From an uncultured Desulfobacteraceae bacterium (lineage in GTDB: Bacteria; Desulfobacterota; Desulfobacteria; Desulfobacterales; Desulfobacteraceae), in assembly GCA_913041495.1 (NCBI GenBank), contig CAJWHT010000026.1, forward strand, positions 1 to 40,607: a stretch of 40,607 bases of DNA. Reading direction: 5' to 3'. Below the pieces are notes generated by a model that saw only the letters and a program-made list of their open reading frames with translations, did no database searches and was not told where the DNA came from. Position 1 is the first letter of the stretch. Each line of letters starts with the position of its first letter. Positions 1 to 40,607 of this stretch are shown piece by piece. The translations under genes were made by a program, and so were the position numbers.

Positions 1-81
1 ATTGAAGATTTTGACGAACTTCTCGAAAAATATACCTACGACTGTCGAACACAGGTTAACGTAACGTTATCAACTTATTAA
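1..81 (+). CDS. C-terminal end of an unknown protein (partial)
   Basis: Frame 1 is open from the left edge of the window to a TAA at 79-81. It encodes 26 residues rich in Asp, Glu, Leu and Tyr (it begins IEDFDELLEKYTYD), a composition that looks coding. No family can be recognised from so short a tail. The following porin has its own promoter, so this gene need not be in its operon. It could also be a chance open frame. Confidence 0.4.
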   Translation: MEDFDELLEKYTYDCRTQVNVTLSTY

Positions 82-182
82 TACTGAAATAACAAAAGCT
101 GCTTGAGTTCCCTTTTTCTTTTGTCTCAAAATTTCACTAAATATCCGCAACATAAAATGATTCAGGTTTGCAGGGAGCACTC

Positions 183-200
183 TTGGCATTATCTCTGCAA
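183..200 (+). promoter_or_regulatory. Putative sigma54 (-24/-12) promoter of the porin gene
   Basis: The sequence TTGGCAT-TATCT-CTGCAA carries GG at 185-186 and GC at 197-198, separated by exactly 10 bases as sigma54-RNA polymerase requires. It differs from the consensus TTGGCAC-N5-TTGCA at two positions. Transcription would start near 210, leaving a leader of about 37 nt. No clear activator site was found upstream. Confidence 0.55.
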
Positions 201-246
201 AACCCTTCACTCGATTTTAATTGTTAACCTCAGGAAAGGAAAATCG

Positions 247-1272
247 ATGAAAAAATGGATGAATGGTATTATTGCTTTGATGACAGGATGTTTGATTGCA
301 ACTTCCGTAAATGCGGCCGAATGGAAGTTTTACGGGAATGCAAGGATCAGCACTTTTTTTTCAGATACGGAAACGGCCACCGGAACGAGTAGCACAACAT
401 ATTCCCAGGCTCTTCAAGGGAATTCAAGAATCGGTGCGAAGGTCTCCGTCAGAGACGACTTAAAGGGCCGTTTTGAGTATGGGACCTCAGGTGGAAATGC
501 AAATGTTCGCCTGCTCTACGGAGAATGGAATTTCGGGGCAGGTTCGTTCCTGGTGGGACAGTCTTATACTCCAATTTATACGAGACTTTCCCAGTCCGTT
601 TATGCAACCGACAGGGGATTGGAAAAATATGGTGCCACTTCTGCGCTCCGCCATCCGATGCTTCGCCTGAAATTCGGTGGATTTTCGATTGCAGCCATTG
701 AACCCGGTACGGATGCACTGACTGGGACGACAACTGAAGTTTCAATTCCCAAGGTTGAAATGGCCTATGATATGAAATTCAACAACATTTCTATTAAAGC
801 CGTGGCTGGGTATAACGCGTATGAGATTGACGATGCTTATGATGTAAACTCTTATATTTTGGGCCTTGGTGGCAAAGGGCAATTTGGCTCCGCCTATCTG
901 GCTGCAAGTTTCTATCTGGGCCAAAACCTGGGCCCCTATGACTTCAGGGTATCCACAGACAATGATCCCATACTCTCTGGGACCGACGAAGTTTTTGATA
1001 ACGAATCTTTTGGTTATATCCTTGTTGCCGGTTATAAATTGAACGACATGCTTTCATTTGAGGCAGGCTATGGCTATACGGAGTCGGAACTTGACCAGAA
1101 CGGAACCCAAGAAGACGACGGCAGCCAGTACTATCTTCAGGCAAAAATCACCCTGGCCCCCAATGTCTTTATTGTACCGGAAGTTGGCGTTGTAAATAAC
1201 GGCCAGGATAAAACCGGTGCAGAGCAAACTGAAATTACCTATCTCGGCGCAAAATGGCAGATCAATTTTTAA
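247..1272 (+). CDS. Outer-membrane porin-like beta-barrel protein
   Basis: The 341-residue product starts with a classic signal peptide: a KK positive end, then a hydrophobic stretch, with likely cleavage after VNA near residue 25. The mature part alternates polar and aromatic or hydrophobic residues, is Gly, Tyr and Asn rich, and ends in Phe (KWQINF), the usual C-terminal signal for BAM-mediated insertion. I read it as a general or solute porin of the kind common in Desulfobacterota; the solute cannot be told. The start at 247 is chosen over an in-frame upstream codon at 103 because AGGAAAGG lies just before it and the signal peptide begins there. It stands alone between a sigma54-type promoter and a terminator, so its expression is probably conditional. 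Confidence 0.75.
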   Translation: MKKWMNGIIALMTGCLIATSVNAAEWKFYGNARISTFFSDTETATGTSSTTYSQALQGNSRIGAKVSVRDDLKGRFEYGTSGGNANVRLLYGEWNFGAGSFLVGQSYTPIYTRLSQSVYATDRGLEKYGATSALRHPMLRLKFGGFSIAAIEPGTDALTGTTTEVSIPKVEMAYDMKFNNISIKAVAGYNAYEIDDAYDVNSYILGLGGKGQFGSAYLAASFYLGQNLGPYDFRVSTDNDPILSGTDEVFDNESFGYILVAGYKLNDMLSFEAGYGYTESELDQNGTQEDDGSQYYLQAKITLAPNVFIVPEVGVVNNGQDKTGAEQTEITYLGAKWQINF

Positions 1273-1300
1273 TTGATCCCAGTAATTTAGTGTAAAAAAA

Positions 1301-1327
1301 GGGAGCTTGTCACAGCTCCCTTTTTTT
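1301..1327 (+). terminator. Rho-independent terminator of the porin gene
   Basis: A 7-bp GC-rich stem (GGGAGCT / AGCTCCC) with a 6-nt loop is followed by seven T residues. A run of A residues precedes the stem and could extend the pairing. It lies 29 nt after the porin stop codon. Confidence 0.9.
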
Positions 1328-1359
1328 GCGTGCCGAACATGTACACCGCCAAATGTGCA

Positions 1360-1391
1360 AGCCAGCAGTTCAAATCCGCCCACCGGCTCCA
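1360..1391 (+). other. tRNA-Thr-like 3' end remnant
   Basis: The stretch ends CACCGGC-T-CCA, the acceptor strand, discriminator and CCA pattern typical of bacterial tRNA-Thr, and is preceded by a TTCAAAT T-loop. The would-be T-stem pairs poorly and nothing upstream forms D or anticodon arms, so this is not a functional tRNA. It may be a decayed 3' fragment of the sort left at an integration (att) site. Chance resemblance is possible. Confidence 0.3.
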
Positions 1392-1930
1392 GGTTCAAAA
1401 CCGGATGATACGCCCTTGTCGATCACTCAGACGCCTCTGCGATCAGTCCATCACATTTATATTCTATATTATTTCATTCTCAAAGAAGGTATTTGGATTT
1501 GAGATAAGCGTTATTGTGACACTACAGGTATCGTTGCTATTACAAGGGTGAAAGAAATCCTTTGAAAGGATTTGACGCCTGACACCATTGGTTTTAAGTA
1601 TGCCCTCTTGGATATCCTTCCTTTGCACCATCTGCCTTCTATATTCGGATACCCATTCTTTTTGTCCAGTTTTTTTCCAATCCGGCCCTTGGAACGCCCC
1701 GGACAAATCCACAAAGCCTCCGTAATAAAACTGCAGTTTTTTAAGGCCTCACAAAGAACACCGGGACAAAATACTTATTTACAGGTATTGCTCCTTGAAT
1801 TCGTATTTTGATATTTTAACTGAATTTCCTAATCTACAAATTGTGCGACTCCTGCGAAAAGCAACGGAAAGGGTAAATTTTGAATCGGAGACCGGCAGGT
1901 AAGGAACAGGAGGGTTGTAAGATAAAAACA
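1392..1930. other. Long gene-poor intergenic stretch
   Basis: No convincing gene is seen here. Short open frames on both strands (for example 1572-1811 plus and 1464-1712 minus) have no start signals or recognisable similarity. A perfect inverted repeat with 9-bp arms around one base lies at 1555-1573. The stretch may be decayed mobile or repeat DNA. Confidence 0.5.
1555..1573. repeat. Perfect inverted repeat, 9-bp arms
   Basis: AAATCCTTT-G-AAAGGATTT is a perfect dyad around one base. There is no T tract and no nearby gene start, so terminator or operator roles are unsupported. It may be the end of a small repeat element. Confidence 0.5.
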
Positions 1931-2662
1931 ATGCACCGGGTCATACTCCTGGTTGCGGTCATTTTTTCTCTGTCCGCAAAGGTGGGGGCCGAACCGGCCC
2001 GCTCGGTCACGTTCTGCTCCATCAACAAACCCGATGCACGTCTGTATAAGATTTCCCATGTCGTTCTGGCCAGGGCATTCAAAAATTTAGGTATCGATTT
2101 CCAAATAAAAGAGATGGCACCCAACCGTATTCCGGTGATGCTGAACGCAGGCTTAATCGACGGGGACACCCACCGCATCTTTGAATTCAACCGGGAGAAC
2201 GTATTTCCCAACATGATCCGGGTTGAAGAGCCTATTCAGCAGGTGGACCAGAACGTTTTCACAAGGCTGGACACCATAAAGGTAAACGGTTGGGAAAGCC
2301 TCCTGCCCTTCAAAATAATCTATCTGTCAGGCATCAAGCTCGTGGAAAACGGGCTGAATCGCATCAATATGCCGGGGGACAACCGGATCGGGGTATATGA
2401 TATTGATGATGCCTTTCACCTGCTGAACATCGGGCGGGGGGATCTGGTCATCGTCAGTCCGTCCACAGGAAGGGCAACATTGAAAAAACTGGATTTAACC
2501 CACAGTGGCATTAAGATGATTCAGCCACCGGTTGTCACGATAAAGCTTTATCCCTACATGCACAGGCGACACAGGGACCTGGCGGCAGCCCTGGCCATGG
2601 AACTCAAGAAAATGAAAGCCAGCGGCCAGTATGCCCGCCTTGTAAACCCCATAACCGATTGA
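1931..2662 (+). CDS. Periplasmic solute-binding protein (SBP family 3-like)
   Basis: The 243-residue protein opens with a signal peptide (hydrophobic VILLVAVIFSLSA, cleavage near residue 20). The rest resembles the bilobed amino-acid-type ABC binding proteins: an N-terminal lobe beginning with a VTFCSINKPDARLYKI strand, a 'DGDTHRI' loop, and a C-terminal segment ending in a helical LAAALAMELKKMKASG region. No ABC permease or ATPase is next to it, so it may be an orphan receptor or sensor-linked binding protein. The ATG at 1931 is preferred because the signal peptide begins there. The AGGAGG at 1907-1912 is rather far from it, and an in-frame TTG at 1880 would add 17 polar residues. The ligand is unknown. 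Confidence 0.6.
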   Translation: MHRVILLVAVIFSLSAKVGAEPARSVTFCSINKPDARLYKISHVVLARAFKNLGIDFQIKEMAPNRIPVMLNAGLIDGDTHRIFEFNRENVFPNMIRVEEPIQQVDQNVFTRLDTIKVNGWESLLPFKIIYLSGIKLVENGLNRINMPGDNRIGVYDIDDAFHLLNIGRGDLVIVSPSTGRATLKKLDLTHSGIKMIQPPVVTIKLYPYMHRRHRDLAAALAMELKKMKASGQYARLVNPITD

Positions 2663-2688
2663 CAGAAGGCCGTGACACGGCAGGGAGT

Positions 2689-4008
2689 CTACCGCCCGGC
2701 CCGGGAGGATTTGTATGCCTTTTCCGGTACATTAAACACGGACACCAGGGCTTCCACATACCTGGATTTCAACTGTTTGTTGGCCATGATCTGTTTTACC
2801 GGCGGCAATCTGAAAACAACACCGAGAACCGCTGCCAGCGCCCTGTGGCTGAGCAACACCCGGTTCTCAAAAATCAAATGCTGGAGTTTCCCCCGCTCCA
2901 CGGCCATGTGCACCACCCGACGGACACCGTCTGTCGGGGTGATCACCCGCTCTTTCAGCGGCACAAGAGAAAGGCTATTCTCGGGGCATGCACGGACGCA
3001 GAGGCCGCAACCCAGGCAAAGATCTTCGGACAGCCCTGCCTTTTTCCGCTTTGTCTTTTTGGGATCGTTGGCAGATACAAGCCCCATGGCCTCCACCGGA
3101 CAGGCCGTCACGCATTTCCCGCAGCCGTTGCAACGGTCCTGATCCACCCGGGGCATGAAGTTGGAGGTATGCACGGGGTGCAACCGGGCAAACCTGCGGG
3201 CGGCAATCATCGCCTCGCAGCAGCAGCCGCAGCAGTTGCAGATAAAGTTCACCCCTTCCCGGACATTCTCCCCGAACTGAACCAGGTCGGATTCATAGGC
3301 CCGGGCGAGCAGATCCATCCCCTCCGCCACATCCACAGCCCTGGCATGACCGTATTTGATCAGGGACCGGGCCGCGGTATTAAAGGTCATGCATATATCC
3401 ATTGGCGATTCGCACGACTTGCCCACATGCGCCATCTTGTGGCGGCAATAGCAGGTGGAGATCCCCATGTGTGATGCGGTCTGAATCACCCGTGAGGCAC
3501 GCTCATAGTCCAGGACCCGGACAGCCCCCATCTCGTCCGGCAGGGCCGGTTCATGGACGAAAACCCGGCCCAACTGGGTTTCCCCCACCGTGAACAATTC
3601 CCTGACAAACGCCTCTTCCACGTTCAAATACTGGTAAAAGAGTTCCGCCAGGGCCTTCTGGTCGATATCCTCTCTCACCCGCATCATGGAGAACTCAAAA
3701 AATCCGGCCATGGGGGGCGGCAGCACATAAAAAGTGGTGCCCTCCTGGTCAATGTCCACCAGCATGGCCCGGGAGGCCAGGTTATCCAGAACAGCCCTTG
3801 CCTTCGCCTCGGGCATTTTCCATATGTCAGCCGCTTTTCGGGCGGTGAACGGCCGGATGGGAAGCAGGGAAATCATGCCGGCCTCTTCTTCTGAGAAGAG
3901 AATCTTAAGAATTTTATTCAGATAGTCCGAGGGCGGCGCCCCCTGGGGGAAGCGGTTCAGCCGTTCCACCAGCTCGGCATACCCCAACGCGATAAGATGA
4001 TGTGCCAC
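2689..4008 (-). CDS. Cysteine-rich 4Fe-4S protein with winged-helix-like N-terminus
   Basis: The product has 439 residues. Residues 1-110 look like a helical or winged-helix module. Residues 186-206 carry CYC-x10-C-x6-C. Residues 257-264 carry the dense cluster CNCCGCCC. Two ferredoxin 4Fe-4S motifs follow at 293-303 (CNGCGKCVTACP) and 331-341 (CLGCGLCVRACP). The protein therefore probably binds two standard [4Fe-4S] clusters and one or more unusual ones. No signal peptide is visible, so it is cytoplasmic. Similar proteins occur in sulfate reducers without a defined reaction; electron transfer or redox sensing is the likely role. GTG at 4008 is the start, supported by AAGGAG just upstream. 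It follows the receiver-HDOD gene on the same strand by about 40 nt and may be co-transcribed with the signalling block. Confidence 0.75.
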   Translation of the reverse strand: MAHHLIALGYAELVERLNRFPQGAPPSDYLNKILKILFSEEEAGMISLLPIRPFTARKAADIWKMPEAKARAVLDNLASRAMLVDIDQEGTTFYVLPPPMAGFFEFSMMRVREDIDQKALAELFYQYLNVEEAFVRELFTVGETQLGRVFVHEPALPDEMGAVRVLDYERASRVIQTASHMGISTCYCRHKMAHVGKSCESPMDICMTFNTAARSLIKYGHARAVDVAEGMDLLARAYESDLVQFGENVREGVNFICNCCGCCCEAMIAARRFARLHPVHTSNFMPRVDQDRCNGCGKCVTACPVEAMGLVSANDPKKTKRKKAGLSEDLCLGCGLCVRACPENSLSLVPLKERVITPTDGVRRVVHMAVERGKLQHLIFENRVLLSHRALAAVLGVVFRLPPVKQIMANKQLKSRYVEALVSVFNVPEKAYKSSRAGR

Positions 4009-4049
4009 GACGCAACTCCTTGGAATTACGGTTTAGACTGGCTTGCGGG

Positions 4050-5411
4050 TTAAAATTTCTTTGCCGTTTCTTTGATCACCGGGCTGATCTGTTCACCGAT
4101 GGCCATGACAGCTTCCGGACTGAGCCCCAGGTGTTTCAGGGCGTCGAGCTGGCCGATCCGCTCAAGCGACTTAGTTCGCCGGGCATCGATATCAGTTGCC
4201 GCCATCTCTTCCGCCGGACCGCCGTCCTGATTCTGGGGCAAATCCTGTCCATCCGGGATCCGATGTTCCGCCGTGCGGAGGAAACCGTAGCCCAATTCGT
4301 AGGCCAGATGATCTGCCACACTCAGGATCAGCATTTCCTGTTCTGACCCCGCCCCGAAGGTGTTCCAGTGATGGAACTCCACGATATGGACAAAATTCTG
4401 GGAAAACCGCATTCGTTTCAGGAGGGCGGCCCCAAAAGTGGTATGAATCTCATGGATGGCCATCTGGAGAGACTGGTCGGAAATGGATTCCTCCGGGCAG
4501 ATATCCATAAAGGCTTTCATGAGAAGCATTTTTCCGATATCATGAACGATTCCCAGCAGAAAGATATTATCGTTTTTTTGACTTCCGAGGGCCTCACCGA
4601 TCCGCTTGCCCAGGCTGGCGGTGGCAAAAGAATGGACCCACAGCCGCTCCAGTTCATGTTTCAAGGGTTTATTGCTGGATGAAAACAGGTGCCGGGCCGC
4701 CACGGCAGATATAACGCTCTGGGTGGTTTTCATGCCCAGGCGCAGCAGGGCGGCCCCGAGATTGTCCACCGTGTCCATGCCCCTGTAAAGGGGGGAATTG
4801 GCAATGGAGATCAGCTTGGAGGAAATAACGATATCCTTTTCCACAATCTGGCCCAATTCGTCAATGGATGTGTCTTTGCTTGCGACCAGGTCCTGGACTT
4901 CCTGGACGATGTGAGGAAACACCGGCAGGGCGATCTTCCCGCTGTAAAACCGGTTGATGATGTCCGCCACAACGGCGGTGTGAGACGTTTCATCCCCGGT
5001 TGCAGCCAAAGCCCCGGAGGTATCCACACCTATTTTTGCCAAGTTTTGCATCAGTTGAACCCGGCTCACCGGTTTCAGGAGGTACCCGTTGCACCCCGCC
5101 TTGATACAGGCCTTGATGGTATTCATGTTCATCCGGGCCGTGACCATGAGAATCTTCACCCGGTTTTCTTTGGGTACCTTGTCCCGAATCTCATTGGTGC
5201 GGATATACCGCAGCATCTCCTGGCCGTCCATACCCGGCATGGAAACATCCAGGGTGATGAGATCAAAAGGAGCCCCCTTTTTTACGGCAGCTTTTAATAC
5301 GGACAGGGCGCGTTTGGAATTGTCAACGGCAACGCACTCCCCCACCCCCTTCATCTTGGACGCCAGGATTTTTCTGGATATGTTTTCATCGTCAACGATG
5401 AGAATTTTCAT
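4050..5411 (-). CDS. Response regulator with HDOD output domain
   Basis: This 453-residue cytoplasmic protein has an N-terminal receiver domain (residues 1-125). It contains ILIVDDEN with the acidic pair at 7-8, the phospho-acceptor D55 in LDVSMPGMDG, and a KPVS segment with the conserved Lys. Residues about 165-370 form an HDOD domain (PVFPHIVQEVQDL onward, a catalytically dead HD relative used in signalling), with a further helical tail. Such proteins relay phosphorylation to c-di-GMP, chemotaxis or cell-cycle outputs, but the target here is unknown. ATG at 5411 is preferred over GTG 5429 because AAGGA sits 7 nt before it and the receiver starts at once. It lies about 50 nt downstream of the PEP-synthase-like receiver protein, with a 9-bp direct repeat (5426-5434 and 5445-5453) at the junction. 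Confidence 0.85.
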   Translation of the reverse strand: MKILIVDDENISRKILASKMKGVGECVAVDNSKRALSVLKAAVKKGAPFDLITLDVSMPGMDGQEMLRYIRTNEIRDKVPKENRVKILMVTARMNMNTIKACIKAGCNGYLLKPVSRVQLMQNLAKIGVDTSGALAATGDETSHTAVVADIINRFYSGKIALPVFPHIVQEVQDLVASKDTSIDELGQIVEKDIVISSKLISIANSPLYRGMDTVDNLGAALLRLGMKTTQSVISAVAARHLFSSSNKPLKHELERLWVHSFATASLGKRIGEALGSQKNDNIFLLGIVHDIGKMLLMKAFMDICPEESISDQSLQMAIHEIHTTFGAALLKRMRFSQNFVHIVEFHHWNTFGAGSEQEMLILSVADHLAYELGYGFLRTAEHRIPDGQDLPQNQDGGPAEEMAATDIDARRTKSLERIGQLDALKHLGLSPEAVMAIGEQISPVIKETAKKF

Positions 5412-5460
5412 CAAATTTTCCTTAACCACCGGTCCGCTTCCTTACCACCGGTCAATAGGA

Positions 5461-8400
5461 TCAATCAATTATAGGAATATCGTCCATGATATCGACTCCG
5501 TTTTGCGGCTCGTCCGGCATCATTACCGAATGAGAGGTTTTACCGTCCACCAGGATCTTGATGGGATTTTCAAACCGGATATGCTTTAAAAAACGGGTCG
5601 TGGTGGTGCAATCCTGACAGGAAAAGAAACCGTAGTCAATAAAATCATCGCCCTTGTCCTGCACGGTTATATAGGAAATGCCCAGGGAGGTGATGTTCTG
5701 GAAAAAGTGGGAGCCCTGGGAGGGGTCCGCCTTGATGCTCTCGATGGTGGTTTCCACCATGACCCCCACGTTGGAGATGTCGTTCCACCCCACGGGGATT
5801 CCCAGCCAGCGGTCGGAAGATCCCCACCGGCCCGGGCCGATGAGCACGTATTTTTTGTCAGTGCCGTTGAACTGGGCGTTGATGGCGTTGATTTCCTTTG
5901 CAATCTCAACGGTTTTGGCCGGATCAAAGACCTCCGGGTCCACATACACCAGGTCGTAGATATCCTTATACTCCCCGTTGCCCAGGGAAAGGCTGGAATA
6001 ACAGAAGGATTTTTTGATCTCATCTTCGGATATTTCCACCCCTAAATTCTGCTTATACTGGCCCATGGGCCGGATCTGCAGCAAAGCGAACTCAGGCCGG
6101 CTCCGGCCGTCCACGGAAAGATTCACGGCAAATTCCACCTCAACCGAAGTGCCCATCCACCGCCGTCCCATCTCAGTGACTTCGCTGAGGATGTCGGCCA
6201 AAGGAAAGGTGTCGTACTTCAGGATATTGGCAAAGGTCAGCACCGGAAAGCCCTTGTCCGAATAGGAATCCCTGATCCGGTTGTCCTGGGGGTAAAAGGT
6301 GGAGGACAGGGACCGGACCACCGGGTGGTCCGTGGCGTCGCTCAGGTCCAGCTTGGCCAGGGTGGGGTCTTCGTTGGAGCCGAAAAATTTCTCATGGGCC
6401 GGGAACTCATCGGTCTTCAGGGCGTAAAAGTATTTCTGGGAATTTTCCAGGATATCGTCCACGATGGAAAACTGGGGCAGGAACTGGGGATAGCTGGGAC
6501 AGAACCGCAGGGTTTTCTCCCCCTCCATCACGATCTTTCCAAGGCCCAGGGCAATGTAAGCAATACCTTCATCCGCCTTAAGATGGGCAATGGGATAAAA
6601 GTTATAGGACTGGGCCACCCCGGAAATGGCCGGGTAGAAGTAATTTTTATACTTGATGCCGGTGAGCTGCTGAAGAATGACCGCCATTTCCTCGTCTTCC
6701 GTCCGGTGCATGGTGCTCCTGGCATAGGAACGCGGCGCTTTCATATAGGTGGAGGCATAGACGAGCTTGATGGCCATGATCAGGCGTTCCAGCCGGCGGT
6801 CCAGGCTGGGATCGGAATTGGGCAGCATATAGGTTTTATAAAGGCCGGCAAAAGGCTGGTAGTGGGCATCCTCAAACAGGGATGACGAACGCACCGCAAT
6901 GGGGTAACGGACACTTTTCAGATAGGCCGCCAGATTGGCTTTAAGCAGGTCCGGGAGCTTGGCCTTTAGGAAATGGGCCACCACGTCTTCGTCTTCAAGC
7001 TCGGGATCTGCCTCCAATAGTTGCCCCAGATTGTTCTCCTCGATAAACAACCTGAATCCGTCCGTGGCAATGACAAAGGTCTGAGGGATAGTAATCTCCA
7101 CCTCCGGGAATTTTTCGCTTAAGCTTTTGTCACGCTTGAGCTGGTTGGCCATAAACGCCAATCCCCTGGCCTTTCCCCCCAGGGATCCGGAACCGATCTT
7201 CATAAAGGTGGTTTCCGAATCCAGCCGGTCCGAATCAAAATCAATCACATAGCCCTGGCGGCTTCCCCGGCGGCGGGCCCGGATACTCTCGATAAGGAAC
7301 TTTTTCAGGTCGTCGGCATCGTTAAAATCGTCCACGGTGTAGGGTTTCAGGCTCAGGGCAAAGTCGATTTCGCTCCTGGCCATAAGCCACCTGGAAAAAT
7401 CGTTCCTCCGGGCATGGCAGAGTACGGCCTCGTCCGGGATTTCGTTGAGCATTTTTTCCACGGCCCTCAGGTTGGAGGCCCGGGCGATTTCATCGCCGTC
7501 AGGCGTCCTAAAAACAAAGGCGCCGAACCCCAGGCTGGTGACAAAAAAAGTTTTAATCTGGTCATGGAGATTGTTGGAATTTTTATTGATGAAGGTGGCC
7601 GGAATGGTTTTGACAAGTTCCGCGTTTTCCTCCTCCGTGGAAAGAGCCAGCACCGGCAGATCAGGCACTTCGGATTTAATATGGGTGAGCAGCTTGTATC
7701 CGGCATTGGCCTTTTCCTTGCCGTTCATGGGATACCGCATATCCGACAATACGGAAAGCACATAGGGCTTGTATTTCTCGTACAGGGCCACGGCCTCTTC
7801 ATAGGTATGGGCCACCAGAATTTTAGGACGGCCCCGCATTTTGAGCAGGCGGTGCTCTTCGTTGATGGACTCGTCAATGACGGACTGGGTCTGGAGAACG
7901 ATCTGCTTGTACAGCACCGGCAGGAAGGAGGAATAATGATAGGGGGAGTCCTCCACCATGATGATGACCCGGACCTTGGCGTTTTTCGTGTCAAAAGCCA
8001 CGTTCATCTCATCTTCGAAGTTTTTGATGATGGCCAGCAGCAGGTCGGCATTCCCCCCCCAGATATAGGTCCGGTCAACGGCCGTCCCCTCGTCCGCATA
8101 CATATACTGGTTCACGTCGCAGGTGTTGTGGAGCAACAGGTAGAAGGGAAGATCCGAATGCCTTTTTTTAACCTCTTCAGCAAAGGCATAGACATCCATC
8201 CCGTCCAGGCTGGGCATGGCAAGGATGAGGTCGAAATGCTTTTTCTCCAGGCGGCTGAAGGCCTCATCTGCCGTGGAGACCCAGTTCAGCTTCGGGGGCC
8301 TGGACAGGTTCAGCCCCTTGTACTCGTTGATAATCCGGTGGGACAGCCGGCCTTCCTCCTCCATGATAAACGCATCATAGGGACTGGAAACCAGGAGGAT

Positions 8401-8520
8401 GTCCTCCACCTTGTTGGCCATCAGTTCGTGATAAATTTTTATGGAGATATCCCTGGACTCAGAAGGGGTTTCGGATCGTTCCTGGGACTCTGACGGGGCG
8501 GTTTTGGGATCGTCTGTCAT
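5461..8520 (-). CDS. Tandem receiver-like / PEP-synthase-type nucleotide-binding fusion protein
   Basis: This is a 1019-residue cytoplasmic protein. Residues about 38-168 look like a receiver domain that has lost its phospho-acceptor (DLILAMPSLDGMD). Residues about 184-325 form a second receiver with the full set: ED at 190-191, D260 in SDMRYPMNG, Ser/Thr near 294 and K313. Residues about 440-830 match the N-terminal ATP-grasp-like domain of PEP synthase or pyruvate phosphate dikinase: GSGSLGGKARG at 443-453, RSSSLFED at 544-551, and the closing LLQIRPM. A C-terminal domain of about 180 residues with GPGRWGSSDRWLG is not recognised. The phospho-histidine swivelling domain and the PEP/pyruvate TIM barrel of true PEP synthase are absent, so it is unlikely to make PEP alone. 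ATG 8520 is preferred over an in-frame start at 8550 because AAAAGG precedes it. It sits between a chemoreceptor and the HDOD regulator. Confidence 0.75.
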   Translation of the reverse strand: MTDDPKTAPSESQERSETPSESRDISIKIYHELMANKVEDILLVSSPYDAFIMEEEGRLSHRIINEYKGLNLSRPPKLNWVSTADEAFSRLEKKHFDLILAMPSLDGMDVYAFAEEVKKRHSDLPFYLLLHNTCDVNQYMYADEGTAVDRTYIWGGNADLLLAIIKNFEDEMNVAFDTKNAKVRVIIMVEDSPYHYSSFLPVLYKQIVLQTQSVIDESINEEHRLLKMRGRPKILVAHTYEEAVALYEKYKPYVLSVLSDMRYPMNGKEKANAGYKLLTHIKSEVPDLPVLALSTEEENAELVKTIPATFINKNSNNLHDQIKTFFVTSLGFGAFVFRTPDGDEIARASNLRAVEKMLNEIPDEAVLCHARRNDFSRWLMARSEIDFALSLKPYTVDDFNDADDLKKFLIESIRARRRGSRQGYVIDFDSDRLDSETTFMKIGSGSLGGKARGLAFMANQLKRDKSLSEKFPEVEITIPQTFVIATDGFRLFIEENNLGQLLEADPELEDEDVVAHFLKAKLPDLLKANLAAYLKSVRYPIAVRSSSLFEDAHYQPFAGLYKTYMLPNSDPSLDRRLERLIMAIKLVYASTYMKAPRSYARSTMHRTEDEEMAVILQQLTGIKYKNYFYPAISGVAQSYNFYPIAHLKADEGIAYIALGLGKIVMEGEKTLRFCPSYPQFLPQFSIVDDILENSQKYFYALKTDEFPAHEKFFGSNEDPTLAKLDLSDATDHPVVRSLSSTFYPQDNRIRDSYSDKGFPVLTFANILKYDTFPLADILSEVTEMGRRWMGTSVEVEFAVNLSVDGRSRPEFALLQIRPMGQYKQNLGVEISEDEIKKSFCYSSLSLGNGEYKDIYDLVYVDPEVFDPAKTVEIAKEINAINAQFNGTDKKYVLIGPGRWGSSDRWLGIPVGWNDISNVGVMVETTIESIKADPSQGSHFFQNITSLGISYITVQDKGDDFIDYGFFSCQDCTTTTRFLKHIRFENPIKILVDGKTSHSVMMPDEPQNGVDIMDDIPIID

Positions 8521-8684
8521 GGCGCGCCTTTTCTCGTTTCGTTGTCGCAAATCTGATGATAAAAGGAATCAGAATTTCAACGTACCATAGATTCCGGATT
8601 AATTCATCCCCATGTATGCATTCGACGTTACCCCTGAGAGTTTACCGCCGGGATCTGAATGCGGCCGGCAGAACGGGCCCGGTT

Positions 8685-10904
8685 TTATTTTAATTTAAAA
8701 ATGCCCAGCACCTCCTGCATATGGGCAGAACGCTCCGCCATTTTATCGTAGGCCCGGGCGGTCTGTCCGGCAATTTCGGCATTCTCCGTCACCGCCTGGG
8801 TCATACGGGATAGTTCTTCGGACACATCTTGAATCTGCCGGGTCTGCTCGGCGGAATACTCGGAGATCCTGGACACCCGGTCATCTGCCTCCCGGACAAT
8901 CTCCGTAATCCGGGACAACGCCTCTGCATTTAATTTGGCATGGTCCACACCGGCATCGATCTCCGATATGGCCTCTTTGATCTGGCTGCTGGTGTCGGCG
9001 GCCGCCTTTCCGCTCCTGTCGGCCAATTCCTTTACTTCCGCTGCCACCACGGCAAATCCCTTGCCCGCCTCTCCGGCCCTGGCCGCCTCAATGGAGGCAT
9101 TCAAAGCCAAAAGCGTGGTCTGGGAGGCAATATCGGTAATCACGCCGATCACATCGGCGACGCTGGCTGACGTAGCCTTGATCTTTTCCATGGAGGCCTG
9201 CATCTCATCCATCTGCTGCTGCCCCTTGAGGACTTCATCAATGGCACGGCCGGATATGGACCGCACCTCTTCGGACTGGGAGGTATTGTCCCTGGCCATC
9301 TTCTGGACCCGGTCCATGGCGGAGGTAAACCCGTCCACGGCCCTGGACTGAGCCTCAGTATTTTCGGACAGCACCCTGGCGGATTCGGATACGGCATCCA
9401 CATCGGTTTTGACCTGCTCGCTTATCTCGATAATCCTGGCAACCGACTGGGCCAGGAGGTCTATGGAGGCGTTCATTCCCGTTTTCAAAGTCCCCAGATC
9501 CCCTTTTTGCTCGCTTGTCATGGACTTGGAAAAATCTCCCTTGGACAGGGCTGTCATGACGGCATTCACTTCCTGGACCGCAGTATCGATGGAGATCAAG
9601 AGGCTGTCAAAGGCGGCAGCGGTTCTGCCCACCTCATCCGTGGACTCAAATCCGGTGCGGATGGAAAAGTCCGATGCGGCTTCAACGGATTCAACTTTTG
9701 TCTGAAGCCGGGTCAGGGCATGGGTGACGGCCACAATGATCAGCATGGCCGCAAGAATCCCGAATATCATGCCGGCCACCACGATCACCGAAATATACAG
9801 CAGGGAACGGGTCACCCCTTCCGCCGCACTGTCCTGAACCCGGGTGTTGATCTGATCACTGAGGGTCAGCCATTCATCCACCGCCTTTTTAACCTGAGCC
9901 GTGGTCGCCGCCATTTCCTGCTTTACTCCGGCGATATGCGCCCCGGACGACAGTGTGCGATCCTTGAGCCGGAACAGACCGCCTTCGGACAGGGCCGTAT
10001 CGGTTAACGCTTTGAAAACAGTTGCCACCTCATTGAAAATCGCTTCATGTTGGGGGTTTTTTATCCGGCGTTTTAACCGTTTCATCCGGGAATTGATTTT
10101 CTTGACAAGACCTTTAAATTCCTCTTCAAGGGCCGCCACATCCTCCTGGGATTCCGTCAGTACCAGTGACCTAACCATATCCTGCAGCCGGATAAAAAAG
10201 GTCCTCAGATTCTGGGCCCGGTACAGCAGGGGCAGGTCTTTGCGGAACAGATCCAGCAACAGGGCCGCCACTTCATTTTTGGTGGCCGTATCTGTCATGG
10301 CCAGTTTCTGGCCATTGTCTTCCTTTGCCCCGATATCGGTCCGGGCGGCATCCAGAAACCGGGTCAACCGCTCATCCAATGTATGGCGGTGGGCATCAAA
10401 GGTCTTCAGCGTTCCGGCAAGTGCGGTCCTATTCTGCACCATGGCCTGCCGGGCTAAGATAACGCCTTCGGACTGGCTGAAAAAATCATTTAAAAGGGCT
10501 TCTAACGTCTGGGTGGTAAGATCTTCTCCTGTCTCTGCCGCGATGCGCGATAGCGTGGCAAGTTCGGTCTCGATCTCTTTGCGCAATGCCGCCAGGCTTG
10601 CTTTACTTTCGTCTATGTCACCTGCATCGGTCTGGAAGAGCAATTGAAGCAGGGCGACCTGGGAGTTGAGGACCCCGCCGGCCAGACGGTTGGCAGCGGT
10701 GTCCAGCGGGGAGGATACATCTGAAATGGTCTCGACCCTGGATTTAATCTGAGTGGTAAAAAATATGCCGGCACCGCCGGCAAACACCATCATAAGAAGA
10801 AGAAAACCAAAGGACAGAACCAGTCGAAGCCGAATACTCATCCGTCCAAGCCGGTTTTCCAGCCCCTTCGGGATGAGTCTAAACAGGATGCCTGAGAGTT
10901 GCAT
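8685..10904 (-). CDS. Methyl-accepting chemotaxis protein
   Basis: The chemoreceptor has 739 residues. It has a first membrane helix at about 28-50, a helical periplasmic sensing domain of roughly 315 residues, a second membrane helix at about 369-393, a HAMP linker to about 445, and the cytoplasmic signalling coiled coil. The highly conserved tip reads [19 protein letters not shown] and [18 protein letters not shown], which contacts CheA and CheW. The protein ends in FKLK without a CheR-binding pentapeptide. The start at 10904 is chosen because AGGAGG lies 6 nt upstream; the alternative ATG at 10919 overlaps that ribosome-binding site. A sigma70-like promoter lies upstream. The ligand cannot be inferred. 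The downstream receiver, HDOD and Fe-S genes on the same strand may form its output pathway. Confidence 0.93.
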
Positions 10905-10963
10905 TGCCACCCTCCTCATCTTAAGATTTTACACCCCCATGAAAGACAGGTGCAGCTTTTTTC

Positions 10964-10993
10964 ACTATAGCGGGTTGGGTCGATGCATGTCAA
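10964..10993 (-). promoter_or_regulatory. Sigma70-type promoter of the chemoreceptor gene
   Basis: On the minus strand TTGACA (10993-10988) is separated by 18 bases from TATAGT (10969-10964). Initiation would fall near 10957, about 53 nt upstream of the chosen start codon. Both boxes are close to consensus. Confidence 0.75.
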
Positions 10994-11041
10994 ATCCGCC
11001 GGAAAAACTTAACGTATGAGATAAGGTGGCCGTATTTTTAA

Positions 11042-11230
11042 TCAATCAAGGCCCATCTGCTTTTCCGCCTCAGCGATCCGGGACTTGAGTTCCGCCTTTT
11101 CCTCGGGTGTCAGATCAGGCCGGGCCAACTGCCTCTGGAGACCCAGAAGGACCATCTCCGCCCGGTAATCATTGCAGGTGTAATTGGCGGTTTTTTGTTC
11201 AGTTTTTTCCATATATTTTTCCGAATCCAT
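11042..11230 (-). CDS. Small charged protein of unknown function
   Basis: This 62-residue, Glu/Lys-rich protein is predicted to be largely helical, with RAEMVLLGLQRQLARPDLT followed by EEKAELKSRIAEAEKQMGL. It begins 3 nt after the stop codon of the rRNA methyltransferase gene and is surely translated from the same message if real. An internal ATG at 11212 is an alternative start. No family is recognised; the helical hairpin suggests a small adaptor. Coding is supported by position, composition and the lack of any competing frame. Confidence 0.55.
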   Translation of the reverse strand: MDSEKYMEKTEQKTANYTCNDYRAEMVLLGLQRQLARPDLTPEEKAELKSRIAEAEKQMGLD

Positions 11231-11233
11231 GTA

Positions 11234-12439
11234 CTAGTAAAGATCGTAACGCACCAGCTTACCGTCTAACCCGCCTATTTTCAGGGGCCGTTTCCAGGAA
11301 GGGGCCAGGGGCACCTTTTTAATGAGTTTGGGCTCGCCAAAATAAACGTAGGCCCGACACCCCTTGCATTTTTCCTTGAGAAAAGTGCCCAGGTCCTTGT
11401 AGAGCTTTCCCATATCCTGGTCTTTGCCCATGCGGATGCCATAGGGCGGGTTGGTGACAATCACTGAATTCTCGATTGGGGGCAATTCCCTGAAATCCGA
11501 CAATGCAATTGGGATATCACCGCCGTAATGCAGCCCCATCAGGTTTGTTTTAACCGCATCCACAGAGGATTGCGCCACGTCGCTGCCCCGGATCAGCCCC
11601 TGGGGAAGCGGACGGATCTCAGCCTTTGCTCCGGCCAATACCCGCTCCCAGAGCTGGGCATCAAAATCAGGCAGCCGCTCAAAACCGAAATGCTCCCTGA
11701 AAACCTGGGCAGGGATCCGGCAATAGTGCATCAACGCCTCACAGAGCAGGGTGCCGGAGCCGCACATGGGGTCGTACAGGGGGCGCTCGCCGTTCCACTC
11801 ACTCAATGCGATGATGCCGGCCGCCACGGTTTCCTGCATGGGGGCGGAGACCCTTGCCTCCCGGTATCCCCGCTTGTGCAGGGCACCGCCGGAGGCGTCT
11901 ATTGAGAGGGTGGCCTTATCCCGGTGGATGTGAAGGCTGACGGTGATCCAGGGATTTTCCGCATCCACGGAGGGCCGCCGGTTGGTCCGGTCCCGGAAAT
12001 AGTCGGCAATGGCGTCCTTTACCCGAAGGCCTGCAAAATTGGAATGGGTGATCTGGGACTCGGACACATTGGCCACCACGGAAAACGTCTTTTTTGGTGT
12101 GAGGAACTCCTCCCACCGGATGCTTTTGGCCGCCTTGTACAACCCGTCCTTATCCGTGCATTCAAACTCCGCAAGAGGAGCCAGCACCCGGGAGATCAAC
12201 CGCGCCTTATAATTTATCTTATAAAACACGGATTTTTCCGCCCGGAACCATACCCCTCGAAATACGAATTTCAGATCCTCAGCCCCCAGGGCCCGCAGCT
12301 CGTCGGCCGCAAGTTCCTTTACACTTTCCGCCACCTGGGCAAAATACCGGGATTCTTTTTCATATACATATTCAAGCTTTGCCAGCTTGCGGGTCTTACC
12401 CCTGCCCTTCTGGAGTATTGATCTTTTTTCTGTGCTCAC
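11234..12439 (-). CDS. THUMP-domain class I RNA methyltransferase (RlmL-type)
   Basis: The 401-residue product has an N-terminal THUMP-type RNA-binding region (about 30-170, with FRGVWFRAEKSVFYKINYKAR) and a C-terminal Rossmann methyltransferase domain. The SAM site is in DPMCGSGTLLCEA (about 235), and the catalytic NPPYG motif of N2-guanine methylation follows at about 338. This matches the RlmL/YpsC family that makes m2G in 23S rRNA (G2445 in E. coli). E. coli RlmL is fused to RlmK; this protein is the shorter single-domain form. The start is GTG at 12439, with AAGGA about 9 nt upstream. A small 62-residue gene follows directly. The target base is inferred from the family only. Confidence 0.88.
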   Translation of the reverse strand: MSTEKRSILQKGRGKTRKLAKLEYVYEKESRYFAQVAESVKELAADELRALGAEDLKFVFRGVWFRAEKSVFYKINYKARLISRVLAPLAEFECTDKDGLYKAAKSIRWEEFLTPKKTFSVVANVSESQITHSNFAGLRVKDAIADYFRDRTNRRPSVDAENPWITVSLHIHRDKATLSIDASGGALHKRGYREARVSAPMQETVAAGIIALSEWNGERPLYDPMCGSGTLLCEALMHYCRIPAQVFREHFGFERLPDFDAQLWERVLAGAKAEIRPLPQGLIRGSDVAQSSVDAVKTNLMGLHYGGDIPIALSDFRELPPIENSVIVTNPPYGIRMGKDQDMGKLYKDLGTFLKEKCKGCRAYVYFGEPKLIKKVPLAPSWKRPLKIGGLDGKLVRYDLY

Positions 12440-12735
12440 CGTCTTATATCCTTAATAAAAGAAACAATTTCAAACTTTCCTTTATACCAAATTTTCACCT
12501 GATTTTAAATCTATTCCGTGTCTTCATATTAAGAAAACATATTTTGTTCCGACCGATCCTTTAATGATTTATTACAAATCTGGAATTAAAAACCACACAC
12601 ATTTGTGGGCATCCCCGGCGATCCCGCCAGGGCACAGGGCTGAAAAGGCGACTACGCAAGGCATTTGGAATGCTCTCCGGATGTTGGCATTGTACTTGCT
12701 ATTGTTCATAGCTTATTCCATTAAGGAGGAAGCAC
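12440..12735. other. Divergent regulatory region between methyltransferase and Nif11-like gene
   Basis: This AT-rich stretch separates two divergent genes. It holds the sigma54-type promoter at 12684-12700 and no gene. A segment at about 12572-12588 (CAAATCTGGAATTAAA) resembles half of the large palindrome upstream of nifH (CAAAATTGGAATAAA). No TGT-N10-ACA NifA-type site was found here. Confidence 0.5.
12684..12700 (+). promoter_or_regulatory. Strong sigma54 (-24/-12) promoter of the Nif11-like gene
   Basis: TTGGCAT-TGTAC-TTGCT matches the sigma54 consensus TTGGCAC-N5-TTGCT at all but one position. GG (12686-12687) and GC (12698-12699) are 10 bases apart. The start of transcription would be near 12711, and the gene begins at 12736 behind AAGGAGGAAG. 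Of the sigma54-type sites in the window this is the closest to consensus. Confidence 0.8.
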
Positions 12736-13017
12736 ATGACCATTGGAAATGCATTGACCTTTATAAAAATCGGGCAAAAAGACGGAGAACTGAGGCGCAG
12801 GCTGGTAAAAACCAACAGCCGGGAAGAACTTGAAGACTTCCTTTTACAACAAAACCTGAAGTTTACCCCGGAGGAGTTTGAAGAGGCCTACTCCCTGAGC
12901 CTTTTCAAGTGCAGCGAACACGGGGATGCACAAGCATTAATGGCCTTCAGGTTATGGTGGACCCTGCTGGTTCGAAGTTCCGCTTACCCCCAGCCGGTGG
13001 CGGAGGAGGAACGATGA
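12736..13017 (+). CDS. Nif11-like domain protein
   Basis: The product has 93 residues. The first 55 or so follow the Nif11 (PF07862 / TIGR03798-type) pattern: an MTIGNALTFIKIGQKDGELRR opening helix, a short turn with SREELEDFL, then LKFTPEEFEEAY as the second helix. Nif11 domains occur both as small proteins in diazotrophs, where their role is unknown, and as leaders of ribosomally made peptides. Here there is no double-Gly leader cleavage site, no Cys-rich core (only one Cys, C59) and no modifying enzyme, so the free-standing nif-associated type is more likely. A near-consensus sigma54 promoter and a strong AAGGAGG ribosome-binding site precede it. The stop codon overlaps the next start (ATGA). 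It is about 5.6 kb from nifH and probably part of the nitrogen-fixation regulon by inference. Confidence 0.7.
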   Translation: MTIGNALTFIKIGQKDGELRRRLVKTNSREELEDFLLQQNLKFTPEEFEEAYSLSLFKCSEHGDAQALMAFRLWWTLLVRSSAYPQPVAEEER

Positions 13018-13424
13018 ATCTTCAGATAGAATCCTCTATCCCCGAAATGCCGGACTGGCAAACCTGGATGAGGAACGGAAACCAGTATTTTAAAGCCGCC
13101 TGTCCGGAAGGCAAAGGCAGCCGTTTCTCAGCGGACCTGCAGTACAATCTGCTGTCCATGTCCCTGGAAGGGTACGTCATGGCCATATCTGGTTATCACA
13201 ATTGCCTGCCGTACAACCATACGTTTACGGATCTCATGTCGGCCCTAGAACGCATCATCCCCCTGGACCCGGATCTCAAATCCCGGATTCTCCGGCATGA
13301 AAGCATTCAGGATATCTGCTCCATTGAAAACTACCACCGCAGCCATCCCACAGAGGATGCCCTGGCAGACCTGAGATCCGCCGTTGCTGATATAGGGGAA
13401 CTGGCCCGGGAGATTTGTACCTGA
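13014..13424 (+). CDS. Small helical protein, HEPN-like, coupled to the Nif11-like gene
   Basis: This 136-residue, all-helical protein overlaps the preceding gene by four bases (ATGA), so its translation is coupled. GAGGAACG upstream acts as ribosome-binding site and fixes the start at 13014. The pattern (DWQTWMRNGNQYFKAA, then LQYNLLSMSLEGYVMAI, then HTFTDLMSALERIIPLD and a C-terminal helix) resembles HEPN-fold proteins. I see no clear catalytic R-x4-6-H motif, so RNase activity should not be assumed. The pairing suggests that it acts together with the Nif11-like protein in nitrogen fixation. It ends one base before the convergent membrane protease gene. Family assignment is tentative. Confidence 0.6.
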   Translation: MNLQIESSIPEMPDWQTWMRNGNQYFKAACPEGKGSRFSADLQYNLLSMSLEGYVMAISGYHNCLPYNHTFTDLMSALERIIPLDPDLKSRILRHESIQDICSIENYHRSHPTEDALADLRSAVADIGELAREICT

Positions 13425-13425
13425 G

Positions 13426-14322
13426 TCAGAGCGTAACCCGCCACAGGATCAATCCGGTCATCACGGCGGAAAAGACGAGCATTGGTATGATCTCTGCGCT
13501 TGTCAGCCGGCGCATCTTGGGATACCTGTGCATCATGACGGCCAGAAAAACAATTGCGACAAAGGGCAGGGCCGGAATAAAGGCGCCGGAAACCTTGGCC
13601 AGGAGCAGGGCCAGAATCAGGCCTGCACAGGAAACCGGAAACGTCAGCCAGAAGCGCCAGTTGCCCGCTGCACTTTGGCGGGCAGGACGGACCAAGGCGT
13701 CATCCATGCCGAACTTCCAGGCCGCGGCAGAGAGAAACACAACAATCACCCAGTCAGAGATCCCGAACACCGGCATTAATTGCCCGGGGATCGCGATCTT
13801 TACCAGCAGAAAGTCCACAAACGGCGGCAGGCCGACTTCTCCCCCGGTGTAATAGGCGGCTAAACTATCGGAAAATTCCTTGGTGGGGCCGGCTGTGACG
13901 CTGATCATATCGGCCAGGGCGGCCACCAGGCAAAGGGGCATAATTTCCGCCGGCCGCTTCAGCGGAAAGACCATCCAGAACCCGAGGATAGAGGCAAAAA
14001 AAAGGAGGTTGGCAGTGGCGATGACGGCCAGCATATCATACGTGAGGCCGGTGACGGCCTCAAACGCATAGACGGAAAAAAACACGGCCAGGGTTATTGC
14101 CAGCAAAAAAATTCTGAACAGGTGCCTGTCACCGATGGCAGGCTCCACCCGTTTAGCGTAAAACCGAAGCAGGCCAAGCGCGGCAAAAAGGGCCGCTGCC
14201 ATGGATAAAAGCACCAGCGGAAGATACAGCCCCCCTTGAGCCGGCACCAGGTACCCGGACAGATAAATCCCGAAGGAAGCCAGGCACCAGGCCAGGTAAA
14301 CGAATATGATATTACGAATCAT
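13426..14322 (-). CDS. Presenilin-like (A22-type) intramembrane aspartyl protease homologue
   Basis: This 298-residue protein has about nine membrane helices: about 2-24, 33-52, 68-88, 94-118, 124-143, 184-203, 224-242, 249-265 and 278-295. Three features recall presenilin and archaeal PSH proteases. D138 lies in LADMISV, like the YDxISV motif. D190 lies at the start of a helix in GISD, like GxGD. A PALP tetrapeptide at 250-253 lies two helices later. The two Asp residues are 52 apart, as expected. The second motif has Ser for Gly (GxSD) and the first lacks Tyr, so it is divergent and activity is unproven. ATG 14322 has AAGGAGG 9 nt upstream. It is the last gene of a surE - MFS - DUF4438 run and is 30 nt from DUF4438. 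An unrelated polytopic protein is the alternative. Confidence 0.62.
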   Translation of the reverse strand: MIRNIIFVYLAWCLASFGIYLSGYLVPAQGGLYLPLVLLSMAAALFAALGLLRFYAKRVEPAIGDRHLFRIFLLAITLAVFFSVYAFEAVTGLTYDMLAVIATANLLFFASILGFWMVFPLKRPAEIMPLCLVAALADMISVTAGPTKEFSDSLAAYYTGGEVGLPPFVDFLLVKIAIPGQLMPVFGISDWVIVVFLSAAAWKFGMDDALVRPARQSAAGNWRFWLTFPVSCAGLILALLLAKVSGAFIPALPFVAIVFLAVMMHRYPKMRRLTSAEIIPMLVFSAVMTGLILWRVTL

Positions 14323-14352
14323 TCGACCGAGCCTCCTTCAGGCGGTCATCCT

Positions 14353-15249
14353 TTAACTTACCCGGGTGCCGATACCGAGAACATCAGCGATGTTGGCAGC
14401 AGGATCTATCACCGGTTCAATCAGGCTTTTGGGACAGGTCATAACGGTTGAAATGCCCGGGCCGTGGCCGGCCAGAAGGCAGTCGGAATGTACCACCACC
14501 CCGATACTTACCGCCCCCTGGACAAAGGCCCTGCCATAAGAGTTGTCGTGGTCCATCAGGGCGACGAAATCCCCGAACCGCATCTTATCCAAATCGTACT
14601 TCTTGACGGTGTCGGGATCAGAGGTCATGACGTCGTAATCTCCGGCAGCCACATGGGCCCGGCCCACACCGGATCCCATGCAGGGGGCCGGCACCTTTGT
14701 TGTGACCGGGACCCGAAGCTTGCCATCGCCGGTTTCCGTAATGGTCATCTTTTCCAGCAGCGCCGGGTCCAGGTTGAACAATTTGATTGCCGGATAATCT
14801 GTTAGGGCCAGACCCTGCCCCCGGGCACGGATCTGGATCTTATCGTCGTAGGTCATCTTCTCTTTGATCTCTTTGGGAAAATCGACAATGATGTGTTCCG
14901 ATCCGCCGTGGTGGCCGATGACAACCCCCTTTTCCCCCTTGGCGTCCCCGGAAACGATGATGGCTTCATTGCCGATGCAGGACAGGATTTGAAGGGAGGT
15001 GTTGGGAAATTCGTTGGGTTTTTCCGCATTGGCCGTGCAGGAGACGCCGGGCTCGATATGGTCACCGGCCAGGCCGAAGGCGGGATCTCCCACCTGGACG
15101 TTGAGGGTGATCCCCCCGATGCCGGGCATCAGAAACGGAGTACCCCGGTGATCCACTTTCCAGCCCAGGCCCACCCGCGGCATACCGGGTTTGCAGGCCA
15201 GAAACATTTCCACCACACGATCCTGATTCGTTTTTAAAGTATTTGACAT
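14353..15249 (-). CDS. DUF4438 family protein
   Basis: The 298-residue cytoplasmic protein matches my recollection of the DUF4438 family (Thermotoga TM1086-like, beta-rich). Conserved-looking stretches are [59 protein letters not shown] and [14 protein letters not shown]. No biochemical role is established to my knowledge; the His, Asp and Cys-rich conserved loops suggest metal or ligand binding. The start at 15249 follows a GGGGGA ribosome-binding site. It lies 11 nt after the MFS transporter gene and 30 nt before the presenilin-like gene, all on one strand. Confidence 0.72.
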
Positions 15250-15260
15250 GAAAGTCCCCC

Positions 15261-16460
15261 TTATGCATTATCACCGGCGATGCCGGATGTTGTCTTCTGT
15301 ATTCTTCGCTTCAGTGTAAATAAAAATGGTATGGCTGTAAATCCGATTGCCGCCGCGATGATAAACATGGCTTCCATACCGAAGGCATCCCCCAGGGCGC
15401 CGACCACGACCACAGCCAGGGAACGCACGGCAAAGGAAGTCATCATGAACAATCCGTTGGCGGCGGAAGGGTTGTTTACGGCACGTTCCTGGATCAGGGC
15501 CAGCATCACCGGGGTGGTGGACAATACCGTGAACCCGGTGACAAGGAGCCACAGTACCTGAAAGATACCGGAGGTAAGTATAAATAAAAGGATGGCCACA
15601 GGAGCCGTGATCAATGCCCAGAACAGCACCCGCTGCCGCCCCAGACGGTCGGACAGGGTGCCTGCGGAAAGCACCCCGGCCACCCCCAGCGCCTCATACA
15701 ATGCCAGGGCAGCGCCCCCCATCCAGAGGCTCTCGGTTTTCTGCTCCACATACACCGTAAGAAACACGCCCATGGCACCGTGCATGCAGGCCCGGGCCGT
15801 GAGAATGGCAGCCAGGGGCTCCAGCACATGGCGGATCTCCAGATAAGCGGCCTTTAACGAACCCTTCCGCTTGATGGCGGTCTTTTCCCCGGCCCGCTCC
15901 AGGGTCAGATAAAGGACGACGGAGGTGATCACGGCAAGGACAAGAACGTAATGAAACTGCCCCAGCCCCAGGAGGGACACGGCACCGACGGCCACCATGG
16001 GCCCAAGTGTCCTGGCAAGCTCCCCGCCGGTCATAAAAAAACTCATGCCCCGCCCCTTGAAATCCCCGGCATATCTGGCAATGAGCACCGGGGAAGGCAC
16101 GTGAAACAGGGCCACGGATATACCGGTGATAAATACCAGGACCAGCAACATTCCGTAGGTCGGGGCCAGCCCCAGCAAACTCATGGGGATTGCCGTCATG
16201 GTGGGGGCCAGGATCACCAGCCACCGGGCCAGTCCCCGGTTGTCCGCAAACAGCCCGATAAAGGGATTGAGCAGTGCCGGGATCTGCATCACTGTGGACA
16301 GCAGCCCGGCTTGGCTAAGAGACAGGGACAACTTTTCAATGATCAGGGGCAACAGCGGGGACAGAAAACTGGTGTATAGATCATGGACAAAATGGGCCGT
16401 TGAAACCAGGGTTACCCGGGCGCTGTCAAAGGCCTTGCCCGGGGCGTGTGTGGCCGGCAT
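15261..16460 (-). CDS. MFS transporter, fosmidomycin-resistance-like
   Basis: The 399-residue, 12-helix permease opens with a soluble tail and [21 protein letters not shown], close to the start of Fsr-type drug exporters. It has the usual loop 2-3 (GLFADNRG), a [24 protein letters not shown] segment typical of the Fsr subfamily, and a second-half loop LSDRLGRQR. Its likely role is proton-driven export of a small anionic or drug-like compound; the substrate is unknown. Its ATG shares one base with the stop codon of surE (TGATG), so the two are translationally coupled. DUF4438 follows by 11 nt. Confidence 0.8.
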
Positions 16461-17209
16461 CAGAATCCTGCCTCTTCAAGTTCCGACATGAGGGAATAGG
16501 CCGTCATATCGCATTGGATGGGCGTGATGGAGATGTAATTTTCCAGCAGGGCGTCATTGTCCGTCCCTTTACCGGGGCGTACCGGTACCATGCCGCCGTA
16601 CCAGTAATAGAGCTTTTTCCGGGGATCCTCCCGCCGGTGAAATTCATTGGACAGGTTGTTGTCCGCCTGTTTGGTGATACGCACGCCCTTGACGTCGCTG
16701 ATGGGAATGCAGGGCCCGTTAACGTTGAGAAACACCCCCTGCGGCAACCCCATGGTGCAGGTTTTCACTACCAGAGAGCCCATATAGGCCGCCATCCCGT
16801 CAAAATCCATAATGTCTCCGTACTGAAGGGAGACCGCTATGGCGGCAACACCGTTGATAGAAGCTTCTCTGGCCGCACCGGCCGTTCCGGAGTAGTTGAT
16901 ATTCACCCCGGTGTTGGACCCTGAGTTTATCCCGGAAATCACCAGGTCCGGCATTCCATCGCACAGATCGAACAGCCCCAGCTTAACGCAATCCGCCGGG
17001 GTGCCGTTCACGGCATAGCCTTTTCCGCCACCGTTCAGCGCCACCCGGTCGTACCGCAGGGGCTGGTTCAGGGTAATCCCGTGGCCAATGGCGCTGCGCT
17101 CCCGGTCGGGAGCCACCAGAATCACTTCATGTTCGGGGGCAAGGGCCCGGTATAGCGCCAGGATGCCCGGCGCCCGGTATCCGTCATCGTTGGTCAACAA
17201 TATTTTCAT
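16460..17209 (-). CDS. surE: 5'/3'-nucleotidase SurE
   Basis: The 249-residue protein has the full SurE signature: MKILLTNDDG with metal ligands D8 and D9, then S39 (DRERSAIGHG) and N95 (SGINSGSNTG). It removes phosphate from nucleoside 5'- and 3'-monophosphates using a divalent metal in the cytoplasm. Length is normal for the family. In many Proteobacteria surE lies next to pcm and rpoS or nlpD; here it instead heads a run with an MFS exporter, DUF4438 and the presenilin-like gene. A sigma70-type promoter lies at 17277-17306. The start codon is preceded by a weak GGAAA. Confidence 0.95.
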   Translation of the reverse strand: MKILLTNDDGYRAPGILALYRALAPEHEVILVAPDRERSAIGHGITLNQPLRYDRVALNGGGKGYAVNGTPADCVKLGLFDLCDGMPDLVISGINSGSNTGVNINYSGTAGAAREASINGVAAIAVSLQYGDIMDFDGMAAYMGSLVVKTCTMGLPQGVFLNVNGPCIPISDVKGVRITKQADNNLSNEFHRREDPRKKLYYWYGGMVPVRPGKGTDNDALLENYISITPIQCDMTAYSLMSELEEAGF

Positions 17210-17276
17210 AAGATTTCCGAACTCTTCATTTACGTAAAATCAATTGACAGTGCCGAAGGGCACAGCGTATTCGCAG

Positions 17277-17306
17277 ACTCTAGTGGATATTGGCCATAAA
17301 AGTCAA
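17277..17306 (-). promoter_or_regulatory. Sigma70-type promoter of the surE operon
   Basis: On the minus strand TTGACT (17306-17301) and TAGAGT (17282-17277) are 18 bases apart. This is the only good promoter found for the four genes surE to the presenilin-like protease, whose gaps never exceed 30 nt. A small GTGCC-GAAG-GGCAC hairpin follows in the leader at 17250-17263. Confidence 0.65.
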
Positions 17307-17318
17307 GGCAAACCCGAC

Positions 17319-17347
17319 TTGTGTTTATCACCATGAACCTTTAAAAT
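17319..17347 (+). promoter_or_regulatory. Weak sigma70-type promoter candidate of the GNAT gene
   Basis: TTGTGT (17319-17324) and TAAAAT (17342-17347) are separated by 17 bases. The -35 box is poor and the leader would be about 100 nt, so this is a tentative call. Confidence 0.35.
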
Positions 17348-17453
17348 GAGCCTTCATCAGGGCTTGCACCGGGAGAAAATCAGCGTGATACCGGTTTATG
17401 ATGCCTGAAAAAAACAAGACCACACCAAAACTTCATTATCTCAAGGATACGCC

Positions 17454-17909
17454 ATGTCCGTGACTATAAAAGATGCCACCCGAAAAGACATTGACCGCAT
17501 GCTGCCCCTGCTGGAACAGCTTTTTTCAATAGAAGCCGACTTCACCTTTGATCCTGAAGTTCAGCGCCGGGGACTGTCCCTGATGCTGGACGGCTGCGGC
17601 AAACACCGGGCTGTGAAAATTGCATACACCGAAGAAGGCCGGCTTGTGGGCATGTGCACGGCCCAGACCCGCATTTCCACGGCCCAGGGCAAGATATCCG
17701 CCGTCGTGGAAGACCTGGTGGTGGACCGGGACTTTCGGGGATTAAAGATCGGCCAGGCCCTGCTGGCCGCCATCCATGACTGGGCATCCGCCCGGGGCAT
17801 TACCGGACTGTCCCTGCTGGCGGACAAACATAATACGCAAGGATTGGCATTTTACCAATCCCAGGACTGGGAAACCACCGATCTGGTCTGCCTGACCAAA
17901 AAGATCTGA
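17454..17909 (+). CDS. GNAT-family N-acetyltransferase
   Basis: The 151-residue protein has the GNAT fold. The strand VVEDLVVDRDFRGLKIGQALL at about 83-103 carries the acetyl-CoA pyrophosphate loop (R/Q-x-x-G-x-A type, RGLKIGQA), followed by AIHDWASARGITGLSLLA and the terminal AFYQSQDWETTDL motif. It transfers an acyl group from CoA to an unknown amine. AAGGA lies 6 nt before the ATG. It is monocistronic, divergent from surE and separated from nifH by about 470 bp. Confidence 0.85.
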   Translation: MSVTIKDATRKDIDRMLPLLEQLFSIEADFTFDPEVQRRGLSLMLDGCGKHRAVKIAYTEEGRLVGMCTAQTRISTAQGKISAVVEDLVVDRDFRGLKIGQALLAAIHDWASARGITGLSLLADKHNTQGLAFYQSQDWETTDLVCLTKKI

Positions 17910-17917
17910 GCATGCCC

Positions 17918-17973
17918 CCCCTAAATACCATAGGGGACACAAGGAGCCGCTGTTTTTCATGACAGCCGTCCCC
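17918..17973 (+). other. Two mutually exclusive hairpins downstream of the GNAT gene
   Basis: CCCCTA (17918-17923) can pair with TAGGGG (17931-17936). The same G-run can instead pair, as GGGGAC (17933-17938), with GTCCCC (17968-17973), enclosing a GCTGT/ACAGC stem at 17949-17966. No T-tract follows, so a standard terminator is unlikely. It may be an mRNA 3' structure or a regulatory switch. Confidence 0.4.
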
Positions 17974-18102
17974 AATTTAACAAAATGGTATTTTTTTGCA
18001 GTCTCGGCCTAAAACACCTGACCTGAAGGCATTTGGGTTGATTTCAATCTGTTTTTTGCCCGGGTGGAAATTCATGTCACTTTTTATTTTACCAGCCTGC
18101 CA

Positions 18103-18118
18103 TGTAAAATTTCCAACA
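18103..18118 (+). promoter_or_regulatory. NifA-type upstream activator site (TGT-N10-ACA)
   Basis: TGT at 18103-18105 and ACA at 18116-18118 are separated by exactly 10 bases, the NifA consensus. It lies about 200 bp upstream of the predicted nifH transcription start, within the usual range for an enhancer. No nifA gene is in the window. Confidence 0.5.
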
Positions 18119-18130
18119 TAAAGGCATCGA

Positions 18131-18168
18131 ATTCCAATTTTGTAATTATATAATTGCAAAATTGGAAT
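18131..18168. repeat. 38-bp near-perfect AT-rich palindrome upstream of nifH
   Basis: The outer arms ATTCCAATTTTG (18131-18142) and CAAAATTGGAAT (18157-18168) are perfect complements. The core AATTATATAATT (18144-18155) is itself palindromic. Only one base pair (T18143/G18156) is imperfect. It lies about 145-180 bp upstream of the predicted transcription start. This is a probable protein-binding operator; the protein is unknown. Confidence 0.85.
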
Positions 18169-18287
18169 AAATCACAAGCTTTCCAACAATCCAACACCCC
18201 CCCATCTTTGTTCGATATCACCAATTCATTTTTTTTAATCAATAAAAAAAGCAGGTTATAAAACAGCACTTAATTTTTCCGCCCGGG

Positions 18288-18303
18288 TGGTCCAGCCGTT
18301 GCA
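18288..18303 (+). promoter_or_regulatory. Sigma54 (-24/-12) promoter of the nif operon
   Basis: TGGTCC-AGCCG-TTGCA has GG at 18289-18290 and GC at 18301-18302, 10 bases apart, with a perfect -12 element. Initiation near 18313 would give a leader of about 62 nt to the nifH ATG at 18376. No other promoter is evident before the first nif gene. Confidence 0.75.
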
Positions 18304-18363
18304 ATTTATGGAGGCCAAGGCGAACCGGCAGTTCCCTGACACTTGAAGCAGTTAAAATATTAA

Positions 18364-19200
<837 letters not shown>

Positions 19201-19225
19201 GCTGGAAAAGAAAGGAACCTGAATA

Positions 19226-19588
19226 ATGAAAATAATGATCAAATCCATCGTCAGACCTGAAAAAGTAAACGAAGTCATGGCCGCCCTCATGGAAGCGGGC
19301 TACCCCGCAGTCACCCGGATGAGTGTGGCCGGCCGCGGCAAACAGCGGGGCATTAAAATCGGCGAGATCACCTATGATGAAATTCCCAAAGAAATGCTGC
19401 TCACCGTCGTGGATGAAAAGGACAGGGAATTTGTCCTCAAAACCATCCTGGCCACCGCAAGAACCGGAGAAAAAGGGGCGTTTGGCGACGGCAAAATTTT
19501 CATCAGCCCCGTCACCGAAACCTACACCATTTCCTCCGGTGTAAAAGAAGCGGCAGAAGAAGACGTTGTGGCGGAGGTGGCCTCATGA
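19226..19588 (+). CDS. nifI1: Nitrogenase-regulating PII-like protein NifI1
   Basis: This 120-residue GlnB-family protein has the nif-specific T-loop region GRGKQRGIKIGEITYDEIPKE and the PII C-terminal signature GEKGAFGDGKIFISPV. In methanogens and other anaerobes NifI1 pairs with NifI2, and the complex binds NifDK to switch off nitrogen fixation when 2-oxoglutarate falls after ammonium addition. The position directly between nifH and nifD is diagnostic. AAAGGAA precedes the start, and its stop overlaps the nifI2 start (ATGA). Confidence 0.95.
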   Translation: MKIMIKSIVRPEKVNEVMAALMEAGYPAVTRMSVAGRGKQRGIKIGEITYDEIPKEMLLTVVDEKDREFVLKTILATARTGEKGAFGDGKIFISPVTETYTISSGVKEAAEEDVVAEVAS

Positions 19589-19965
19589 AAGAAATCATGG
19601 CGGTCATCCGCATGAACAAGATCAACCACACCAAAAAGGCCCTGATCGATGCCGGCGTCTCTTCCATGACGGCACTTGAGGCCCTGGGCCGGGGAAAAGG
19701 CCTGGTGAATATGGACCTGCTCAAAGGTGCGGAAATGGGATATGAAGAGGCCATTGCCCAGCTGGGGCAGTCCGACCGCCTCATCCCCAAACGTGCCATC
19801 TTTCTGGTGGTGCCGGACAAACTGGTGAAAAAGACCGTGGATACCATCATCGAAGCCAACCACACCGGGAAATCCGGGGACGGCGTCATCTGGGTCATGC
19901 CCACCTTCGATGCCATTTCGGTCCGGACCGCTGAACACGGAAATAAGGTCCTGGATGAATTTTAA
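19585..19965 (+). CDS. nifI2: Nitrogenase-regulating PII-like protein NifI2
   Basis: The 126-residue partner of NifI1 has the longer T-loop typical of NifI2 (GLVNMDLLKGAEMGYEEAI), and GKSGDGVIWVMP in the place of the PII C-terminal signature. It overlaps nifI1 by four bases, giving coupled synthesis of the two subunits. A 15-bp tandem repeat begins at its last codons (19957-19971 and 19972-19986), so the repeat sits across its stop codon and into the spacer before nifD. Confidence 0.95.
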   Translation: MKEIMAVIRMNKINHTKKALIDAGVSSMTALEALGRGKGLVNMDLLKGAEMGYEEAIAQLGQSDRLIPKRAIFLVVPDKLVKKTVDTIIEANHTGKSGDGVIWVMPTFDAISVRTAEHGNKVLDEF

Positions 19966-19986
19966 TCCGTCGAATTTTAATCCAAC
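19957..19986 (+). repeat. 15-bp tandem repeat at the nifI2 stop codon
   Basis: GAATTTTAATCC occurs at 19957-19968 and again at 19972-19983, so the unit is 15 bp, with the third bases of the spacer differing. The first copy holds the nifI2 stop codon. It looks like a recent slippage duplication in the spacer before nifD. Confidence 0.8.
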
Positions 19987-20037
19987 GATTTTTACCGCTG
20001 ACCCGCAACCCGTTGCAAAGAATATAAGGGTGACCAA

Positions 20038-21672
20038 ATGACAGGCAAACGAACGGAACCAATAGATCCGGAAAAACTAAAAAAAGAGATACTGGCCAAA
20101 TACCCGGCCAAAGTGGCCCGGAAACGGGCCAAACAGATTGTAACCAACACCATAGACGACGCAGGTGATGTTCCCCAGGTGCAGGCCAACGTCAGAACCG
20201 TACCCGGTATCATCACCCAGCGCGGCTGCTCCTACGCCGGCTGCAAAGGCGTTATTTTAGGCCCCACCCGGGATATCGTCAATATTACCCACGGCCCCAT
20301 CGGCTGCGGTTACTACTCCTGGCTGACCCGGCGCAACCAGACCAAACCGCCCACGGACCAGGACGAAAACTACATGACCTACTGCTTTTCCACGGATATG
20401 CAGGACGAAGACATCGTCTTTGGCGGGGAGAAAAAACTTAAAGCCGCCATCCAGGAGGCATACGACATCTTCAAACCCAAAGCCATCTCCATCTTTTCCA
20501 CCTGTCCGGTGGGCCTGATCGGCGACGACGTCCATGCCGTGGCCAGGGAGATGAAGGCAAAGCTTGGCATCAATATCTTCGGGTTCTCCTGTGAAGGCTA
20601 CCGGGGCGTCAGCCAGTCCGCCGGCCATCACATCGCCAACAACGGCATATTCAGCCATGTGGTGGGAGAAGACGACTCCGTCATGGACGCCGAGTACAAA
20701 ATCAACCTGCTGGGGGAATACAACATCGGCGGGGATGGATTTGAAATCGACCGTATCCTGGAAAAATGCGGTATTTCAGTGGTTTCCACCTTTTCAGGTA
20801 ACTCCACCTACGACCAGTTCGCCAACTCCCACACCGCGGATCTGAACACGGTCATGTGCCACCGCTCCATTAACTATGTGGCGGATATGATGGAAGAAAA
20901 GTACGGTATCCCCTGGATAAAAATCAACTTCATCGGTGCCAAATCCACGGCAAAATCCCTGCGGAAGATCGCGGCCTATTTTGAAGACGAGGCCCTGATG
21001 AAACGGGTTGAAGATGTCATTTCCGAAGAACTGCCTGAAATCGAAGCCAAGCGCCTGGAAGTCAAAGAACGCTGTGAAGGCAAGACGGCCATGCTCTTTG
21101 TGGGCGGCTCCAGGGCCCACCACTACCAGGAACTGTTCAAGGAAATCGGCATGACTGTGGTCTCCGCCGGCTACGAGTTCGCCCACAGGGACGATTATGA
21201 GGGCAGAAAGGTGATTCCGGACATCAAGATCGACGCAGACTCCAGAAATATTGAAGAGCTGACAGTTGAAAAAGATCCGGACAAGTTCAAGGCCAGGAAA
21301 ACGGAAGAAGAGATAAAAGCCCTGGAAGACAGCGGATACGCCTTTAAGGATTATAAAGGAATGATGCCGGAAATGGACAATGGCACCCTGGTCATTGACG
21401 ATGTCACCCAGTTTGAAACCGAAACCCTTCTGGAAATGTACAAACCCGATATCTACTGTGCCGGCATCAAGGAAAAATACGCCATCCAGAAAAGCGGTAT
21501 TCCCATGAAACAGCTCCACTCCTATGACGCGGGCGGCCCCTACGCAGGTTTCCGGGGCGCCATCAACTTCTACGAGGAAATCGACCGCCTGGTGAATGCC
21601 AACGTCTGGCAGTACCTGGAAGCACCCTGGCAGGCAGCGCCGCAGTTATCCGCAAAATACGCCTGGGAATAA
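20038..21672 (+). CDS. nifD: Nitrogenase MoFe protein alpha chain NifD
   Basis: The product has 544 residues. P-cluster ligands are C64 (RGCSYAGCK), C90 (GPIGCGYYSW) and C155 (STCPVGLIGDD). FeMo-cofactor ligands are C274 (MCHRSINY) and H494 (KQLHSYD). Q193 and H197 in VSQSAGHHIA correspond to the substrate-site residues Q191 and H195 of Azotobacter. Compared with Azotobacter there are about 50 extra residues between FAHRDDYEGR and the MMPEMDNGT segment, a feature of the NifD of Clostridium and other anaerobes. The Mo-type ligands argue against an alternative (V or Fe) enzyme. It forms the alpha2beta2 protein with NifK and is followed by nifK after 45 nt. Confidence 0.98.
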   Translation: MTGKRTEPIDPEKLKKEILAKYPAKVARKRAKQIVTNTIDDAGDVPQVQANVRTVPGIITQRGCSYAGCKGVILGPTRDIVNITHGPIGCGYYSWLTRRNQTKPPTDQDENYMTYCFSTDMQDEDIVFGGEKKLKAAIQEAYDIFKPKAISIFSTCPVGLIGDDVHAVAREMKAKLGINIFGFSCEGYRGVSQSAGHHIANNGIFSHVVGEDDSVMDAEYKINLLGEYNIGGDGFEIDRILEKCGISVVSTFSGNSTYDQFANSHTADLNTVMCHRSINYVADMMEEKYGIPWIKINFIGAKSTAKSLRKIAAYFEDEALMKRVEDVISEELPEIEAKRLEVKERCEGKTAMLFVGGSRAHHYQELFKEIGMTVVSAGYEFAHRDDYEGRKVIPDIKIDADSRNIEELTVEKDPDKFKARKTEEEIKALEDSGYAFKDYKGMMPEMDNGTLVIDDVTQFETETLLEMYKPDIYCAGIKEKYAIQKSGIPMKQLHSYDAGGPYAGFRGAINFYEEIDRLVNANVWQYLEAPWQAAPQLSAKYAWE

Positions 21673-21717
21673 GACAAGAAAAAGTACAACGATATAAGAT
21701 CAGCACTGGAGAAAGAT

Positions 21718-23094
21718 ATGCTGTTAAGACATACAAACACAGAAATTAAAGAACGATCGTCCTTGACCGTCAACCCGGCCAAGACCTGCCAGCCTATCGG
21801 CGCCATGTACGCGGCCCTTGGGATCCACGGCTGCCTGCCTCACAGCCACGGGTCCCAGGGCTGCTGCGCCTACCACAGGTCCACCTTGACCCGGCATTAC
21901 AGAGAGCCGGTTATGGCCGCCACCTCCTCCTTTACGGAAGGATCCTCGGTCTTCGGGGGACAGGCCAACCTGGTCCAGGCCATTGACAATATTTTCACCA
22001 CCTATGATCCGGACCTCATTGCAGTCCATACCACCTGCCTGTCCGAAACCATCGGGGACGATGTAAACCAGATCGTCAGCAAGGCGGTCAATGATGGAAA
22101 GGTTCCGGAAGGCAAGCATGTCATCCATGCCTCCACCCCGTCCTACGTAGGTTCCCACATCACGGGATTTGCAAACATGACCAAATCCATGGCCATCCAG
22201 TTTGCACAAAAAACCGGGAAATCCAACGGCAAGTTCAACATTGTTCCCGGATTTGTGGAACCTTCGGATATGGTGGAAATCCGCCGGCTGACCACCGAAC
22301 TGGGCTTAAAGCCCATCCTCTTCCCGGACACCTCCGGTGTGCTCAACGGCCCCCTCACGGGCAAGTACAGCATGTTTCCCAAAGGAGGGGTGACCATTGA
22401 TGAACTCAAGAGCACCGGGGACAGCATCGGCAGCATCGGCTTAGGTCCCCTTGCCTCCGCAGACGCGGTCCGGGCGCTTGACACCCAGTTCAAGGTGCCC
22501 TGCCAGGTGCTTGACCTGCCCATCGGCATGCTGGCCACGGACCGGTTCATCGACACCCTCAGGACCGCAGCCGGGGTATCCGTGCCGGACACCATCACAA
22601 AGGAGCGTGGGATGCTTCTGGATGTCATTTCCGACATGCACCAGTACCTCTACGGCAAAAAAGTGGCCCTGGCAGGAGATCCCGATCATCTCATCCCCTT
22701 GACCGAATTCCTGATCACCATGGGTATGAAGCCGGTCCACATCGTCACCGGCACCCCGGGCAAGGCCTTTGAAAAGCGGATCAAAGAGATGACATCCCAC
22801 CTGGATTACGAGGTCAACGTGAAAGGTCCCGGCGACATGTTCACCCTCCACCAGTGGATCAAGAACGACCCTGTTGACCTGCTGATGGCCAACACCTACG
22901 GCAAGTACATCGCCCGGGATGACGACATCCCCTACGTCCGCTACGGCTTCCCCATCCTTGACCGCATCGGCCATTCCTACTTCCCTTCCGTGGGATACCA
23001 GGGCGGCCTGCGGCTCATCGAAAAAATCCTGGATGCCATCATGGATCGCCTGGACAGGGATGCGCCCGAGGAAAAATTTGAGTTAGTCATGTAG
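21718..23094 (+). CDS. nifK: Nitrogenase MoFe protein beta chain NifK
   Basis: The 458-residue beta chain lacks the long N-terminal extension of Azotobacter NifK (523 residues), as is usual for the anaerobe-type enzyme whose NifD carries the compensating insertion. P-cluster ligands are C24 (KTCQP), C49 (GSQGCCAYHR) and C107 (TTCLSETIGDD). An unusual second Cys, C50, follows directly where Azotobacter has Val. GGAGAAAG precedes the ATG. nifE follows after 22 nt. Confidence 0.98.
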   Translation: MLLRHTNTEIKERSSLTVNPAKTCQPIGAMYAALGIHGCLPHSHGSQGCCAYHRSTLTRHYREPVMAATSSFTEGSSVFGGQANLVQAIDNIFTTYDPDLIAVHTTCLSETIGDDVNQIVSKAVNDGKVPEGKHVIHASTPSYVGSHITGFANMTKSMAIQFAQKTGKSNGKFNIVPGFVEPSDMVEIRRLTTELGLKPILFPDTSGVLNGPLTGKYSMFPKGGVTIDELKSTGDSIGSIGLGPLASADAVRALDTQFKVPCQVLDLPIGMLATDRFIDTLRTAAGVSVPDTITKERGMLLDVISDMHQYLYGKKVALAGDPDHLIPLTEFLITMGMKPVHIVTGTPGKAFEKRIKEMTSHLDYEVNVKGPGDMFTLHQWIKNDPVDLLMANTYGKYIARDDDIPYVRYGFPILDRIGHSYFPSVGYQGGLRLIEKILDAIMDRLDRDAPEEKFELVM

Positions 23095-23116
23095 TGCAAG
23101 ACTTAAGGATGCAACG

Positions 23117-24496
23117 ATGAAATCCATCTCCGTACTGAAGGATAGAAAAAAACAGATCTTTGAGAAGGGCGGCAGCGAACCCTTTGATATGAGTTGTGAA
23201 AAAAAGAGCCTGGCCGGGGCCGTGAGCCAGCGGGCCTGTGTCTTTTGCGGCTCCAGGGTGGTGCTTTACCCCATCGCGGACGCCCTCCATCTCATCCACG
23301 GGCCCATCGGCTGCGCCTCCTATACCTGGGATATCAGGGGGGCCCTGTCCTCGGGGCCGGAACTCCACCGGATGAGTTTTTCAACGGATCTGTCTGAAAC
23401 CGACGTGATTTACGGCGGGGAAAAAAAGCTGAAGATGGCCCTGACGGAACTGATCGACCAGTACAGCCCCAAGGCGGCCTTCATCTATTGTACCTGTATC
23501 GTGGGGATTATCGGAGATGATGTGGATGCGGTGTGCCGGGAGGTGGAAGCTGCCACCGGCATCCCGGTGATCCCGGTGCATTCCGAAGGATTCAAGGGCA
23601 CCAAAAAGGACGGTTACAAGGCGGCATGCGACGCCTTGTTCAACCTGGTGCGCCGGTATCCGAATCCGGAGCCCAAGCCCCTGTCCATTAACATCTTAGG
23701 AGAGTTCAACATCGGCGGGGAAACCTGGATCATCAAGCGCTACTATGAGGCCATGGGCATCAACGTGGTGTCGGTGATCACCGGCGACGGGCGGGTGGAG
23801 GAGGTAACCCGGGCAGCCACGGCCACACTGAACGTGGTCCAGTGTTCCGGCTCGGTCACCCACCTGGCCAAGATGATGGAAGAAGAATACGGTATTCCTT
23901 ATATCCGGGTCTCCTATTTCGGTATCGAAGACACCTCGGACGCCCTGTACCGGGTGGCTGAATTCTTCAAGGACGCCCCTGAAGTCATGGAGAAGACCCG
24001 GGAACTCATCCTAAATGAAGTCAAGGCGGTGATCCCCGGCCTTGAAACCGTTAAAAAAGACCTTGCAGGGAAGAGGGCGGCACTATACGTTGGGGGGGCC
24101 TTCAAAGCCTTCTCCCTGATCAAGGCACTTAAAACCATCGGCATGGATGTGGTGCTGGCCGGCTCCCAGACCGGGACCAGCGAAGACTATGCCATCCTGC
24201 GTGATATGTGCGCCGACGGCACCGTCATCCTTGACGATGCCAATCCCCTGGAACTGGCCAAATACGTCATGGAAAAAAACGCCGATCTCTTTATCGGCGG
24301 GGTCAAGGAACGCCCCATCGCCTACAAGCTGGGCATCGGGTTCTGTGACCACAACCATGAACGTAAAATCCCCCTGGCCGGATTCGAAGGCATGGCCAAC
24401 TTTGCCAGAGAAGTCCATGAAACCGTGACCAGCCCTATCTGGGACCTGGTTCCCCGCAGAGCGAACAAAAACACCGGCAAAGGAAATGGAAAATGA
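23117..24496 (+). CDS. nifE: FeMo-cofactor scaffold protein NifE
   Basis: The 459-residue protein is homologous to NifD and with NifN forms the scaffold on which the NifB-cofactor is matured with Mo and homocitrate. Cluster-type Cys residues are C41 and C44 (ACVFCGSR), C66 (HGPIGCASYTW) and the CTCIVGIIGDD segment. The FeMo-co His region of NifD is replaced, as expected for NifE, in the C-terminal FCDHNHERKIPLAGFEG. AAGGATG precedes the start. Its stop overlaps the nifN start (ATGA). Confidence 0.96.
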   Translation: MKSISVLKDRKKQIFEKGGSEPFDMSCEKKSLAGAVSQRACVFCGSRVVLYPIADALHLIHGPIGCASYTWDIRGALSSGPELHRMSFSTDLSETDVIYGGEKKLKMALTELIDQYSPKAAFIYCTCIVGIIGDDVDAVCREVEAATGIPVIPVHSEGFKGTKKDGYKAACDALFNLVRRYPNPEPKPLSINILGEFNIGGETWIIKRYYEAMGINVVSVITGDGRVEEVTRAATATLNVVQCSGSVTHLAKMMEEEYGIPYIRVSYFGIEDTSDALYRVAEFFKDAPEVMEKTRELILNEVKAVIPGLETVKKDLAGKRAALYVGGAFKAFSLIKALKTIGMDVVLAGSQTGTSEDYAILRDMCADGTVILDDANPLELAKYVMEKNADLFIGGVKERPIAYKLGIGFCDHNHERKIPLAGFEGMANFAREVHETVTSPIWDLVPRRANKNTGKGNGK

Positions 24497-25890
24497 CCAA
24501 GGAACGCCCGAGCAAACCTTATACCGCGACCCAGAATGCCTGCAAGATGTGTACGCCTTTAGGGGCTGCCCTTGCCTTCCACGGAATTGAACGAAGCGTA
24601 CCGCTTCTCCACGGTTCACAGGGGTGCGCCACCTATATGCGGCGGTATCTCATCAGCCACTTCAAGGAACCTGTGGATATCGCCTCTTCAAACTTCAGCG
24701 AGGAAACAGCCGTCTTCGGCGGCGGGGCCAACCTGAAACAGGCCATTGAAAATGTGGCCCGGCAGTACAGCCCTTCCATGATCGGTATCGCCACCACCTG
24801 CCTGTCCGAGACCATCGGGGACGATGTTCCCATGATCCTGGCCGGCATGGGGGCGTCTATAAAGGGCACGTCATTGGTCCATGTTTCCACCCCCTCCTAT
24901 ACCGGCACCCATATGGACGGGTTTCACCAGGCCGTGGCCGCCGTGGTGGACCGGTTCAACCCGGCCGACAAACGGATCGGTTACAAACCCAAAAAGAAAA
25001 AAACCGTCAATCTCTTTCCCGGCATGATCTCCAACGCGGATATCCGCCACCTGAAAGAGATTTTCGAAACGTTTCACACGCCCTGCACGGTGCTGCCGGA
25101 TTATTCCGAACGGCTGGAAGGTCCCTCCTGGCAGGAGTACCAACCCATCCAGGAAGGGGGTACCCCCATTTCGGTCATTGAAAAGATGAACGTGGCCGTC
25201 CACAGCCTGGAGTTCGGTGCCGTGCTGGCCCTGAACGCAGACAAGGGCGTGGACACGGCAGGCGGGATTTTAAAGGACCGCTTTGACATCCCCTGTACCC
25301 GGATGCCCATTCCCATGGGGGTCAAGGCCACGGACCGGTTTTTTGAAACCCTGTCGGAGGTTACCGGAAAGCCCGTGCCGGAACGGTATCAGAAAGAAAA
25401 ATGGCGGCTGGTGGATGCCTATGTGGACGGCAATAAATACGTGTCCCAGAAAAAAGCCGTGATCTACGGTGAAGAAGATTTCGTGGTCAGCCTGGCCGGT
25501 TTTCTCTCTGAGATCGGTATTATCCCGGTGATCTGCGCCACAGGCGGCAAAAGCGGATTATTCCGGCAAGCCCTGGAACAGACATTGCCGGAAACCGTAT
25601 GGGACCAGATGCAGATCCACGACAACATGGACTTCACCCGGATCGAAGAACGGGCCGCCGCCCTGCCGGACCCTCCTGATCTGATCATCGGCAACTCCAA
25701 GGGTTATGCCATGGCCCGGCGGCTGAACGTTCCCCTGGTCAGGGCGGGTTTCCCCATCCACGACAGGGTGGGCGGCTCAAGAATTCTCCACATCGGATAC
25801 AAGGGCGCCCAGAACCTGTTCGATACCATTGTCAACGCCATTCTTGAAAAACGGCAGAGCGATTCTTCCGTTGGCTATTCATATATGTAA
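24493..25890 (+). CDS. nifN: FeMo-cofactor scaffold protein NifN
   Basis: The 465-residue partner of NifE is homologous to NifK: C17-K-M-C20, GSQGCATYMRRY and TTCLSETIGDD are the conserved Cys segments, and it ends in the NifK-like HIGYKGAQNL region. It is a stand-alone NifN without the NifB or NifX fusions seen in some clostridia. Overlap by four bases with nifE implies stoichiometric synthesis. nifB follows after 18 nt. Confidence 0.96.
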   Translation: MTKERPSKPYTATQNACKMCTPLGAALAFHGIERSVPLLHGSQGCATYMRRYLISHFKEPVDIASSNFSEETAVFGGGANLKQAIENVARQYSPSMIGIATTCLSETIGDDVPMILAGMGASIKGTSLVHVSTPSYTGTHMDGFHQAVAAVVDRFNPADKRIGYKPKKKKTVNLFPGMISNADIRHLKEIFETFHTPCTVLPDYSERLEGPSWQEYQPIQEGGTPISVIEKMNVAVHSLEFGAVLALNADKGVDTAGGILKDRFDIPCTRMPIPMGVKATDRFFETLSEVTGKPVPERYQKEKWRLVDAYVDGNKYVSQKKAVIYGEEDFVVSLAGFLSEIGIIPVICATGGKSGLFRQALEQTLPETVWDQMQIHDNMDFTRIEERAAALPDPPDLIIGNSKGYAMARRLNVPLVRAGFPIHDRVGGSRILHIGYKGAQNLFDTIVNAILEKRQSDSSVGYSYM

Positions 25891-25908
25891 AAAATGAAGG
25901 ACAGACCC

Positions 25909-27246
25909 ATGAATATAAATAACCACCCCTGTTTCAATCCAAAGGCCTGTAAAGATTTCGGCCGGGTTCATCTCCCGGTGGCACCGGCCTGCAACATCCA
26001 GTGCAACTTCTGCAACCGAAAATTTGACTGCGTCAACGAAAGCCGCCCCGGCGTCTCCTCTTCCATCCTCTCTCCGGATCAGGCCATGGCCTATCTGGCC
26101 GAGGTGGTGGCGGCCAAAGGCAATATTTCCGTGGTGGGCATTGCCGGCCCCGGCGATCCCTTTGCCAATCCGGTCCAGACCATGGAGACCCTGCGCAAGG
26201 TCCGGCAGGCCTATCCCGACATGCTGCTCTGTGTGGCCTCAAACGGCCTGAACATAGGCCCCTACCTGGATGAACTGGCAGAAATCTGCGTCAGCCACGT
26301 GAGCATCACAGTCAATGCCGTGGACCCTGTTATCGGGGAAAAAATTTACTCCTGGGTCCGTGACAACAAAAAAACCATGGGGCCGGAACTTGGGGCAAGA
26401 TTGCTGCTGCGCCGCCAGATGTCCGCCATCCGGGGCCTTGTGGAACGGGGGATCATGGTAAAGGTAAACACCATTGTCCTTCCCGGCATCAACGAAACCC
26501 ATGTGGCAGATATCGCCAGGGAAATGTCCCTGCTGGGCGTTGATCTTTTCAACTGCATGCCCTATTTCCCCAACGAGGGGGCCAATCTCTCCCACCTTTC
26601 CGAGCCCTCTGCCAAACTGATGAAAAAGTTGAGGAAAGCCGCCCGGGAATTCATCCCCCAGATGACCCATTGCAAGCGCTGCCGGGCCGATGCCGTAGGC
26701 CTGCTGGATGATCCCCTGAACACCCACTTGATGGACCGGTTGAAGCACCATGCCAATGCACCCCTTCCTTTTCCGGGGAAGGAAAAAACTTTCTCCGCCT
26801 CCCCGGGGGGCGGCATGGCCGCTTCTTCCAAACCCACCGGAGATCCCCCCAAGAAGTCACCCCGCACCTATGTGGCCGTGGCCACAAGAGAAGGCGTATT
26901 GGTGAACCAGCACCTGGGAGAAGCCCGTACCCTTAATATCTACGACATCTCCCATGACGCACCGATGATGGTGGAAAAACGGCGGATGCCCAAACCCGGT
27001 ACCCGGGATTTCAGGTGGTTCGGCACCGCCGAGGTATTAAAAGACTGCCATACCCTTCTGGTCAGCGGCATCGGGCAGAATCCCAAGGAGATACTTACCC
27101 AGGAAGGCCTGACCGTGCTGGAAGTGAACGGCATGATCGAAATGATCCTGTCTGCCCTGAAGAACGGGGAGGATTTCAGCCACCTGATTGTCAGAGAACA
27201 CAAAGGGTGCGGCCAGTGTCAAGGCACCGGAACCGGCTGCATGTAG
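25909..27246 (+). CDS. nifB: NifB radical SAM protein with NifX-like C-terminal domain
   Basis: The product has 445 residues. The radical-SAM motif is C28-x3-C32-x2-C35 (ACNIQCNFCNR), with GIAGPGDP and further Cys (HCKRCRADAVG) for the accessory clusters. It fuses [4Fe-4S] units with a SAM-derived carbide into NifB-co, the precursor of FeMo-cofactor. After a Pro/Lys-rich linker at about 280-320 comes a NifX/NafY-like domain of about 110 residues starting at TYVAVATREGVLVNQHLGEA, which probably carries NifB-co to NifEN. The extreme C-terminus has an extra Cys group (GCGQCQGTGTGC). ATG 25909 is preferred over 25894 because AAGGA lies 7 nt upstream. No separate nifX is present. Confidence 0.96.
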   Translation: MNINNHPCFNPKACKDFGRVHLPVAPACNIQCNFCNRKFDCVNESRPGVSSSILSPDQAMAYLAEVVAAKGNISVVGIAGPGDPFANPVQTMETLRKVRQAYPDMLLCVASNGLNIGPYLDELAEICVSHVSITVNAVDPVIGEKIYSWVRDNKKTMGPELGARLLLRRQMSAIRGLVERGIMVKVNTIVLPGINETHVADIAREMSLLGVDLFNCMPYFPNEGANLSHLSEPSAKLMKKLRKAAREFIPQMTHCKRCRADAVGLLDDPLNTHLMDRLKHHANAPLPFPGKEKTFSASPGGGMAASSKPTGDPPKKSPRTYVAVATREGVLVNQHLGEARTLNIYDISHDAPMMVEKRRMPKPGTRDFRWFGTAEVLKDCHTLLVSGIGQNPKEILTQEGLTVLEVNGMIEMILSALKNGEDFSHLIVREHKGCGQCQGTGTGCM

Positions 27247-27296
27247 GTGAACGACTTTACACTTAACTTCAACTTCTAATTGAAACGGAGATACAC

Positions 27297-27605
27297 ATGG
27301 AAAAACCCAAAAAACACATCATGGTCTGCGCCAGCTTCCGCCCCAACGGCGAACCCAAAGGGAAATGCCACCGCAAAGGGTCCGGCCCTTTTTTACCCTA
27401 TATTGAAAATGAAATCCTGGACCGGGGGCTTGATGACGTCCTGGTCTCTTCCACCTGCTGCCTCAAGTACTGTGATGAAGGCCCTGTCATGATCGTCTAT
27501 CCGGACAATGTCTGGTACGGGAATGTGGACAGTGAAGATGCGATTGATGAGATCCTTGATGCCATGGAAGACGGCGAGGTGGCCACGGAGTATCTGTTGT
27601 CATGA
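27297..27605 (+). CDS. Thioredoxin-like [2Fe-2S] ferredoxin of the nif operon
   Basis: The 102-residue protein is of the thioredoxin-fold [2Fe-2S] type related to the Clostridium pasteurianum and Azotobacter (FeSII/Shethna-like) ferredoxins. Likely ligands are C11 (VCASFRPNG), C24 (GKCHRKG), C54 or C55, and C59 (TCCLKYCDEGP). In diazotrophs such proteins give electrons to cofactor assembly or bind nitrogenase for conformational protection. Its place between nifB and nifV supports a nitrogenase role. Its stop overlaps the nifV start (ATGA). Confidence 0.88.
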   Translation: MEKPKKHIMVCASFRPNGEPKGKCHRKGSGPFLPYIENEILDRGLDDVLVSSTCCLKYCDEGPVMIVYPDNVWYGNVDSEDAIDEILDAMEDGEVATEYLLS

Positions 27606-28771
27606 TGAAAGAAGCGGACCGGGTCTGGATGGTGGATACCACCTTAAGAGACGGTGCCCAGGCACCGGGAGTGGTGTTCCGTCCCCTGGAAAAGTTAGAG
27701 ATTGCCTCGGGACTTGCCGCCTGCGGAATCGATGAAATCGAGGCAGGCATTCCCGGCATGGGGGAATTTGCCTGCCAGGAGATCTCCGCCCTTGCCCGTC
27801 TCCGGCTGCCCTGCATTTTATCCTGTTGGTGCAGGGCGGTGGAGTCGGAGATCACCCTTGCCGCAGGCTGCAATGTCCCCGGGGTTCATATCAGTTTTCC
27901 CACCTCCTCCATCCTCCTGAAAACCTTTGAAAAGGATGAGGGCTGGGTGCTGGACACCCTGGCAGGTCTGGTCCGCTTTGCAAAACAAAACTTTGACCAG
28001 GTATCGGTAGGCGCCCAGGATGCCACCCGCACCGACAGAGGGTTTCTTGCGCGGTTTGCCCTTTCGGCGCGGGACCTGGGTGTCCACCGCCTGCGTCTGG
28101 CAGATACGGTGGGAATGGCCAGCCCCGTCATGGTCATGGAGATGATCGGCAGCCTTGTCCGGGAAGTTCCCGGACTCCCCCTGGAATTCCACGGCCACAA
28201 CGATCTTGGCATGGCCACGGCCAATGCGGTATCTGCGGTGGATGCCGGGGCCGAAAGCCTGAGTGTTACCGTTAACGGCCTGGGGGAAAGAGCCGGCAAT
28301 GCAAGACTGGAGGAAACCGCCACGGCCCTGTTCGGGATCGGTGCCCGGCACAGTAACCTCAGGCTGAATAATCTGGCCCGCCTCTGCCGGACGGTTGCCA
28401 GGTTTTCAGGGCAGGCACTGCCACAGGACAAACCCATTGTGGGAGAACGGGTGTTTTCCCATGAGTCCGGCATTCACTGCGCCGGCCTTGAAAAAAATCC
28501 CTCGTCCTACCAGCTTTTTGACCCTAAGCTTGTGGGGGGACAGCCGTCGAAAATCGTTATCGGCAGCCACTCCGGGACAGCCACCATATTAAGCGCCCTC
28601 AAGGCCAGGGGGATTCATACGGACAGGGAGACCGCCATCAGCCTCATGCCGGCGGTACGGGAGGCGGCAATGGCAAATAAGGGGGCCGTTTCCCCTTCAC
28701 AGCTAGAAGCTATTTTCTACCGGACTGCCAGCCGGTCCCGGACCATCCGGCCCATATCTTCAAGGGCGTAA
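27602..28771 (+). CDS. nifV: Homocitrate synthase NifV
   Basis: The 389-residue enzyme joins acetyl-CoA and 2-oxoglutarate to form homocitrate, the organic ligand of FeMo-cofactor. The DRE-TIM signature TTLRDGAQAPGVVF is near residue 15, and the metal-binding EFHGHNDLGMATAN is near 197. The later HESGIHCAG segment fits the family. The last 15 or so residues, beyond QLEAIFYR, are basic and Ser/Arg-rich and lie inside the convergent kinase gene, so the native stop may have been lost. ATG 27605 is an equally possible start. It is the last nif gene of the run; nifS, nifU, nifA and molybdate transport genes are absent here. Confidence 0.94.
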   Translation: MMKEADRVWMVDTTLRDGAQAPGVVFRPLEKLEIASGLAACGIDEIEAGIPGMGEFACQEISALARLRLPCILSCWCRAVESEITLAAGCNVPGVHISFPTSSILLKTFEKDEGWVLDTLAGLVRFAKQNFDQVSVGAQDATRTDRGFLARFALSARDLGVHRLRLADTVGMASPVMVMEMIGSLVREVPGLPLEFHGHNDLGMATANAVSAVDAGAESLSVTVNGLGERAGNARLEETATALFGIGARHSNLRLNNLARLCRTVARFSGQALPQDKPIVGERVFSHESGIHCAGLEKNPSSYQLFDPKLVGGQPSKIVIGSHSGTATILSALKARGIHTDRETAISLMPAVREAAMANKGAVSPSQLEAIFYRTASRSRTIRPISSRA

Positions 28772-30552
28772 GGTTTGAACAGGCAGGAGCCGCCGCTGAG
28801 TTGTCGGGCCTTTTCCAGGGTATCGGCCTCCGAATAGCCTGTGACAAAAAGCACCTTGAGATACGGGCGGTCCGCCAATATTTTCTTACAGGTGCTCACG
28901 CCGTCCATTCCCGGTTCCATGATGATGTCCAGGATCACCAAATCCACCGGATACTTCCCTAAAAACTCAAGGCAGGCTTCCCCCGAAGGACAGCAGTGAA
29001 CGGAATATCCAAGGCGGGTCAGCAGCTTTTCCGCGATGTTCAGTTGCACCGGTTCATCATCCACCACAAGAATCTTCTCATTGTTCCCCAGCAGGGCCTC
29101 AATGCGTTCTGACCCGGGCGATGCCTCCCTAAAGGATGCGTCCAAAGCCGCAGGAAAATACAGGCTTATCCGGGTGCCTTCTCCTGGCGTGGATGTCATT
29201 TGAATGAATCCCTTGTGGTCATTCACCGTTCCCAGCACCACGGCCATCCCTAAACCGGTGCCGCTTCTGCCCATCTGCTTTCTCGTGTAAAAAGGTTCAA
29301 ACACGGATTCCAGGTCTTTGGGGGCTATGCCTATGCCGGTGTCTGATACGGTAAATACCATATAGTCGCCCGGCGGTATGACCCGGTGCCCCTGAACGGG
29401 GTTGGCAATGGGTTCCGGGTCGGACAGGGGTTTGAACCGGATGGAAATCCCCACCTTCCCTTCCCCCTGAATGGACTCCACGGCATTGGCAACCAGGTTC
29501 ATCAGGGTCTTGGCCAGATGGACCGGAGAACCGACAACCGCCCCGCCCTTGCCCGATTCATATTCAACGGTAAGGGAAACCGATTCAAAAGAGGCCATGA
29601 GCTGCAGATGTTCCGGGCTGTCCAGGTAGGACCGCAGCAACTGGTTCAGGTCCAGGGGTTCGGTCACGGCCACCCCGCGGCGGGAGAGGGTCAAAAGGTC
29701 ATCCACGATGGTGGCGGCACGCATCCCCGACGTTTTTATGGTCTCCAAGGACTCCCGCATGGGGTCATCCTTATCCAGGTCCAGCAGGATATAGTCCGGG
29801 TAGGTGACAATCCCGGAAAGGATGTTGTTCAGATCGTGGGCCACACCGGCCGCCACCCGGCCCACGGTTTCCATTTTAATGGCGTGGTGAAGCCGCTTTT
29901 CAATCCGGTCCCTGTGTTCGATCTCCTTGATCAGCCGATCGCTGAGTGCCTTGTACTTTTGCTCGGACCGCTCTGCTTCTGCACGGGCCTTAAAGAGCCC
30001 GCCCAGATAATTTTGCCGAATGATTGTGGATTTGTGGGCCAACAGCGAAAAGAGGAGCAGGGCCAAATGAAACCGGATCAAAAATTCCCTGTGTTCAACG
30101 AACACATCCATGGCGGTCAGGGGGATCATCAGGAGCAGGGCCAGGTTGAATAGTAAAATGATGGTTGTTCCCCGCCGGTCCGGCATCCACAGGGTCAAAA
30201 AGAAAACAAAGAGGAAGGTCCAGGGCGTTGCCATAAGCCGGTGAACCACACCGATGATCCACAAGAGGTAAATCCCCAGGGCCAGGATTTGAACCCGGAA
30301 AAAATACCGGTAGATGAGAATACGTTTTTCATCGGGCAGGCGACTGCGGATAACCCAAAGCACACAGACAAACCCTGCCAGTTCAAAGCTGACGATGGCA
30401 GAGGCCCACCCGGCATGGTGAAAGCCAAGGTAAACGTTGAGGCCGGTCAGCGCAGGCACAAGAATATACAGGAAATTTTTCAGCGTTGCCGGATGATCCA
30501 ACACCTGGCGTTCGGCAGGGCTGATATCTGTTTTGTGCGGCTTTCCTTCCAT
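28717..30552 (-). CDS. Membrane-bound hybrid histidine kinase
   Basis: The 611-residue sensor has an N-terminal membrane domain of about six helices (about 28-172) and a short coiled coil (180-225). A HisKA region follows, with phospho-acceptor H239 in GVAHDLNNILSG. The ATPase domain has N-box NLVANAVES (352-360), SDTGIGI (403-409) and GTGLGMAV (431-438). A C-terminal receiver has ILVVDDEP and D542 in LVILDIIMEPGMDG. No periplasmic sensing domain is large enough to name a signal; an intramembrane or respiratory-state signal is likely. The internal receiver implies a phosphorelay to an unseen partner. It converges on nifV and overlaps its 3' end by 55 bp. Confidence 0.88.
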   Translation of the reverse strand: MEGKPHKTDISPAERQVLDHPATLKNFLYILVPALTGLNVYLGFHHAGWASAIVSFELAGFVCVLWVIRSRLPDEKRILIYRYFFRVQILALGIYLLWIIGVVHRLMATPWTFLFVFFLTLWMPDRRGTTIILLFNLALLLMIPLTAMDVFVEHREFLIRFHLALLLFSLLAHKSTIIRQNYLGGLFKARAEAERSEQKYKALSDRLIKEIEHRDRIEKRLHHAIKMETVGRVAAGVAHDLNNILSGIVTYPDYILLDLDKDDPMRESLETIKTSGMRAATIVDDLLTLSRRGVAVTEPLDLNQLLRSYLDSPEHLQLMASFESVSLTVEYESGKGGAVVGSPVHLAKTLMNLVANAVESIQGEGKVGISIRFKPLSDPEPIANPVQGHRVIPPGDYMVFTVSDTGIGIAPKDLESVFEPFYTRKQMGRSGTGLGMAVVLGTVNDHKGFIQMTSTPGEGTRISLYFPAALDASFREASPGSERIEALLGNNEKILVVDDEPVQLNIAEKLLTRLGYSVHCCPSGEACLEFLGKYPVDLVILDIIMEPGMDGVSTCKKILADRPYLKVLFVTGYSEADTLEKARQLSGGSCLFKPYALEDMGRMVRDRLAVR

Positions 30553-30734
30553 ATCCCTTTCTTTTCTTTGGGGTGTCGCTACTGGCTACCCCAATACCAA
30601 ATCCTGTGATTTTTTAAAAGGCGGATTCTTTTTAAAACTAACCGGATAATGACCGGACTTATATTGACTTATCGGGATTGGCGTATTATGGATTTAGAAT
30701 AGCAGCTTCACTGATTCTTAACAGGAGGCATTTC

Positions 30735-31727
30735 ATGGAAAACAAAGCCTTTCAGGCATTGGTTGTCGAGGAAACGGAATCCGATAATTTCACCCGGAGT
30801 GTTCAGGAACGCAATATTGACGATCTGCCGGAAGGCGACGTGTTGATACGGGTCGGTTTTTCCTCACTGAACTACAAGGACGCCCTTTCCGCCACCGGCA
30901 ACCGGGGCGTCACCCGGAAGTTCCCCCATACCCCGGGCATTGATGCGGCAGGGGTTGTGGAGGCCAGCACCTCAGACGAATTTCAGCCCGGAGATAAGGT
31001 GATCGTTACCTCCTATGACCTGGGTATGAACACCCCGGGCGGTTTCGGCCAGTATATCCGGGTACCGGCGGACTGGGTGGTCCCCCTGCCGGACACCCTC
31101 ACCCCGGAAGAGAGCATGGTCCTGGGAACCGCCGGGTTCACGGCAGCCATGTCAGTGGAACGGCTGGTCCCCGGCCTGGACGTCAACCAGGGACCGGTAC
31201 TGGTCACCGGTGCCACCGGCGGTGTGGGATCCCTTGCCTGTGCAATTCTTGCCAAGCTGGGTTATACGGTATCGGCGGTGTCAGGAAAACCCGACGACGG
31301 TTTCTTAAGCAGCCTGGGCGTCACAGAGGTGATTTCCCGCCAGGATTTCCTGGAAAACACAGACCCTCCTCTTCTCAAAACCCGATGGGCCGGAGTGGTG
31401 GATACGGTGGGCGGGGATATCCTGGCCACGGCCATCAAAGGTACCCAGGAAAGCGGCATTATCACCTGCTGCGGCCTTGTGGCCTCACCCAACCTTCCCA
31501 TCACGGTGTTCCCCTTTATCCTGAGGGGTGTTTCCCTGATGGGCATCGACTCCCAGCACTGCCCCATGCCGCTTCGCCGCGACCTCTGGGACTGCCTGGC
31601 CAATGACTGGAAACCAGACCTGCCCGACAATATGACGGAAAAAGTCGGTCTGGACGGCCTTGAATCTCGCATCCAGCAGATCCTACAAGGTCAGGTCAAA
31701 GGCCGTACCCTTGTGGATCTGGCGTGA
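30735..31727 (+). CDS. AcuI/YhdH-type NADPH-dependent acrylyl-CoA reductase-like oxidoreductase
   Basis: This 330-residue zinc-free MDR protein contains the YhdH/AcuI features: FSSLNYKDALSATGNRGVTR near the N-terminus, TPGIDAAGVVE, and the cofactor loop VTGATGGVGSLACAIL at about 157. The C-terminal GIDSQHCPMPLRRDLWDCLA is typical of the family. Members reduce acrylyl-CoA to propionyl-CoA with NADPH, removing a toxic electrophile. The ATG at 30735 has AGGAGG 6 nt upstream; an in-frame codon at 30678 lacks one. It is a single gene, followed by a separate small zinc-ribbon gene. Confidence 0.82.
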   Translation: MENKAFQALVVEETESDNFTRSVQERNIDDLPEGDVLIRVGFSSLNYKDALSATGNRGVTRKFPHTPGIDAAGVVEASTSDEFQPGDKVIVTSYDLGMNTPGGFGQYIRVPADWVVPLPDTLTPEESMVLGTAGFTAAMSVERLVPGLDVNQGPVLVTGATGGVGSLACAILAKLGYTVSAVSGKPDDGFLSSLGVTEVISRQDFLENTDPPLLKTRWAGVVDTVGGDILATAIKGTQESGIITCCGLVASPNLPITVFPFILRGVSLMGIDSQHCPMPLRRDLWDCLANDWKPDLPDNMTEKVGLDGLESRIQQILQGQVKGRTLVDLA

Positions 31728-31808
31728 CGGCAAGCGCCGTTGAGACCTGTTGTTAGAATGAATCATGACCGATAATGCACACCAACCATAATTTAAAAGG
31801 AGAGACCT

Positions 31809-31991
31809 ATGAGCACGCCCCAACATTGCCCTGGTTTTGAAAATTTCAAAGAATTAAAATCCTTTACCTGTAAGTGCAGCAAATGTAACGCCGTCAAGGA
31901 GATCTTCTCCGACGAGTTTGACAAATCCCACAAATGCGGGGAATGCGGGGAAGAGATCGATTTCACCTCATGTTCCTATGAAGCCGGATAA
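31809..31991 (+). CDS. Small zinc-ribbon protein
   Basis: The 60-residue protein has a C-x-C-x2-C knuckle at 21-26 (CKCSKC) and a C-x2-C pair at 43-46 (CGEC), with a further Cys at 55. This is a rubredoxin/zinc-ribbon-like metal site. A strong AAAAGGAG precedes the ATG, which supports real translation. Similar tiny ribbon proteins are common in sulfate reducers; the role is unknown. Confidence 0.68.
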   Translation: MSTPQHCPGFENFKELKSFTCKCSKCNAVKEIFSDEFDKSHKCGECGEEIDFTSCSYEAG

Positions 31992-32250
31992 ATCCCGACA
32001 GACAGCAGGGCCGTTGCCGGTTCATCCGCCGGTAATGGCCCTGCGTCGCAGCACTCCAGATTCCCACCTGCATATTCAGCCCATCTTATCCCAAAAATGT
32101 TTTAATAATGATGGATTATTTTAAGTCTTTCCTTGACAAACGCCAGACTCATAAACTAATCAGATGAGTATATTAAGTTGAAACCCTTCGGTGGAATATT
32201 ATCGCCGGATTTGCCCAGGCTTTTCGGATTTTTTCTAAAGGAGTGACGCC
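31992..32250. other. Intergenic region before the FAD oxidoreductase gene
   Basis: It holds a hairpin with CAGGGCC/GGCCCTG outer arms and CCGG/CCGG inner pairing (32006-32043) that lacks a T-tract. A consensus -35 box TTGACA lies at 32133-32138, but no good -10 box sits at the proper distance. No gene is seen. Confidence 0.4.
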
Positions 32251-33612
32251 ATGCGTTTTATTACGGAAAAAGAACGGCAGACCCCCGTTCTGGACGAGAC
32301 GGATGTCCTGGTGGTGGGCTCCGGCCCCGGGGGCCTGGCAGCGGCTATCGCCGCGGCACGCACCGGCGTAAAAACCTGCCTGGTGGAGCGATACGGCTGC
32401 TTCGGCGGCAACATGACCGTTGTGGGTGTGGAATCCCTGGCCTGGTACCGCCATGAAAAAACCATCGACAGTGAAGGTATCGGCATAGAATTCGAAACCC
32501 GGGCCGCAGCCATGGGCGCCACGGCCAAGGAAGTCCAGTCCGACAGCCAGGCCCTGAACACCGAATTGTTCAAGCATGTGGCCGATGTCCTGGTCACAGA
32601 ATCCGGAGCCATTCCCCTGCTGCATTGCTACGGGGTGGAACCCGTGCTTGAAGGGGACACCATACGGGGCGTGGTCACCGAAAGCAAATCCGGCCGCCAG
32701 GCCATCCTGGCCAAGGTGGTCATCGACGCCACAGGGGACGCGGACATCGCCTTTCGTGCCGGCGCCCCCTGCACGGTAAGTCCGCTTCCCGAACGCCAGG
32801 CCGTCACCCTGGTCTTCTCCTGCTGCGGGGTGAACCGCAAGGAGTTCATGAATTACATCGAATCCGATCCCGCCACCTACGGCGACTGGGGAGAGGACTG
32901 GGCCCAGCAGACCTCGGGCCTGGAAAACGACATGTTCAGCCCCTATTTCCAGAAGCAGTTCGACCGGGCCATACAAGAGAAGATCATCACGCAGACGGAC
33001 TGGGATCTTTGCGGTTCCTGGTCCACCATTACCGAAGACGGCCAGGCCACCTATATGAACCTGGTGCACCTGGGCAATGTGGACATCACCGACATCCGGG
33101 ACCTCACCCGGGCGGAAATGGACGGCAGGGCACAGGTACTGGAAGCCATCAAGGCCATGAACCACACCATCCCTGGGTTTGAAAAGGCAAAACTTCGAAA
33201 CTTTGCCATGACCCTGGGCACCCGGGACTCCCGGAAAATCATCGGCGAATACGATCTCACGGGAAACGACGTGCTCAATGAGGCCCGGTTTGATGATTCC
33301 GTGGGGGTATTCCCCGAATTCGTGGACGGTTTCGGTGTGCTGAGGCTGCCGGTCACCGGCCGCTACTTCCAGGTACCCTACCGGAGCATTCTGCCCAAAA
33401 AAATCGAGAACCTGCTGGTGGCAGGCCGCGCCATTGCGGGTGACCCCATCTCACATGCCGCCACCCGCAACATGATGTGCTGTGCCGTCTCCGGCCAGGG
33501 CGCAGGGGTTGCCGCTGCCGTGGCCGTCAAAACAGGGACCACCTGCCACGGTGTTTCCATCGCCGAAATTCAAAAGACCCTTGCTGCCCAGAATGTGAGG
33601 TGCCATTACTGA
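32251..33612 (+). CDS. FAD-dependent oxidoreductase (FAD_oxidored family)
   Basis: The 453-residue flavoprotein has a dinucleotide-binding motif VVGSGPGGLAAAIAAARTG at about 22-40, then ERYGCFGGNMT and the ATGDADIAFRAG second GD motif near 160. It closes with RAIAGDPISHAATRNMMCCAVSGQGAGVAA, the C-terminal FAD contact of the FAD_oxidored (PF12831) family. The oxidised substrate is unknown. AAAGGAG precedes the ATG. The PLP aminotransferase gene lies 89 bp downstream on the same strand and shares the terminator at 34.9 kb, so the two may act in one catabolic path. Confidence 0.8.
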   Translation: MRFITEKERQTPVLDETDVLVVGSGPGGLAAAIAAARTGVKTCLVERYGCFGGNMTVVGVESLAWYRHEKTIDSEGIGIEFETRAAAMGATAKEVQSDSQALNTELFKHVADVLVTESGAIPLLHCYGVEPVLEGDTIRGVVTESKSGRQAILAKVVIDATGDADIAFRAGAPCTVSPLPERQAVTLVFSCCGVNRKEFMNYIESDPATYGDWGEDWAQQTSGLENDMFSPYFQKQFDRAIQEKIITQTDWDLCGSWSTITEDGQATYMNLVHLGNVDITDIRDLTRAEMDGRAQVLEAIKAMNHTIPGFEKAKLRNFAMTLGTRDSRKIIGEYDLTGNDVLNEARFDDSVGVFPEFVDGFGVLRLPVTGRYFQVPYRSILPKKIENLLVAGRAIAGDPISHAATRNMMCCAVSGQGAGVAAAVAVKTGTTCHGVSIAEIQKTLAAQNVRCHY

Positions 33613-33701
33613 TGCCGACCAAACTGCGGAACTTCACCGCCGGTAAAATATACCAACACGTAACGAACCTAAACCCCAAAAAAAACGGATAAACGAATCA
33701 A

Positions 33702-34811
33702 ATGGAAAACGTATTAGATACGATAGAAGAAATCACCCTGATGGGCCCCGGCCCCTCCTGCGTACATCCCAGCGTCCTTACGGCACTCAGCAAAAGCACC
33801 CTGGGCCATCTGGACCCCTCTTTCATCAGCATCATGGATGAAATCAAAACCCTGATGAGAGGATTGCTGCACACCGGAAACCAGCTCACCATGCCGGTTT
33901 CCGGCACCGGTTCCGCCGGCATGGAAACCGCCTTTGTCAATCTTGTGGAAAAGGCAGACAAGGTGCTTGTCCTGATTAACGGGGTATTCGGCATGCGCAT
34001 GCAGGATGTGGCCGGCCGATTAGGTGCCGACGTGGACACCCTGGCGTTTGAATGGGGAACCCCAGTGGTCGTTGATGATGTCAAAACTGCCCTGGCGAAA
34101 AAGGACTACGATCTCGTGGCCGTGGTCCATGCCGAAACCTCCACCGGTGTTGAAAACCCCGTGGCAGAGATCGGCGCCCTGCTGAAAGACAAAAAAGCCA
34201 TTTTTCTGGTGGATGCCGTCACCAGCTTCGGCGGCATGGAGATCCGGATGGATGACTGGGGGATCGATGCCCTGTACAGCGGCACCCAGAAATGCCTGTC
34301 CTGCCCCCCGGGCCTGGCACCCCTCTCCTTTTCAGATAAAGCGGTGGAAAAGCTGAAAAACAGGACAGACAAGGTTCCCAACTGGTACCTGGACCTGACC
34401 ATGCTGATGAACTATTGGGACGGCGCCACCCGGGCCTATCACCACACCGCCCCCATCAACATGCTGTACGGTCTGTACCAGGCCCTCTACCTGATCCATG
34501 AAGAGGGGGAGACTGCCGTTTACCAGCGCCACAGGGACAACCACACCCTGCTGGTAAAAGGGCTTGCGGAACTGGGCATCGATATGCTGGTGGATTCCGC
34601 CTGCCGCCTGCCCATGCTCAACTCCGTCAACATCCCGGAAGGGGCGGACGATGCCGCGGTCCGCAGCACCCTGCTCAAAGAGTACAAGATTGAGATGGGG
34701 GCGGGGCTTGGCCCCCTTGCCGGCAAGATCTGGCGGATCGGCCTTATGGGCCACACCGCCCGTCCCGAAAATGTGGAAAAGCTGCTGGCTGCCCTGAAGG
34801 CCCTCCTGTAA
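33702..34811 (+). CDS. Class V aminotransferase, alanine/serine-glyoxylate type
   Basis: The 369-residue PLP enzyme begins with the family signature LMGPGPSCVHPSVLTALSK and LGHLDPSF. The pyridoxal-binding Asp lies in VDAVTSFGG (about 170-178) and the Schiff-base Lys is K197 in SGTQKCLSCPPG. It closely resembles AGXT-type enzymes that transfer the amino group of alanine or serine to glyoxylate. Related 2-aminoethylphosphonate or purine-linked aminotransferases cannot be excluded. It is cytoplasmic, without signal. A strong terminator follows. Confidence 0.85.
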   Translation: MENVLDTIEEITLMGPGPSCVHPSVLTALSKSTLGHLDPSFISIMDEIKTLMRGLLHTGNQLTMPVSGTGSAGMETAFVNLVEKADKVLVLINGVFGMRMQDVAGRLGADVDTLAFEWGTPVVVDDVKTALAKKDYDLVAVVHAETSTGVENPVAEIGALLKDKKAIFLVDAVTSFGGMEIRMDDWGIDALYSGTQKCLSCPPGLAPLSFSDKAVEKLKNRTDKVPNWYLDLTMLMNYWDGATRAYHHTAPINMLYGLYQALYLIHEEGETAVYQRHRDNHTLLVKGLAELGIDMLVDSACRLPMLNSVNIPEGADDAAVRSTLLKEYKIEMGAGLGPLAGKIWRIGLMGHTARPENVEKLLAALKALL

Positions 34812-34873
34812 CATTACGATCCCCCCCGGCCAAGGGATGGTAACGGTTCATCTGCCTTAAGCCTTGCGGTATA

Positions 34874-34914
34874 CGCCCGCGGAAGACTTGTCTGTCTTCC
34901 GCGGGCGTTTTTTT
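34874..34914 (+). terminator. Strong rho-independent terminator
   Basis: A perfect 14-bp GC-rich stem (CGCCCGCGGAAGAC and its complement) around a 6-nt loop is followed by seven T residues. It ends the aminotransferase transcription unit and lies just beyond the end of the convergent MFS gene. Confidence 0.95.
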
Positions 34915-34922
34915 GCTTTTCC

Positions 34923-36212
34923 TCAGATATTCTTCGGTGAGTGGGGCACCCAAGACGCTGTTTTGGTTTTCATGACAGAGGGGATCAGCCCCAGGGTGAT
35001 CACAAAGACAAAGACCATGGCGGCACTGAAAAGAACCAGGCTGTCGTAGCGGCTCATGGACAGGCCCCACAGCGACCAGTTTTCCGCCAGGATGCCGTAT
35101 TCGATGAGCTTGCCGGCGATTACGCCGGATATGGCGGCACCGCCCCATTGCAGGGCCATGCAGATGGAGGTGATCACCGAGGTATTGTCCGCGGGTGCCA
35201 GGGCGATCATCTCCGAGGTCATGGCAATGGAAGAGGCGGCCTGGGCCGCACCGAGGCCGAATGTCACCAGGCTGAAATAGATCGTCATCGACACAGGGGA
35301 AATCCCCCTGAAGAGCGCCAGGCATAAAAACAGGAAGTAGAGGCCGTGGACCGTTAAAAAAACAATTTTCGTTCCGTACCTGTCCACCAGCCTGCCCCCC
35401 ATATAGAATCCTGCCATGGCCCCCAGAAAGAGCATGGTGCCCATGTGTACGATGTTGTCATCGGAAAAATTCAAGACATGCTTCTCCAGCAGCCCCAAGG
35501 TGGCCGGCCAGGCCCCGGTGGCCAGCATCAACAGAAAACAATAGGCGCAAAAGGGCATATATCCGGGCAGATCGGATATGCTCCCCAGAATGGATCCAAG
35601 GGATTTCCTGGAGGCGGGTCTGGTATGCCTCTCTGGGATGCTTGAATACAGGCGGAACTGGAGGACCAGCAGGGTGGTAAAAAAAATCAGGATCACCTGA
35701 TAGGTGGAGATATCGGACCTCTTTTCCAGGATATAAGTCAGGATGAAAGAGCAGCAGATGGCAAAAATCTGCCAGGACACCCTCAGGGTGCCGAAAAACC
35801 GGCCCCGGATATCCTTGGGAATCAGGGGGGTCAGCAGGGCGAACCATCCGGAAAACAGGGCGGCAAGACCGATGCTGAACAGCAGGATGCCGGAGGTGAT
35901 GTAGCGGACGGCCACCCCGGTGTCAAACATGCCGGCCGCCGTTATCAGGCCGAACCCAGAAATGGAAAGGAAAATCCCCATCTGCCCGATCCGTTTTTTT
36001 CCGTAAAGGTCCGCGCAATAGGCAAAGGGAACCAGGAGAATCAGCAGGATCAGGGAGGGCAGGGACAGCAGGATTAGCACATCCGCACTTTTCAATCCCA
36101 GTTCAAGGAAGTAGGACAGCAGAAATCCGTTCTTAAAAAAAAGCTGGGGCATGATGCTGACGCAGACCGTCAGCACAGTGGTTCTCAGGATGGGATTCGT
36201 AAAGGGATTCAT
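34923..36212 (-). CDS. MFS transporter
   Basis: The 429-residue, 12-helix permease has the first-half loop FAYCADLYGKKRIGQMG and a central cytoplasmic loop with IPERHTRPASRKS. The second half has GGRLVDRYGTKIVF and the final long helix ends in a basic tail. It begins 7 nt after the stop codon of the sigma54 activator gene, so both are in one message. The context suggests uptake of the carboxylic acid that the divergent dehydrogenase and CoA-transferase genes would use; that substrate is an inference only. Confidence 0.82.
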   Translation of the reverse strand: MNPFTNPILRTTVLTVCVSIMPQLFFKNGFLLSYFLELGLKSADVLILLSLPSLILLILLVPFAYCADLYGKKRIGQMGIFLSISGFGLITAAGMFDTGVAVRYITSGILLFSIGLAALFSGWFALLTPLIPKDIRGRFFGTLRVSWQIFAICCSFILTYILEKRSDISTYQVILIFFTTLLVLQFRLYSSIPERHTRPASRKSLGSILGSISDLPGYMPFCAYCFLLMLATGAWPATLGLLEKHVLNFSDDNIVHMGTMLFLGAMAGFYMGGRLVDRYGTKIVFLTVHGLYFLFLCLALFRGISPVSMTIYFSLVTFGLGAAQAASSIAMTSEMIALAPADNTSVITSICMALQWGGAAISGVIAGKLIEYGILAENWSLWGLSMSRYDSLVLFSAAMVFVFVITLGLIPSVMKTKTASWVPHSPKNI

Positions 36213-36219
36213 ATTCGAT

Positions 36220-37614
36220 TTACTCCGGCGTCAGGCTGATGCCGAACTCCTTCATTTTCCGGTAAAGCAGTGTCCGGTGAATTCCAAGAAGCCGGGCGGC
36301 TTTGGCCTTGTTGTACCCGGTGCGGGCCAGGGCCTGGTAAATGGCCTTGATCTGGGCCTGGTTCTTGGCGGATTTGAGGTTGGACCGGTCCTTGGGTTTC
36401 TTGCGCCGGCCAGAAAAAGCCATGGAGAAGGGCAGATCCCCCTTGTAAATCATGGGGGAGTCCGAGGCGTACATGGCCCGCTCAAGGACGTTGGACAGCT
36501 CCCGGACATTGCCGGGCCAGTCGTGGTGGGTCAATTCTTTTTCCGCCTCTTTTTCAATGCGCTTTTCCCGGAGATTGGCCTCCCGGGTCATCTTTTCCAT
36601 GAGATGGCGGGCGATGGGAAGGATGTCCTCCCTTCGCTCCCGCAAGGGGGGAATCTCGATGGGGATTACGTTGAGGCGGTAGAAGAGGTCCTTTCTGAAC
36701 CGCCCCTGTTCCATCAAGGCTTCCAGATCCTGGTTGGTGGCGCAGATCACCCGGAAGTCCGGACGAATGATGCGGGTGCCGCCTATTTTTTCAAATTCCT
36801 TTTCCTCCAGCACCCTGAGGAGTTTGGGCTGCATGTCCAAAGGCAGATCGCCGATCTCGTCCAGGAAAATGGTGCCCTGGTCGGCCAGTTCGAATTTGCC
36901 GGCCTTGCCCTTGGCCTTGGCCCCGGTAAAGGCCCCGGCCTCGTAGCCGAACAGTTCTGATTCCAGCAGATCCTTGGGTATGGCGGCACAATTGATCCGG
37001 ATAAAGGGATGGAGGCGGCGCCGGCTGCCGTGGTGGATGGACTGGGCGAACAGCTCTTTGCCCGTACCCGATTCCCCGGTGACCAGGACCGTGGAATCGT
37101 TCAGGGCGGCCTGCCAGGCCTGTTCTTTAAGATACCGGATTTCCCGGCTCTCGCCGATGATGCTGTCAAAGGTATACCGGGTGGATCTTAGGTTGAACAA
37201 TTCCTTTTCATAGGCTTTGACCTTGGATTCCAATAGGGACAATTGTTTGGCAAGGGCCCCCACTTCGGAGACATCCTTGAAAATCACCTGGCCGTAGACC
37301 CCGATAAGCCGGCCGTCCTTTTTCATGGGAATCCGCTGCACCACCATGTCCTGGCCGTTGATGTGCTGGGATTGGTTGATCTCTTCTTTCCCGGTTTGGG
37401 CCACGATATGCATCCTTGTATTCTCAAAGACCTCGCTGCAGTGTTTGCCGATCTGGGCCTTTGCATCCACCCCCAGAAAGCGGCCGTAGGGTTCGTTCAT
37501 GTGGGTAATCCTGCCGTCAGGATCTATGACCGTGGCACCATGGTTGATGCTGTTGAAAATCAACCGGTATATTTCAAGCTCTTTTTTCAGCATTTCGTAT
37601 CCGTCATCCGCCAT
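36220..37614 (-). CDS. PAS-domain sigma54-dependent transcriptional activator
   Basis: The enhancer-binding protein has 464 residues. An N-terminal PAS domain (about 10-115) probably binds a small ligand, followed by a short coiled coil. The AAA+ domain has Walker A GESGTGKE (180-187), the sigma54-contact loop GAFTGA (227-232) and Walker B GTIFLDEIGD (247-256). A Fis-type HTH ends the protein (YNKAKAARLLGIHRTLLYRKM). It opens sigma54 promoters by ATP hydrolysis. It lacks the GAF domain of NifA, so it is not the nif activator. ATG 37614 is preferred because AAGGGGG precedes it; in-frame ATGs at 37641 and 37650 are alternatives. The 36-bp dyad at 37643-37678 lies directly upstream. Confidence 0.9.
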   Translation of the reverse strand: MADDGYEMLKKELEIYRLIFNSINHGATVIDPDGRITHMNEPYGRFLGVDAKAQIGKHCSEVFENTRMHIVAQTGKEEINQSQHINGQDMVVQRIPMKKDGRLIGVYGQVIFKDVSEVGALAKQLSLLESKVKAYEKELFNLRSTRYTFDSIIGESREIRYLKEQAWQAALNDSTVLVTGESGTGKELFAQSIHHGSRRRLHPFIRINCAAIPKDLLESELFGYEAGAFTGAKAKGKAGKFELADQGTIFLDEIGDLPLDMQPKLLRVLEEKEFEKIGGTRIIRPDFRVICATNQDLEALMEQGRFRKDLFYRLNVIPIEIPPLRERREDILPIARHLMEKMTREANLREKRIEKEAEKELTHHDWPGNVRELSNVLERAMYASDSPMIYKGDLPFSMAFSGRRKKPKDRSNLKSAKNQAQIKAIYQALARTGYNKAKAARLLGIHRTLLYRKMKEFGISLTPE

Positions 37615-37642
37615 ATCGCCCCCTTCCGGAAAAGTGTTCATA

Positions 37643-37678
37643 TGTATCAACAGGTCTACATGTAGACCAAATGATACA
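37643..37678. promoter_or_regulatory. 36-bp dyad, probable binding site of the adjacent sigma54 activator
   Basis: A perfect 16-bp palindrome GGTCTACATGTAGACC (37653-37668) is flanked symmetrically by TGTATC (37643-37648) and GATACA (37673-37678), giving 30 of 36 symmetric bases. It is centred about 145 bp upstream of the predicted start of the divergent operon and just before the activator gene, so it could be both enhancer and autoregulatory site. Confidence 0.75.
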
Positions 37679-37778
37679 GATGCGATTTATAGTTTGTTTT
37701 TCATCCAAAGTCGAGTATAATTTCATTTTCAATACGATTTCAGACCCTTAATCAAAAACACACCCTGAATCCGCTTTA

Positions 37779-37794
37779 TGGTCTGAAACTTGCT
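37779..37794 (+). promoter_or_regulatory. Sigma54 (-24/-12) promoter of the SDR-CoA-transferase operon
   Basis: TGGTCT-GAAAC-TTGCT has GG (37780-37781) and GC (37792-37793) 10 bases apart, with a perfect -12 element. Initiation near 37805 gives a 95-nt leader to the ATG at 37900. A GGCCC/GGGCC hairpin lies in that leader at about 37825-37842. Confidence 0.75.
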
Positions 37795-37899
37795 CAACAA
37801 ATACAATTAAGAGTATAAACATCGGCCCGGCGAAGGGCCGGACACATGAAAATTTGCGGGAGAATGCATCGTAACGCCTCCCCCTTTGAAAGGAGCATC

Positions 37900-38739
37900 A
37901 TGGAAATCCAGGAACCGGAAATTCTGCCCTACGAAATATTGAGCCTTAAAGACGAACACTTCAGCCCGGACAACGTCTGCATCATTACGGGAGCAGGTTC
38001 CGGGATCGGCCGGGCCACCGCTGTGGCCGCAGCCAAAAACGGCCTGACCGTGGTGGGGCTGGACATCAATGAGGACGCCGGGCAGGAGACCTGTGAAAAA
38101 GCAAATGCCCACGGTGGAAAGATGACCTTTATCCCCACGGATCTCTGTGATGACGATGCGGTGAGCGCAGCCGTTGCCAAAGCCGCGGATCTGGGCAACA
38201 TCAGGTATCTTGCCAACATTGCCGGTATGCAGCACATCGACCCCATTGAGAACTTCCCCATGGAAATCTACGACCGTATGCAGAAAATCATGCTCCGGGC
38301 GCCTTTTCTCCTGTCCCAGCTTGTGATCCCCCATATGAAAAAGAATGCGGACGGCAAGGGGGTCATCGCCAACATGTGCTCCATCCACGGCCATATCTGC
38401 ACCAAAAACAAGCCCGTATACAACCTGACCAAGTTCGGGCTGCGAGGCCTGAGCCAGTCCATCTCCGCCGAGGGCGACGGCAAAATAAGATCCTTTACCG
38501 TCAGTACGGGATTTGTTAAAACCCAGCTTGCACTCAACCAGATTGCCGCCCAGGCGGAGCAGCGGGGCATCACCCGGGAAGAAGTGGTCTCCGACGTGAT
38601 GATGGGAAAATCCCGGGTCAAGGAGATGATGACCCCCATCGAAGTGGGCAACATGATCATCTTCGGCTTTTCCCGCCACGCCACCTATCTTATGGGCGGG
38701 GACCTGCTGTTTGACGGCGGCATGGTACTGACCTACTAA
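37900..38739 (+). CDS. Short-chain dehydrogenase/reductase
   Basis: The 279-residue classical SDR has the cofactor motif TGAGSGIG (30-37), NIAG (106-109), catalytic S161 (CSIHGH) and Y174-x3-K178 (YNLTK). D55 in VGLDINED after the second strand suggests NAD rather than NADP. It resembles 3-hydroxyacyl or 3-hydroxybutyrate dehydrogenases. The start at 37900 is chosen because AAAGGAG lies just before it; the in-frame ATG at 37846 lacks a good site. It is the first gene of the sigma54-driven operon. The CoA-transferase subunits follow. Confidence 0.87.
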   Translation: MEIQEPEILPYEILSLKDEHFSPDNVCIITGAGSGIGRATAVAAAKNGLTVVGLDINEDAGQETCEKANAHGGKMTFIPTDLCDDDAVSAAVAKAADLGNIRYLANIAGMQHIDPIENFPMEIYDRMQKIMLRAPFLLSQLVIPHMKKNADGKGVIANMCSIHGHICTKNKPVYNLTKFGLRGLSQSISAEGDGKIRSFTVSTGFVKTQLALNQIAAQAEQRGITREEVVSDVMMGKSRVKEMMTPIEVGNMIIFGFSRHATYLMGGDLLFDGGMVLTY

Positions 38740-38823
38740 ATGGTACTGACCGACTAAAAAAATAATGCCGGTGTTCTCAGGATGCCGGCGGCAATACTTG
38801 GAAACCGAAAGGATATGCATCAC

Positions 38824-39816
38824 ATGGACGTTTTAGACAGAGGAAAAGGCGCGGTGTTCACCGATCCTGATCCGGATAAGCTCCGGGCCTTTTTCCAGAA
38901 GAAAAGCAGGATCAAGACAGACAAAACCATGACCCTGAAGCAGGCCGTGAAAACCTTCGTCAATGACGGTGATTACCTGGCCATTGGCGGTTTCGGCGCC
39001 AACCGGACCCCTGTGGCCGCCTGCCACGAAATCGTACGCCAGGGGAAAAAAAACCTGGGCTTTGCCGGCCACACTTCCACCCACGACATGCAGATCCTAT
39101 CTGCCGGCAAGGTGTACAGCAAAATCGATATGGCCTACGGTGTCGGTCTTGAAGCCCGGGGGCTTTCCGGCTGCTCCAGAAAGTACATCGAAAGCGGTGA
39201 CGTGGAGGTCAGCGAATGGACCAACTATGCCCTGTCCGTCCGCCTCCAGGCCGCAGCCATGGGGGTGCCTTACCTGCCCATGAGATCCATGCTCGGCACG
39301 GACACCTTCAAGTTCAGCGGTGCCGTGGCTGCCGACTGCCCCTTTACCGGTAAAAAAATGGCTCTGGTCCCGGCCCTGAGCCCGGATGTCACCTTTATTC
39401 ACGTCCATGAAGCCGATATCTACGGCAACGCCAGGTTCGAAGGTATTGCCGTGGCCGACCTCGAACTGGCCAGCGCCTCAAAAACCCTGGTGATCACCTG
39501 CGAACGCATCGTTCACCACGAAGAGATTGCCAGAGAACCCCATAAGACCCAGATTCCTTACTTCATTGTGGATGCGGTGGTGGAAGTCCCCTACGGCGCG
39601 TATCCCGGCACCATGCCCAACGAATACTTCAGTGACGAGGCCCATCTCAAGGAATGGATGACCAAGGAAAAAGATCCCGAAGCCTTCGAAGCCTTCCTGA
39701 AGGAAATCATTTTCGACTGCGAGGATTTCAATGCTTACATCGACCGCAACGGCGGCCTTGAAAAGATGCGCCGGCTTCGGCGGACTGAATTTCTGACAAA
39801 CGGGGAGGGCGAGTAA
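38824..39816 (+). CDS. CoA-transferase family I, alpha subunit (glutaconate-CoA-transferase-like)
   Basis: The 330-residue alpha subunit is close in length to GctA. It has the N-terminal KTFVNDGDYLAIGGFGANRTP glycine loop, then GLEARGLSGCSRKYIESG and the LSPDVTFIHVHEADIYGNAR segment typical of the family. With the next gene product it would move CoA between acyl-CoA and a free acid. The ATG at 38824 is favoured because AAAGGA lies about 10 nt before it; ATG 38815 and 38782 are alternatives. Its stop overlaps the beta-subunit start by one base. Confidence 0.85.
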   Translation: MDVLDRGKGAVFTDPDPDKLRAFFQKKSRIKTDKTMTLKQAVKTFVNDGDYLAIGGFGANRTPVAACHEIVRQGKKNLGFAGHTSTHDMQILSAGKVYSKIDMAYGVGLEARGLSGCSRKYIESGDVEVSEWTNYALSVRLQAAAMGVPYLPMRSMLGTDTFKFSGAVAADCPFTGKKMALVPALSPDVTFIHVHEADIYGNARFEGIAVADLELASASKTLVITCERIVHHEEIAREPHKTQIPYFIVDAVVEVPYGAYPGTMPNEYFSDEAHLKEWMTKEKDPEAFEAFLKEIIFDCEDFNAYIDRNGGLEKMRRLRRTEFLTNGEGE

Positions 39817-40583
39817 TGACGGACTACAACCAGATGGAAATGATGATCGTTATCGCCGCCCGTGAGCTGGAAAACGGCGCCACAGTCGGCGTGGGCACCG
39901 GCGCACCCTGTGCCGCAGCCATGCTGGCCCAAAAGACCGCCTCCCCGGATCTTGTCATCATGTTCGAGGCCGGCGGCATCAGCCCGGAACTTCCGGAAAT
40001 GCCCATTTCCGTGGGGGACTCCAGAACCTTTTACAAAGCCTCCCAGGCCGGCTCCATGGGCACTATCATGTCCTCCTGTGCCAGGGGATTTGTGGATTAC
40101 ACCTTTCTTGGCGGTGCCCAGATTGACATGTACGGTAACCTGAACTCCACCGTCATCGGCGATTGGGAATCCCCGAAAGTCCGTCTTCCCGGTTCAGGCG
40201 GCGCCAATGACTTCGCCTCCTTCTGCTGGAAGATGATGGTCATGACCCCCCAGGACAAACGCCGCTTTGTGGAGAAGGTGGACTTCCTCACCACTCCGGG
40301 CTGGCTTGAGGGCGGAGAATCCCGGAAAGAATCCGGTCTTCCGGAAAATGCAGGCCCTTACAAGATCATCACCAACATGGCGGTGATGGACTTTGAACCC
40401 GAATCCAAACGGATGCGGGTGATCTCCTTAAATCCGGGCTACACCTTTGAGGATGTTCAGGAGAACTGCGGCTTTGAACTGCTGCGGCTGGAAGATCTCC
40501 CCTTAACCCCCGCCCCCACCGAAGAGGAGCTTTACATCCTCCGGAACCAGGTGGATCCCGGCCGGGTGGTTATCGGCCGCTAA
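39816..40583 (+). CDS. CoA-transferase family I, beta subunit (glutaconate-CoA-transferase-like)
   Basis: The 255-residue beta subunit carries the probable catalytic Glu, E51, in IMFEAGGISPE, which would form the glutamyl-CoA thioester. GGAQIDMYGNLNST and RLPGSGGANDFAS are further family motifs. Length fits GctB. The start is fused to the alpha-subunit stop (TAATG) behind GGGGAGGG. The natural acid substrate is unknown; a dicarboxylic or 3-hydroxy acid is a reasonable guess from the SDR gene upstream. The operon may continue past the window edge. Confidence 0.85.
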   Translation: MTDYNQMEMMIVIAARELENGATVGVGTGAPCAAAMLAQKTASPDLVIMFEAGGISPELPEMPISVGDSRTFYKASQAGSMGTIMSSCARGFVDYTFLGGAQIDMYGNLNSTVIGDWESPKVRLPGSGGANDFASFCWKMMVMTPQDKRRFVEKVDFLTTPGWLEGGESRKESGLPENAGPYKIITNMAVMDFEPESKRMRVISLNPGYTFEDVQENCGFELLRLEDLPLTPAPTEEELYILRNQVDPGRVVIGR

Positions 40584-40607
40584 GCCGCCTAAAATTCTAA
40601 ACCTCCA

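Follow-up and report, generated by a model that had tools for sequence, protein, structure and literature searches.

The gene and its motifs

We analysed a 40,607-nucleotide stretch of DNA from an uncultured Desulfobacteraceae bacterium (the window) and observed, on its minus strand, an open reading frame that runs from 14322 to 13426, starts with ATG and encodes a membrane protein of 298 amino acids, here called the presenilin-like protein. A Shine-Dalgarno sequence, AAGGAGG, lies 10-16 nt 5' of the ATG, and a gap of 30 nt separates the gene from an upstream gene for a DUF4438 protein. The plus strand opposite the gene contains stops in the first frame; further ORFs on that strand, 13415-13852 among them, are mechanical. 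The gene at 13426..14322 is real. The features of the locus are as follows.

13426..14322, minus strand: presenilin-like membrane protein gene, with an open frame, a Shine-Dalgarno sequence and homologues in many species
14332..14338, minus strand: Shine-Dalgarno sequence AAGGAGG, read from the sequence
14353..15249, minus strand: DUF4438 gene (PF14505, PF20999), directly upstream and probably in the same operon
13897..13914, minus strand: ADMISV (residues 137-142) with the first catalytic-type aspartate, D138, close to the end of TM5 that is predicted to be periplasmic
13846..13887, minus strand: helix 146-159 after TM5 in the structure model, in the place of presenilin TM6a
13762..13806, minus strand: beta-strands 173-178 and 181-187 of the window model, paralleled by two strands in the second structure model and running into the second aspartate motif, in the place of presenilin beta1/beta2
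13753..13764, minus strand: GISD (residues 187-190), a GxGD variant, with D190 at the start of TM6 (alignment of 79 members)
13564..13575, minus strand: PALP (residues 250-253), a PAL-type motif before TM8 (alignment of 79 members)

The initial annotation of this locus had pointed to D138 in the context LADMISV, D190 in GISD and PALP at 250-253, and all three are present at these residues (the D138 codon is 13909-13911), with a spacing of D-52-D-60-P. The pattern D-x(40-70)-G-x-[GSTA]-D-x(40-70)-PAL was found in 16 of 10000 shuffles of the window protein and in 1 of 427 neighbouring non-family ORFs, compared to 64 of the 79 family members described below. When PAL was loosened to P[AVG][LM], the same pattern was found in 75/79 members and in 4/427 non-family ORFs. 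This arrangement of two aspartates and a PAL motif exceeds chance.

Operon context within the genus

The order SurE, MFS, DUF4438, presenilin-like gene is conserved in 11/11 genus genomes with long enough flanks, and by coordinates the presenilin-like gene lies directly behind DUF4438 in all 16 genus loci. Among the 19 genus genomes, DUF4438 is present in 17 and the presenilin-like gene in 16. One genome (G013) keeps SurE, MFS and DUF4438, with a 17-residue match to the N-terminus of the membrane protein left in place (L140:2991-3041); this remnant is probably a deletion scar, the gene having been lost in one species. Outside the genus the neighbours differ, in flanks of about 8 kb or less, where a hydrolase-like ORF follows the gene in three loci and the rest are varied. 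The bacterial operon that had been proposed thus stands in that DUF4438 is probably a member of it, but the partner is seen within the genus only. Since the arrangement was seen in the genus only and one species keeps the operon without the gene, the operon says little about function, and we set aside a function derived from the SurE-MFS-DUF4438 partners. In the open-licence PMC literature, we found no paper containing the word DUF4438.

Within the genus, DUF4438 proteins are 79-86% identical to the window's copy, compared to 34-52% for the presenilin-like protein, which diverges much faster than its neighbour (window 13426-15249). The SurE-MFS-DUF4438 cluster (window 14353-17209) is kept in the genus genomes examined. 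In five Desulfuromonadales loci (L050, L055, L056, L057 and L058), a conserved ORF of 75-85 amino acids lies directly after the presenilin-like gene. Elsewhere in the window, a small ORF at 12736-13017 matches Nif11 below threshold, at 17.6 bits against a cut-off of 23.8 (E 0.0048), and the gene at 18376-19200 is, as we take it by eye, NifH-like.

Seven of the 16 genus loci (L003, L006, L008, L011, L012, L013 and L016) have no ATG, GTG or TTG before TM1, and in these the DUF4438 stop falls within about 11 nt of where the match begins. The start-less loci suggest a rare start codon (ATA/ATT) used by termination-reinitiation. The stop overlap reads ATGA in L005 but ATAA in L013. A frameshift fusion to DUF4438 is not favoured for the family at large, given that the gene in the window carries both an ATG and a Shine-Dalgarno sequence of its own and that the relative frame varies among the 16 loci. 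Six of the seven start-less loci share one frame relative to DUF4438, and in them such a fusion may occur.

A divergent family with invariant catalytic-type residues

We gathered 79 distinct homologues by collecting all ORFs that the first profile matched with an E of at most 0.001 and dropping identical ones; by record label they are mostly Desulfobacterota. The set includes L061, which is cut by a contig end, while L106 and L107 stand outside all counts. Of 59 related genomes, 18 gave relatives in a protein search, and profile searches found them in 29/291 genomes of the order, 16/19 of the genus and 3/395 of the phylum sample, the window's own genome included throughout. Scanning the species genome collection gave 61 matching stretches, 48 of which encode relatives. 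The relatives are labelled Desulfobacterales, Desulfuromonadales and kin, one merely 'Proteobacteria' and a few merely 'Deltaproteobacteria'; some of the latter are Myxococcota by NCBI names.

Family members diverge to about 30% identity, and seven columns are invariant in 79/79: D138, S141, G145, P184, G187, D190 and P250. Judged by sequence, D138, G187, D190 and P250 are the residues expected for the catalytic pair, the first glycine of GxGD and the proline of PAL. If only residue types are taken into account, a random choice of two D, one G and one P would fall entirely on invariant columns with a probability of about 0.0004. The PAL region (n = 79) is P250 in 79, A251 in 65 (V 12, G 2), L252 in 76 (M 3) and P253 in 77. 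Residue 137 is A in 55, S in 16, T in 3, V in 3 and I in 2, so that the tyrosine of YD occurs in 0/79. Residue 189 is S in 51, T in 16, A in 11 and G in a single member, which leaves GxGD in 1/79; in a tree of the 79, whose bootstrap is unsettled and which has several long branches, this residue changes at least 13 times among S, T, A and G.

The sole glycine at 189 belongs to L100, which reads LFGVGDLIF and PALPF. L100-L104 group apart from the other 74 rows as a deep sister branch, and since their profile finds the window gene at E 5e-14, the GxGD form of L100 belongs to the same family as the window protein. The motifs in L100-L104 are GVGD, GVTD, GAAD or GITD, with PALP or PVLP, and these proteins match no Pfam family.

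Sequence searches

Pfam and NCBIfam returned no match above cut-off for the window protein and the family members scanned, and PF01080, PF04258 and PF06550 were without a match in 11/11 family proteins scanned. Neither the window protein nor its alignment matched the PDB by sequence. HHalign comparisons to the archaeal presenilin homologue PSH gave probabilities of 1% or less; one run at a loose setting placed both aspartate motifs in register with PSH, and we gave it no weight because other runs chose other registers. With HMMER, the PSH profile placed two family members on top, at 6.3 bits (E 0.25) and 4.8 bits (E 0.69), with the best decoy at 4.1 bits, and in the reverse direction the family profile placed PSH at position 255 and a Natrinema relative at 218 in a list that included 427 decoys. 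For scale, human presenilin-1 itself is found by the same two-sequence PSH profile at E 0.0012 only, so the PSH-profile test is weak, and its outcome is still negative. PF06550 was matched in 0/395 genomes of the phylum sample, and no PSH relatives were found in viral contigs. In the window's own genome, a 13.5-bit PF06550 stretch on another contig (E 0.1) was taken as noise. The lack of a presenilin/SPP family hit, which the initial annotation held to speak against its own proposal, is what we observed at the sequence level across Pfam, NCBIfam, PDB sequences, HHalign and HMMER.

The predicted fold ranks presenilin first

AlphaFold2 models were obtained for the window protein (model 1; 49-row alignment, pLDDT 91.5, pTM 0.89) and for L046, a Desulfuromonadales member (model 2; 46-row alignment, pLDDT 90.7, pTM 0.90). 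The two models are not independent, because most alignment rows are common to both. Model 1 comprises helices 2-25, 33-63, 67-91, 96-117, 124-144 (TM5, with D138) and 146-159, followed by strands 173-178 and 181-187 and by helices 188-203 (with D190), 230-245, 251-266 (from PALP on) and 275-297. It shows nine membrane helices, as had been proposed from the sequence. Model 2 has the core of model 1 minus the last helix, with eight helices in all and strands at 181-185 and 192-197. Under 22 residues remain from position 270 on in 32 of the 79 rows, which therefore have no room for the last helix.

We compared both models to the PDB using Foldseek. For model 1, presenilin-1 occupies ranks 1-8 of 41 (E 0.013-0.28, prob 0.77-0.99), and all non-presenilin matches have a prob of 0.06 or less. 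For model 2, presenilin-1 occupies ranks 1-10 and presenilin-2 rank 11 among the best 50 of 118 matches (E 0.013-0.27, prob 0.57-0.99), the others among these 50 being at 0.11 or less. A search of the viral structure library BFVD, with model 1 only, gave 27 matches, headed by a signal peptide peptidase (SPP) from a Megaviridae sample at prob 0.89; no other match exceeds 0.08. The presenilin likeness claimed by the initial annotation thus agrees with the predicted models: presenilin heads the PDB matches of both, and SPP heads the viral matches of the window model. For both models, the best E is 0.013, none of the PDB matches listed reaches 0.001, and archaeal PSH is absent among them. Foldseek TM-scores are 0.32-0.39 to presenilin-1 (PS1), with an rmsd of 15-20 Å, and 0.28 and 0.36 to presenilin-2. 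Human SPP is described, in a passage of a 2026 preprint, as superposing on presenilin over TM1 and TM5-9 and not over TM2-4 (PMC13252537); since that superposition is itself partial, a low global TM-score need not exclude kinship.

Both models show a TM6a-like helix, a strand and a second strand, and then the second aspartate motif. The arrangement resembles that of substrate-bound PS1, in which TM6a is given as L268-E277, beta1 as Y288-S290 and beta2 as R377-L381, just before GxGD (in the part of PMC10290658 that covers this region). According to the alignment and model 1, the two invariant aspartates sit in the neighbouring membrane helices TM5 and TM6, and in model 1 the PAL motif is C-terminal to GISD and precedes TM8. 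The layout of A22 proteases has the aspartate pair in TM6/TM7 and PAL before TM9; the window protein has nine helices, but its aspartates are in TM5/TM6 and its PALP is before TM8. The presenilin and PSH order and spacing that had been claimed are therefore borne out in part: the spacing is near that of PSH, but the elements lie one helix earlier.

Membrane orientation and proposed mechanism

Lysine plus arginine on the predicted inside segments exceed those on the outside segments in 79/79 members, with the N-terminus and loops 2, 4, 6 and 8 counted as inside (66 reference residues), 68 residues as outside, and borders taken from model 1. The predicted orientation has the N-terminus inside and the aspartate pair, the hairpin and PALP toward the periplasm, as in SPP. 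In SPP, the aspartate pair is described as luminal and remnant signal peptides as N-cytosolic and C-luminal (in a passage of PMC13252537).

The window protein is probably an intramembrane aspartyl protease of a divergent bacterial kind, with a core of the presenilin/SPP type; its catalysis, substrate class and role are putative. The catalytic pair would consist of D138, where TM5 ends, and D190, where TM6 begins. Unwound substrate would be bound as an added beta-strand by PALP together with the TM6a-like helix and the beta-hairpin that precedes GISD. The minimal form would have eight helices, with the window's subgroup carrying a ninth at the C-terminus. Because the aspartate pair is predicted to face the periplasmic side, as in SPP, we propose type II (N-in/C-out) segments as substrates, for instance signal anchors or spent signal peptides; the lipoprotein named as a possible substrate by the initial annotation was not supported. 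Since a prepilin peptidase and proteases of the SppA and S2P types are also encoded in the genome, the putative protease would be an addition and not a replacement. A narrower proposal, to which we give somewhat less than an even chance, is that the family forms an unnamed bacterial presenilin/SPP branch with an eight-helix core that acts as a periplasmic signal peptide peptidase, with S/T/A fixed at the position of PS1 G384.

Alternative explanations and class assignment

It is unlikely, in our judgement, that the family has a presenilin-type fold without protease activity, as a pseudoprotease or membrane chaperone in which the aspartate pair is kept, for example, for proton or ion handling. 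This would fit the replacement of GxGD by Gx[STA]D in 78/79 members; gamma-secretase activity is described as virtually abolished when G382 or G384 is replaced by a larger residue (in a passage of PMC10290658). It would also fit the loss of the YD tyrosine, the loss of the gene in one species, and the finding of neither a substrate nor a widely conserved partner in the neighbourhoods compared. Both aspartates and the PAL proline are, however, invariant in 79/79 despite the divergence of the family, position 189 holds small residues only, and G264A in human SPP is described as causing a mild defect only (in a passage of PMC13252537).

Kinship to the second GxGD group, that of the type IV prepilin peptidases (A24), is highly improbable. 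These GxGD-type proteases are widespread, with PF01478 matches in 12/14 control genomes, but the window protein has no PF01478 match and the genome has a separate A24 gene elsewhere, on which grounds we rejected this identity; nor is a prepilin peptidase among the PDB fold matches listed, and the PAL motif is not known to be part of A24. An unrelated membrane protein, such as a transporter or permease, with convergent motifs and Foldseek matches, is quite unlikely. It would account for sequence-profile tests without a significant match and for TM-scores of 0.32-0.39 to PS1, under the 0.5 that is the usual bound for a shared fold. Against convergence, presenilin and SPP are the sole matches with a prob above 0.11 among those listed for two models and two libraries, the motif residues were picked from one sequence and proved invariant across 79/79, and human SPP itself is described as aligning with presenilin only over TM1 and TM5-9 (in the same passage of PMC13252537).

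The initial annotation had called the protein a divergent A22 member with GxSD in place of GxGD. The substitution extends to S/T/A in 78/79 members, but there is no sequence match to A22, and we do not file the window protein as A22 because the family model, the tyrosine of YD, GxGD and the helix numbering all fail. Most likely, it works like a presenilin/SPP-type protease, as a bacterial variant tied to that group through its predicted fold and its conserved catalytic-type residues.

Presenilin is the enzyme core behind Alzheimer's amyloid, and SPP and presenilin reportedly have archaeal roots (Raut et al. 2021 is said to treat these). If active, the family would offer a small bacterial enzyme for mechanism work. 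Its activity would mean that the GxGD glycine beside the catalytic aspartate is replaceable in nature by small residues, that the presenilin/SPP core is reducible to eight helices, and that an aspartyl intramembrane protease of this type has been added to a bacterium already equipped with SppA-type and S2P-type proteases. Presenilin-type proteases are described in eukaryotes and archaea in the passages that bear on them (including PMC2947513; other literature drawn on: PMC7768045, PMC9263693, PMC8305020, PMC9239227 and PMC8396450). We found no description of a bacterial presenilin-type family in the open-licence PMC literature; a passage of one review mentions a 'bacterial presenilin homologue' in passing, the protein being unnamed there.

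Comparison with known systems

Type IV prepilin peptidases (A24, PF01478) are membrane aspartyl proteases with a GxGD-type motif; the window protein does not match this family, and the genome's own A24 gene lies elsewhere. The lipoprotein signal peptidase LspA is a smaller protein that is not known to have a PAL motif. It is described as a bacterial membrane aspartyl protease (in a passage of PMC12067869), and the window protein differs in that nothing in Pfam matches it above cut-off.

PSH of Methanoculleus marisnigri (PF06550, PDB 4hyc) has the spacing D162-58-D220-56-P276, compared to 52 and 60 in the window protein, and reads DAISV at the first aspartate where the window protein reads DMISV. 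The two differ in that no profile match is significant and PSH is not among the fold matches listed. In PSH, alanine at D162 or D220 is described as abolishing activity and G219A as slowing it (in a passage of PMC2947513), and the G-to-A change at this glycine is described in part of the literature as slowing presenilin as well as PSH.

The likeness to SPP (PF04258) consists of the first BFVD match being a viral SPP and of an exoplasmic aspartate pair in both, predicted here and described for SPP in the passage cited above. The family differs from SPP by its eight or nine helices with an inside N-terminus, by changed YD and GxGD motifs and by the lack of a sequence match.

Presenilin-1/2 (PF01080), the catalytic subunit of gamma-secretase, is the best PDB fold match of both family models. 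Compared to presenilin, the window protein has one helix fewer before the aspartate helix and the opposite predicted membrane orientation, and the family has AD for YD, Gx[STA]D for GxGD and a two-residue hairpin turn instead of presenilin's long loop; the position of presenilin G384 is S/T/A in 78/79 family members. The likeness lies in the order of the elements: Asp, TM6a-like helix, two strands, GxxD, helix, PAL, helix.
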